NCBI GenBank assembly: GCA_947561395.2
Contig: OX387189.1
Location: 19,530,329-19,594,328, forward strand
DNA: 64,000 nt
From: Buxus sempervirens
Lineage: Eukaryota; Streptophyta; Magnoliopsida; Buxales; Buxaceae
Direction of reading: 5' to 3'
Below are positions 1-64,000 of the stretch, one piece after another. The notes under the pieces were generated by a model. It made no database searches. It was not told the DNA's origin and saw nothing but the letters and a program-made list of their open reading frames with translations. Position 1 is the stretch's first letter, and each line of letters starts with the position of its first letter. Made by a program: the position numbers and the translations under genes.

Positions 1-932
1 CTTCTGGAAACAACTATCCAGAAACTGGTCCCACTTAACAGGAGCCGACGCCCTGCAACAAATTGGAAACTCCCACCGCTGTCCCATACTCTGTTTCGGT
101 CTTTTAATTTCCATGGCTAACTCCCTGCCTTCCCTCAGGAGCTTGGATGAAGTATTGTTCGCCTTACAAAAGGATGGGAAAGCAATACATGGAGGGAAAC
201 TCTGTTCCTTCATTCGCTGCCGGCCAATATTTCCAAGGGACGGAGGAGGCCCGTCCCCAACCATTCTAGCCTCTCTCAATCCTATCTCCTCACCAGACAC
301 CTTCGACTTGCCTTTCATTTCATAAGATAAGCTCTCCCATGCATCCAGAACAAACTTCCACTTTGACTTTTCATCCCCCATTGGAAGAATCACCATCCCA
401 CCTTCCTTAGATTTCTTAAATACAGACACCACCAACATTCTGCCTCTGTTGTTCATCCAAATTTTGCAGAAAAAAGCCGACCCCCCATCATCGTTCGACC
501 CAAGGTACCAACACTTCGGCTAAACTTCTGAGCCTTATCAACTACGTTCAGGAACCATCCAATGTCACCACCATGAAATTGCACCCAAGCAGAGAACTTC
601 CTATTCCTCTCCACCAAACGAAAAGTGACACCCTGTTTCCCAGAAGCCGAACAAACTGAAAAACTTTATTCTCAATCCGAGCTGATTTTCTTGCAACCTC
701 CAACCTCCGATTACCCTCAGCCTGGCGACGACGACCACCCTGGGCCGATTGCCTTCTCTTAACGACTTCCGCATAGGAAGGAGCCGCTCGAGGCATGACC
801 TTCAACGGCTACTCTGTTTCGCATTCCTGATATAAAACTGAGGCGACAAATTCCTCTATTTCGCAAGAGGAGTACCCCACCACCTGTAAATCCTTACAAA
901 TGTCTTGCAACCCCGCGACATCCGCCATTCTT
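1..932 (-). mobile_element. L1-type LINE, 5' part with ORF1 start; runs off the window
   Basis: Read on the minus strand, an ATG at about 932 opens MADVAGLQDICKDLQVVG and, after one stop, continues into PRAAPSYAEVVKRRQSAQ and an Arg-rich segment (GGRRRQAEGNRRL), then WWRG and MNNRGRMLVVSVFKK-like sequence. This basic, SYAEVV-containing start followed by a conserved domain fits plant L1 ORF1 proteins, which bind the element RNA. The frame is broken several times, so the copy is dead. The rest of the element, ORF2 included, would lie below position 1. Assignment to L1 ORF1 is from family resemblance and is moderately sure. Confidence 0.55.
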
Positions 933-1520
933 CACTCCTCCGACGAGATCACTTCCGATGATAACTCCAAACGAGAGCTCCTCCGAATAACACACCAGGC
1001 GAGAACTCCAGATGAAAGCTTCTCCGACGATGACTGATATGAAAAGTCCAACAAACTCTCCGGCAAAAACCTCCAGTCCAAACTCCAGTCGAAAGTTCCG
1101 CAAACCTCCGACGAAAGCTCCTCCTCAGACCTCCGACGAAAACTCCTCCGACGAAAGCTCCGCCTCAGACCTCCGACGAAAGCTCCTCCGCATACCTCCG
1201 ACCTCAGACCTCCGACGAAAACTTCTCCTCAGACCTCCGACGAAAGCTCCTCCTCCAAAGACTGATACGAAAAGTCCAACAAACTCTCCGACAAAAACCT
1301 CCAGTCCAAACTCCAGTCGAAAGTTCCGCAAACCTCCGACGAAAGCTCCTCCTCAGACCTCCGACGAAAACTCCTCCGACGAAAGCTCCTCCTCAGACCT
1401 CCGACGAAAGCTCCTCCGCAGACCTCCGACCTCAGACCTCCGACGAAAACTTCTCCTCAGACCTCCGCAGACCTCCGACGAAAACTTCTCCTCAGACCTC
1501 CGCAGACCTCCTCAGACCTC
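933..1520. repeat. Nested tandem repeat, probable L1 leader (5' UTR) monomers
   Basis: The stretch is built from short units around CCTCCGACGAAAGCTCCTC. These are organised into a larger unit of 228 bp: the block starting ACTGATATGAAAAGTCC at 1033 returns as ACTGATACGAAAAGTCC at 1261. The repeat is GC-rich and purine/pyrimidine-biased, so both strands stay open for long distances (198 codons on plus, two 68-69 codon frames on minus); 228 is a multiple of three. It sits directly upstream of the L1 ORF1 start on the minus strand, the position of promoter monomers in some L1 families. Confidence 0.75.
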
Positions 1521-1608
1521 ATCAATATTCTGGCAAATACTAATGAGGATAGGAAAGCATATTGCAGAGACTTTGACAGCCCACTTGTTGTATTCTGGCA
1601 AATACTAA
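1521..1608. repeat. Direct repeat at the L1 leader edge
   Basis: TATTCTGGCAAATACTAAT occurs at about 1526-1544 and again at about 1590-1608, 65 bp apart. It may be a remnant target-site duplication or a local tandem copy at the 5' edge of the L1; the sequence does not decide between these. Confidence 0.5.
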
Positions 1609-3107
1609 TAAAAATTTATTATTTTATTTTAGGGTGCAAGATAAACAATCTGATGGACCTTTATTAATATTTATTTATATTGTTTATACAACCATAAAGT
1701 AGTCATACTTTAAAATATGTAATTAATAGTCATAACCATAGGGAATTATGACAACTTTTAAATATTGTATTCTAATCCCCTAATCTTTTAAAATATCATG
1801 AGGGATTATAAATAGGGGTGAAATTGTAAATACTAAAACTCTTTTTAACTTAAGTTTTAGAAATTACAAATAAGCCTAAAACTAATTCGAATTTATTATA
1901 ATAAGGCCCGTGCATAACACGAACATGAGTCTCTCTTCCGTGACAAAGAACTCAACAGCACCTCCACTCTCTCTCTCTCTCACTCACACACACATCTTAT
2001 TTTTCTTTCTCTGTTGACTGTGTCGCACAACCATGACAGTTTACTTCTTTTCTCTTTCTCCCATAACCATCAACAATCCCTCCATCTTAACTAACAGCGA
2101 TCATATCTTATTCTCAAGTTTTTCTTTTAGTTTTATTTCTGAATTACTCTCGCCTTCTGCCGTAATAAACACAGAACTCAACCCCTATTTTTTTTTTCTT
2201 TTTCTTTCTAAATCACTGAGTCAAGAAACATCCCAAACATACATTAATATCTCTCCATACTTTAGTAGATTAACATGACTCATAACATGATTTTTACTGT
2301 TCCTTATAAATAGAACATTGAAAATCTAATTCGTCAATAATCATACTTTCCACTCATATAATTAAATGTTTTCAATCCAGAGTGTAATCTGCATTCTTTC
2401 TCACAAAAGAAACCAGAAACTTTATTTACCATGCTTCTATTTTCTGCAATAATATAAACAGTTTCAGAATCATGATGTTCATCACATGATATGTTCAGCC
2501 CTCATGGAAATTAGGTCAATAACATTAGAGTTTAGAATCATAGTTTACAAAGAATCCTACAATCTAAAATTTCCAAACGAAATAAGGTTGTGATCCACCC
2601 ACCACTTTCGCTAAAATCCTCGAGTTCTCTCTCTTGATTGTCAAGCTTTCTTCTTCTCCTTAAATTTTCTCCAACGCCCAAGCTTTTTTCACACGCTAAA
2701 GCCTTCTTCCAATTATGGTCAAAAAGTTTCAATAATGAATCCTAATTTAGTATTTATAATAGGGTGTGAAGGTTTCCTAATCCAACTTGGATTACAAGTT
2801 TATCCCAACATAAAACCTCTAATAATCAATGTATTTTTAATTTTTATTTTCCCCTAATTTTAAATATTTCATGATCAACCTATTTCTTTATTTATTTCCC
2901 AATTTAAGTTCCCATAATCAACTATAATTATTATAACACCCTTTTCCTCACTTAATGGTTATAAAACTACATATTTAGATTCAAATTAAACCTAGATTAA
3001 TTCTAAGTAAGTTTTCAGGCCTATTAGGAATTTAATAATTTAATTTAATCAATTAGGTTATTTAAGAAAAGACTAAAATACCCCTATTAAATTTCTAGGA
3101 TGTTACA
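1609..3107 (-). mobile_element. Probable LTR sequence, minus strand
   Basis: On the minus strand the block begins TGTAACATCCTAGAAATT at 3107, the start pattern shared by other LTRs in this window (TGTAATATCC at 5689 and 14056). It also has a following run resembling the 6.3-6.4 kb region (GTTGGATTAGGAA). It is AT-rich and contains a (CT)n/(CA)n microsatellite at about 1966-1997 and pyrimidine-rich runs. The other end and a target duplication were not found, so extent is uncertain. It has no coding capacity I can support. Confidence 0.4.
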
Positions 3108-4392
3108 AGATGGTCCATGCCTATCCTGATCGATATCCACCGATTAATGGATGTTAACATCATGACTGCCCACAAATTTATGGATGTTAACCTAATGACC
3201 ATTGATAGGATTTGATATTCACATTCAAGATGATACGCAGTTTCACAAAATTTTTCAAATAATGAAAAACTTTAGATTGAGCTCAAGTTTTCCTTGATAA
3301 TTGAATCAAGCTTATAGCTTTCCATATTCGTGAACAAGCATGTTTATATTTTCAAGCATATAATCTTGAAAACAATAAAGTGTTTGTGTTGGAAACAAAT
3401 TGGATTCTCAAAGAATATCCAGATAAACATGATGAATCGATAATTTCACAATCTACAGGAGCAAATCTTCCGCATAAGTATCCAAAAATTTATGGATGCA
3501 GTTAGTCTCCACTTGAAAATTATTGAATTCATTGTTGGACACATAATCTCAAACAACGGAATTGGTGATTCAAAGCAATAAAGGAAACACTACTAAAATT
3601 TGTACAGAAATGAATATGCAGTGAAGCTGGAAAGCAAATGATGACGTACGAATTGCTTGGTAATTGGATGCAAATGACAACAAGGGGGCATATAGTGTAA
3701 AATTATAAAATTCAGACGAAAAGAATAATGGAATGAGGAAAATAAAGCAAAAGGTTAAGATTTAAAGTAGTAATTCAGTAATTAAAATGCATGTTGGCTT
3801 TATTTTGGCCACAACTCGAGTACCGATTGCATATCTTTGGTCATCTAACTTAATCAACTCAACTTCCATTCTGGTGCTCCATGTAGCTACATTTGATATA
3901 TTGCCTTCAAAGGAATTTGAGAGACAAGATGGTCGTATCATCCATAAAGTTGACTGTGTCGCTTTCTTTCTTACATGGACACATCAATTCCGTGAACCAC
4001 ATAAGCATTATACCATCATCCAAGTCTTCAATATATCTATATATTTGAAGGGCTAGCAACCAAGCTAATAGTCAATATATTATGAACCTTAGAAATATAT
4101 AACAGAAGTGAAAGATTTATGCATATTGCACATGACATAACTTTTGTATCAGAAATCTGTTCTTGCATAGAGTTTATTTCGAGTGTCAAAAATCCTATTT
4201 CACAACTTTTTGAATAAGATACAACTGGAGAATCCAGTTCAAAACACTCAAGATATTTTGGCCTCTAATATTTTTTGCAAAATACTTAAAAAGAGACAGT
4301 ATCAATATATCTTTGGGAATGCCATAGGATAATGCAAATCATAAAGGTAACCAATCATTGGATTAGAGAAACAAAGGATATAGTACCCTCAC
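3108..4392. other. Intronic or downstream sequence without recognised genes
   Basis: AT-rich sequence next to the last visible ABC1K exon. An open plus-strand frame at 3787-4056 (89 codons) resembles nothing I know and lacks gene context. No exon of the kinase was recognised here on the minus strand. Confidence 0.5.
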
Positions 4393-4550
4393 CATTTCAT
4401 TAACTGCTACTAAAAGATCCTTCCTAGCCTTAGCAAATCGCTTCAGTTGGCCACCAATCATATGAAATAACAAGGCATCCAGCATCAATGATAGTGACAT
4501 ACCAGGCCTCTGTACTTTAACGGCTACAACCTCCCCAGAATGCAAGTGAG
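4393..4550 (-). CDS. ABC1K exon with the VAVK ATP-anchoring motif
   Basis: This 158-nt exon supplies two bases completing Ala and then 52 codons, HLHSGEVVAVKVQRPGMSLS through MIGGQLKRFAKARKDLLVAV to NEM. VAVKVQRPG contains the invariant lysine of beta-strand 3 that anchors ATP, and QRPG is a strong family marker. The acceptor is TTTTGCAG above 4550. The donor is GAAATG followed by GTGAGGG below 4393. The protein should continue with the helix that holds the conserved Glu and then the catalytic loop in exons below position 1 or hidden in 1-4392, where none were recognised. Confidence 0.93.
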
Positions 4551-5688
4551 CTGCAAAACTTGAAGCAGAAAATAGAACATTTCATGTACAATGTCTTGCT
4601 TTTATCCCTGTTATATACCAGATAGCTTTTTTGCCAATTCTATAACTTCTACTAGTACATAAAAGATATACAAGAAAGGGGCACAATAGCCAATAAGTTT
4701 TTCCTCGCATCTTATATTCGTTGCCTACTTCTAGGCTGCTTCTCAAAACCTTAGACACCTCCCTTGAAGCAACATGTCAGAGCAATAACCTACTCCATTT
4801 CTCAATTTCCTATACAAATTCCTCGTCCTCCAGTCCATAGACCTTAACACACTCAGATGCAAAATCCAATGCTTAAGAGCCAATTAGGTTCTTGGAACCA
4901 GATTGTGACATGAGTTATCCTTTTGAAAATAAAGATTTTAAAAATCGCTATCGCTACATTTAGTGCCACTTAGAAGGACATATATCGCCTGATACATCTG
5001 AAGAAATACGAAAAGTAACACTAATTAGGTTATATCACCTCCAAGGAAAAAAGGAAAAAATACCTGATATATCAAGGAAAAATATAGAAAGATAAAACAT
5101 GTTGAAAATAACAGGGCCCCATCATATGGAACCCACAGAATTTATCAATATGCCAAGTGCCAGCTTGATCAAAAGACATTAACCATTTGATTACGTTATC
5201 TTCTATTGCATGATGGCAGTAAAATTTTGAAAAAAACCACATATAAAATCAGAATGCCCAAAATTTTCCAACTATTTTAACTTTTTGCATTAGAAATTCA
5301 CAAAAGTGAGACCCATTCAACTATCTTGATTATTCTATACACTTTCGATGTGTTTGATTCGAAACCATCATTTAGGGTCTTTAAGCCTCAAATCCTAGAC
5401 GCCAATCCTCTAAAAAATCCAATTCCACACATGGAAATCAGGGTCTATTTGATAAAGGGAATTGGGCTGGCAATTCAGTCTTAGAATTCGAAGTTGGTCC
5501 AAGAATTATAATTTTTATGTTTGGTGAGACTAAGGGTGTGTTTGGAACCCTGGATTTGGGGAGAAACGAAAAGAAGAAACCTAAAAAAGAAAAAATGAGA
5601 AGAGAAAATGATGATTTTCTTTTCTTTTCCAGTGTTTGGATAAGATGAGAGAAATGAAGGGAAAAAAAATAACATATCTTAATAAGAT
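4551..5688. other. Intron sequence, no genes; MITE-like edge near 5526
   Basis: First part of the 19.8-kb intron in genomic order. AT-rich, without coding signal. The phrase GGGTGTGTTTGGAACCC near 5533 resembles the ends of small hAT or Harbinger-type MITEs, but no matching inverted end was found. Confidence 0.4.
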
Positions 5689-7280
5689 TGTAATATCCTG
5701 AATTTTTGGAAAATATTAATAATATAAATTAAATTTAAATATTGGAAGATTAATAAAGTAAATCTGAATATTGGAATGACAAATTAAATAAATCTGAAAT
5801 ATTGAGGAATAAAGATTTAATATAAGTATTTTGAGGATTAATATTATAATCCGAAATATATTGGGAGATTTAAATAAATAAATAATAGTAATTTTGAATA
5901 GTTAAAAATTAAAAGAGTCATTTCAATTAATTGGAAGAATAAATTTATTTATGGGGGAACTGGGGGAAGTAAACAATAATTCAAATTCATATTTTAAAGA
6001 GAAATAATAAGGAGACTAAATCTGAGAATTTTGGAAGCAATCCAATGGTTAAATATGGTTTAGGTCAGGAAAAGGTATTTTAGTCTTTTACAAATTATCC
6101 AAATTAATAAAATGATTAATTAAATAATTATTAGACTAGAAAATTTAATTAGACCTAAGTTAGGTTTGGTTTGAAACTTTGAATTTAAATAGCAAGATTC
6201 ATAGCTTAATAGAGGGAAAAGGGCCTATTGGTAATTATATTTAATTAGAGGCCTTAATTTGGGAAATAAGTGAGGTTATGAGGTGTTTAGGTAATATTTA
6301 AAAATAGGGAATTAAAAAAGGAAGAAAATTAATTAAATTAGAATAAAGTAAATTTTTAGTCATAGTTAAAGTGTGATTTTTAAGTAATTGTCAAAAATCC
6401 TAGTTGGATTAGGAAGCCTTGGTAAAAATAATAATTTGATTCGAATAGCCTAATAAATTTGTAATTATAATTAAATTATAAAACTCTAGTAAAATTATAA
6501 TTCAAATAGGAAAACAATTAACCTATCTGAGAAGAAAACCTATTAACCTAGTTGGAGTAAGAAACTTTAAGACTATATTATAAATAATAAACCCTAATTC
6601 ATTAATAGACTTTTTAAACTTAATTAATAGAGATATGAACGTGTGGAAGCCATGGGAGAGATTTCTAGACGTGGAGGAGATGAAGGAAAAGAAGGAGAAA
6701 TTATAACCTAGAGAGAGAGAGAGAACAAGAGCCTTTAAGATAGAAGAAAGCTGCTGCAGAAATTCCTTGACCAACTTTCATCTAAATGCGATTGGGAGAT
6801 GATCCACCGTCCAATCGAGCTGAAATTTGGAGACGAGGTTCACGACTTATGGTTCTGAAACCTGAATGATGGAGATTACATTTGGAGCCCTCTAGCCTAG
6901 ACCGATTTTGAGAACATTACTACTTTTGGGTTCATTCAAAAAGAGGGTTTTGTGGATTAGCCATTAAACATCATGTTTATGGATTAGAATTGCTTTTCTC
7001 GATGGTTTTAAGTTGGTTTACATTGATTTAAAAGATTTCTAAGGAATTGGTTCAGTCTTGAAGGAGTTTAATGGACGTTTCTAAGGATTACTATGGCTAT
7101 GATTGATGATTCATGGTTTGATTTTATTGTGAAGGGATTAATTTTTTCTTATATGATTAGGAAGGTTCTAATACATGTTTTAGAAGAGATTTTAACATGA
7201 TTTTATGATTAACAAAAGAGGAAATCAGATAAAAATAGAAACCCAGAAAATTGGCTAATTTGGCTTGGACACACGATCTT

Positions 7281-7302
7281 CGCTCGAACACCACATCGAG
7301 CG
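7281..7302. repeat. Short hairpin in LTR variable zone
   Basis: CGCTCGA at 7281-7287 pairs perfectly with TCGAGCG at 7296-7302 across an 8-nt loop. Related words (GAGCTCGAGC, CGCTTGA, GCTCGAG) recur to about 7520. Confidence 0.7.
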
Positions 7303-8267
7303 CTACGCCTTCTTTTCATCCGCTTGAATCGAGCTCGAGCAACAGACTTTTATTTTAGGAATCCGAGAACTGTTTTTGAACGCTTGACCCATGCTCGAGT
7401 GCATCATCAAGCACGATGGTTACAGCCGACCCCAAATCAAGCACATCTCAGGCACCCAAACCCAAAATAGCGATTTAAGCTTGACACTTGACTACCGCTC
7501 CACCCAAGCTCGAGCGCCCAAACCCAAATTTCCTTGTTATGTTTTGACCTACTTTTCAATTTTTCAAATGATTTTTAGACAAATCCAACTCAACTACCAA
7601 CTAGATTATGGTATTTTAAAGTGGTTTTCACTGGCCAATGAATATTATAAAATTAGAGAGGATTTTGGGTATGTTATGGAGGAATAAGTGACCTTGGACT
7701 AGGATGGTGGACTTGGAGTTTTAAAAAAGGAGTTATATTACTTTTATTTGATTTCTACAGTTTTCTGAGATGATTTTAAGCATGTTTTGATTTCTGGAGA
7801 TACACAAATGTATATACAAAAATTTTTGGTACTTTATTTAGAAATTCATGGTTTATAACATTATAGTATCTTTTAAAACAATTGTTATTTTTCTATGGTG
7901 GAATATATATTGGGTTGTGTAGTTTATCTCTGTGAGGGAGCTATTTCTACCAAGAGGGTAGTGGTATTTTGTTATCCTCCATGAGAGAGTGATTTTGCCA
8001 AGGGGCAATGATTATTTGATTTCTCCACAAAAAGTAACTTAAGCCACGATAGCACTACACTATTGTTATTGAATTGGATATTTGGTTTGGGCCTATGGAT
8101 AAAGGCATTAGTTTGGAACTATTTATATTGACTTTGATTTTATAATATGGTTTTTGGTTGTGATTTATATCTAGCGGGCTTAGCTTGTTATAGATCCATA
8201 GTTTATCTAGATAGTGAAGAGTTAGTTATCTTTATCTGATTATTCCGTAGTGGCAAATAAGGGTGCA

Positions 8268-8440
8268 ACTCGGGTCGGTTCGATTCAGGTTAAGGTCAAC
8301 CCAAGACAAAACCGAAAATATTTGTAGTCAAAGTGAACCGAATTGAGAACAGAAATCACCGAACCGAAAACAAATAGAAAAACCAAAACCGAATTACATG
8401 AGACTAATTTGGTTCGGTTCAAGTTAGACCAATACATGCT
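8268..8440. repeat. GGTTCGGTTC-rich block, possibly a MITE
   Basis: GGTGCAACTCGGGTCGGTTC near 8270 and CCGAACCGAAAAC then GGTTCGGTTC near 8360-8425 form imperfect inverted repeats. Such CGGTTCGGTT sequences are common in plant hAT-type MITEs. No target duplication was found. Confidence 0.35.
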
Positions 8441-8789
8441 TGTGCTCAAACAAGGGTTTTTTTCGTAATATCCTTAAACTTAAAGGTAAATTTTCAAAGT
8501 TTAACATAAATTGTATTAGAACATAAATTGAGTAATTTGACCATGTGATGGCTTATGACTTAAAGGGATGGAATGTATGGTTACTTGATTTGATATGTAT
8601 GTGTCTCTTTGCATGGGGTTTCTTTTGACATGTATATGTCTCCACGTATGTGGCTATTTCATGGCGTATGCCCTACATTTCTGCGTACGCAAGTATTATT
8701 TGACATGGATGTATCTCCACGGATGTGGATTGGTTTGTAATGGATGTGATTTCGCATATATGACTATTTGGATGAATATCCCAAGCTTG

Positions 8790-9172
8790 TGGCATTAGAC
8801 AATCTACCCATGGAACCGAGATGGGTATATTCTTGCGGCATAGTCTTCAATCCGAGGCGTCGGGATGAGCATATGCTTGCGGCTATGTCTTCAACTCATA
8901 GAATTGGGTTAAGGATATTACTTACGGCTTTTGTCTTTTACCCATGGAATTGGGATGAGTCTATAGATTTTGGCTTACATCTAACTCACTCCGAGATTGG
9001 TTGAGTACTTCTGTTTAGCGTTGAATAGCCTGACCGGTATCGGCTGGTCCGCTTGTAATTCGATTAAGTAGCATATTGGCAGTTTGGTTATATTTTTGCT
9101 ATACATGCTAACTCACTCCGGGATCGGTTGAGTACTTCCGTTTAGTGTTGAATAGCCTGACCGGTATTGGCT
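8790..9172. repeat. Minisatellites inside the large LTR-like block
   Basis: About three degenerate copies of a roughly 60-bp unit (CCATGGAA..GGGATGAG..TTGCGGC..GTCTTCAA) run to about 8975. A 64-bp segment starting TAACTCACTCCGAGATTGG at 8982 then recurs at 9109, period 127 bp. The frames at 8595-9004 are products of these repeats. Confidence 0.75.
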
Positions 9173-9339
9173 CACCTGTAAAATCCCAAACCTGGATTAT
9201 ATCGTAATTACTAAGTTTATTGATTAGGTTGGGCATATTAGACTAATTGAGTACTTTTGCTATGAAGGTGAGGTGGATGTGGATCATGCTTGAGGATTGG
9301 GGAGCAAATTGAAGTTTGTTGGAGGTTTTACTAAGGTAA

Positions 9340-9770
9340 GCTTAGCTAAGGTTATATTTTAAAGTTTAACTTGGCTAAGGTACCCCCAAGTACACCTAAG
9401 GTAATCCCCTAGTATCCCTGAAGTAACCTCCCTAGTATACCTAAGGTACTCCCCCTAATATAACTAAAGTACCCCCCAAGCATAACCAAGGTACAACCCG
9501 AAATATAACTAAGGTACACCCTCAAATAAGCCTAAGGTAAACCCCCTTGAATAACAAAGGTACCCCCCCCCCCCCCCACCCTAATATACCTAAGGTACCC
9601 CCCCAAGTGATTCCAAGGTAAAACCCCTCAAATAACACCAAGGTACACTGAGGTACCCCCTAATATAACTAAGGTACACCCCCCAGTATACCTAAGGTAA
9701 ACCCTCATATAACACTAAAATACCCCCCCCCCCCCCCCCAACAAATAATAAGCCTTAGGTACACCCCAAG
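9340..9770. repeat. Degenerate GGTACCCC minisatellite with C homopolymers
   Basis: Repeats around CTAAGGTACCCCC, roughly every 20-30 bp, alternate with AGTATAACC-like spacers. Two long C runs lie near 9560-9577 and 9723-9739. It lies inside the solo LTR. Confidence 0.8.
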
Positions 9771-10404
9771 GGTTTAGTTAGAATAAGGGCTTTATTAGGG
9801 GCAAGTTTGAAAAGGAAAAGAAAGGGCATATAAAAGAATGCCTTAATTAAATTTTCAAAGTGTTTGAATCCCTTCTCTTGTATTGGACGTATAAAGCAAG
9901 AGGAGTGTCAAGTTGCTTCAAATCTTGAAGGAGAAGAAGAAGAAGAAGATTGGAGGGAAGTTGAACTTCACCATTAAACAAGTAAGTAGCAAACGCTTCC
10001 AACCAAAATGAATTGTCAAAATTCGTATTTATCTCTTCTAGGGTTTGATTGATATGAGAAAATGGATTGCATGTTGCTTTTAGCTTCTAAACTTCATAGG
10101 GTTTTGGTTGTATAACATTTGTGACTAGCTTTGCAACTGATTTGTTGTGGATTTTTACCTACAATGGTTACTTTTCAAATTTGGAATTGGTTTGTACCAT
10201 GGATTGGATGAGATTCTTGTTTTAGTAAGGTTTTAAAATTGTTTTGAGTTGATTGATTATGTTTGACGATTTATTGATATGTTTTTTGGGTATATTATTG
10301 AGTAATTGGTGTTTTAGAACGATGAGAATTCAAGTTAGAATGGTTTCTTTGAGTTTAGAACTGAAAAAGTCGAAGAACAATGAATTTGGAAAATTTTGCC
10401 CGAG

Positions 10405-10690
10405 CTGTAGATTAATTGCGAAGCTAATAGCAAGATGTAGATTAATCATGGAGTTAATCCTGAAAAAGTTTTGGGAATTAACTTTCGGGAAAACTAATCG
10501 CGGATTCATAGATTAATCGCGAAGCTAATCGTGGAGTTAATCCTGAGAAAATTTTGGAAATTTAACTTTCAGGAAAGCTAATCATGGATTTCTAGATTAA
10601 TCGTCGACCTAATCGCCGACCTAATCGCGGATTTCTAGATTAATGGCGAGACCTAATCGTGAACTATAGATTAATCGTGAAAAGACATAT
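10405..10690. repeat. GATTAATCGCG tandem repeat inside the solo LTR
   Basis: About eight degenerate copies of GATTAATCGCGAAGCTAATC-like units, many self-complementary (GATTAATC). Part of the LTR variable zone, equivalent in position to the CGCTCGA modules of the outer block. Confidence 0.75.
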
Positions 10691-12890
10691 TTTTGTTATT
10701 TTGAGAATTTAACCTAGTTTTCAATTCTAAATGATTTTTAAGTAAATCTAACACATGTAAAGATAATAATTGGGTGTTTATAAGTGGTTTTCACTTATAA
10801 AGTATTTTACAAAAAATTTAGAACATTTTTGGCACATTCCACTAAAAAGCTCGTGATTTGGTTCTAAAGAGTAAATTGGTTCTTACAATTACTTTTACTT
10901 ACATTGTTTGGTTTCTACACTTGTAAAGGAATGTTTTAAATATGATTTGAATTTGTAAAAGTAAGGTTGAGAACTCTTATCATGATTTGTCAAGACTCTT
11001 GGTTTATGGTTTGTTTGGCAGTGGATGGAGAAATCCACTTGGCATATGACATGGTTTGGCAGTGGATGGGGAATTCCACTTAACCCTGGTTTGTGCATTG
11101 AAGCACTTTGGTTTTAGTAAAAGATTCGATTGGTTTTGTTTGAGTGTGAGTTGTCTAATTGGGCAATGTACTTTATATGAATCCATAGTTAGTCTAGTAA
11201 GTGCATTAGTGTTAGCTTTTTAGCCTAAGGCACTTGTCCATACTGCTTTCCGTTGTGGGGTATCAACGAGGCCCTCTTGGGGTATAGAGGAATTGCGGCA
11301 ACACTCCCGCCATGGGGAATTGGTGGGGAGAGGGTTGTCACTTGCCAGCCCATACGTGGGTGCTCTGCTTGCTGAGTTGTCCCTAGCTAGGCTTCTCTCT
11401 GTAAATCATATAGGTGGCAAATAGATATGGGTCATTAACCTGATTTAGAGACACACTAATCCAAGAGTCCTAACAAGACATGCCAGTAAATGATTGTTTT
11501 TGTTGAATTGGTTTCATGTATAATCCGACGGAGTTGTTTTGGTTTACATTTGGTACTTTATATTTGAGCATGCTATCATGATGTTATAAAACTGCATAAA
11601 CTGTTTCTATTCATGCATTTTGCTGCTTACTGAGACTTTAGTCTCACGCGTGTTTTTGTTTTACCAGTTTTATTTTCAAATCCTCCTATGAGCCACACAT
11701 TGGGGCAGAGTTTGAAGGAGAGCCTGAGTATAGACCTGAGGAAAACTACCATCCATAGTATGGTTCTCTTTATATCACTTGTATTTATTCTCGTGCAAAT
11801 TGTAAATGAGATGTGTATGGATTCATTTTGGACATATTATACTTAGGAGTTATTTTTGGACTATGATTTTTGTATATGAATGTACATATGAGAGAGATAG
11901 ATTGTGAGCATTTAGTTGCCTTTTGTATAGACATGTTTCATATCTTGAGGTTATTATACAGGTGACTTTTTGCTAAATAGGATTCACCATGCTTCGTATT
12001 CTTATGCACTCTGCTAATTACTATGTAATTTCCCATGTTGTGTAAATTAGGTTCTTGTGGGCCCATAAGTAAGGCTCAGGGACAGGTCGGTGCCGTGATA
12101 AGGTAGGCCCGGTTCTGGGGCGCTACATCGCCCACTTGTAATTCAATTATGTGGCATTTAGCAATATGGGTGTACTCCCTCAATCTGTGTACTCAGTAGA
12201 AAAAGTATGATGATAATAGGATTTCAATGATATTTGTGTAGATTGTTGATAACTTACCTATGTGATTTTGGGTTAAGATAGATGCTAGTATATTTGGACA
12301 CGTAGTGATATTATTACTTGAATTGTATAATGGTTTCATGATTATAATTGTGATATGTCTGTGTTATTGTGATTCTCTTTTGGTTTCGTGTTCTCGGTTT
12401 TAGACCCTCGTGTAACTCGCAAAGCATGCTTTCTTTGGATTATAAATATACTGTTTTTCTTGCATGGCTACTTGCTGAGATTTTATATTTCATATCGTTT
12501 TATCGGTTTTGTTTTTAGATTTTCCTGATGAGGACATACTAGCTGGGTTAGAGCCGCTGGGTTGATTCATTTGGGTGAGGAGAATACTACTTAATTATGT
12601 AGGATTTTAGGTTTTAATTTCAAAAAAAAAAAGTATTATGAAGTTGATTTATTAGTTGGAATTGCAAACTTAAAGATGACCTTTGTTACCAAACTTTTAG
12701 TTTTAAGAATGCTGCTATTAGATTGGATATTCTTGTTCTGTTCATCCTTTAATTAAGACTTAAATTGATCGCGTACTCTGCTTAATCCTCTATCTTTTAT
12801 ACCTTGTTCCTAATTGTTTTGTTATCATTCATTTAATGCCCTGATCCGTGTTGGGAAGAAAAAAAAAACACCCAAATCTAGGGCATTACA

Positions 12891-13254
12891 CTTGGAGAGG
12901 ACGAGCCAATTGGAGTAAATACTACAGAGGGTTCAACAGATGATATAGAAGATCATGTCACTATTCCTTAGTTCATTCTTGTTTATGTTTTGATAGAAGA
13001 ATGGTTTAGGAGTTCTTTCCTTTACATTAGGATTTAGATGGAAATTTTGAATAGTTAGTTCACCTTTACAAATCCAGATCTGATGTATATAAAGTTTGGA
13101 GTTTATTTTGAAGATTTCTGCTATTATTTGAAGGAATAAAGTAGTTAAACATTTTAGCGTATTCTGATGGAATTTATTTTTGTTTTGGTCCACAATACTA
13201 ACACTTCAGGTTTGAATAATTATTCATTAATTGCTCTAGATCCAAAGCGTTAAA
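12891..13254. other. Short coding-like tail, otherwise no features
   Basis: From 12895 a plus frame reads GEDEPIGVNTTEGSTDDIED then HVTIP and a stop near 12971. Its acidic composition differs from the AT-rich neighbours and looks like the C-terminus of an old transposon or gene fragment, family unknown. The rest shows nothing. Confidence 0.3.
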
Positions 13255-13516
13255 ATGATGATGTGTGGGGAGTGGTGGTGGTGATGGTGGGTGAGTGGGT
13301 GGGTGGGTGGTGGGGTGGTAATGGGAGTGGTGGTGGAGTGATGGGCAAGGGTGGGTTCGTGGGTGGCGGTGGGCGATGGTGAGGTGACGGTGGTGCGTGG
13401 TGATGGGATGATGGGCGGTGGTAGGTGGTGGTGGTGTTGGGGTGGTGGGCGGTGACAGGGTGGAGGTGGTGGGCTGGTAGGATAGTGGTGAGTGATGGCG
13501 GTGATGGGTGGTAACA
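13255..13516. repeat. G-rich (GGTGGT/GGGTGGGT) minisatellite
   Basis: Nearly pure G/T with GGTGG, GATGG and GGGTGGG units on plus. The segment near 13287-13316 has at least four close runs of three G, fitting the quadruplex pattern. The minus-strand Pro/His-rich frames over it are repeat artefacts. Confidence 0.85.
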
Positions 13517-14050
13517 TTTAAAATAGACTTTAAATGTTCTTATATGTTTGATATATAAACTAGTTACATAATTAAAATGATACCAATCGAACCGACCTTT
13601 CCATGAAGTAAATACTAGCATATTATATATTGAAAATTTAATTGCTAAATAAAAACTATAAAGTAGTTCAAAATATCTTAAATATGAAACTTACAAAAAG
13701 ATAGCTCCACAAAGGATAATTAGTCCTATAAGTACTACACTACTACCTAGTAACATATATTTAAGGTTGTTAAAAAAGAATTATACTTATTAATAAATCA
13801 ATATTTGGAGAAAAAAAATTAAACAACTTAAGCAGACAAAGAACTTTGTTTAGTAAGCAACATACTTTGAATGTGTGTTATCAAACTTTTCAAGTTGAAG
13901 TCTTTTATTTAATGTTTTATTATTATTCCCTAACTAAAGAGCATACTATTTATATTCAATTGAGTGTTTTCGTGACAGAGCATGTAACATTGTGAGATAT
14001 TTAGGTGCAAACATATCGAAATAAGCATTTCTCTGAACTTTCACACAATT
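13517..14050. other. Intron sequence, nothing recognised
   Basis: AT-rich, no open frame, repeat or transposon end recognised. Confidence 0.5.
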
Positions 14051-14055
14051 ATACT

Positions 14056-15921
14056 TGTAATATCCTATAATTTTATTTGTGTAGTTTAGTGTTAATGAAG
14101 AGGGCATTATAGTCTTTTGTGTCTTTATTTTGTGTATTTTGATTGACCAATAAGGTTATTTTATTTCAGTTTGAATTAGTGTATGCGTTGGAGAGATTTG
14201 ATTAGTTTTGTAGTTGTGTTAGGTGGTATGACGCTATACCGAATCAAGGAAAGTTTATATAAACCCAACCAGGCGGGTGAGGGTTTATATGATCGTATGT
14301 GAAGCTAGTTGAAGAAAGAGGAGAGCTTTAATTCCAACAGCAAGAGTGAAGAAGAAAAAAAGGAAAAAGAGGTAAGGGAGTCTTACTAAATTAAATGATT
14401 GTGCAGTGAACTATTTGGTGAATCTATTGCTGATACTTCATCTCTATTTGATGGATTGTACTTCCTTAGAAATGCTTAATAATCTGTTGAAAAGTTAGAC
14501 AAGTATCTTAAGTGGTTGTGTAGAATTTCTCGTTTTGAATACTTGTCGGTATTAATTGAGAAATATGCAAATAAAATTGTATATGGTTGTTGAATGCAAA
14601 ATTCATGCTTGTCTCCTTGTTTGTGTGACTGAAATCAACTCTGTAAAAATAATCGTGGTGCACGATTAATTGTTAGACCATTTTGTTGTTTATAATTGTC
14701 ATGAATTTAATGGTGCATAATTACCCTGTTATTTTATTATTCCTTGAGCATGAAATAAAGATGTAAAGCATGTAACTATGATATCATTCTATGGCATCTG
14801 TTGTGCTTTATGAATTGTAAAATGTTAATTAAGTTGATGATTAATTAGAATGATAACTGCCTAGTGGTCATGCATGATATTGCATCACCTGATGTAATGG
14901 GGTTTTCGACGTAACCTGATAGAGGGCATGGCTCTGTCTAGGGATGTCAGGATGTGACTCCAAATGAGTTAACACCCAAGTTTCTCTAGAAAATAGAAGG
15001 GGAAAAGAAATAGTACCCTTGGGGTAGAAAGACCCCTAAACCCTGTGAATGGACACACAGGATGTGATTGAGGAGTGCTCCCACAACCTCCAGCTAGCCA
15101 TAATCAACCTGGTTGTATAATCAGTCCCAGACCACTGTTGGAGGGTAAAGTGACTGACTTCTCTGTGAGGTCCCACACCACTGCCTAGTCAGAAGGAGCA
15201 TGGATTGTACACGAGGGGTAAAGGGAAAACCTCCGCTTTCCCCATCATATCAGACATGGACAATGCGAGCATGGAAAGCATGACATACATGCATTGCATA
15301 TTTGATTGATATATGTATTTGATTATAACCTATTAATCATGTTACCTAATATGACATGGTGAGTTGTGATGAAATATTCTGCTGATAGTACATGAGATAT
15401 ATACATAATTGAATTGTACATGTGTTTGCTATTAGTGGGGTTACATGCATTGCATATTTGACTGAGATTGATATCTTGTTATAGTTGTTATCCATGATAC
15501 TCAACATAACTTGCTGAAATGTGATGAGATATCTTGAATGCACTACATAATCACTATACCTGATTGTATTGATTGCATGATTGTGATTTAGTGGGATTTC
15601 CTTACTAGGCTGTGAGCTCATGACACCATTTAACATTTCAGGTTAAAGGTTGGCTGAGAACCTCACCAGTGAAGCTGAAAAAGTGTTAGAGTGAGAAAGG
15701 AACTTGTAAACTTATGTATCTTAGTCTTTTAAATTTCTGTTTTGTAAATATTGTGAGAATAGTAGAGGTTACTTTGTCTTTGGTGCACAACTTGTCTCCA
15801 TGTTCCGTTGTAATGTATTATTGTACTCAGATGGTTAGTGTGGGAAAGCCAATACCTATCGAGATAATGTGGTGACTGTTATATCATTGATTAATTTTAA
15901 TTAATTAAAGGGGATGTGACA
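14056..15921 (+). mobile_element. Solo LTR, 1.87 kb, perfect ATACT target duplication
   Basis: Begins TGTAATATCCTATAATTTT and ends AGGGGATGTGACA. ATACT is present at 14051-14055 and 15922-15926. The start is shared with the 5689 block. Interior is non-coding with an A/G-rich leader at about 14310-14370. The full element's interior and second LTR have been lost, presumably by LTR-LTR recombination. The intact duplication suggests a younger or better preserved insertion than the one at 9177. Confidence 0.88.
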
Positions 15922-16129
15922 ATACTTCCTTCAGTATCTTGTGCAATATTTCCATTTCCTTCCATATTGATAAAACTTGAGTATTTTATAACCATACACG
16001 ATTGCCTTGCAAGTGTTCTTGCATAGAAATGGAGAAACACAAGTAAAGAAGCTAGTCCAAGAAAGTAGGATTCACCCAGCTACTTGCAGTTGCAACATAG
16101 GAACATATGAATGCAAAGATCGGAGTTAG

Positions 16130-17555
16130 TAAATGTGGAAAATAACGAAAATTAATGTAATGTGTCAATAGGATACTAAAACATAAGACAACAACAAAAA
16201 GGTAGATGAGTATAAACACTAGTACACATGGAAAGGTTACAAAAGAAATGGTGAAAGAATTATTGAAAAGACTTCAAGGATATTCGTATAGGTTTTCAAA
16301 GAATTAAAAAAGTTAACCATTAAATCAGTTTTAGGACAAATGATTCCTAATACCATTAGTTTCTATTCAACTCAACTAAGGTTAAAAGAAAACACTCAAA
16401 CAATTAAAGGTAGAAATGGATGCTTCATATGAAATAATGCTTGATGAAAAAAAATATTTATACGCAGGGATTTAAATGATCATGTTGGAGAGGAGAATAA
16501 CGAATAAGAAGGAATATGTAAGGGATGAAGCTTTGGTACAAGGAAATCGGAAAAGCAATTCTTAAGTTTGCAATAGCTTATGATTTTACATTAGCAAATA
16601 TGGTCATCTAAAATAATAATCTTCAAGGTTGAAACAAACTGGAGTAAAATTTACTTTTCCATTGTTGGGACATACAACTTAGGAACTTACATAGACTGCA
16701 AATTGATTCTAGGATAAATTCTTGTTTCATGACACAAGTTGGGAGCAATAAATATATTACTTGCTTCAAGATATAAGTTGATTTAGAGCTTATTGTAAAC
16801 ACTTTATTCGTTAATATATTACTCAACCTCCAAAAAAATTTGGTGGCAATAAATGCTTGCACTAGGAGTTGGAAGAGGAGAAAAAGGATATTTAAAATAA
16901 TCCAAAAATAAAATAGTGAACCTCAAAAAAGAAATTACTAGGGCTGAAAGATGAACTAATGAAAGAGCAAGCATAAGATTTAAAAACAAATCAACACAAA
17001 TGAGGGATTAAATGCCAATTTCAATAAAAGAATGAGAAGATAGTTCTTAATGGAATATAGGAGAAAAATTGAATCCCAAAAGAAACTTGGAAGCAAAATG
17101 ATAATGGTCAAAGGATGTTAAAAGTATTTATTTTCAAACTCGGCAAAGAATTAAGAAACAAGAAAAATCATAGAAACATAGAATCGTTTCCAAACAAGCA
17201 CATGATAGCCTAGACAAGCTAGCTACAAAAAGGGAGTGAGAATAAATCTACAAATACTTGTGCTTTCCAAAGTTTTCTTGTTTCTTAAAGCGAGAAGAAG
17301 CAACAGATTGAGATAAACTCGCAATGGGAATTGAGAACCTTAGTAAGAGATAAGGTTGTCAAAGAAACATAAAGATAATATGTCCAAAAATCATTAAATG
17401 ATAAAGGTACCAAGACATTTGTTTTTAGTGCAAATATGGCAATTGGACAATCAAGAAAAACTTTAATATATTTGTAGGATTAAGGTTTTCAAAGGGAAAA
17501 GACCTTTACACAAGATGATAACTAGAAAAACTTTAGCACTAAATGGTATTCCAAT
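16130..17555 (+). mobile_element. RTE-type LINE, 5' half (endonuclease to start of RT)
   Basis: Conceptual translation in shifting frames matches the plant RTE protein: a VMCQ..TK segment (endonuclease start), KKVDEYKH.YTWKG, RRDLNDHVG (catalytic GDLNGHVG in family), ILKFAIAYDFTLANM, HDSLDKLATKRE, and at the right edge LNGIPIS. The family encodes an apurinic-type endonuclease plus reverse transcriptase in a single ORF. This copy has many stops and frameshifts. It is interrupted at 17555 by a hAT element and resumes at 22600. It lies antisense to the ABC1K gene. Confidence 0.8.
17548..17555. repeat. Left target duplication of the hAT element (ATTCCAAT)
   Basis: ATTCCAAT here is repeated exactly at 22600-22607. 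Eight bases is the hAT superfamily duplication length, and the two copies rejoin the RTE protein GIPIE..W region. Confidence 0.92.
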
Positions 17556-17902
17556 CAGTGTTTACAGTTGGATATTTTTGAAGTAGCGACATGTTTCACG
17601 ACTGAAATATCACTTTACTACATCTTTGGCGACATGCTGATGCATTTCATTGAAACGCTTTTTTTTTTTTTTTTTTTGAACTTTTTTTCTCGCATACGTG
17701 CGACCAAATCTCCACCATTTGCTACCAAATCTCTCCTAAACCTCTTCCAATCTCAAGATTTTGGTTGTAGGACCACATTACACACGATTTGGAGTGGCAT
17801 TTGGTGTCCTAAGAGAACACGTTTGATACTAAAGAAGGAAAAACGTATATTTCTTCAACTTTAAAGCCTTAAAGTTAATAGAATAAGGTATATAATGTAG
17901 GA

Positions 17903-17925
17903 ACACCCGATCTATCGATGGGTGT
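17903..17925. repeat. Conserved imperfect palindrome in hAT leader
   Basis: ACACCCGATCTATCGATGGG then TGT forms an inverted repeat (ACACCC against GGGTGT with partly pairing centre). The same motif occurs twice in copy B at 57429-57453 and 57581-57605, with flanks of copy B's second motif also conserved. Confidence 0.75.
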
Positions 17926-18670
17926 CGTCACCTATAATTAATTTTTATGAAAATTAATTTTTTTTAATTATTTGTCACAAAAATAGATTAAAAATAAAGA
18001 AAAATGTATAAAAACGCAACAAATAATGTTATAAATTAGTAAAAATTACTATGAATTATAATGATAATATCATGTTTTATTTTGTTATTATATTTGTATG
18101 CTTTACAGAGTTCTAAATTACTTTGTATATGTTGATATATAACTATTTAAATAATATAAATACTATATGCACAATGAAAAATTCGAAACCTAACAAAAAA
18201 TAATGAAAATTTGATTTAAAAAAAATAGTTACAATTCGACAATTATTTAATTATATAATATTATACAATAAAAGTGTGATGAAAAATAAAGAAATTAATA
18301 TAAATTTATTTATAAATCTGTAAAAATATATAAAAATGACAATATATTGCAATAAAAATTATAAAAACTTGAGGGCATGAAATTTATGACTATATGTTTT
18401 TTTATTAACAATATAATTAAATAAAATATTAAAAATGTAAAAAAATTTTAAAAATTACAAAAAAATTTGTTCAATCAATTGAAATAAGTTATGAACTATC
18501 TATAAATTATTTGGTATTTAAAAGTTTAAAAAATATGAAATTATGTTTACAATGTCTTACTAATTTGTTTTGTAATGTATCTAATTAAGCTATTGCTAGT
18601 ATTTTATTTGTTTGTTGTGCAAGTCTCCATCACATTGTTTGTGATTGTTACTTCAGTGTATTGATCTGAT

Positions 18671-21600
18671 ATGGCTTCTAGTAGTGAAGATGATCAGTAA
18701 GGTCGTAGCCTAGATATTAGCTGGAACCACTGTAAGAAAGTGGATAGGGACAAAAACAAAACCAAATGCAATTACTGTGGCCAGAGATTTAAGGGTGGTG
18801 GGATCTCATGGCTAAAGCAACACTTAGCACATGACTACAAAAACGTCGTAAACTGTCCAAAAGTGCCCAAGAAGTGGAAAAGCATATGAGAGATCATCTA
18901 CAGACTGGAACGACTGGTCATCATGAGATGGTCATAGGGGATGAGATCAGGCGTAGGCTAGGGGAGTCAGTACGACCACTTGCTGGGGCTAAGGATTCCG
19001 ACGACAACATTGTCTACCTGGCTGATGTGGACACTGAGGCAGAGAAGGCCATATATCGAGCCACCATTCGAGCTTCTTTACAGTCAAAGTACGAGAGGAG
19101 GGAGAGCCAGAGATCAGGCTTTGACAGGGATAGTTACACTGAAGGTGACCATGATACTGGTGCTAAAGGTTCTGGGCATAGAGCTAAGCAGGGTTCAGAT
19201 CTCGTAAGTTAAGGTGGATACAGAATACGAGAATACCGGACTATCCTACAGAGCCCTCGTTATATCGTTATTCTAGATCGAAATAGAAGAGACTGAGGGA
19301 TGTTTGGAGTAAAGGATTACTAAGGAAGAGAATGGGAAAGTACATATCAAAATTCTTCATCTTCAATCACATCCTAGCAAATGCAGCGACATCTCCTTAC
19401 TTCATTAAATTATCAACACTATTCAGGAGGTGAGCCCAGGAGTCCAACCCCTACACCCCGTGAGATTATGGGCAAATATCTAGATGATGAGAAAAGGGAG
19501 ATAAGAGATTTTATTGCCTCCCTACGACCACATTGGGAGAAGTTTGGGGTGAGTATCATGTGTGATGGTTGGACCAGTCCTAGACTGTCCATCATCAACT
19601 TCATGGTATACTGTAGAGGCAATGCAGTATTCTTGAAGTAGGTTGACGCATCTAATAAAATCAAGGATGCGAATTATATAGCAAAACCACTTGAGAGTGT
19701 CATAGCTGAGGTCAGTGTACAGCACGTGGTTCAAATTGTCACAGACAACGGTAGTAACTTCAAGAAGACCAGCCTAAAGCTACAGTAGAAGTATGGTTTA
19801 TATCAGATGCCGTGTACAGCTCATTGCATCGACTTGATGTTCGAGTCAATTTCACAGAGGAGTAGTGTAGTCATTGTTTTACGAGATGAATGAGCCTTGA
19901 CGACATTTGTCTACAACCACAACTTTGTACTGGAAAAGATAAAAAAGATATGTGATGTAGACATAGTCCGGCCGGGTATTACTAGATTCCACACGAACTA
20001 CATTGCCTTGGAGATCTTTTGAAGCACTTGCAAGGATTGAGTACACTCTTCACTAGTGTTGATTGGTCTAATTGCTCTCATAGCAGCACGAAGGCGGGCA
20101 GGAGAGTCGAGGAAATTGTATTATCTAGTGCATTTTGGGATAGAGTCTGAGACCTTATGGGATATTTGGAGCCTATATAGCGTGTATTGTGGATGGTTGA
20201 TACGGATGCCTATCCCATGATAGGGTCCACATATGACTGTACGAGAGTCATGAAGACCTCGATAAAGGTTGCAGCACCTCAATCATACAAATGAGTGCAG
20301 AATATTGTTGACGACAGATGGACCAAGACTTCGGAACATCCCTTACATTTAGCTGGTAAGTATGAATATATTTATGTTATTATACTATAGTTTGTCACTT
20401 GTTATTATAATAAAATTTTCTTTTACCTATCCATACAGCATACTATCTGAACCCCAAGAATCACTATAAGAACCAGCTTGGCACGCATCCTGAATTGTGT
20501 AGCGCCGTGCATGAGGTATTTATGGAGTTGGACCTTCGTTCTAATGCGGTTAGTATGTTCAGAAATGAGGTAGGATTAGGAAAAGGATACTTGTTAAATA
20601 TAAGTCCACATTGTAATGTCATTTTATCTAAATTTTTCAATAGAATCAATACTAACATTTAATTTCAGTTTTCCCAGTTGATATTATTTAAAGATGCGAT
20701 GGGGTCATTTGAATTGACTACAGCGATTGCATCAAGGGACACGATGATGCCGTCTATATAACTTCATAACTCTTAAAGTCATAAGTCTATAACTTTATAC
20801 ACTTCTATTTTCTAATAAACTATTATTTTTTTCAAATCAAAGGTGAATGGCGGGCGATGTACGTGTACAATGCGCCTACATTGCACAAGTTAACTACTAG
20901 GGTCCTAGCTTAGACCGCCTCTTCTTCTAGGTGTGAGCGGAATTGGAGCACATTTGCTCTTATTCATACGAAGCAGAGGAACAGATTGGTGTATGAGAGA
21001 TTGCAGAAGCTCATCTTCTGCCATTATAACATGAAGCTACAGACAAAGCAACTACAAATTGAGCATCGTATACGATCATCAAGGATCCTCTGTAGGTGAT
21101 ATTTAGCAACAAGATTGACGAAGAAGATCCATTTGTAAAGTGGGTTAGATGTGCTAAGATGGACCAGCCAGATGGTAAACCTAGCCTAGTCATCGCCTAT
21201 GCATCGACAAATCTAGGCATAGATGTCAATGCTGTCATGGAGGCAGAGAGGGGTGAGGGCAGTAGAGACTCATTAGATCGATCACTTAGAGTTGTTCCTC
21301 CCTCAGTTTCAACAACCCCAACCTTATCTTCAAGCCCACATGATGATGAGTCATCTGATGATGATGATGATAGTGATGGTAATGAGTCAGATGATGATGA
21401 TGATGACGACAATAACGACGACGATGGAGGAGATGATGATGCCCAAGGTGGTGTTACTAGAGGTAGTGCCTCGGGTTTAAGTGCGTTCACTGGAGAGGCA
21501 AGGTACGATCATGCCATGCAGGACCGAGACCATGGGTTCAAGAGATACAATGATGGTAGTGGTCATAACACTAGTACGACACACATTTCAAAGGAGGGGC

Positions 21601-22073
21601 AAAGGAAAGCAGCAGCAGCATACTGGAGTGCACGACGACGAGTCCTCCATAGCTCAGAGTTTTTGATAACTAGATATTAGATCAAGTTTATCTTATGGGG
21701 ACCACTATCCACAGCAAGGCCACGGATATTATGGTTCATATTATTATCCTCAACAGCCTAGCCCAGCAGAGTCTTCAAATATCCGTAGCTATGGGTCCTA
21801 CGGATACCTATTCCTGACTTACAGCAAATGCAGACTGCTCATCCATTTAGGTTCTTTCCAGTGAACCTATATCCATATGGATAATACGCCACACCGGGTG
21901 GAGTGATGCTTGCTGGATACGGCGTTGTTACTTATCCCACCACCACCGCCTCAACCAAAGCTAGAGTCAGATCCACAGCCAGATAGCTTGTGCAGTTATT
22001 ATCTTGACTTCCCTCTCGTTGGTATTATTGGACACACGTCTCGGGAGCAATATGAGTACCATGTTAGGTTGTA
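18671..22073 (+). pseudogene. hAT transposase pseudogene A (BED finger, DUF659, dimerisation domain)
   Basis: The probable start ATG at 18671 gives MASSSEDDQ. A BED-type zinc finger follows (WNHCKKV, CNYCGQRFKGGG, WLKQHLAHDYKNV). Next comes a charged linker, then a DUF659 segment at about 19440-19840 (PREIMGKYLDDEKREIRDF, LRPHWEKFGV, MCDGWTSPRLSIINFMVYC, VQIVTDNGSNFKK). The C-terminal hAT dimerisation domain follows near 20930-21090 (CERNWSTFALIHTKQRNRL), then an acidic Asp-rich stretch (21340-21450) and a Tyr/Gln/Pro-rich tail. An intron at 20356-20438 (GGTAAG...ACAG) sits in the same codon as in copy B. Several stops and frameshifts break it, for example TAA after DDQ and TAG near 19640. 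It acts, when intact, by cutting out and reinserting the element. Confidence 0.9.
20356..20438 (+). other. Intron of hAT transposase A
   Basis: Donor CTG followed by GTAAGT, acceptor CATACAG, joining LHLA to AYYLNPKNHY. Copy B has its intron at the identical place (59736-59831). Confidence 0.8.
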
Positions 22074-22607
22074 AAAGTCTACAAAAAAGATTCCATGTAT
22101 AGGATGTCATGGAAGCAATTTTGCCACTGCATTGGCGAGCAGGCAGGGTTCAAGCCTCTTATGTCCCAGTCGGGTTGTGACTCCTTCCATTCTTGATGGC
22201 ATCATTCATTATTGTATGTAACTATGTAGTACGTATGAATTGAATGCTACGGTTGTTAACTTTGTTACTCTTTGCATCCTTATGCATTAATTGCCCTTTA
22301 GTTTTAGTTATTAAGTATTAACTTATTAAATTTACATTTCATATTCTGTAACACTATACTATGCATAATTTTACCACTTATTCAATGATTATTTGCACAT
22401 GTACTTATGTTATTCATGTATTATAACCTTATAATCATCTTATTTACCAATTGTCTTTGATTTTCAACCAAAAAAACAAAAAAAAATTCCATTTCTGTCA
22501 ATATTTTGCGGCGTACCAACGAAATTATGATAGTTCCGTTGAAACGCTAGTTTTTTTCAAGGCCTAACGCGCCCATCGGCACTGATATTGAAAACCTTGA
22601 TTCCAAT

Positions 22608-23880
22608 TGAGACATGGAGGCGCATGAAAGATGGGGTGTACTATGGTTAACCAAATTATTTGATAGAATTAGAAGGACAAGAAAAATGCCAAATGCTTGG
22701 AGGAGAAACAAAATACACCAACATAAAGAAAAAGGTGAAATGCTTAGAAATGTATCAAACTATCAATTATCATGGAATTAAACTTGCGAATTGTGCTACA
22801 AAATTATAGAAAAAAATGATTCAATAACTAAGAATAACTCAAGTGTTAGAAAATCATTTTAGCTTTATACCAAGAAAGACTATTATTAAGACAATCCTTT
22901 TAAGTTTTGAATTTGGGGAAAAGTCCAAAAAGAAGAGAAGATACCGTCATACAAATTTTACTGATCAAGAGAAACCAAATAATAAAGTCCCAAGAAAGTT
23001 AGTCAGGTAGGTTTTGGGGCAAAAAACCATACTACCAACAAGATACATTAAGGTTATAAAATACATGTATAACAAAGCATGAACGAGGGCATGAGTACTA
23101 AGTGGTAAGACAAATGAGTTTCTAATGATGATAGATTTACATCACAAATCATATATTGAATTCCTACATTTTGGGTTTAATATGGGTGAGTCAACTACTA
23201 ACATTGAAGTAGTAGTGCCTTGTTTTATGCTATATGCAAGTGATATAATTTCCGTGGACCAAATTGGAGAGAGAGTAAATGAACCATTATAGTTAAGGAG
23301 TTTCTTGGAACCAAAACTTTTTAAGTTTATCTAATATTTACTACATGGAATATAGCTTTTATCACAAATAATAGTAATTGTAAACTAATGATTTGAATTA
23401 AGAATCACGAGATTCCTAAAATTTAAAGAAAATTTTATAGGATAATCATTAGCTCTCATAACATATGGATCAGCCTGTGTAGTAATAAAGAAGAAATATA
23501 TCCACATGAAGAGATTAGATAGTATGAGGATGTTAAAATGGATACATATGAAAACTATGGAAGATAAGAAAAGGAATGAACATATCTATGAATGTTTAGG
23601 TATTGCTTAAACAAAAGATAAAATAAAGGAAACTAAGCTAAAATGGACTTAGACATGTAAGTGAAGACCAAAGGAGGTAGTTGTCAAAAGGTGTGACATT
23701 ATACTCAAAGAATCTAAGATAGAGAGTAAGACCAAAAAGAAGCTAGATAGAGTCTGTCAACAAGGATTTGGATACTCATATGCTAATAGAATATATGGTT
23801 TTTAATATTGTGTGATGGAGGGATTTGTGATGCCAACCCCAACTAGTTGACACAAGGTGTTTTGTTATTAGTACTACCAT
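22608..23880 (+). mobile_element. RTE-type LINE, 3' half (reverse transcriptase to tail)
   Basis: Continues the RTE interrupted at 17555: ETWRRMKDG, RKMPNAWRRNK, a VSNY..SWN segment, YTKKDYY, MYNKA, VVPCFMLYASDIISVDQ (family FADDIVL, the catalytic Asp pair partly altered), KYIHMKRLDSMRMLKW and WT.TCK. The 3' end reads ACCCCAACTAGTTGACACAA followed by GTTTTGTTATTAG, the typical RTE terminus with a TTG-type tail. Stops and frameshifts are frequent; dead copy. Confidence 0.82.
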
Positions 23881-24390
23881 TGTGGAATGCACTATTTTCA
23901 CATGATAAATGAATTCGCAAGACCTCACTTGTCCACATGCTCTTCCACATAGCTCCTCCTCACGTAAAAAGTTTAAGCCCATCTAAACCTGTCATGTGGC
24001 AAATATAAGTACCTTATTCTAGATCCATTCTTGCTAGGTTTGATGTCTTAAACTATACATGAAACTTCCATTGCACAGAATGAAACTAAAATAGGCAAAA
24101 AAAACTGACCATATAGCCATATAAAGGGTCCACAATCAAGTGGATTGTCTAATTTGGGCAAAACATACCTATGGTAGAAGCATGCCTTACCATGAAACAA
24201 ATCAAATGTACTTCCCCTATATAGATTATAGACAGATGCACACACAAACAAGTTTTAAAAAGTTCTACACTTGCATATAAAAACATACAGACACACACAA
24301 AGGGATGTAACCCTTACAAATTGCACAAATAGATGGCAACAAAAATTATAATAGAATTGATAAAAGCATGAACAATAAAAATTGGCTAAC
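23881..24390. other. Intron sequence upstream-side of the 24391 exon edge, no genes
   Basis: AT-rich intron DNA leading to the donor of the Ala-rich-loop exon. No repeat or open frame worth noting. Confidence 0.6.
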
Positions 24391-24526
24391 CTTTATACAC
24401 CTGTCCTATGGATGCTGCTGCAAAAGGCTCAGGACTGATCTGAGAGAATATATGTGAGACAGGAACACCAAGCTGTGATTCAATAGACTTCATTGCAACA
24501 TGAGTTGGAAAAGGTGGTATTTGATC
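24391..24526 (-). CDS. ABC1K exon with the Ala-rich nucleotide-binding loop
   Basis: This 136-nt exon encodes 45 codons plus one base: DQIPPFPTHVAMKSIESQLG, then VPVSHIFSQISPEP, then FAAASIGQVYK. The AAAS segment is the alanine-rich loop that replaces the glycine-rich loop of ordinary kinases and is a defining ABC1K feature. The acceptor is GTGTGCTAG above 24526 and the donor is AAAG followed by GTTAGCC below 24391. The leftover G joins CT of the next exon to make Ala, giving QVYKAHLHSGE across the 19.8-kb intron. No stop or frameshift is seen. Confidence 0.94.
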
Positions 24527-24657
24527 CTAGCACACGTGGTAACTTCCAGTGATAAGAATAAAATGAAGACACCATAAGAATCATGTAAAGATAACAAAAT
24601 TTGAATGTATCATATCATCAGTTTGTAAAGTGGCTAATGAAAACAGAACTGACATAC

Positions 24658-24729
24658 CTGTAGTTTAGAAAGCTCTTGACAATATGCAGTTGGTAATATA
24701 TCTGGCCTAGTGCTTAAAGCCTGCCCAAG
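24658..24729 (-). CDS. ABC1K exon carrying the KxGQ motif
   Basis: This 72-nt, 24-codon exon encodes LGQALSTRPDILPTAYCQ followed by ELSKLQ. With the final K of the preceding microexon it forms the KxGQ motif (K-L-G-Q), the signature of the ABC1/UbiB family, whose N-terminal extension packs over the active site and restrains ordinary kinase activity. The acceptor is AACAG above 24729 and the donor is CAG followed by GTATGTC below 24658. Exon length and phase 0 at both ends fit the neighbouring exons. The next intron is only 131 bp, the sole short intron in this gene part. Confidence 0.93.
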
Positions 24730-25440
24730 CTGTTATTCCAATAAATTTAAACTGGAATAAACTTGTTATATTCAAATAAAAAATGTCAAAGAATAAGCAA
24801 ATGATTATAATTAAACCCACATCCATGAAGGCCTCTCAATATTAGACACTGAAACAGGACAACCAAAAAAAAAAACCAACAAGCTTAAAACAAGAATGGA
24901 ACTAGCAACATCAAAAGTGGATATATCGTGTGCAGGCTCATTGAAACAACTCTAAGGCTGGATTTTTTAAAATTCCCTACCAGTTCTACAATAACATTAT
25001 ATATGCGACTGGCTTCTTCTTTATGGCCAACCAAAAACCCTTTCATCGTAGTTTTCCCTATTATATCATAATGTATTAAATATGAGAAATCCAGATTTTA
25101 AATTTGCGCAAAACTTTTCAAAGTATACCATTAAATGCCTGTAATTGTAAATACTGGTATTAAATAGTATCTGTACATAAGAATAACACACTAATAACTG
25201 TACCAATTATCCTAGAATTAAGCCTACAAGTCAAACCGTGAAACTATAACAAAGAGCAATAAGCAAAAGGTTAAGAAAAATGATTGAGGTTACCTGTACT
25301 CAGTAATGAACCTCCGAAAACAAACTGGTTCAGACCACTCTTAGAGTTTGATTTTAGGTTTATTCTAGTTTAATGAAAGATTAAGGTGACCACAACCACA
25401 TACAATTCAAACTGATAATGCTAACTCCAAACAGACTACA
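24730..25440. other. Intron sequence, nothing recognised
   Basis: Start (in genomic order) of the 13,981-bp intron. AT-rich with no transposon ends or coding signal that I can support. Confidence 0.5.
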
Positions 25441-25444
25441 TTTT

Positions 25445-25660
25445 CCTTGTTCCGCCCAAGGTGGGACATGGGCATATAAGGATATCTTTTTGTGATCTTT
25501 CCACTTCAATTCCAAGGGAGTATGTCAATGCACCAAGGCTTTGATTTAAAATCACTGACCAAATAACTTCAATTTTCCCAATTTATTCAAGCCCATTGCT
25601 TGTTGTGACAATATCATCCAAATAGACATGAATTGTTATACCTTACCTTTATTTCCTAAT
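25445..25660 (-). mobile_element. Ty1/Copia reverse transcriptase fragment (fossil)
   Basis: The minus strand gives HVYLDDIVTTSNG-like sequence followed at family spacing by LGALTYSLGIEV, matching the Copia RT region around the catalytic YVDD. It is a broken fragment with no LTR ends seen. Weak Copia-like sequence may extend to about 26110. Age looks old. Confidence 0.5.
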
Positions 25661-26439
25661 GAATAATGAGCATTTAGCTCAGCTCTCAACACAGAATTCT
25701 TTCCCACACCACGTCATCTTTCAAAGCAAACCTTTGATGACTGTTCAATCCTTATTGATCAAAGCTTTGGTGACTGCACTATCCTTCACCAAATAGCCCT
25801 TAACCAGTCTCATCTATTCATGCAAATTACCTATTGATACAATGTCATACACACAGACAACGAGCATCATTATACTCTTCCTTAAATTCTCAAAAGAACA
25901 ATATGTTATCAATTTGGCTCTAAACACACAGAACCTTCTTTATTTATTTTACCTTTCAAAACAGGCTTTTTGGTGATTGCTCAATACTTGTTCTGCCTTC
26001 TTTAACCCATAAACCATCCCTTTGCTAACTATAAATTGAAACTGGTCCCATAGACAGTTATCCCCATATCTATCCTTCAATTGCATTTATCATATCCAAC
26101 TGATGAAGTTACTATGAAAAGGTAGCCGCAAGAAAAGGTACTACTTATGCATCATTTTTCATTGATGCAAATTTCTATAAACATCACACTGAAATATCTA
26201 GGTATATTCATTCCTTACAAGCCTGACCCTACACCAATCCACGGACCCATTAGCCTTATAGTTCACTATGCAAACCCATTCACACCACACCAACCCTTGC
26301 CTCCCACAAGATTAAGTAGATCCCAAGTTCTATTCTTATGCAAAATGTCAATTATTCTTACTTGGCTGATTTGCTCATAATAATAGCTATCAATCTTCGA
26401 TCCAAATGACAACTTTTGAGGCACTGCACGGCAGGAAGA

Positions 26440-27040
26440 GTTGTTCTCCTATTTGTGGCAATGAGGTAGGGGAGCATCACCTTTTGGGGCCAGATTTTGT
26501 ATAGTAAAGCATAGAAGTTGTACCAAAGGTACGAAATCATTTGCTATAAGCTCAAAGTCATCAAAAGAGCTATGCAAATCGAAATCGTAGACCTTTGGAG
26601 TTTTCTGAGGGAGATTTTGTTTTTTTGCGCATTTCCCTACACAAAGGCATGATGAGGTTTGGTAGGCGAGGGAAGTTGAGTCCGCGATATATTGGGCCAT
26701 TCAAGATTCTGGAGAGAGTCGAAGTGGTCACTTATAGTCATGCCTTACTGCTTCAATTGTCTAGCGTGCATATAGTATTTTATGTATCGATTTTGACTAG
26801 ATACATGTCAGCTTCTTCTCATTTATTAGATTTCTCCCAATTAAAGCTTCGAGATGATCTATCTTATGTTTGCCAGCCAATGGCTATCTTAGACCGTAGC
26901 GAGAGACTTAAGATCGAAGAAGATTCCTCTCCTAAAGGTTCCCTGGCAGTATCATTCAATTGAGGAGGATACATGGGAGCGTGAGGCTGAGATGCATGAG
27001 CAGTATCCCATCCTGTTTGATTGAAGTGAGTTCCTTAGAA
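26440..27040 (+). mobile_element. Ty3/Gypsy integrase C-terminal fragment (fossil)
   Basis: On plus, GDFVFLRISLHKGMMRFGRR then GKLSPRYIGPFKILERV and HVSIL-like text are the C-terminal integrase region of Gypsy elements next to the chromodomain. It is upstream-truncated and broken. The AT-rich DNA at 27040-27480 follows it and may include part of its 3' LTR, but no LTR end is certain. Confidence 0.85.
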
Positions 27041-27489
27041 CCTAGTTCCTTCGTAATTGCGAGAACGCAATTATTTTTAGGATGGGAGTTTTGTACCATC
27101 TAATTTCTAAGATTTCTTGTGCTTTATTGTGGTTGAGATGATTTAGATTAGTTTTGAGATTTCTACCACTTAATGGGTGATTTATTGAATTAATTGTAAT
27201 TTCTTAGTAATTACTAAATGGGATTAGTTGGTCTATTTGTGATTTAATTCACTTGTCCCGAGTGAAGGATTACTTCCATTTACTTTTCGCTAATTTTTTG
27301 TAAATTTTAGTAACATTTGACATTTATGGGGATTTTATTGGAATTAATTGTGAATTATATGGCATTAAAAGGTTTATATTTTAATTGATTGGTTGAGGTA
27401 TGTCTATTTTGTGTTTTGCAGTTGGACTCTGGTACATGTTTTAGTTTAGGTGTTTAATTCTAATTAGTTCTAGAGTTAAGGTGCATGAA

Positions 27490-29255
27490 GCTTGATGGTC
27501 ATGTGAACCACAGGATCATATTTAGGTTGATATAAGGATTTGAGTTCAAACACCAAATGTCCTAGGAATTTCACTTCTTCCTTCCAAAAGTCACACTTCC
27601 CTGCCTTGGCATACAACTTGTGCTCTCATAACGTATGAAGTGTGATATGCAAGTGCAAAACAAGTCCATAAAAACAGCTGGTGCGGCGCGTTAGTCAAAC
27701 CAAAAGGCAAAACAACAAATCATAATGGCCATAATATGTCCTAAAGCTGTCTTAGGAATGTCCTCTTTAATTCTCAGATCTCAGCTGATGGTAACCAAAA
27801 TTCAAATTAATCTTGGAGAAGAAACATGCTCCCTTTAATTGATCAAACAAGTCATCAATCTGTGAGAGTGGGTATTTATTCTTCACTGTTACCCCATTCA
27901 ACTTCCTATAATCAATGCGCAGTCTCAATCACCATCCTTTTTCACAAAAAGAACAGGTGCTCCTCATGGGGATACACTAGGTCTAATAAACCCAAGCCTC
28001 AACAACTCCTCAATCTGCTCCTTCAACTCCTTCAATTCCGCAGCAATCATCCTATAGGTACTCAAGGATATAGGATTAGCCCCCAGCACCAAATCAATAC
28101 TAAAGTCTATCTCCCTCTTAGGTGGCAATCCTAGAATGTCCTGAAACACATCTAGATACACCTGAACCACTGGAATACCCTGAATAGATGAAACACCCTG
28201 TGTAGGACCATCCTTAATTTCTTGAACTGCATTCAAGGTCTTAAGCTTCAATAGACGATCACTCAATGCCTTCACCTTCATAACAAATCCACTAGGCAAT
28301 TCAAAAGTTACCGTCCTACCATGACAATCAATCTTTGCATGATATTTAGATAACCAATCCATGCCCAAAATCAAACCAAACTCCTCCATATCTAGCACTA
28401 TGAGGTCAACCACTATCTTCTTTGACCCATCTACAGGTCTCAACACACAAGACTTGCAAACTTTATTCAAACATGCACTCTTCCCAATAGGACCACCCAC
28501 AAAAAACACATCATCGAACTCCTCCATTCATAAACCCAACAAAGAAGCAAATGACAAGGCAATGAAGGAATAAGATGCAGTTAAATCAAACAACACACAT
28601 GCAGGTGTATTAAATAATAAGAGCGTACAGTGCATCACAGCCTCGTCTACTACCTCATAGGAAGGTTCTTGGCACCCCTAGTCATCCTCCTCCTGCTGCA
28701 CCTCTGGCTCAATAGAGGTAACAATGAACACTCTGCCCTGTGGTGGCCTCTGCTAACTTGGGGCATAGGGTCCTGGCGTGGAAGTCTACACTACCTAGAG
28801 TGTGTCTTGGCTTGCCACAATTAAAACAAGTCACCTTAACTCCCCTGGGACCCACTCCAATAGCCTATGGTGCTACCTGCACATTCTGAACTACTAGTCT
28901 TTGTGGCCTCTGTATCTTGCTCACTACATTCCCAAGCTGACTCACTCCAAATCCTTGGCCTCTTTCCATAAGCCTCTTGTTAGACTTCATCATCTCCCTA
29001 GTCATGAAACACTGGGCACTATCCATCTCCACCCTCCTGGCACAATCAACCACATCCGCATAATCAGTGAGCCTATGCGTAACAAGTCAAGATCTGATAT
29101 AAGGTTTGAGCCCCTGCTCAAACTTCATGGCCTTTGCACCAGGATCAGCTATTATTGCAGGAGAAAACTGAGACAACTCCTCAAATTTGGCTTCATAATC
29201 TGCCACAGACATGTTGCCCTGCCGAAGATTCATAAAAGCCGTTGCCTGCTCCAGC
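27490..29255 (-). mobile_element. Ty3/Gypsy gag-protease-RT fragment (fossil)
   Basis: On minus, the order is a gag remnant, a Cys-rich knuckle region, the aspartic-protease region (GLILGMDWLSKYHAKIDC), and the RT start (PPKREIDFSIDLVLGANPIS, LRLGFIRPSVSP). A 187-codon frame at 27964-28527 is its best preserved part. It is oriented opposite to the fragment at 26440, so the two are not one element. It ends at 29255 where a hAT fragment begins. Broken in several places. Confidence 0.88.
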
Positions 29256-29652
29256 CAATGTTTTCAGTTTCTGCGGCCGCCAAAATTTTGAAATTTCTTC
29301 CCCAGCGATGCGTTTCGCTGGGGGAAATCGCCAGGGAAGATTTCAAGAGGTGTTATCAAAACGTAGTGAATTTCGCTGCGTTTCGATGACACTTTTTTTT
29401 AAAGCATTTTTCCCTCGCGTGCGTGCAAGGGAAATAAGGGGAGGTGTCGCTAGATTTGGGCAAAATTTCGCCCAAATCAAGCAACGACTTGCAGAGAAGA
29501 GGGAAAAGCTCCCCAACTTCAAATCTTTTACCAAACCCATCTAAATGAAGCTCAAATCAATCTCATTCTCATCACTCTACGTAATAGAAATGATTTGAGA
29601 GAGATCTGTATTGATTTATAAGAGATTGAAGCGTTCTTACACATCACACGTT
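29256..29652 (+). mobile_element. hAT left-end fragment (copy C)
   Basis: Begins CAATGTTTTCAGTTTCTGCG and matches the left end of copy B over about 400 bp: both have CCCCAG.GATGCG hairpin sequence, AATCGCCAGGGA, GCTGCGTTTCGA, GATTTGGGC...GCCCAAATC, CATCACTCTAC and GAGATTGAAG. The match stops near 29652 at ACACGTT, where L1 sequence starts abruptly. The transposase and right end are missing. Preceding bases GCTCCAGC would be its target duplication, but the partner copy is lost. Confidence 0.85.
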
Positions 29653-32285
29653 CAATTTGAACCCAAACTCGTTCTTAGATTTGTATAGATTAGCATAAAA
29701 CTGGCACAGAGATTGAACTATTTCCTCACTATCCTCAACAATCCTACCATCCACCTCCAACCTCAAAATTGTGTTCTTGATTCTTCTCCCATTTGTCATC
29801 CCATGGAAGAAAGCCATATTCCCAACCCACCCCCCCCCCCCCCCCCTCCTTCAACCACTTAACCACCCTGGATTTTTGTCTCCAGTGAATCTCCTTGTTA
29901 CTTAAAATTCGTTCCAACAACTCTTTAACTTACACCCTTCTTACACTGTCAAGAAAACTCCAATCCCCACTCCCTTCCTTTACATCTAGAACTCATAATT
30001 CCTCTAAGGCCTCCTTGATCTACAACCTTCCAAAAGTTTCCTCATTCCATGCCTTAATTTTTCTTTTGATCTCTTTCAAACACCTCATAAACTTAAAACC
30101 TGCCCATCCCGACCCAGCCCTCCTTCCATCACACCACCATTCCTGCATAAGAACAAGGAAGGATGGAAAAGCCACATGTTCTCAAACCTGAATAGTCAAG
30201 GCCCTCCCTGCATAGGCTCATTTGACAATATCACCGGAGAATGGTCTGAAATAGGTCTAGGCAAAAAATTTTGTACCACAGGCATAAAATGACAATCCCA
30301 AGAGCCCGAAGCCAAGCACTTATCTAGTCTAGAACACAAAGGAGGAGCCTGAAGATTTGAACATGTAAATTGCCCACCCTGCAATAGGTAATCGATAAGC
30401 TCACAATGCTGAATCCAAGACGAGGAATCCCTCATACTCTTAGTGACCCTAGATCTCCCTCTATTAGACTCATGGGAAAATCTATATACATTGAAGTCTC
30501 CCAAAACCACCCAAGGAGTGTTACTTCTTGGATCCTTCATGCGCAGTTCTTCCCAAAACCGCCCCCTGCCCCTAGCCTGTCAAGGGCCATTAACCGCCAT
30601 CAATAACCATTTGAAATTATCACGGATAGACTCAAAACACATTGAAACCGTGAACACACCCATTTAACTCTCTACCTTACGCAAACACAAAGAGTCCCAC
30701 ATAACCAAAATCCCACCATATCTACCCGTTGATAGTAGAAATACCCATTCTATACCTCCAATCCTCCATAACCCTTTAATCACCCCCATATCAACCTCTC
30801 CAATCTTGGACTCCACAAGAACCACCACTTCCTATTTTTGTAACTTGCACAACTCTCTAACTGGTCGCCTTTTCTCTCTTCCCCCCAATCCCCGAATGTT
30901 CCATAATAAGATCTTCATGGATCACCAACTAATCCTTCACCAACCTTTCCTAAAAGCCTTCTACCCTAAGAAATAGGCACCTTTTCCCCCTTAGAAGACA
31001 CTGCCGCCTCAATGACCAATTCTGAAATCCCCTAAACCTACTCCAAAAGTCACAAGCCTCCGCCTCCTTATTTCAATCCATACGACACTCCACCGCCTCA
31101 ACCACTCTCTCGTAGGCTACGGAAGCCCCCAACTCCCCCTCATCTATACCTAGCGGCTGTGGCACATCTGCATGCTGAGACCTATTACCATGGCATCTAG
31201 TGATAACATCATCAGGTAGAGATGAAAATAAATAATCATTTTCAGAAGCACACCCATCCAGACACATACCTATTTTTGGCTCACCAAGAGTCTAAGGAGA
31301 TACACACAGAGAATGCAATGCCAAGTAGGTAGGAGATGCATAGATCGTTGACTCCACAAAAGGTGAAGTTATGTTAGCCTCCAGGACACCTCTACTTACC
31401 TCCCAGCCTCCATATATGGAACTGCCTTCTGCCGGCTGATCCTCACCAGAAATGAGTTAGACTGAATCCCTTTCCCTTTAGCTCTTCTCTAATACACCTT
31501 ATGACCAGGGTGTGAGAGCATATCACCGCTTCTACCGTTGACATACTCCATAATCTCTCTCGCAGCCCCACCGCAACACTTCTCCTCCCCTCTTCCTACT
31601 CCCTCTTCTGAACTCAACTTCTTCCCATCCTTCTCCTTATCATGAGAGAATCCCACACCATATTAACAAATCTGGGACTCTTCCCCTCCCGATCACACTT
31701 GCCGCCGAAATATGAAGTCTGAAAAAATCCCGCCATCGCAACCTCTCCACCCAATCTTCTACTTGCTTCTTGATTGCACAGAAAGATCATCCACTTACCA
31801 TCGACAATCTTCCCCTTTGCCTTCCTCACCTCCCATGTTATGCCCCATGGGCTCCCCATCCAACCCGATACTGAAGCCATTCCGCTCTTTCTCCAAAGCA
31901 ATTGCCACCTAATCATCACCAAATTTAGGATTGGGCGATCCCACCACCGAAGCCCTGTGACGACGAGCAACATCCAATGATCTGATCCCGCTAGCTTCGC
32001 TGGGACTCCCATTGCGCGCTAATCTTCTCTCTTCCATTTGATACCCCTTTCCTCCCTCAACATTTCTCCTATGATTTGGATTCCTACCCAATAGACCTTT
32101 CGTTTCCACTGGGCCATGTGTCTCACTTGTATTACTTAACTGCCTATCATCAGACCAAACAGGCCCATTTTCAGTTGTTAACGGCTAGCGGAAGGAGGTT
32201 CTAGAACCATAACCTTGTGCAAGTCCCACCAGAGCAAGTTCTCGGTTGGGATGGATTGACAATAAACTCACCTTCGACATTTTAT
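29653..32285 (-). mobile_element. L1-type LINE fragment: ORF1 tail and ORF2 endonuclease to early RT
   Basis: Read on minus from 32285: an ORF1 C-terminal region (MEERRLARNGSPSEASGIRS), then near 30920 ORF2 starts MKILLWNIRGLGGREKRRPV. The endonuclease domain follows with VVLGDFNVYRF (catalytic GDFN), SRLDKCL and the terminal ISDHSPV near 30230, then the linker to RT (NGRRIKNTILRLEVDGRIVE, SLCQFYANLY). It stops at 29653 before the RT catalytic motifs, so it lacks its 3' end, poly-A included, which is not the usual 5' truncation. A long C run lies at about 29828-29846. Several stops and frameshifts; dead. Confidence 0.85.
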
Positions 32286-32756
32286 GCAAAGTGACTACAC
32301 TAAGACTTGAACCCTCATTCTCCTCTCCTATGTACTAAAATAACAAAAACTACAAACAATCTTAGAGGCTGTTTCATAACGTTTTTTAAAAAAATAATAA
32401 TAATTTGAGGACCAAACTCTTTTCAAATTTTTTGTGTTTTTGTAAACAAGAAAAGAAAAAAACCAGTTTGGTAACATTTTTTAAAATCAATTATGATTTT
32501 CAAAATCTGTACAAGTTCATTTGGTAAATCTAATGAATATGATTTAAGAACATTTTGTTTTGACAATAGTTTTAAGTTTTAATTATGGTTATGGCTTTAG
32601 TGGTGGTGGTGGTATTAATGATAGGGGCGGTGGTAGTGGTGGTGGTGATGGTGGTTGTACTGTTGCAGGACATAAGTGATTTGACTAATCAAACAAGAAA
32701 CAAAAATGCCATAAAAAATTTGGTCATGATTGTGGGGGTTCTGGTTATACTAGTGC
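32286..32756. other. AT-rich spacer, GGTGGT microsatellite and first unit of a 90-bp tandem repeat
   Basis: GAGGCTGTTTCATAACG at about 32364 resembles a hAT MITE end without a partner. GGTGGTGGT-type repeats run at about 32598-32656. TGGTTGTACTGTTGCAGGAC at 32652 starts a unit that recurs 90 bp on as TGGTTATACTAGTGCAAGAC at 32742; the second unit is cut by the next L1 and resumes at 35989. Confidence 0.65.
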
Positions 32757-32769
32757 AAGACCCTAAGTG

Positions 32770-35700
32770 GAAGAATGGTGGGGGGAAGGGAGGAGTGTCG
32801 TCGGTTGGGCTGAATTTTCATTCATGAGATGCTTAAAACAGGTCAAATGCAAAATTAAGGCATGGAATAAGGTAAGTTTTGGAAGAGTGGAAATCTTGAA
32901 AAAGGAGGCGTTGGAGGAATTAGAAATATTGGACAATAAGGAAGTGTGTCATGGGACATGCAAGATAGGGCCAAGAGGATGGAAGTTAAAGAAAGATTGG
33001 AAAGAATATTGAAAAATGAGGAAATTAATTGGAGGCAAAAATCAAGAGTCAAATGGTTGAAGGAGGATGATTGGAACACGGCTTTCTTCCATAAGGTTGC
33101 AAATGGAAGAAGAATCAAGAATTCAATTTCTAGATTGGAAGTGGATGGGAGAGAGGTGGAGGACCTGGGCGAAATTGGTAACTCCTTATGTCAATTTTAT
33201 GCTCATCTTTATAGATCCAAGCAAAAGTATCGATTTAAACTCAAGGAGAGTGGCCAAAGGAAATTGAGCGTCCAGATGAAAGATTGGATGGAAAAGGTAT
33301 TTGAGGAGGAGGAAATTAAGTTGGCTATATGGGAATTGGAGGGGGATAAGGTGCACGGGCCTGATGGTTTTACAATTGAGTGTTTTTAAGAAGAATTGGG
33401 AGACCATCAAGGAGGATTTAATGAAAGTATTTAGGAAGTTTCACTCAAATGGGGTCATCCATGTTTACCAAAAAAAAATGGGGTCATCCATAAGGCAACT
33501 AATTCTACATTCTTAGTCCTCATTCCCAAAAGGCCTGGAGCAATAAGAATAAGGGATTTTAGACCCATTAGTCTCACGACTAGTGTGTATAAAATCATTG
33601 CTAAGGTACTGTCAATTAGGTTGAAAGCTGTGCTGCCAAGGTTATTTCTACAAACCAGAGTGCTTTTGTTGAAGGTAGGCAGATTGTGGATTGTTCTCTA
33701 ATTTCCAATGTGTGTGGAGAGTAGACAGCAGTCGGGGGAAGCAGGAATAGTGTGTAAATTTGACATCGAAAAAGCGTATGATTGTGTTGAGTAGAACTTT
33801 ATTGATTTGGTTCTTGAGTGGAAAGGTTTTGGTCTTAGGTGGAGGCGGTGGGTTCATGGGTGTCTAGAGAAGGTTCATTTTTTTCATTCTAGTCAACAGG
33901 ACAGTGAAAGGATTTTTCCCATTATCGAGAGGTATCCGTTAAGGTGACCCTTTATCCCCCTTTTTGTTCACATTAGTTGCTGAGGTATTACATAGCTTCC
34001 TTTTGAACAAGGTGGATGGTGGTCTGATTCAGGGTTTCCGAGTTGAGAGAAGTGTTCCACGAATAACCCATCTTCAATTTTTTGATGATACTTAAGTTTT
34101 TCTAGAGGATTCCAAAAGACCAGGTTGGATGGTTGAAGAGCATCTTACATAGCTTCCATATGGTTTCAGGATTGAGGGTCAATTGAGGGAAAAGTTCTGT
34201 AGCCGGGATAAACATTAGGGAGGAGGAGATTGATGTGGTCAATCAGATATTAGGTTGTCAGGTTGCCTCATGGCCTATGTCATATTTAGGTTTGCCTCTT
34301 GGCGCTTCTCCTCGTAATATTAGTTTCTGGGAACCAGTTATTGAGAGTGGAGAAGAGGCTAGCGATTTGGAAAAGGAATTATTTGTCTTTGGGGGGTCGT
34401 ATCACCTTAATTAAGGCAGTTCTTGCTAACTTACAAATTTATTTCATGTCATTGTTCCGTATGCCTAGGTAGGTAGTGGCTATCATTGAAAAAGCTCAAA
34501 GAGACTTTTTGTGGGAAGGAGGAGTTGCAAGGAAGATACACTTGGTGAGTTGGGCAAAGGTGTATGTAGAGAAGGAGAAAGGTGGATTAGGTTTGGGTAG
34601 GGCAGCTGCCCAGAACTCTTCCTTATTAACCAAGTGGTTGTCGCATTTCAGCATTGAGAAAGTATATAGCACAAGGTGATTGTCAGCAAATACGGTATTG
34701 ATGCTAATGGGCAGCCCATAAATGTGAGAGCACGTCCTCCCGGAAATAGTCCTTGGAAAGCTATCATGAAATTGGCATCTGTTTTTTACCCTCAGGTCAG
34801 AATGTCGGTCAGGTCTGGTTGTTCTATCCTTTTTGGCATGATTGGTTATGGGGCAATTCAGTGTTGTCAAGTCTTTTTTCACGTTTGTTCTCCTAGCTCG
34901 TCACCCTGATGCATTTGTGGCTGATATTTTGTCCTTTTCTGGGTCTGGCTTATCTTGGAATTTGGCTTTTAGGAGAGATCTTTGTTCTACTGAATTGGAA
35001 GATTTAGCTTCTCCCCTAGATAATTTGAAGGAGGTGTCCATTGATTCTTCTAGGGCTGATAAGGCTATTTGGTCCCCTTCTTCCTCCAGTACCTCTCTTG
35101 TAAATCCTTTTTCAAATTGCTCAACCAAGTCGGCTCCTTTACTCCAATTTCCTTCTCCGTCTCTCGATTATGCCAAGATTAAGGCCTTTCTGTGGACTAC
35201 CATCCTTTACAAGATTAATATGGCTGACTGTCTCCAAAGAAGGCGGAAGACGAATGCATCTCCTCACGTTTGTAGCATGTGTATGGAGGCAGGGGAGAGC
35301 ATAGATCACCTCTTTGTTTAGTGCCAGTTTGCTAGTGCTATTTGTATGTGGTTGATGTAGTTGATTGGGGTATCTTGGTCCTCCCAAGTACTTTAGCAGC
35401 ATTGTTTGACCAGTGGAGAGTCAAAGGTTTGGGGAAAAGGGTAACATCACATATAGCTCCCTCTTTCACGTAGTTGTTTGGCACATCTAGTTAGAGCAAA
35501 ATAGTAGGATATTCCTAGACTCCAACTCGTCTGTGGATCATGTGTTTGACTCTACTATAGTTACAGTTGCATCATGGATGGCAGTTTTACCAAAGTTTCG
35601 GGGCACCCATGCAAGTGATATAGTGAGGAACTGGCATATGTGGTGTTTTTTAACATCCTTTCTGGTAGACGGAGGGTCATGAGGATGTTTTAGGGGAGAT

Positions 35701-35976
35701 CAAGATGATCAGGGAGGAAGGTTTCACTGTCTTCAGGGAAGTATCTCTTGGTGTCTAAGTAGAATTCCTTATTCAGCTTTGGTTCCATTTCATGTATTTT
35801 GAGCGGTTTTTGGGTTTAGTTGGATGAGAGTTGGTTTTTTTTGTATTGGGATGGTTGGTTTTTGTGCAGGGTTGTGTTGATAGGTCCTCCTTTTGGGCAG
35901 TGTTTGTATAGTTGTGATGTACATTCCTCCTTTTATTATATATATACACATACTATCATTACTCATAAAAAAAAAA
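32770..35976 (+). mobile_element. L1-type LINE, 5'-truncated, 3.2 kb
   Basis: Flanked by AAGACCCTAAGTG (32757-32769) and AAGACCTAAGTG (35977-35988), a near-perfect target duplication. The 3' end is a poly-A of about 12. Inside, in several frames: INWRQKSRVKWLKEDDWNTA then FFHKVANGRRIKNSISRL, RT motifs around 33530-34100 (DFRPISL, a Q-S-A-F-VEGRQI region, FDD in place of FADD), IIEKAQRDFLWEGG, then a zinc-binding zf-RVT segment (KINMADCLQRRRK, CSMCMEAGESIDHLF). No RNase H domain is recognisable. Stops and frameshifts are many; dead copy, plus orientation, antisense to the host gene. Confidence 0.9.
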
Positions 35977-35988
35977 AAGACCTAAGTG

Positions 35989-36752
35989 ATTTGATTAGTC
36001 AAACAATAAATTACAAAAATGCCATAATAATTAGAAAATAATTTCTGTTTTTAAAGCTGAAATTTTCAGTTTCTAAAAACAGGGCAATTTTTGAATGGTT
36101 TTTTCTTTATAATAAATTTGAACATTATCCTTACAAAATGCAATTAAATATGCACATGGAGTGATTCTTAAAAAGGGTAGAGATTTAATAAAATCTTGAC
36201 TTATCATTAAAGTTGCAATGCTTTTATCAATCAAAGAAAATTAAAATTTTGAGAATTCAAAGTAAAAAAATTATCTCCCCAAAATTTAGCAGAAAATAAA
36301 CTCTTCTATGAATCTTCTTATATGAGTGAGTTAGTCATATTATAGGAACCGACATAAATAATTAACTAGTAATTTATAAAATAATTTCTTAAACAAAATA
36401 AATGTTATTAAAGAATAATCATAATCTTATGCAATAACAAGGTGGCATACATACCACCCTTACGATCTCTGACATGAACTTCTACCATTTTAACAGTAAT
36501 GACACCTTAATGAAATGAAGTAACTAACCATTGCTGAAATAAATTAAAGACCTTTTCCCTAAACATAAAAATTAAAAAAAATAATCCTGAAACATAATAT
36601 TTTAGCTAGTAGGCCCCAAATAATTGAAAATGAATGTGCCTAGAAATTAATGAATGCCTCTATCCAGAATTATAACAAATGATTAATGTAGTTTGACAAA
36701 GTGGGAATTTAAAAAACAAAGAAACTTAATCTGTCGAGGAGTCACACTTATC
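35989..36752. other. Remainder of 90-bp repeat, then AT-rich intron
   Basis: The first 50 bp complete the tandem unit cut by the L1 (ATTTGATTAGTCAAAC against TTTGACTAATCAAAC). Beyond it is AT-rich DNA without recognised features. Confidence 0.6.
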
Positions 36753-36757
36753 TAGTG

Positions 36758-38447
36758 TGTAAGATCCCAACTTTCTGATCAATCTTTAAGTTATAATTGT
36801 AATATTATAACTGATACAGGGTTTGTGTTATGAAGGTGATCCTTCAAAGGCCTAGATTAGAATCATAAAGCAGAGTCCTCAAATTAAGAAGGGACCTTAA
36901 GCTTGGAGAGAAGACAAAGTTGGAAATTTGAAGAAAACAGTATTTTGATTTCATATTTGGATTGCCAAAGCTAAGAAGAAGGTGATTATAGCTTCAAGGT
37001 AAGCAACACCCTTCTAAGAAAACCTTGTTTTAGTTTTCTTGAATTCAAAATGAATTTCGGATTCCTGTTGCTAATATGAGATTAGTATTATTATATGTTG
37101 CTGTTAAATGAGTTGCAATTTATTTTAGATGCATGTGACTATAGTATGTTTGCAAATTGAGATAAATGTGATGTTCTGTTTGCATAAGAAAGCATTGCCT
37201 GAATTTATACATGAAATGTATGGAAGCATGAGGGCATAGGCCCATGATCTGAAAACGAAATGTAAACCATGGGGCAATGGCCTGGATGATTGTGAACTAG
37301 TAGCCCTACGGGCTGTGTTTGAGAAACATAGTTCTAGTGACATGGAAACGATTGGGTGAGATACCAAATAAAATGAAAGGCATAAAATTTTAACTTAAGA
37401 TGCGGATCCGTATAACTTAAGTAGGTGTGTTTAATTATAAATGTCGTGACCTTGGATACTATTGTTTCATCATGTGTGGATTCTATTGATGTCGGCTAGA
37501 GGCCGATGGTTGTACTGAATTCCAACACCAAGGGGAATCGGTGGCTGATGCCCAAGCTTCATCTGGATGCCCTACGCTAAGGGGAATCGGCGTTAGGATG
37601 CCCAATACCAAGGGGAATCGGGTTGGATGCCTAACCTATATGGGAAACCTATAGAGTTAGATGTGGTCATGACGTTTACAATTAAACCACCTAATTAACT
37701 CTATAAATGGAATGAGATTAACATGGTTGTTGTCGCTAAGAGTTAGTATATTTTAATGCTGGTTTCCATTGATTAATGAATGCCCTTGTATGCTTGTGCT
37801 AAATATCATGAATGATAGGTAAAGATGTATATCGGCATTATTACATCGGTTTTTGATACATTGCTATGCATCATGGAATTGAAAAGATATGGCATGAACT
37901 GTGGTTTTCAAAAGCATGCATAGTGTTGCTTACTGGGACCCTTCGTCTCATCAACCGTGGTTTATCGGTTTTGTTTTAGATCCATCGACGTCTGGAGCTA
38001 AAGCTGATAAGGGGAAGGAGAAAGCTTTGGGCTACAGAGAGGAGGATTTCTTCAGGCCAGCTAGGTCTCCTTAGATAATGTATATCTTATTTTGGATTTA
38101 TGTAGATAGAAAGAGAGAAAGAGAGGGATGTGAGATGCTTAGATGACCCACTTTTGTAAAACCATGTATATAACTTTTAATGGGTTCTTTTGATACCTTT
38201 ACCTCATGGTTTATACTTTAAATGTCTCTTTTATAGTTAGTTTGACTGTACACATATAGTATATGTTGCACCCACGTTTATCAGGCATTTCTCACACTTG
38301 GATATCGTCCATTTTCTAGGCGTTATATACTCCTTTCGTCGAAAAAATAAAGGAAAAACTTTACCATCATGTTTATTAGGACTTGGTTAACATCCTTTAG
38401 CTGATCTTAGTCCAAAGGGACGAGATGCAGTTTATTGGGGTGTTACA
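36758..38447 (+). mobile_element. Solo LTR, 1.69 kb, perfect TAGTG target duplication
   Basis: Begins TGTAAGATCCCAACTTTC and ends TTGGGGTGTTACA. TAGTG lies at 36753-36757 and 38448-38452. The interior is non-coding. It ends 263 bp from the 42-nt ABC1K exon. End sequences resemble the LTR at 9177 (TGTAAAATCCCAAAC; GGGGCGCTACA), so these may be one broad family. Confidence 0.88.
37525..37625. repeat. AAGGGGAATCGG short repeats in the solo LTR
   Basis: Three copies of AAGGGGAATCGG, at intervals of about 30-50 bp and each near GATGCCC or GATGCC, give a degenerate minisatellite. Confidence 0.75.
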
Positions 38448-38452
38448 TAGTG

Positions 38453-38710
38453 TACATCCATGTCAACTGAAAATGAGGAAAGAATCAAACACAAAAGTAT
38501 ATTGATGGGTGAGAGGGGGCTTGAGAAGAGCCTCTTTGACATATGGGCTTGAAAGTAAGAAAAAGATTATACAAGTAAATATTCACACACGTACACATTG
38601 AATCTTGAAACTAACTAAATGCAGAAATTTGGGAAAAAAAAAAGAGGCAAAACAAGAAAGATTAGTAAGCGACTTCATATCTTGTTTTACTGGAATGGAA
38701 AATTACTTGC
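38453..38710. other. Intron sequence next to the microexon
   Basis: Lies directly after the GC donor in the direction of transcription. No special element recognised. Confidence 0.6.
38709..38710 (-). other. Non-canonical GC splice donor
   Basis: On the minus strand the exon ends AAG and the intron begins GCAAGT. GC-AG introns are about one percent of plant introns and need a strong flanking match to U1 snRNA, which is present here apart from the T to C change. No GT donor nearby would keep the reading frame and the conserved protein sequence. Confidence 0.85.
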
Positions 38711-38752
38711 CTTCACATAAAAAGGTCCCAGACGAATTAAAGTCTCCCGAAA
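38711..38752 (-). CDS. ABC1K 42-nt microexon with GC donor
   Basis: This exon encodes exactly 14 codons, FRETLIRLGPFYVK, the start of the ABC1K core leading into the KxGQ motif (the K is its last residue). The acceptor is TTGGTTTGTTGCAG just above 38752. The donor side reads GTGAAG followed by GCAAGT, the classic consensus for a GC-AG intron (strong AAG and AAGT context around GC). It joins in frame to RKRATK upstream and LGQALSTRPD downstream. It lies between introns of 14,024 and 13,981 bp. A solo LTR ends only 263 bp downstream in the direction of transcription's next intron. Family sequence continuity makes this exon very likely real despite its size. Confidence 0.9.
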
Positions 38753-39538
38753 CTGCAACAAACCAAAAAAAGTTAATACAAAACTTCAGTGATAAAAGCA
38801 AATGTTTTTAATCTTCACAGTTGCAAATTTAGAAACTAATCAGAAGGAAAGAAACAATGATTCTTCTAAAATTATGCACAGATAGTATGAATAAGTCATA
38901 CCACACTATGTTAGAAAATTTTTCTTATTACAGCAAACTTATTCTCTTGAAAATGGATGTGTCAATTCTAAAGTCACGAACACTAAAATACTAAATGTTA
39001 ATGGTTGAAATTTTTAAATCATATGATAATACTGCAACCCTAGGGTTTGATGACTGTATTATCAGTCAACTGAATTTATAATATTAGTTATAGTGAGTTT
39101 TCCATTATCGGTTTGTTAGGACCTGCACAAAAAGTTCCACGGATCAACTGTGAGCATGCAGGCATTCCCACATCTGCAGTTGGAGTTTTATACAGCCATA
39201 TGTCACGCACCCTCATTTACACACCATTTGCTTCTAAGGCCATTCCTTGTCTTTGCAACCACCTTCGTCAAGTGGCATTTTGTGACAAGATAATATCACT
39301 TCTAGAGGGATCATTTCAATTCCGTTGCTGCAGTAGTCCAGACGGGCCACCTGCAGCTTCTACAACCTGAGCTTTTAACATCTAAAAGAATACTTCTGAT
39401 TGAAATGGTATAACGACTAGAACTTCATTGGGGGAAAAACTGGTAGTTCCATAACTATTTTAATATTATCCTTAATAATTAAAGGACCTAACAAGATTAA
39501 GACTCAATCCATGATTGAATCTGGTTTCGAGTATGCCA
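38753..39538. other. Intron sequence with one unexplained open frame
   Basis: A plus frame at 39113-39370 (85 codons, Cys-rich end) is less AT-rich than its surroundings but resembles no family I know. The polypyrimidine acceptor of the microexon lies at its left edge. Confidence 0.4.
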
Positions 39539-40035
39539 ATAACCTAGGTTCTAAGCCCATTAGTAAGCTAAATGGGCATTATAGTAAACTAACAATAATA
39601 AAACCCAACTATAAATTATAACATCCTGAGTCCACTTGGTACGATATCGTCCGCTTTGGGCCCCATAGCTTGCACAGTCTTATTCCCAGGTATAACACAA
39701 GGAAGACTTCTCAGTGGTCACCCATCATAGCACTGCTCCTCACTCAAGCACACTTAACTTCAGGGTTCCAAAGGGATTTAGCCCCCATATTATGCCCTCA
39801 AAGGCCACATACCATGGAGATCCAATTCTTTACTCAAATAGTACAATCCCCTTTCCATACCCAGGCGATGTGGGATCCCAACCATATGCACTTCCCCGCC
39901 TGGTAGCTTGCCCAGGTCTCTTACCCCACTCACATCACAGCCACCCACTCAAACAGCCAAAGTGTCACATAAATACTCCTTAAATATAATTCTTATAACA
40001 TTATCATCATTGAATAATGCTGGACATCGGAGAAT
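39539..40035 (+). repeat. Repeat copy 1 (paralogue of 43562-43700), interrupted by a Cassandra LTR
   Basis: ATAACCTAGGTTCTAAGCCC, AGTAAGCTAAATGGGCATTA and (after the inner LTR) TAAATACTCC, ATAATTCTTA, ATTGAATA match 43562-43690 in order. The pair could be the two sides of one old element around the gag remnant at 40735, though the homology seen is only about 130 bp. Confidence 0.7.
39617..39969 (-). mobile_element. Cassandra-type TRIM solo LTR with 5S-rRNA-like segment
   Basis: On minus it runs TGTGACACTTTGGCTG to GGATGTTATA. TAAAT flanks it on both sides (39612-39616 and 39970-39974). The paralogous uninterrupted sequence at 43562-43690 has a single copy of that site. Positions about 39696-39785 match 5S rRNA on the minus strand, with AAGTTAAGTGTGCTT (box A, 39760-39746) and GATGGGTGACC (box C, 39726-39716) at 5S spacing. 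Such 5S-derived Pol III promoters define Cassandra elements. Only one LTR remains. Confidence 0.85.
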
Positions 40036-40734
40036 TTTGGACGTGTGAAGGTTGGAGAGTTGCCTTGGACATTGGGAAAAGGAAAGGGAGAAAAGGCTTG
40101 TCGAATATCTGGAAAACTACACTTGAATATCAAACTGTATAGGATATTTGCAATTACATGTAGGTGGATCTATGGTCTTATTTTCTTATTAGAAACTTTA
40201 GACTGTAGGATCTACATGTTTCTATGATGGTTTAATTATATGAAATAAGAATATATGTAAGAATTCAAACATTGTGTGATTTCTTTGTTAAGCTTATTGT
40301 AATGAGTGTCGCTTTGTTGAAATCCATAATATGGTTGTTTTATTGCTCTTGCATATTGGAAACATGTGATCCCCATATTCAAAAACCCAAGACCTATCTA
40401 TTTCAAATGAGCTATGGCACCATAAGTGTCTGTTTGGCACGCCTAATTAATTTATGACACACCATAAAGGAACGCCATAAATTCTGGGTTTGGTTATATG
40501 AGTTATTGAAGTATTGTTTTAACATGATTAATAGGAAATGAAAAGTAAGCGCAAATGTCAATATAAATTATAGTGACATATTATAATTAATTATTACTCT
40601 TGAAATCCAGGAATAACAGGATGGTATGTACAAATGATTGAAATTTCATTGTTTTCATTATTTTCATGAGATTTCAAGACATTTGTTTTTCGTTTTTTGC
40701 ATAAGGAATAACCCTTTCCCTCTCGTGCAGATGG
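40036..40734. other. Probable LTR or leader sequence before a gag remnant
   Basis: AT-rich, non-coding. Its position before a gag start suggests it belongs to that element, but no LTR ends could be set. Confidence 0.3.
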
Positions 40735-41450
40735 CAAGAGGTAGAAGAAGTTCATATGCAAACAACAAAAGTGAGAGTAGGAATCCTCAACTTAATGAGG
40801 TATTCTGATTGCTAACTTGCTAGGAAACATGGCTTGGGTAGTGCAGCACACCCAAGGTCAGGTAAAGCAATAGGGCACAATGGGATCCGAATAGCAATGA
40901 TAATAACAAAGCTCTTTAAAAGGCTCAATCCCCCAATATTCAAGGGCTCCACGGATCCAATGCAAACTAAGTCATACTTGGATCATGTTGAAGAGATCTT
41001 TTTATATATTGGATTGCACTGAGGAGCAGAAAGTAAAGTTTGTTGTCTTATGTTGGAAGGAGAGGCTCATCGATGGCAGTGAATGACTTCAAGGATAATT
41101 GGAGATGGGCAGGTTACTTGGGATAGGTTTAAGGAGCCATGTACCATGAAGTACTATCCCAAGAGTTCTCATCTGGCACAAGTAATGGCCTTCAAGAATA
41201 ATCAAGGCAATCTTTATGTGTTAAATATGAGGCCAGGTTGGACAAATTATCTTAGTTCTCTCCTGCTTTGATGGCTCATGCGTTTAGCAAGAAAAGGCAA
41301 AGTCTTCTTGCTATCTTATGGTGCAGGAATGGAGATTGGTGAAATCTTTAGTGGAAGAATCCACTAGAGTAGATTATGGTAGTCTTATTGTTACCTCAAC
41401 CATGGTGCCAAATTTTCGTTCCAGCCAGGTAGCAGCAAGAACTGATTGGG
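40735..41450 (+). mobile_element. Ty3/Gypsy gag fragment (fossil)
   Basis: Starts ATGGCAAGAGGTAGAAG near 40731. Readable segments include FKRLNPPIFKGSTDP, YLDHVEEIF, LMLEGEAHRW and RFKEPCTMKYYP, the retrotransposon gag core order (PP.F.G..DP, ML.GEA..W, F...Y.P). It is broken and has no pol downstream; an L1 follows. Confidence 0.75.
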
Positions 41451-41716
41451 GAAATTGAGATCTCTCAGTTTCCCTACATTCTATGAAATTTAGCGAAATT
41501 TACCCAGTGAGGAGAAATGGGGGAAATATGTGTTTTTCTTGTATGTTTTTGGTTTAATACATTTCTAATGCATACATGGGTGTTATATAAATCCAAAACA
41601 TCAAAGAAAAACACATCCACTGGTCCACATAGAATGTACAAACTAAAATTATTGTAATTGTATTACACTCAGTCTTAACTCTTTTGTATGCATTGACTTT
41701 ATTAGTATTATGACAT
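41451..41716. other. Spacer between gag remnant and L1 tail
   Basis: AT-rich, no features except short purine-rich runs. Confidence 0.4.
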
Positions 41717-42592
41717 TTTTTTTTTTTTGAAGAGTAAGTATTTGTATTAAGAAGAATATACAAGCTGTACAATCATTTCAAACTCTCGAAAGAGACCCAA
41801 CGCTTCTCAAAGCTGAAGAAAACAACAAAACAACAAAAAAGACTTCTAACTCAGCTTATATTGCATGATAAGGAACCTGGACTTCAATTAGCACTCCATG
41901 CGACCCCCCAGTTATCCATAATTTGCCTACTACATCCATTATCGGCAACCACCAGCTTCTCTATTTGTAACCTGTTTTGCACATCAGTGTTTCCGAGCAG
42001 GTAGGAAACTTGTTTTAAATATTCTCCTATTACGCTCTTTCCAGATGTGGTATGTAGCAGCAGCTAACGACAATCTAAACAAAACACTTGTTGGAGACGA
42101 GTTGATGTATCTTGTCGTTGCCCGCTCTATCAGGTCCTTCCAACTTCAGTTAACTAGTCTACTGCAATGTAGCTTCAAGATGTTCAACCATATCTTCGAA
42201 CTATACCCACACTGGAAGAATAAGTGAGGGATCGTCTCCTTATCAGCCTTACACAAGACACATGATGGGTTAGTCACCATTCCCCAACTCTCAAGCTTGT
42301 CTAGTGTTGCAAAACCATTGTTAATTGCCAACCAAAGGGCAAAAGCATGCCTGGGAATGCGAAGAGAAAACCATACTAATTTCGTCCATCTTGCTATCAG
42401 TCTTGCCACTAACAAGGATTTGTATGATGTAGACTTTATATCAAAAAGACCTGTAGGAGAAGTTGTCCACACAATTCTGTCATTGAGGTTGCTGTTAGGC
42501 TTCAGTAGCAGCTGTAGTTTGCTCCATATTTCCATTGAATCTGCTGAATGTGCTGGTGGAACATCCCATTCTCCATTTCCCTTGTTTTCTTG
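41717..42592 (-). mobile_element. L1-type LINE 3' fragment (zf-RVT region)
   Basis: A T run at about 41717-41730 marks the poly-A tail on the minus strand. The 129-codon frame at 42146-42535 reads FSLRIPRHAFALWLAINNGF then TLDKLESWGMV, CVLCKADKETIPHLFFQCGY, the zinc-binding zf-RVT domain found after plant LINE reverse transcriptases. The 5' part is missing, as in ordinary truncated insertions. No target duplication was found. Confidence 0.82.
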
Positions 42593-42629
42593 ATTTTCTA
42601 CATACTAATACAATATCCATTTCCCTTGT

Positions 42630-43561
42630 TTTGAAATAGAGGTTCAAGGGATTATGGAGGAGGAGCCGTATTACATATAGGCATACATTTCACGTAATGG
42701 TATGGCATATGTGGATGTAAAGGAACCATAGGATTTTCCAGGACAAATGCTCATGTAGAGAGTACGTGATTGAGTCCATTGGTTGCCAGTAGCATCGTGG
42801 GTATCCTTTCGGCCAAAGTTCCGAGGCTTGAGTATCTCTCAGGTAGTGAACGAGTGGTTAGTTTGGTGCTTATCATCCCCAATTCAGGAAGTTGAAGTGA
42901 TTAGGTGGAGAGAGTCGAAAGTGGGTACTGCAAAGGCTAATGTTGACGGGGGCTCTATGGGCAGCCCTTGACTTTCAGTGGATATTTCTTGACCATTGGA
43001 GTGATATTTCTTGCATCTTCAGTGGACCAATGGGAATCCGGGATTCTGTTTGAGCAGAGCTCTTGGCCCTTCTGTTTGGCCTGTTGGAGGCTAAATGAAT
43101 GGGTATCAAGAAGTTCGTGGAGGAAGGGAATGCAACTACAATTATCAGATGGATGATCAGAGACAATTGTGGCTCCTAGAGGTTCTCACATATCATTAGT
43201 AGGGCTAGAGTTTTGGCACGAAAGCTGAACACCTGGTTCAGCCACATGCCTAAAGAGGCCAATGTTGTTACAAATCGGTTAACCAAGCATAGGGCACTGA
43301 AAGTAGACTTGTTCATAAGGACTCTATCTAGGGAGTTTATTGAGATGTGTTTAAGGTCCCAGTAATCAGAGGGAGGAGGAGGGAGAGGGCACTCCATCTG
43401 GTCTCTCAATATATATAGCCAGTTATGTAGTGGAAGCTTCTCAATTTGTAGTTTGTGTGGAAGTGGTGTGGTTTTGTGGGATCATCTAGTACCCTTATAC
43501 CACTTGTGTACATTCTATTTTTAATCTATAATACTTCATTTATCATAAAATAAAATAAAAA
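42630..43561 (+). mobile_element. L1-type LINE 3' fragment (end of ORF2 with RNase H remnant)
   Basis: On plus, VMVWHMW near 42700, KVPRLEYLS, then KVGTAKANVDGGSMGSP near 42919-42969 (RNase H start, with the catalytic Asp region) and CLACWRLNEWVS, match the tail of the L1 at 49182-51400. Multiple frameshifts and stops. The end is an A-rich run (ATAAAATAAAATAAAAAATA) at about 43545-43563. It abuts an L1 fragment of the opposite strand. Confidence 0.75.
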
Positions 43562-43700
43562 ATAACCTAGATCCTAAGCCCATTAGTAAGCTAAAGGAGC
43601 ATTATGGTAAACTGACTATAATAAAAACATAAATACTCCATAAACATAATTCTTAAATTATTATTAATTATTGAATAGCGATGTACATAGGAGAATCCAA
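43562..43700 (+). repeat. Repeat copy 2 with the empty Cassandra site
   Basis: Matches 39539-40035 without the inner LTR: TAAGCCCATTAGTAAGCTAA, AATAAAAACATAAATACTCC, ATAATTCTTA, TATTGAATA. It shows the sequence before Cassandra insertion. Confidence 0.8.
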
Positions 43701-45609
43701 AGCTTATTGACTAGGAAAAGAGAAGGATTCCAGATATGGGATAAGAAGACGCCTTTGGGTTCTGTGGTTTATCTGAATCTTGAGTTCATCACAAGAGGGA
43801 TCAGTGTACTTTTTTAAGGAAATTAGTCAACCCAATTTGTTCAATATCTGCATAGTGGTATACTCTAAAAAGGAAAATTCCAAGAAAAGCACCTTAAAAG
43901 GACAAGAGATAAGCAACATAAGCATCCTTACAAAGGCAAAACTAATTGCCTGGGGAAATTTGGAACTAAGAAAAACATTCCCCAATTAAATGTCTTTCCA
44001 GAATCTAATCCTCAAATCACAACACAACCAAATTTTATAGGTCAATAAAATGCAAACAAAACATGAATCTGACTCCAAAGACTGGTAGAAGGTGACTAAT
44101 TGCTCATTAACATCCAACCACTCTTATAAATGACATAATTTATATAAATAACAATACACCATAAACAATCCTTTTCCACCAAAAGTCCTCAAACATTTGA
44201 TAAATAAAGAATGAATTTCTTTGCACTTATATTCAAATATTTAAGCCTTCCTACACCTTCAACTTGTATTCCGGATGGTCATTTTCCATCCTTCCACCTT
44301 GTAACTGAAAGTCCCTTTGGATTTGCTTCATCCTCTTCACTATCATGCAAGGCATGTTTAAGCACCCTGTTTTGCACCATAAAATTGTCCAAAATGCAGA
44401 TCCAAAACCGGCACAAATGTTGGCACAAAAATCAAGGTTGGAACAAAGGCCCATCTCTTAGAAATAACAAGCCAAAAGTATGGAGGATTTTGAGCCGATT
44501 CTAATTCACCAAACTATGTTCAAATTGGACCTCAAACAGGAAGGTTATGAATAAAAAAAAGGTGAAGGATAATTCAGGGATTTCTGAAAATAAAATAAAA
44601 TAATAAAAGGAAATATGAAGATACAAGAGGAGTTGGACGAGATAGAATGAGGGGAGATTAAATGAGGGCTTAAAATAGGGAAGGATGAGTTTAAGAGAGG
44701 GAAGACCCTTAGAAAGATACTGGGAGTTCTCTTGGAGGAGAAAGGGAACTTAAGAGAGACTCTCAGGTGAAAGACGAGAAACTCTTGAGGAAAAAAACTG
44801 AGGGAGAGAAAACAGCAAGCGGTAGAGAGGGAAAGGAAGCAACAACTCTTGGAGAAAAAAGAACGCTCTCCATTGAAATAACTTGTGAAGAGGGTGCTCA
44901 AACGTTCATAGCAGCTGAAGTAGAAACCCAAAGAGTGGAAGGAGACTTCTGCCCACAACACCACAGCTCCAGACCGGTTTAGCGTCAAATATAACAATTA
45001 CTTCCATTGTTTATATACTATAAGAAATCCATTCTTATCCATTAAGACTTCTGAGATATGTTTACACATGACAAGGATTTTTGAATGGTTCTGAATAGGA
45101 ATTTACCATATCTTCTTAGACATGACCATTAAAGGGTTCCAATTATGGATTTGAGTTGATCCGTTTTAAACCATCTTCAAGCTTTTAGTATTGTCATGTA
45201 AAGCAGGCACTTGTTTTATTTTCCTGAGTTAATTTTTCTTGTTATCTTGAGCCTAAGTAAAGTCCAAAGCATGTTAAAAATATAAAATAAGAGACCTGCT
45301 GTTTTGGCTGTGCATGCATGTTGGCTCATCACATCTCCCACCTATTTCTTCTTGAGTGTTTCACATGCGGACTCTAATTCTTGATGGTAAAGAAGAAAGC
45401 CAAATGAGAAAAGGAGAGAGCATGTATTGGTTTTGAGAGTTTCAGACTAGTGGGCATGACAAGTCAGGCAGAACAGAGCATCGTTTATGCCCTTTTGCCT
45501 GAAGTTTTAGGTGCTGCCATGGCATTCTTCCAAGGTGATCTGAAGCCCATAAGTATTATTAGAGCTGAAATAAGAAATAAAATGATAAGGAGAGAGGATC
45601 AATACGTTC

Positions 45610-45638
45610 GGCTGTGCACAGTTGAATCATGCACAGCC
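45610..45638. repeat. Hairpin, 9-bp perfect stem
   Basis: GGCTGTGCA (45610-45618) and TGCACAGCC (45630-45638) with an 11-nt loop. Confidence 0.8.
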
Positions 45639-45785
45639 AAACAAATCAGTCAAATCCCCATTTATTTTGTGAATTTTTTTTTTATGACTGAAAATACAGA
45701 TTGAGGTTTGTGATTTCTGCATTGAGAAGATCTTTTGGGAGAGATCCATGGATTATCAGGAAGATAGAGAGAGAGAATTAAAACA

Positions 45786-45835
45786 TGTGCTCGGCAATGG
45801 CCGAACATGACTGTGTTCAGCCATTGTCGAACACA
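45786..45835. repeat. Hairpin, 22-nt arms with 3 mismatches
   Basis: Left arm 45786-45807 begins TGTGCTCGGCAATGG; right arm 45814-45835 is its near reverse complement (19 of 22), loop 6 nt. Each arm is itself partly palindromic. Confidence 0.75.
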
Positions 45836-48140
45836 GTAACCTGGTTCTTTTTCTTGTTTGAGTTATTACTTGTTTTCTCTTTAGCTCATAAACAATTATC
45901 AAAAAGGAAACCAACAAAAAAAAAGCTGCAAAAAGGCAATAAGAAAAAGGTTGATTTTACTGATGTGGGCGAACTTGGATACATGTTTGTCTAATTAATT
46001 TTTCGTGTGGTCATAATCCTCATCTTATGTGTGGCTTGTTTTGACAGTTTATTTTTTTTTTTATTACTTTGTTTTCTTTCATGAAATGTAGCATAATGAT
46101 CCCCTACCCCTTCAAACCATTGTACATATGAGAAGAAGAAAAAAAAAAGGAAAAAGAATAAAAGGAAAAAAAAATAAGAAACAAATTAGTGGATTTATGT
46201 TAACGGAAAAAACACAAATTTTTTCAGTCAGGCTTCACCATTTAATTGGGTTCAAGCGTGTTGATCAATGTACCGTGGGCTTTCCAACAGGGCCCGCACA
46301 TGAGGCCCACTTACTTGAAATTAATAAATCAACTAAAAGCCCTTGGGTTAAACCTAAATGGATATGGCTAGAGAAGACCCATAAAGGTTCAAGTGATCTT
46401 CATACAAAATTGGAATAAAATATAAATAAGCTGACCCAACTGTGAATGTTTAAACCACAAGCCCATGGGATTGACTTGGGCCTGAATTCTTGAAAACATG
46501 GAATCCAGGTATGAATCCGAAAACTGGAAACTCTAAAATTTCAATGGGGAGATGGTCAAATCTCAATCCGGGTGAAATTGGTGTGTTTGGATAGTTAGGA
46601 AATCGTTATTGGATGCTTTGAAACTTGCTAGAATCATTGAAATTTGAGAAAATAAGGTTGGATGTTTCAAATTCTCGAAAATTGGAAAATTCGAGTGGGC
46701 GCTCGATACAACGCTCAAGCATCATATCAGGCGCCTTGCCTGTGCTTTTTATTTCAAATTTCAAACCCAAGTGTGGTATTTTGGGTTTAAGCCGAAGGCC
46801 TGATACAATGCCCAAGCGCTAGATTTAGCACTGGTTACAAAGGTTAGACGTGTGAATCCAAGGTCGAGCACTGGAGTGAGCGTTGGTTCCTGGATTTTTT
46901 TTACGAATTTAATGTTTCGGATGCCTAATAGGATACTCGAACGACGAAGCGAGCGTTAAACCTGCTTATATGAAATAGCTGAGCACCCGAGACAAAGCTC
47001 AAGCGCTAGGTCAAGGGACTAGCCCAGAATTGTGTTTTTGTATATTTTTGGATGATTTGTGTAATTTTATTGATATCTATGCTTTCAAACATGTTTAGAC
47101 GATTATGAACTTTTAGATTGGTTATTAACCATTGATACTTATTAAATCAAAATTTAACATGCTTATTGGAATATTTGTCATGGTTGTTGATGAAGACCAT
47201 GTATGAGTTGCATTGAGCATTAGATAGGACTTGTTGTGTTTCATGCATGAGTCCGACATACTTTTGACACTTTATCAGGAACGGGTGAAGTGTGAGGGTC
47301 TACCAACAGTCAGCAAAAGTCCTTGTTCATATGAATGATATCCTTACATGTAGTAGTAAGGACTTTTCTGCAGAGTCCAATACCTAGCGTGTATGTTGGG
47401 AATACCAAGTGATGTAAGACCTTGAAGGGTAAATCTTTGAGAGGCATTAATAAGTTGAGACTATGTTATTGTTTAAAGCCGGACTTTACAAAGATATTGT
47501 GGCATCTTGGGATTAGGGCTCCATTCGGCAAATAGTGGCTCTGCATAGTGCTCCAATCGATTGAAAGCCTGTAGAACTACGATGTACACATTGAATACTT
47601 CAGATTTGCCCCGAGTGGTGCTTGTAACTTGGGATGTGTGTCGGTTCGGAGGTATCTAGACAATTTCACAAACACAAGCAATTATAAAGCAAGGGGGAAG
47701 TTCTTTATAATTTAAAACTCTATGATACTTTGAGGCGAAAATGAATATCTTAAGAGATTATTCACACACTTTCTCACAGTATAAATTCCATACATGATTG
47801 TTTGAACATGATTTGTGGATTTTGGAGTGTTTCTTTCATATAGAGTCCATAGGAATCCATATACTTGACCACATATAGTGATATTAGGAGTCTTTCATGT
47901 ATTGCATTCATTATTGCTTCTATATTTTAATTACTAATTCAGTATGATATATTTGTTTCTTTTATTCATATTTTTATATTTTTAGGGTATGTTTCTACGG
48001 TTTGAGTTCTCCATGGGACTTAATCTGTAGAGGTGATACCTACTAGGCTATTTGCTCATTCCCTACTTTTTTTTACAGGTGTGCATGATGCAGCTTTTAA
48101 GGACTAGGAAAATGCTTAGGATATGGACATTATTCAGCGT

Positions 48141-48148
48141 GCTTAGAC
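48141..48148. repeat. Left target duplication GCTTAGAC
   Basis: Repeated exactly at 51594-51601, immediately outside both inverted ends of the hAT-like element. Confidence 0.9.
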
Positions 48149-51100
48149 CATGGTTCAAAGTATCGTATCGACATGCCATATCGGACAATCCAAAAATGGA
48201 AACATATCGAGGATACGCACAGATACGCACTAAAATGGTGGATACGGTGGATATATAAAACAAAACCTATCTAGATAGAAAGATAAGTTAACAATATGTC
48301 AAATAAACATGTTTCTAGCATTATAGAGCTACACAGAGTATTTATGCATTATGGAAGCAAATAGGCATATGTGAAAATGAATGATAATTATAATAAAAGC
48401 TATAAAAAGGCTAGATAAACCAATAAATAAAGTTAGAAAATTCATTCATGTAATGTAAGCAACACACTAAGTCAATAACACTTAAAACATCAAAATCAAC
48501 AATACATAAGTGTCATAACATAACATTCTCCATAATTCATTGTATACAAATATCTGGTTCCAAAATCCAAACATGCAAAGCTACCCTATTGTCAAACCAT
48601 GTAAATGGTAGCACCCAACATCCCAACCTCTCTTAGGAAAAAAAGTAGTGCCCAAACATCAAATTTAATAAAAATAAAATATTTTTTTCCCATATTTTTA
48701 ATTAATATTCTGCAAAAAAAATTATTAAAAATAATTTTATTGATGAAAAATTGCCAGAATCATAAGGGTGATAGATCAGCCCCATGTGCATCTCATATAA
48801 AAAATTGAAGACAAACAGTTAAGATTTATATAGTTTTTTTTTTTAAAAAGGCATTTTAACAACTTTTTTTTCATATTGCAAAAAATTTTGATTTTTTACT
48901 CAAAAAGGCAATTTCGATCCATGGATTTCACTTCAAATCGATAGATTCATACAAAACATTGTCAAACCATATTTAAATATGAAAAAATAATGATTTAGAT
49001 TGAAAAAAATTGAAAATCTACAATAACTGTCAAAACTATACACATTTTTTATTTTTTTTGCTTGATTCGTTGTCTGAAGTTGTTTTGCAGAAATTCTAGC
49101 ACTAATTAGGTTGAAAATTGATAGAGAATAATAGGGTATCACAGATTTTCGAAAAGGTTTTTCCGTGGGGAGCTATGTTCATTTTTTTTTTTTTTGATAA
49201 GTGATGAAGTTTTATAAAAAGAGATGGAGAAAACAATACAATGGTGCCAACAGAATAGCACCCTCAAAAGAAAGCCTATTGACTATGCATACAAACACCA
49301 ATATCCCCAAAAACTAGTGATTGACTTCTAGCCCCAACCTTTGCTAGACTATCAGCTATTTCATTAGCATCCCTCAATACATGTTTGAATGAGACATTCA
49401 AATCTTGCACTAAGGATCTAGCAACTCTAATCAGCTCCAGATATCTCCACGGACCTGCACCACAGGTATTCATCCATCGAATAATGTTAGCCGCATCCCC
49501 TTCAACATCAAGCTCACTTAAGCCCAAAGTATGAGCATATCGCAAACCTGTAATCAGTGCCATAAGCTCAGCTCTAGTGGAATCCGTCACTCCAATTGGC
49601 CCACGGAATGCCATAAGAATCTCACCCATATGATTCCTGAAAACCCCTCCAACTCCGGCCTGACCTGGATTCCCAAAAGAACTTCCATCAAAGTTTAGCT
49701 TTATACTTCCAAGATTCGGAGGTGTCCAAATAGGAGAAGATGCTATCCGAACCGAAGATGAGAAACATACAGTAACCCAATTCCTCACTACTTCCATCAC
49801 AGAAATACTCTTGAATTCAGCATATCTCATATCCCATAATGCTACCAACAGCCTAATAGCTTCCATCACTTCAATAGGAGAGGAGTGTTTATCATCAAAG
49901 ATTCTATGGTTTCTTTCCTTCCATATGAACCATAAGATCGCATGAAACAGCAGCCTATGCAAAATCTTACCTCTCCTCCTTAGCCCAGGAAAACTCCACT
50001 GATGTAGCAAATCAATCACCTTATTAGGCCACACCCAAGATACACCAATGTCAGAAAGAAAATAGCTCCATATCTTTCTAGCAAACACACAGTGAAGGAA
50101 CAGATGGTCTACAGTCTCCCCCTGCCCCATACATAAGATACATACATTTGGAGAGATAGATAGCCACTTTCTTCTATTTTGGAGATGGTCCGCAGTATTT
50201 ATTTTATAAAGTAAGCTAGTCCATACAAAAGCCTTGATCTTGGGAGGGACCAAAGGTTTCCACAGAGAGGAACTAGGGAAAGAAGAGGGAAATGAACCAA
50301 TAGAGGGTCTACAGATTTTAAAGAAAGAACAACAAGAAAAAGTACCCGCTGCTTCTGGGCACCAAACCCGAATATCAGGATGCTGGGGATCAATAAACAC
50401 ATCCTTAAGGAGATCAAGCAAGGAATATAGTTGTACGAGCTCATGTTCACGAAGCTCCCTTCTAAACGGAAGATTCCAATCAATACCACTAATGGAATTG
50501 CTGATGACATCACACACCAAAGCATCTGGATACAACACAACCCGAAACAAAGGGGGATACAAAGAGGATAGAGGGATGGATCCCCACCACAGATCATGCC
50601 AAAAAAATATAGATGTGCCAGAGCCCACAATAAAGCGGACATGGGAAAGGAAAAAAGAAGAGAGAGGTGCTACATTCTTCCAAAGACTAAGAGTTGAAGG
50701 GTGAGCTCTCCCTCCAACATCCCACCCATTATTTGTGAGACCATATTTAGACCCAATCACTTGACGCCATAGGCTATTCTTTTCATTACTGAAACGCCAA
50801 AGCCACTTAGCAAGTAGTGATGAATTTCAAGCGACAAGGTTTCCTACATCAATTCCTCCATGCTCTTTGCTCCTACACACTTCTTGCCACCTTACAAGAT
50901 GATCCTTCTTGAAACCCCCTCCCTCCCACAAAAAATCCCTTTGCAACTTTTCAATGATGTTCACTATTCTCTTGGGCATCCTAAAAATGGACATATAGTA
51001 AACTGGAAGGTTAGACAGAGCGGATTTAATGAGCGTAATTCTTCCCCCAAAAGATAGATAATTCCTTTTCCAAGTTGAAAGACGTCTTTCCACTCTCTCA

Positions 51101-51593
51101 ATGACTGGCTCCCAAAATGATAGAGACCTAAACACCCCACCCAACGGCAACCCCAAATACGAGATAGGTAAAGAGCCAACCGGACACCCCATCCTACTGG
51201 CTATATACTCTAAACGACCCTCCTCCAAGTTCAGGCCAACCACTAGACTCTTCTGGAGATTAACTGAAAGACCAGAAATCATCTCAAAAGTTTTTAAAAT
51301 GCACCTCAAGGCATCGACTTGGTTATCACCCTCCTCCAAAAACACTATAATATCATCCGCAAACTGGAGGTGAGACACCCGAGTCTCATGAAAACCCTAC
51401 ATTTTCACGTTTTTTGTGCTTTAGTATTAGTATTGACTGTATTGAGCGATACAGTCGATACAATGCTTGATACAGTCGATACTACCTCAATAGAGCCCAT
51501 TTCACAAAATAGGATAGTGTATCGTGCCGATAGGCACGATACATGATATGTATCCAGCGATACGCTCGATACGGCATGATACTTAATACCATG
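48149..51593. mobile_element. Non-autonomous hAT-like element with GATACG-rich ends, carrying an L1
   Basis: Starts CATGGTTCAAAGTATCG and ends (reverse complement) CATGGTATTAAGTATCATG, an imperfect terminal inverted repeat followed by subterminal GATAC/GTATC words on both sides (48160-48260; 51440-51580). The exact 8-bp duplication GCTTAGAC fits hAT. Without the inserted L1 it is about 1.2 kb with no coding capacity. It differs from the CAGTG-type hAT copies A-C. Confidence 0.82.
49182..51400 (-). mobile_element. L1-type LINE, 5'-truncated, best preserved copy
   Basis: The T run at 49182-49195 is its poly-A tail. On minus, the 5' side starts within RT at VSHLQFADDIIVFLEEGD (catalytic FADD), then LSVNLQKS, LPISYLGLPLGG, LSTWKRNYLSFGGRITLIKS and IIEKLQRDFLWEGG. 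The open 494-codon frame at 49276-50760 then has the zf-RVT zinc-binding domain (KINTADHLQNRRK, CILCMGQGETVDHLFLHC) and an RNase H domain (KLNFDGSSFGNPG, STRAELMAL, DVEGDAANIIRW, HVLRDANEIADSLAK). A stop and frame change separate the two frames near 50800. Of the six L1 pieces here it has the longest open frame, hence probably the youngest. No target duplication could be found. Confidence 0.9.
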
Positions 51594-52001
51594 GCTTAGA
51601 CGTCGGCATAGCCTACTTAGAGTAGTAGAGGATAGGGATTTTATTTTATGTCATGAGCTAGTAGAGTAGAGTTTATTTGTACTTCTTTACTATTGAAATT
51701 TTCTATTAGTGGGATGTTTATTTTAAGCGTACTCTGATATTCTTTCATTAATATATAGTGGATTTCAGTTGTCTTTCCTATGCAAGATCTTCGTATTTCA
51801 TTTATTTCTTTTGAATTTTATTGTACAAATGTATTGTACATCAAGCACGTGAGAGTTGGGAATTTGCTTAAGTTTTCACATTGGGGTATGTGGAAACTGC
51901 ATTTACGTCCTAGTATCCCTATTACCCCATTACCCTCTTATTATTAATTAATTAATATTAAAATAGGGATAATATAAGTATAAATTTCGGGGCGTGACAA
52001 T

Positions 52002-52776
52002 TCCAATCTACCAAAAACCATTTCTATGGTTAGAATGTACATTTAAATACTTTATAGCCATCTCTATCACGGAATTTTTGGTCATCCTCTTTCCCTCTTA
52101 GATACTTCAATGGGTACCTCTCACACCTTGTAATGGCCACAACCATGTGTATTTCCTTCATATGTCCAAACCATCCTAATCTATTTCCTTCATCCATTCT
52201 CAAATTTGGGCAAGACCTGAACTCTCAAATATGTTAATTCCTTATCTTTCCCTAGGTTTCCCACACCCAATGTTGTTCAATTTCTTATTGCAATGGAAAT
52301 CACAATGGGACCTCTATTTACAGCTCAAATTCTGACGAGGAATTTATTTTTATCAGAAATAACTAATTATAATACTTAAAGAATTTTCAGTTATTTTGAA
52401 GTGCATCAGAGTGTGGAAAGATGAGTATGCAATTAGATGTTACAATAAAAGAACAACCTCCTGGTTTGTGGAAGGTATAAATCTAAAAGGGTAAGATGTC
52501 TAGCATTAATTTTATGTTTTCCTACGAAAATAATATTTAAATTTAGAGATGGATTTCATGATTTCAGAATACTTGTATGTAGCTTCTTCCTATCAATTTA
52601 TGTGGCAGCCTTACCCCAATCATAATAAACTCAATATACCCAACCATTTCTTTTAGTAAATTGATACGAAGAACCTACAAATGTTATAGATGAAAGTCCT
52701 GATCACAACCTCATGGCAATTCAAGATGTTACAAAGTAAAAAGGCACAAAAACAGATTGAAATAAAAGGAGAGCAC
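52002..52776. other. Intron sequence, nothing recognised
   Basis: AT-rich DNA following the donor of the 52777 exon. No transposon ends or coding signal seen. Confidence 0.5.
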
Positions 52777-53023
52777 CTTAGTGGCACGTTTACGTATATC
52801 TTGAACAAAGAAGTGCCATATGGTTAACTTCACCACATAAAATGAAATGATTGAGGCCCTGTAGAAAGCCAAAAATGGGCCAAAATGGTAGTAAGCTGAA
52901 AGACTTTTAGAACCATAAGTTCCAAGTAAATGCCCAAATTCACTTTCCAGTGACTCCTTTCTCAATTTTGCATACTCAGCTGATGGCCTTTCACCATGGA
53001 CACTGGTAAAACCAGTTGAAAAA
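52777..53023 (-). CDS. ABC1K exon, N-terminal region before the KxGQ motif
   Basis: This 247-nt exon gives one base completing a codon plus 82 codons. The protein starts FSTGFTSVHGERPSAEYAK, continues through an acidic-basic helix (KLRKESLESEFG) and a hydrophobic stretch with FLAFYRASIISFYVVKL, and ends VQDIRKRATK. In ABC1K proteins this region lies just before the kinase core; the hydrophobic helix is typical of the plant plastid branch. The acceptor reads TTTTTCTGCAG just above 53023 and the donor is AAG followed by GTGCTC just below 52777. The open frame continues upstream to 53187, but that part does not resemble the family and follows a clear acceptor, so I treat it as intron. An upstream exon encoding the targeting peptide is required and was not found up to 64000. 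Confidence 0.85.
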
Positions 53024-53424
53024 CTGCAGAAAAACTGACAATAGTAAATACGCAAAACACTAGAAGCATAACAAAAACAGCAACTGCGAAATTCACACCC
53101 ATTTAAAGATACAGAAGCAGAGAACCAGTCATAAGGAAGATTTGACCTACAGATTTTGACAGAAGAAGTATGGTGGAAACCAATCAAATCTTCTTCTAGT
53201 GGTTCTAAACCTTATTTGATCTTCCAAGAGTACATGTTTCAAAAAAGGGGTCCCAGAGTTGGTATCATGTTTTAAAGCTGCAAAAAAACACAAAAAAAAT
53301 AAATAAATAAAACAAAATAAAATAAAATGAAGAAAGCAATTAGGCAATAGCTAAGTGGGAAATATCCACTGCAGAGAACTAATCTCCATAAATGACATAC
53401 CCATACCTATTGAATATGCTTATA
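53024..53424. other. Upstream intron sequence
   Basis: Contains the acceptor of the 52777-53023 exon and an open minus frame continuing to 53187 that does not resemble the family. A-rich run AAATAAATAAATAAAAC at about 53298. Confidence 0.6.
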
Positions 53425-53803
53425 TGAAATGGTTCAGTAAGAATAAGATGAGTGTTGCTGAGATAGATGTGTGGGATGCCCAAAAATGATAAGGAATTAA
53501 CATATCTGAGACTGTCTAACTATTGTAAAAATAGGAGATATAAGAAAATTGATTAAAATGGTTTGAGCATGTAAAGGAATGCCAACTGTGGCAGCTGCGG
53601 GAGGGTAGGAAGAGGTAATAAATGAAGGTGGGAAGAATAACTCAATGAAGCGTATCAAAGGAGAAAACGAAGAACAAAAAGGACATGGATGGAGTCAGTC
53701 ACAAAAGATCTCGATAATTATAAATTAACTAAGGATTGGCTTTTTAATATAATGGGATAAAGAATTAAGATTTGTGCTGCCCAACTATTCAAAATAAGGT
53801 GTT

Positions 53804-53835
<32 letters not shown>

Positions 53836-53836
53836 A
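53425..53836 (+). mobile_element. RTE-type LINE 3' fragment with (TTG)n tail
   Basis: SKNKMSVAEIDVWD (family KMSVAEMRMLRW), WFEHVKECQLW, RRTKRTWMESVTKDL and the terminal GATTTGTGCTGCCCAAC then AAATAAGGTGTTTTG match the RTE 3' end. A pure (TTG)n run of about 33 bp at 53803-53835 is the typical tail. Strongly 5'-truncated; plus strand. Confidence 0.88.
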
Positions 53837-55170
53837 TATAATCATATGATAATTCTATACTTTATCATCAAAAGAACAAATATTGCTTCAATCGTATTAG
53901 AACAAATATTGCTTCAAAAATATTTTATAACCTCATAATAAAACTAATATAAGTTCATTAGGACTTGATTTAGGCTATTGACATGCACCAATGAAACAAA
54001 TGTTGGCAGTTCTTGTGAGAATAGAAAGGAACTGCAAGAAGAAGAAATATTAATAATACTAACAAAGATGATGATCATGACACTAGATGATTTCGATTTG
54101 GATAAGAGACACCTTGATTTTTTTTCTCATTTTTATAGAATTTAACACATTAGTTATTATTAGCTTTTAGCCGTTAAAGTTTTATTCATTGTCAATTTTC
54201 ACTTGTTATGACTTCGTAACATTTTACAAGTTGTGCATTATTCACATGTCAATACTAAGAAATTATGCAGAATATTTCGTGGGAAATTTCATACCTTTGC
54301 AACATTTCCTATGAAAAGATATCAAAGAAACTCCCATAATGAAGGAAATATAAATAAAAGGAAAATTAATTACCCTTCAAAATAGCAATTTTGGAAAACT
54401 TAAAACCATTTACAAGGTTTTGAGTTTTGATTTCAAGGAAAATTTGCACCTACAAACAAAGATCTTTAATGGTCCGTTGGATATATGGAATTAGAATTTT
54501 GTTAAAGAATTCTAATTTTGATTTTTTCCATTCATCCAACTAGAACTTTGAATTAATCTAATGATTTTGGTTGATTATCCCAATAACAAATATGAGAATT
54601 AATATTGAGTAACCTTTAAAGAGTTTCATTGAACACATTACCTATACTTAGACTTGAGTGCATATGAATGTATGTATGCATGCATGTGTCTATATATGCA
54701 TGAATTTATGAAGGTGTTTATATGTGCATGTATATATGTCCGATATCCGATGCATCTATTTATGTATGTATGTAATATGTACCAAGGTTTTCATTATCGC
54801 TGCCAAGGAGCAAGCCACCCCTCTTGCCTAGAGATTTATCATTGGCATGCTGATGATATATTGCCGAAACAAAGGGAAAATTCTAGATGAAAACTTTCTT
54901 CAAATTCTGAATGTTTCCGATATATTGCCAACATGCCGCTATCATATCTCTGCCGTGCAACTCATGTCACTAACAACTAAAGCATTTCCCTTCCATGTCA
55001 CAAAAAGTTGCTCCATGTGGCCAATATATTGTGGCATGAAGGAGAAAGAGGACAAATAATATTTGTCCCGTTTTTACCATATTGTCAAAATTCTGTGAAA
55101 ACCATGGTATGTACACATGGTGTGTATGTCTTCCTGCATATATATATCTTTACTACTACAAAAAGTACGA
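53837..55170. other. AT-rich spacer; ATGT microsatellite at 54660-54775
   Basis: ATGTATGTATGCATGCATG-like repeats create false open frames near 54654-54890. Nothing else recognised. Confidence 0.5.
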
Positions 55171-55179
55171 AGACCTTTA

Positions 55180-55268
55180 AAACCACCTTGGTAACCGCCC
55201 TTTTAAAACCACCATGGTAACCGCCCAATCCGTTGTTGCCTTTCCAAACCACCATGGTAACCGCCTGA
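55180..55268. repeat. Three copies of AAACCACCATGGTAACCGCC
   Basis: Copies start near 55180, 55206 and 55247; the first has CTTGG for CATGG. Each holds the CCATGG palindrome. Purpose unknown. Confidence 0.8.
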
Positions 55269-55609
55269 CATACCTCACCATTAAGGACTGCGAGAGAAAT
55301 TATCAATGATGAGATTCTCTCTTGCATAGTGATGAACTTGCTGCATCTCAAACTGGATAGAGACTCTTTTACAAGTAGACAAACCCATTGCTTCTGTGAA
55401 GACTGCGATTGGGTAAAGACTAAAGTTTATCTGGTTAGTTTCGTTACTTTAATTAGTGTGATGTTTTATTTTATTTTTTTTCTTTTCTATGTAAAATAAA
55501 CTGCCGATTTACCAATTTCTTTTGCCAATTTTAAGTTTATCATGTTTATTTGATCGTCCTAGGTCGTGCGTTCAGTCCCTATCATTCCCCTTTTTTTTCC
55601 GTGGTCTCG

Positions 55610-55860
55610 ATAAATATATTATTTACTCCTACAATTCAAATATCAACGAAAATATAGAAATATAGTTTAATGGGAAACTTAAAAATAAGAAACCACATAA
55701 ACAAACGAATGAATACAATGTCATAATAGATAAATATCTACGAAATTATAGACAAATATATTATCTACTCCTACAATTCAAATATCTACGAAATTATAGA
55801 AATATAGTTTAATAGGAAACTACATAAACAAACAAATGAATACAGTATAATTAGTAGGAA
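55610..55860. repeat. Tandemly duplicated AT-rich segment
   Basis: TACTCCTACAATTCAAATAT followed by CAACGAAAATATAG or CTACGAAATTATAG and ATATAGTTTAAT.GGAAAC occurs near 55625 and again near 55765, about 140 bp apart. Confidence 0.75.
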
Positions 55861-56109
55861 CGAATACATTCTAATTAAGGCTCTTTTACAATTGTAAAAT
55901 ACCATTTTCTGCTTGTTAAGTTTTTCCTAATTAGGGTATTCGGATAATACCTCTTTAAATTGTTTTAGGGATTCGTTAAAATTAAATTCTACATAATTAC
56001 AGTACATTCAAAGATCTTCTTCAATCGGATTCGATTTCTCAATATATACAAATACATTCCAAATACTTACAATATATTTTGATAATTAGAATGTATACTT
56101 TTCTAATTA

Positions 56110-56400
56110 TAATAATTAAGGCTTATCTAATTGCATAGGATTTCCATACATCCACGGCTAGAATTAAATAAAAATGATATTTCCAAACGGTGATTAAATA
56201 TAATTAAGACTTATCTAATTCCGTTGGATTTTCATACATTATAATTAAGACTTATCTAATTCCATAGGATTTTTATATTTTTTTAATAAATTACAAATAT
56301 TAAAATTTACTAAATATTTTACCTTATTTAAATTATTAAACAGTGGGTAAATATAATTAAGACTTATCTAATTCCATAGGAGTTTCATACACTCACGGAT
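56110..56400. repeat. Four copies of an ATAATTAAGACTTATCTAAT unit
   Basis: The unit, often followed by TCCATAGGATTTTCATACA, occurs near 56110 (as AAGGCTT), 56199, 56240 and 56354. Spacing is irregular, so these are dispersed local duplicates. Confidence 0.75.
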
Positions 56401-56693
56401 ACAACAAAAATAAAAGGCAATTTAGTTTCTTATAATAATAGGAACCTAAAAGGAGAATTAATAGAAGCCATAAATGGAATATCCTTATCCTTATCTACTA
56501 AAAACATGTTTCAGTTCCTTCCAATTAATAGATATCATCATAGTAAAAAAAGTTTATATAATTAATTCATTAATTTTCTTAGTCACTGCATTTTGCTTTA
56601 TTTTTTCAAAACTTTCAATAAAATTCATTTGGATATGTATAGATGATTAATTGATTAATTTTGATAATTTTTTCCCACGTGCATATTTACTTA

Positions 56694-56733
<40 letters not shown>
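56694..56733. repeat. (AT)n-(TG)n microsatellite
   Basis: TATATATATATG followed by about 13 TG units. Confidence 0.9.
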
Positions 56734-56872
56734 TTATGTTTGAATGCATGTAACTGTATCATATTTTACTATATATGCCATGGATGCATGTATTCAACAA
56801 TTTATGGGTGCACACATTTAGGAACTAATATCAAATACATTAAATGCCCTTTCAATGCAACTAACTAGCTAA

Positions 56873-56928
56873 TGAAATTATTAGAATTGACAATCAAGAT
56901 ATCCCTCTAAGCAATAAATTCAGATATC
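56873..56928 (+). mobile_element. RTE-type LINE, left piece
   Basis: Encodes RIDNQDIPLSNKFRY, matching the RTE segment that precedes LGSVIQ. The match continues at 61851 after a hAT insertion. The 5' truncation point lies near 56873. Confidence 0.8.
56921..56928. repeat. Left target duplication of hAT copy B (CAGATATC)
   Basis: Paired with TAGATATC at 61851-61858 (7 of 8). Removing one copy and the element restores the RTE codons for FRYLGS. Confidence 0.85.
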
Positions 56929-56961
56929 CAGTGGCGTGCCGCAAAAAAATGGATATTTTTC

Positions 56962-57174
56962 CCCCAGTGATGCGAATCGCTGGGGTAAATCGCCAGGGAT
57001 TTTTCCCTGGCGAAAAATCTCAAAATTTCATTGAAACGCAGCGACATTTTGCTGCGTTTCGACGAATTTTTTCTTTTTTTCGTTTTTTAACTCTCACGTG
57101 TGTGCCAGCACATGCGTGCGAGAGATATAAGTCAAAATGTCACTCGATTTGGGCGAGATTTCGCCCAAATCGAG
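56962..57174. repeat. Array of five hairpins at the hAT left end
   Basis: (1) 56962-56985: CCCCAGTGAT/ATCGCTGGGG, 10 bp with one wobble, 4-nt loop. (2) 56990-57013: TCGCCAGGGA/TCCCTGGCGA, 10 bp perfect, loop TTTT. (3) 57033-57060: GAAACGCAGC/GCTGCGTTTC, 10 bp perfect, 8-nt loop. (4) 57091-57124: CTCTCACG.. against ..CGTGCGAGAG, imperfect with a 2-nt bulge. (5) 57143-57174: CTCGATTTGGGCGA/TCGCCCAAATCGAG, 14 bp perfect, loop GATT. Hairpins 1 and 5 are also present in copy C (29295-29470), with changed loops; the others are decayed there. Confidence 0.93.
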
Positions 57175-57428
57175 AATCGAGCAGCAAACAGACAAAAAGG
57201 GGGGAAACGACCAAGGAGCTCAAATTTTTGGCCAAATCGACCAGATTCAACCTCGTTTTAGCGTTATTCTCATCACTCTACTTGATAGAAGTGATTTGTT
57301 TTGATTTAAAGGAGATTGAAGTGATCTTGGCAACCTCACGTTAGGTAAGATTTGGGGAAACTCGTTTTTTTTATTTTTCTTGATCTAAAGTGCATAGAAT
57401 CATTCCATTTTATGATATGTATTCGTCT

Positions 57429-57605
57429 GACACCCGATCTAGAGATCAGTGTCGGCGTTTTTTTTTTTTTGTATAAAAAAATTATTTTTTAGCAATTTTT
57501 TAGGCGAAAATTCATATAAATTCGTTTATTAATTACATAAACCTTGTATAATATTATGATAATTATGTATAATATATGGGGACACCCGATCTACAAATGG
57601 GTGTC
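57429..57605. repeat. Two copies of the GACACCCGATCT palindromic motif
   Basis: GACACCCGATCTAGAGATCA then GTGTC at 57429-57453, and GACACCCGATCTACAAATGG then GTGTC at 57581-57605 (7-bp perfect stem GACACCC/GGGTGTC). The second and its flanks correspond to the motif at 17903 in copy A. Confidence 0.85.
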
Positions 57606-58044
57606 CTCTGATTAATTTTCATAAAGATTATAATTTTTTTGAATTATTAAATCCGAAAATTGATAAATTATTCATAAATTTAATAAAAATTAGAAAAAAT
57701 AGACAATTTCTCAAACTAAATTCAAAAATTTAATTTATTTATTATAGAAAAAATTATTTTGAAGAATCGGGGTTTATATAATTTTTTTTATATTTAAATT
57801 TGTCTGTAATTATAAAAAATATTAAAATAAGGTGGAAAAAGGAAATAAAAAATCTAAAATTTAATATGTATGGTTTATAAATTATAATTAATTGGTAATG
57901 TTAGTATTCTAATTTATTATTGTTGAATGTGGATTAATAATCATAATTTTTTATTGTGCTCTATCACTGTGCAGGGGTTCGGATTCCACTGTGTAGCGGT
58001 TTTATTTTGATTTCTACCTTCTTCGTTAGCCTGTTAGAGACAGT

Positions 58045-61000
58045 ATGGCATCTGACAGTGATAGTGGAAGGAATCACCCTAGTGGCAGGAGATAAGATAT
58101 TAGTTGGGCCCATGGCACGAGATTCAAGGGAGACAAAAATAAAATCGTCTGCAATTATTGTTACCAAGTCATAAAAGGTGGTGGAGTATACGGCTGAAGC
58201 AGCATTTGGCGCACGGCTACAAGAACGTGGCCAACTGTCCTCGAGTCCTTCCAGAGGTTAAGAGGCAAATGAGAGAGCACTTACAATCAGGGAGTGCATC
58301 TAGGGAAGAGAGGAGGCACGCACAGGAGGAGGTTAAACGTAGATAGGCAAAGCCTATCCGACCCGCTATGGCTGAGGATGATGATGATGATGATACAGTG
58401 TACCCTGAGGAAATGGTGAGAGAAGCAGAGAGGGCAGCATTCAGAACCTCAATGCGAGTATCTTTGCAGTCTGGGTTTGAGAAGAGAGAGGCTGGGAGGT
58501 ACGGATTTCACAGAGGTGGTACCTCTAGAGGAGATGCAGGTGATGTTGATGCTCCTAGACATAGGGCTGGGACTGGGCCTGGGCTCACTCATTCTCAGAG
58601 CACTAGGATGCCCGAATATCCTATGGAGCCTAGTATGTTCCGTTCATCTGGTGTCAGGCAAAAGAGAGTGAGGAATATGTGGGGCGGGGGCAATGTCAGG
58701 CAAAGGATGGGGAAATTCATATCAAAATTCTTTATCTTCAATCACATTCCAGCGAATGCAGCAGCGAGCCCACATGTCAAGAATATGGTCGATGTTATCC
58801 GAGAGTCGGGTCAGGGAGTCTTGCCTCCTACGCCTCGGGAGATTATGGGTACGTACTTGGACGAGGAAGAGGCAGAGATAAAAGACTTTATTACATCCTT
58901 ACGACCCCATTGGCAACAGTTTGGAGTTACCATCATGTGTGATGGATGGACAGGTCCTACTAAACTGTCCATCAACAATTTCATGGTGTATTGTAGAGGC
59001 AGGGAACTGTTCTTGAGATCTATTGACGCATCACACAATATCAAGGATGCGCCCTATATTGAAGGCCCATTAGAGAGCGTGATACAAGAGGTTGGCCCTG
59101 AGCACGTGGTTCAAATTGTGACAGATAGTGGCAGTGCATTCAAGAAAGCCGGCCAGACATTAGAGCAGCAGTATAACCTCTATTAGGCGTTGTGTACCAC
59201 ACATTGCATCGACTTGATACTAGAGGCGATTGGCAAGAGGAACAATGTACTTATCACATTGAGGGATGCACGAGCGCTCACCACATTTATGTACAACCAC
59301 AATTATGTACTTGCGAAATGAGAGAGAGATGTGGTGGGAACATAGTTCGGCCGGGGATTACCAGATTCGGCACGAACTATATTGCATTGGAGAGTATTTT
59401 GAGGCACAGGCAGGGATTGAGATCTCTCTTTACCAGTGAGGAATGGACGAGTTGTAGTCAGAGTCGTATAGATATGGGGAGGAGAGTAGAGGATATTATT
59501 TTGTCCAGCAGGTTTTGGGAAAAAGTGCAAGAGTTGATTGATGAACTGGAGCCTATATACCGTGTACTAAGGATAGTTAACATAGATACCTATCACACGG
59601 TAGGATCTATATATTAGTATATGACGATGATGAAATCTCAGATTAAGGCCGCATCACCCTCATCGTACATCTGGGTATACAACATTATTAATAATAGATG
59701 GTTCAAGTCGCTAACTCATCCTCTGCATTCAACAGGTATAATTATATTTCTATTTGAATCTTTTATGTTCAATAACGTTTATAATTATATTTTATTTGTA
59801 CTAATGTTTTTTCTTGTAATCGTCAATGTAGCATATTATTTGAATCCTAAGTATCATTATAAGGATAACCTTGGCACACGCACCGACCTCTGCGCTTCAG
59901 TCCCCCAGGTCTTCATGAAGTTGGACCCCCATTCAGATGTAATTGGGGAATTTGGAAATGAGGTAAGGCCGTAGTTCTTAACTTAACTTATGCATATTAG
60001 TTCTTCTTAATAGTTATACTAAATACTAACCCTTTCAAATTCCACTACCAGCTAATACTATTTAAAGATGTGATGGGATCGTTCAAATCGACTACGACGA
60101 TTGCATCGAGGACGACGATGATGCCATGTAAGTGACAAGAGATTGTGAATATTAATTATTAAATAATTTTTCTCTATTATAATTTCTAAATAAATGTTAA
60201 TATTTTCTATTTGTAAATCTAGGTGAATGGTAGGCGATGTATGGGACAGGTGCCCCCATATTAAGGAAGCTAGCATGTCGCATATTGGCTCAAACAGCAT
60301 CTTCCTCTGCTTGTGAGCGCAATTGGAGTACGTTTGCACTCATACACACGAAGCAGAGGAACCAGCTAGCTTATCAAAGGTTGCAGAATTGGTCTTCTAT
60401 CATTACAACATGAGGCTAAAGACGAGGCAGTTAGAGATAGAGCAGCGCACCGCGATAGTGAAGGATCCTTTGGACGTGTTATTCAGTAATGAAGTTGATG
60501 AGGAGGATCCATTCACAGAGTGGGTTAGATGTGTTAAGATGGATGAGCCTAATTGTCGTCATAGCCCAGTTATTGCACACACTGCAGCAGAGATGGGCAT
60601 CGATATAGATGCAGCTATGGAGAAGGAAATGGGGGAGGGCAACGGAGACTCACTAGATAGATCCGTGAGAGTTGTTCCTCCCTCCATTACTGCGACGACA
60701 TCAGCCCCAGTCCCAGCCTCAGCCCATGGACATGTTGAGTCATCATCATCAGAGGAGGAGGATACAAATGAGGAAGATGAGTCCAGATCATTAGATGATG
60801 ATGACGGAGATGGTGGTACTAGTGGTACTCATCATGGTGTTGGCACCAGTGGCCCGGGGTTGACCCCTTTTACTAGAGAGGCGGCTTTCCATCATGCCAC
60901 ACAGGACACTAACCACGGGTTTAGAGGTCATGATTAAAGTGAGGCACGTTCCTATCAAAGGAGGAAAGGCAAAGAAAGACAGCATATAGGGATGTACGAT

Positions 61001-61495
61001 GATTCGTTCTCCATAGCACAAAGTTTCGGATCTTTAGATGTTGGAGGATCATCGAGTTCTTATGGAGAGTAGTATCCACCACAGCTGAGTCAAGGACACT
61101 ATCCATTCTACTATCCTCAGCAGTTTGGGCCAGCAAATCCACTAGATAATAGTAGTTACGGTACATCATACAGATATCCTGGAGCACACATGCAGACATC
61201 TGATCCAATTGGGATCTTTCCAATGAGCCCATATCCATACAGTTATTATGCTCAGCCTGTACCTACTGGTTCTCCTACATCGTCTCCTCCGTCACCACCA
61301 CAGTCAAAGCCAGATCGGTGCTACTATTATAATGATTTCCCTCCAGTTGGTATCATGGCACACATGACACAAGAGTATGAGTAGCATGTCCGTTCATATC
61401 AGAGAGAGTATAGATTTCGGATGGGATGGAAGCGTTACTGCCACTTTATTGGCAAGAGACCAGGGTTTGAACCGCGTCATTCATTTCATTACTGA
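58045..61495 (+). pseudogene. hAT transposase pseudogene B (BED finger, DUF659, dimerisation domain, Tyr/Pro-rich tail)
   Basis: ATG at 58045 gives MASDSDSGRNHPSGR; the BED finger follows (DISWAHGTRFKGDKNK, CNYCYQVIKGGG, then after a frameshift LKQHLAHGYKNVANCP). The open 58368-59185 frame (272 codons) contains FISKFFIFNHIPANAA, TPREIMGTYLDEEEAEIKDF, LRPHWQQFGV, MCDGWTGPTKLSINNFMVYC and VQIVTDSGSAFKKAG (DUF659/RNase-H-like catalytic core). After a TAG come HCIDL and ITRFGTNYIAL. The dimerisation domain is at about 60310-60420 (CERNWSTFALIHTKQRNQL). An acidic stretch follows, then a Tyr/Pro/Gln-rich tail ending GWKRYCHFIGKRPGFEPRHS. Introns lie at 59736-59831 and near 59963-60051 and 60128-60221. 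At least five stops or shifts; inactive. Confidence 0.92.
59736..59831 (+). other. Intron of hAT transposase B, shared with copy A
   Basis: Donor AACAG followed by GTATAA, acceptor AATGTAG, joining HPLHST to AYYLNPKYHY. Same codon as the copy A intron at 20356-20438. Confidence 0.82.
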
Positions 61496-61778
61496 TTTGA
61501 CAGTATGATTGTATGTTTTTTACTCTATATATTGTTATTTCAGTTTAATTTAAAATTTGGATCCTATTTGTCACTTTGATTTATGCACAACGCACAGCAT
61601 CACCCCGATCATTAGTCATTACATTTACATGTCACATTGCGTTTGCATGATTTTTTGAAGTATATAACTGCTACTTGTAGTAATTTAAGTACAATTATAC
61701 ATGCAAATGCAATTATTTTACATATTATTGTTGAAAGCATTCATTTTCGGACAAAAAAAAGGAAAAAAAATTTCGCTC

Positions 61779-61840
61779 GATTCACTGGAAATTCATTTTT
61801 CCAATGAATCAACGACATTTCGGCGGCGTGCCACCGAAAT
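61779..61840. repeat. Two hairpins at the hAT right end
   Basis: 61779-61810: GATTCACTGGAAA/TTTCCAATGAATC, 13 bp with one wobble, 6-nt loop. 61817-61840: ATTTCGGCGGC/GCCACCGAAAT, 11 bp with one wobble, 2-nt loop. Confidence 0.9.
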
Positions 61841-61850
61841 TGAGAACCTT

Positions 61851-62452
61851 TAGATATCTTGGATCAGTGATACAAAAAAATGGAGAAATTGATGAAGATG
61901 TCACACATAGGATTAGAGCTGGTTGGCTTAAGTAAACAGGTGCTTCTAGGGTACTGCACGATAAGCATGTTCCACTTAAATTAAAGAGTAAGTTCTATTA
62001 AACAGCAATTAGACCAGCTACTTTGTATGGTATAAAATATAGGGCAACAAAGAAACAACACGTTCAAAATATGAGTGTTACTGAGATGAGGATGCCAAGA
62101 TGGACATGTGGCAAAATTAGAAAAAATAAAGTAAGAAATGAATATATTCTGAAGAGGTTAGGAATAGCATGTATTAGGGATAAAATTGAGGAAATTAAGT
62201 CAAGGTAGTTCAGACATGTAAAGCGAAGACCTCAAGATGCACCTGCAAGAAGGTGTGTGGGATGCATATGAAGAACCTAAGAGATCAAGAGGAAGACCTA
62301 AAAAGTCATGGATGGAGTTAATAAGACATGACTTAGATAAATATAAATTAATTGAAGATATAATATTTGATAGAACGAGGTGGAGAGACAAGATTTGTGT
62401 TGGCAACCCTACTTCAATGGGAACTAACTTGTGTTATGATGATGATGATAAA
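61851..62452 (+). mobile_element. RTE-type LINE, right piece with (TGA)n tail
   Basis: [85 protein letters not shown] and RRPQDAPARRC closely follow the plant RTE C-terminal region. Only a few stops and shifts break it, so this is the best preserved RTE here. It ends GTGTTGGCAACCC...GTTATGATGATGATGATAAA. It continues the piece at 56873-56928. Confidence 0.92.
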
Positions 62453-64000
62453 TTTAAGAATTACATTTATGTAATATATAAATCTGTATTCTTGTACCAA
62501 CCTTGGAGGAGGTAGAAGATTGGGATTGGCTTCCATTAATTCTCCACTTGGGAATTACAAAAGATGAGGGTGGAGTTCATAATTAAGTTTCTCTCGTTTT
62601 AGCTTTAAAATCAATTCTAGGGATGGGATGGAGAATTCTAAATCCAATTTTCTCTTTTCACAAAATTTAAAAATTGAAATTTCTCAACCCCAGTTTCAAT
62701 TTCAGCTCCAATCATCAGCTTAATTCCTTGTATCAAACATAGCATAAGGGGGAAAAGGACATCTTGATATGAAGTAAAAGTCAATTTTTGGAGAAATTTT
62801 AAGAAAACAAGGGAATTTTTCACTTAGAACTTTATATGTATATAAAGAGACCACATCATGTAAAGATTAAGAAATATTCCAAAAGCAACTATGTTTGACC
62901 AATTAAGAATGAGGAAAAAGAAATACATGGACTAGGATATTTACATTAATAGTTAAAATTATACCCTACAATACATTTAGTACCAAATATTGTAGCTAAT
63001 CAGGTATCAGGAGAAAGAAAAAAAAAGACAACATATTAGAATAAAAATTCACTTATTACCACTTCAAGCAATTGGCTAGCACAAAGTTATCATCCCATTA
63101 TGACTGAGATGCTGATAGTTTAAACTCATGATGCTTTATATACTCAAATGAAGTTCATTAACTGTCACTCATTATTGCAGATATGTATGTATCAATGGTG
63201 GTTGCTTTATCCCAATTTTGTCAATCCTTTCATATCTTAGATACAGGTAATACTGAAGTGAAATCAACAAATGTACAAAAACCATCTCATATAAATTAAC
63301 TTGAATTAGTTGTAGAAGAAGTCACTGTGATGGATAGTTTTAAAGGAACAGAAAGGTGAACATACCTTGACTCTTCCCAATGTAGGTCAAAATTTGCAAG
63401 TAGTGAACAGAAATAACAAGTTAAAATAAGCATATTTTTTACAACACTTAGTAACCATGATTTTTTTACAACATTTCCATCCTTATCTCATTCTGTTTCC
63501 ATTCTTTTGTGGACTAGCCCAATACATTATTTTCGCCATGATCCACTTGACTTCTTGAGCTTGGAGTAAGGTATTACACAAAAACAGAGAGGTTGGTGCT
63601 CAAATCCAATGTACCCATGAAAGGAAGAAAACATGTTTATTTCCATCACAAGAGGCACAATAATGAAAAGTTTTGAAACAATCTAAAAAAAAACTGAAAG
63701 TGTGAAAAAGCAATTGAACTATCCAAGACTCATGCTTTAATACCAATTTTATAAAATTAGACAATTAAAAAAGAAAAAAATCAAAAGAAGCACATAAAAA
63801 AAATTTCATTGATCAAAAAATGAGTCACTATGGCCACCCAAATTTTAACAAGCACTAACAACCAACCAATATTTTTACCATTTTCTTGGAAACTTTGATG
63901 CATATCTTAGTCAACATCATTCTAATCATTATGAAGAAAGTTAGGAACTGTAAATAAATGAAATAGAGAAACTACCCCTTGATTGAATTGAACAATAGTG
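62453..64000. other. Sequence at the right edge, no genes recognised
   Basis: AT-rich DNA. I searched the minus strand for an ABC1K first exon (serine-rich targeting peptide) and saw none, so this is probably still intron or upstream DNA. Confidence 0.4.

Follow-up and report, generated by a model that had tools for sequence, protein, structure and literature searches.

Why does a decayed transposon carry a chain of inverted repeats at its end, and did their folding matter or only their letters? The question is raised by a window of 64,000 nucleotides of Buxus sempervirens DNA (the window being the whole stretch analyzed), in which an earlier reading, made from the sequence alone, had placed five successive inverted repeats at 56962 to 57174. 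All five were present at these positions, and they are listed below with the element that carries them; where given, the majority sequence is that of the 61 copies of the 5' end described further on.

56922..56928, no strand: left target-site duplication, 7 bases (AGATATC) where hAT elements usually have 8
56929..61851, transposase reads on the plus strand: near full-length decayed hAT element, 85% identical in 5018 bases aligned with copy L019
56933..56942, no strand: remnant of the terminal palindrome H0, right half only, from comparison with H0-keeping copies
56962..56985, no strand: H1, 10 pairs including one G-T, loop of 4; majority-sequence stem of 13 bp
56990..57013, no strand: H2, 10 bp perfect, loop of 4; also 10 in the majority sequence
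57032..57061, no strand: H3, 13 pairs, central ten perfect, two wobbles; majority-sequence arms of 22 bp
57091..57124, no strand: H4, imperfect, core of 10 pairs; 13 pairs including one T-G in the majority sequence
57143..57174, no strand: H5, 14 bp perfect, loop of 4; majority-sequence arms of 20 bp
61779..61810, no strand: 3'-end hairpin R2, from comparison of 3' ends
61813..61842, no strand: 3'-end palindrome R3, partly decayed, from comparison of 3' ends
61852..61858, no strand: right target-site duplication AGATATC, from the alignment with copy L019
29256..29652, plus strand: copy C, the 5' end of another copy, 78% identity to the 5' reference

The hairpin chain and its host element

Folded as single-stranded DNA, positions 56950 to 57180 reached -63.4 kcal/mol, compared with -28.2 ± 3.5 kcal/mol in 200 dinucleotide shuffles (z = -10.2), none of which folded as well. 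Three inverted repeats with perfect 10-bp arms and a loop of at most 10 were found within the 213 bp of the chain, and none in any of 300 shuffles. The whole 64 kb contained nine such repeats, four of them with at least 4 G/C per arm, and three of these four lay inside the chain.

The assignment of the chain to the end of a hAT transposon, also made in the sequence-only reading, was borne out by DUF659, a BED finger and the target-site duplication. DUF659 (PF04937), a domain of the hAT catalytic region, was found in a frame fragment of the window copy (E = 7.5e-33; L009:1776-2615, corresponding to window 58347-59186) and in copy L021 (E = 2.5e-34), and the BED zinc finger (PF02892) was found in copy L019 (E = 5.8e-7). 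For its part, a Pfam search of a subset of the frame fragments from broken copies gave no match to the C-terminal dimerization domain. Copy L015 is flanked on both sides by the 8-bp duplication GGAAAGAG. Element ends were taken from alignments; an automatic scan for a mirror-image 3' tip gave none in the 20 long copies, because the 3' tip differs (CCTTG).

Further copies were sought in the 676-Mb genome to which the window belongs. The search with the 5' end rendered at least 65 matches from the best 40 of 113 candidates, and that with copy C rendered at least 55 from the best 40 of 338; these counts are lower bounds, since only part of the candidates was scored. In the majority sequence of 61 5' ends, the five hairpins were better paired than in the window copy, and some copies kept a sixth palindrome, H0, which has arms of 16 and adjoins the terminal repeat on its inner side. 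The reference layout comprised 81 copies and 94 stem pairs. Hairpins were present in both end regions: the majority sequence of the 3' end (33 copies) contained a 14-bp hairpin, a bulged one of about 15 bp and a short one, and the 3'-end palindromes R1 and R3 appeared by eye to be fuller in some copies only. Copy C retained H1 and H5, as had been claimed for it; diverged versions of H3 and H4 could also be recognized by eye, H2 lacked its 3' arm, and the best fold (z = -4.9) used partly different pairings in the H1-H2 stretch.

The earlier view that the stems are unrelated in sequence did not hold for H3 and H5, which have a common core, CGAAATTTCG, in the majority sequence. This core was also observed in the 3' end and beside H0. 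When up to one mismatch was allowed, it lay no more than about 330 bases from the 5' tip or 130 bases from the 3' tip in all five long copies scanned, and it was not found in the interior of any of the five.

Pairing under change of letters

The strongest evidence for kept pairing is provided by a sister family, one copy of which lies in the window.

17556..21877, plus strand: sister-family copy, with the 5' tip CAGTGTTT at 17556 and a coding match at 19227-21877 (66% to L019)

The family was sampled from the best 40 of 1025 candidates for the coding part and the best 40 of 91 for the 5' end. Eighteen 5' stretches were fetched and 12 were aligned, the sister copy of the window being left out; of the six unaligned stretches, two had no match to the end of the window copy, two matched it partially, and two matching ones were omitted by choice. 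The plurality sequence of the 12 copies contained H1, H3 and H5, arranged as in the main family. Compared with the main family, 41 of the 54 pairs in these three hairpins were unchanged, nine were altered on both sides yet paired, three were G-T, and one, in H1, was broken. With the GGCTAGCG variant, an H1 left arm seen in single copies (L136, L137, L145 and L148), the count came to 10 double changes still paired, three G-T pairs and no broken pair. When arms were exchanged between the two families, 3 to 5 pairs were lost per hairpin. With a loose pattern, 7 of the 12 sister copies were positive for H1, 8 for H3 and 10 for H5. Thus, two related families in one genome retained the pairing despite letter changes, and therefore the folding itself probably mattered while the element was active.

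Around H1 of the sister family, GCTAGC was seen by eye to be repeated (L136 and L142-L149, first ~60 bases), so that two pairings are available, one forming an inner hairpin and the other an outer hairpin of up to 13 bp.

Within the main family, covariation was moderate. At the copy level, with 13 MITE-like rows masked in H3-H5, 105 paired double changes were counted. The columns alone predicted 76.4. Re-dealt partners gave 50.7 ± 6.8, a control that overstates the excess because the two sides of a true pair have their CpG context in common. H2 and H3 exceeded this control (10 and 9 of 1000 re-dealt sets as high, respectively) and H5 did so weakly (70 of 1000), whereas H0, H1 and H4 showed no excess of paired double changes over re-dealt partners. 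The unbiased pair screen was weak: among 39060 column pairs screened in a tree-aware manner, against a null that does not preserve column rates, the top one was an H5 stem pair with an E value of 0.8 (1.47 for the top H5 stem pair with MITE rows masked), and no other column pair came near it. Arms were also swapped between subfamilies, in permutations whose statistic still contains shared ancestry. Own arms of the H3 base, of which several distinct complementary versions exist among the subfamilies, paired at 38 of 45 positions compared with a mean of 23.6 after swapping (9 of 100000 permutations as good; the 9 of 13 subfamilies having both arms). Similarly, own arms of the H4 base paired at 39 of 55 positions compared with 28.7 (10 of 100000 as good; 11 of 13 subfamilies).

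The sequence-only reading had suggested selection for pairing, and it had named the lack of pairings in other copies, or of an excess of paired changes, as the adverse outcome. That outcome was not obtained, and both the compensatory arms of the sister family and the arm-swap permutations favor constraint on pairing; the support from within the family is limited, however, to the moderate covariation described, with three palindromes in which the excess was missing.

Loss of hairpins by deletion and in a MITE

The centers of the palindromes are deletion hot spots. Among 68 copies (the 81 of the layout minus 13 MITE-like rows), deletions of at least 6 bp over the center were found in 55 for H0, 27 for H4, 22 for H3, 12 for H5, 8 for H1 and 5 for H2, compared with 0 to 7 for 11 downstream control centers in the same copies. 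H0 was deleted more often than H3 and H5, which are longer, and it was cut differently in nearly every copy. Both anchors were present in 54 non-MITE copies; 5 of these contained the full H0 by eye, and the interval from the terminal repeat to H1 took 25 lengths among the 54 (L010-L088 and copy C).

Frequent rearrangement at palindrome centers would be in agreement with maintenance of the pairing by mutation instead of selection, template switching or repair perfecting the palindromes arm by arm. The clade specificity of the complementary arms points the same way, as does the number of private double changes, 34 compared with 17.8 expected. However, 21 of these 34 (62%) were complementary, hardly above the 58% expected, and the palindromes of resident copies are chiefly lost by deletion. 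We consider mutational maintenance quite unlikely, and arm-to-arm copying in resident copies was rejected for the near lack of enrichment in complementarity.

A MITE family of about 300 bp carries the tips, H1, H2 and the 3' palindromes as in the hAT element (L109 88-377 and L110 83-377), without H3-H5 and without the gene. The best 40 of 914 candidates were scored, and 31 copies were examined: 17 were flanked by 8-bp duplications that differed in no more than one base, the match was worse in 7, and the other 7 had no recognizable tip pair. H3-H5 are therefore dispensable in cis for mobility. The MITE amounts to a natural deletion test, in which a part for mobility (H1-H2 and the tips) is separated from a part of gene-bearing copies only (H3-H5). 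Three of the 20 long copies (L010, L014 and L024) looked internally deleted; together with the MITEs, these copies indicate that gap repair, or something similar, could still proceed.

Possible roles of the hairpins

The reading that we prefer, and hold tentatively, is that the palindromic ends worked as DNA hairpins, H1-H2 and the tips in recognition and H3-H5 in gene-bearing copies, perhaps on repair. The chain would be the 5' terminal module of an element that has an array of palindromes at either end, with the capacity to form hairpins as DNA. The BED-finger transposase would use H1, H2 and the terminal palindromes for recognition and synapsis. H3-H5 would matter to gene-bearing copies only, at the DNA level, and most likely by hindering the copying of the element in gap repair after excision, as has been proposed for the hAT element Tam3. 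Transposase-binding sites, and a barrier that shapes the transposition complex, had been among the roles suggested in the earlier reading, and either may apply. The biochemistry of these steps (binding, extrusion and effects on repair) is a prediction from sequence. A fuller version, which we regard as unlikely, would have a two-part end with portable H1, H2 and tips and with H3-H5 as a barrier, confined to gene-bearing copies, that stops post-excision repair early and limits defective derivatives, the pairing being kept in two or more families whatever the letters.

To our knowledge, the case for a function of hairpins at transposon ends has rested mainly on Tam3, a hAT element of Antirrhinum, whose ends reportedly form hairpins that arrest gap repair, as Yamashita et al. 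are said to have found in 1999. Both are hAT elements with several hairpins in the two end regions. Compared with Tam3 by description only, the present palindromes are longer and nearly perfect, and they come with a sister family that has compensatory arms. Tam3 copies are reportedly uniform in structure, whereas those found here are not, many being defective and a MITE being present. The sister family and the MITE together make the barrier idea directly testable. Among the papers listed in searches of an open-literature library, none dealt in its title or abstract opening with chained palindromes at hAT ends.

Alternatively, the palindromes may be only inverted transposase-binding sites, that is, subterminal repeats of the Hermes kind, with folding as a by-product. 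Hermes has short AAGT subterminal repeats near its tips, one pair of which is quasi-palindromic and is bound by BED domains (PMC10368747), and the element studied here likewise encodes a BED finger (L019). The restriction of the common core to the ends of the five long copies is in accordance with binding sites, as are H1 and H2, which are nearly invariant in letters across subfamilies and are retained in the MITE. Binding sites should conserve letters, however, and the arms of H3, H4 and H5 changed on both sides and still paired, which argues against binding sites alone. Stems of 20 to 22 bp are also longer than one site, and the arms here, of 10 to 22 bp and paired as letters change, differ from the short AAGT repeats of Hermes. 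Sequence-only binding sites, which appear somewhat unlikely to us, rank first among the rivals to the DNA-hairpin reading, followed by mutational maintenance and then by leader RNA.

Structured leader RNA or small-RNA precursors had also been proposed in the earlier reading. The hairpins do precede both the coding part, which is on the same strand, and the putative splice donor at 57344, and all three one-sided changes in the sister family were G-T. The table of subfamily consensus sequences contained 91 G-T and 52 A-C cells, although flanking pairs are part of it and the same inherited state is scored more than once, so that its cells are not independent. An RNA stem should tolerate G-U above A-C on the sense strand, and this was not observed in the tree-based counts: changes from the paired state to G-T and to A-C numbered 92.4 and 98.7, respectively, on internal branches and 211 and 220 on terminal branches. 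Among private changes, the values were 138 and 121. With changes symmetric between strands, leader RNA is without support and was rejected; hairpins occur at the 3' end too, Rfam rendered sub-threshold matches only, and no tRNA was found in the window. Small RNAs from the 5' end of Tam3 repress this element (PMC12449043), which would favor a role as RNA, and the regulatory target in both cases would be the 5' end region, with its transposase-binding motifs, of a hAT element in a plant. However, the Tam3 small RNAs come from Stabiliser loci, that is, from rearranged or inverted whole elements and not from short native hairpins (PMC12449043). We regard a function of the hairpins as RNA as distinctly improbable.

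A short inverted repeat, ACACCCGATC...GGGTGT, was observed twice in the element behind the putative splice donor (window 57429-57453 and 57580-57606). It also occurs in the sister copy (17903-17925) and in the majority sequence, and by eye it constitutes a conserved further hairpin.
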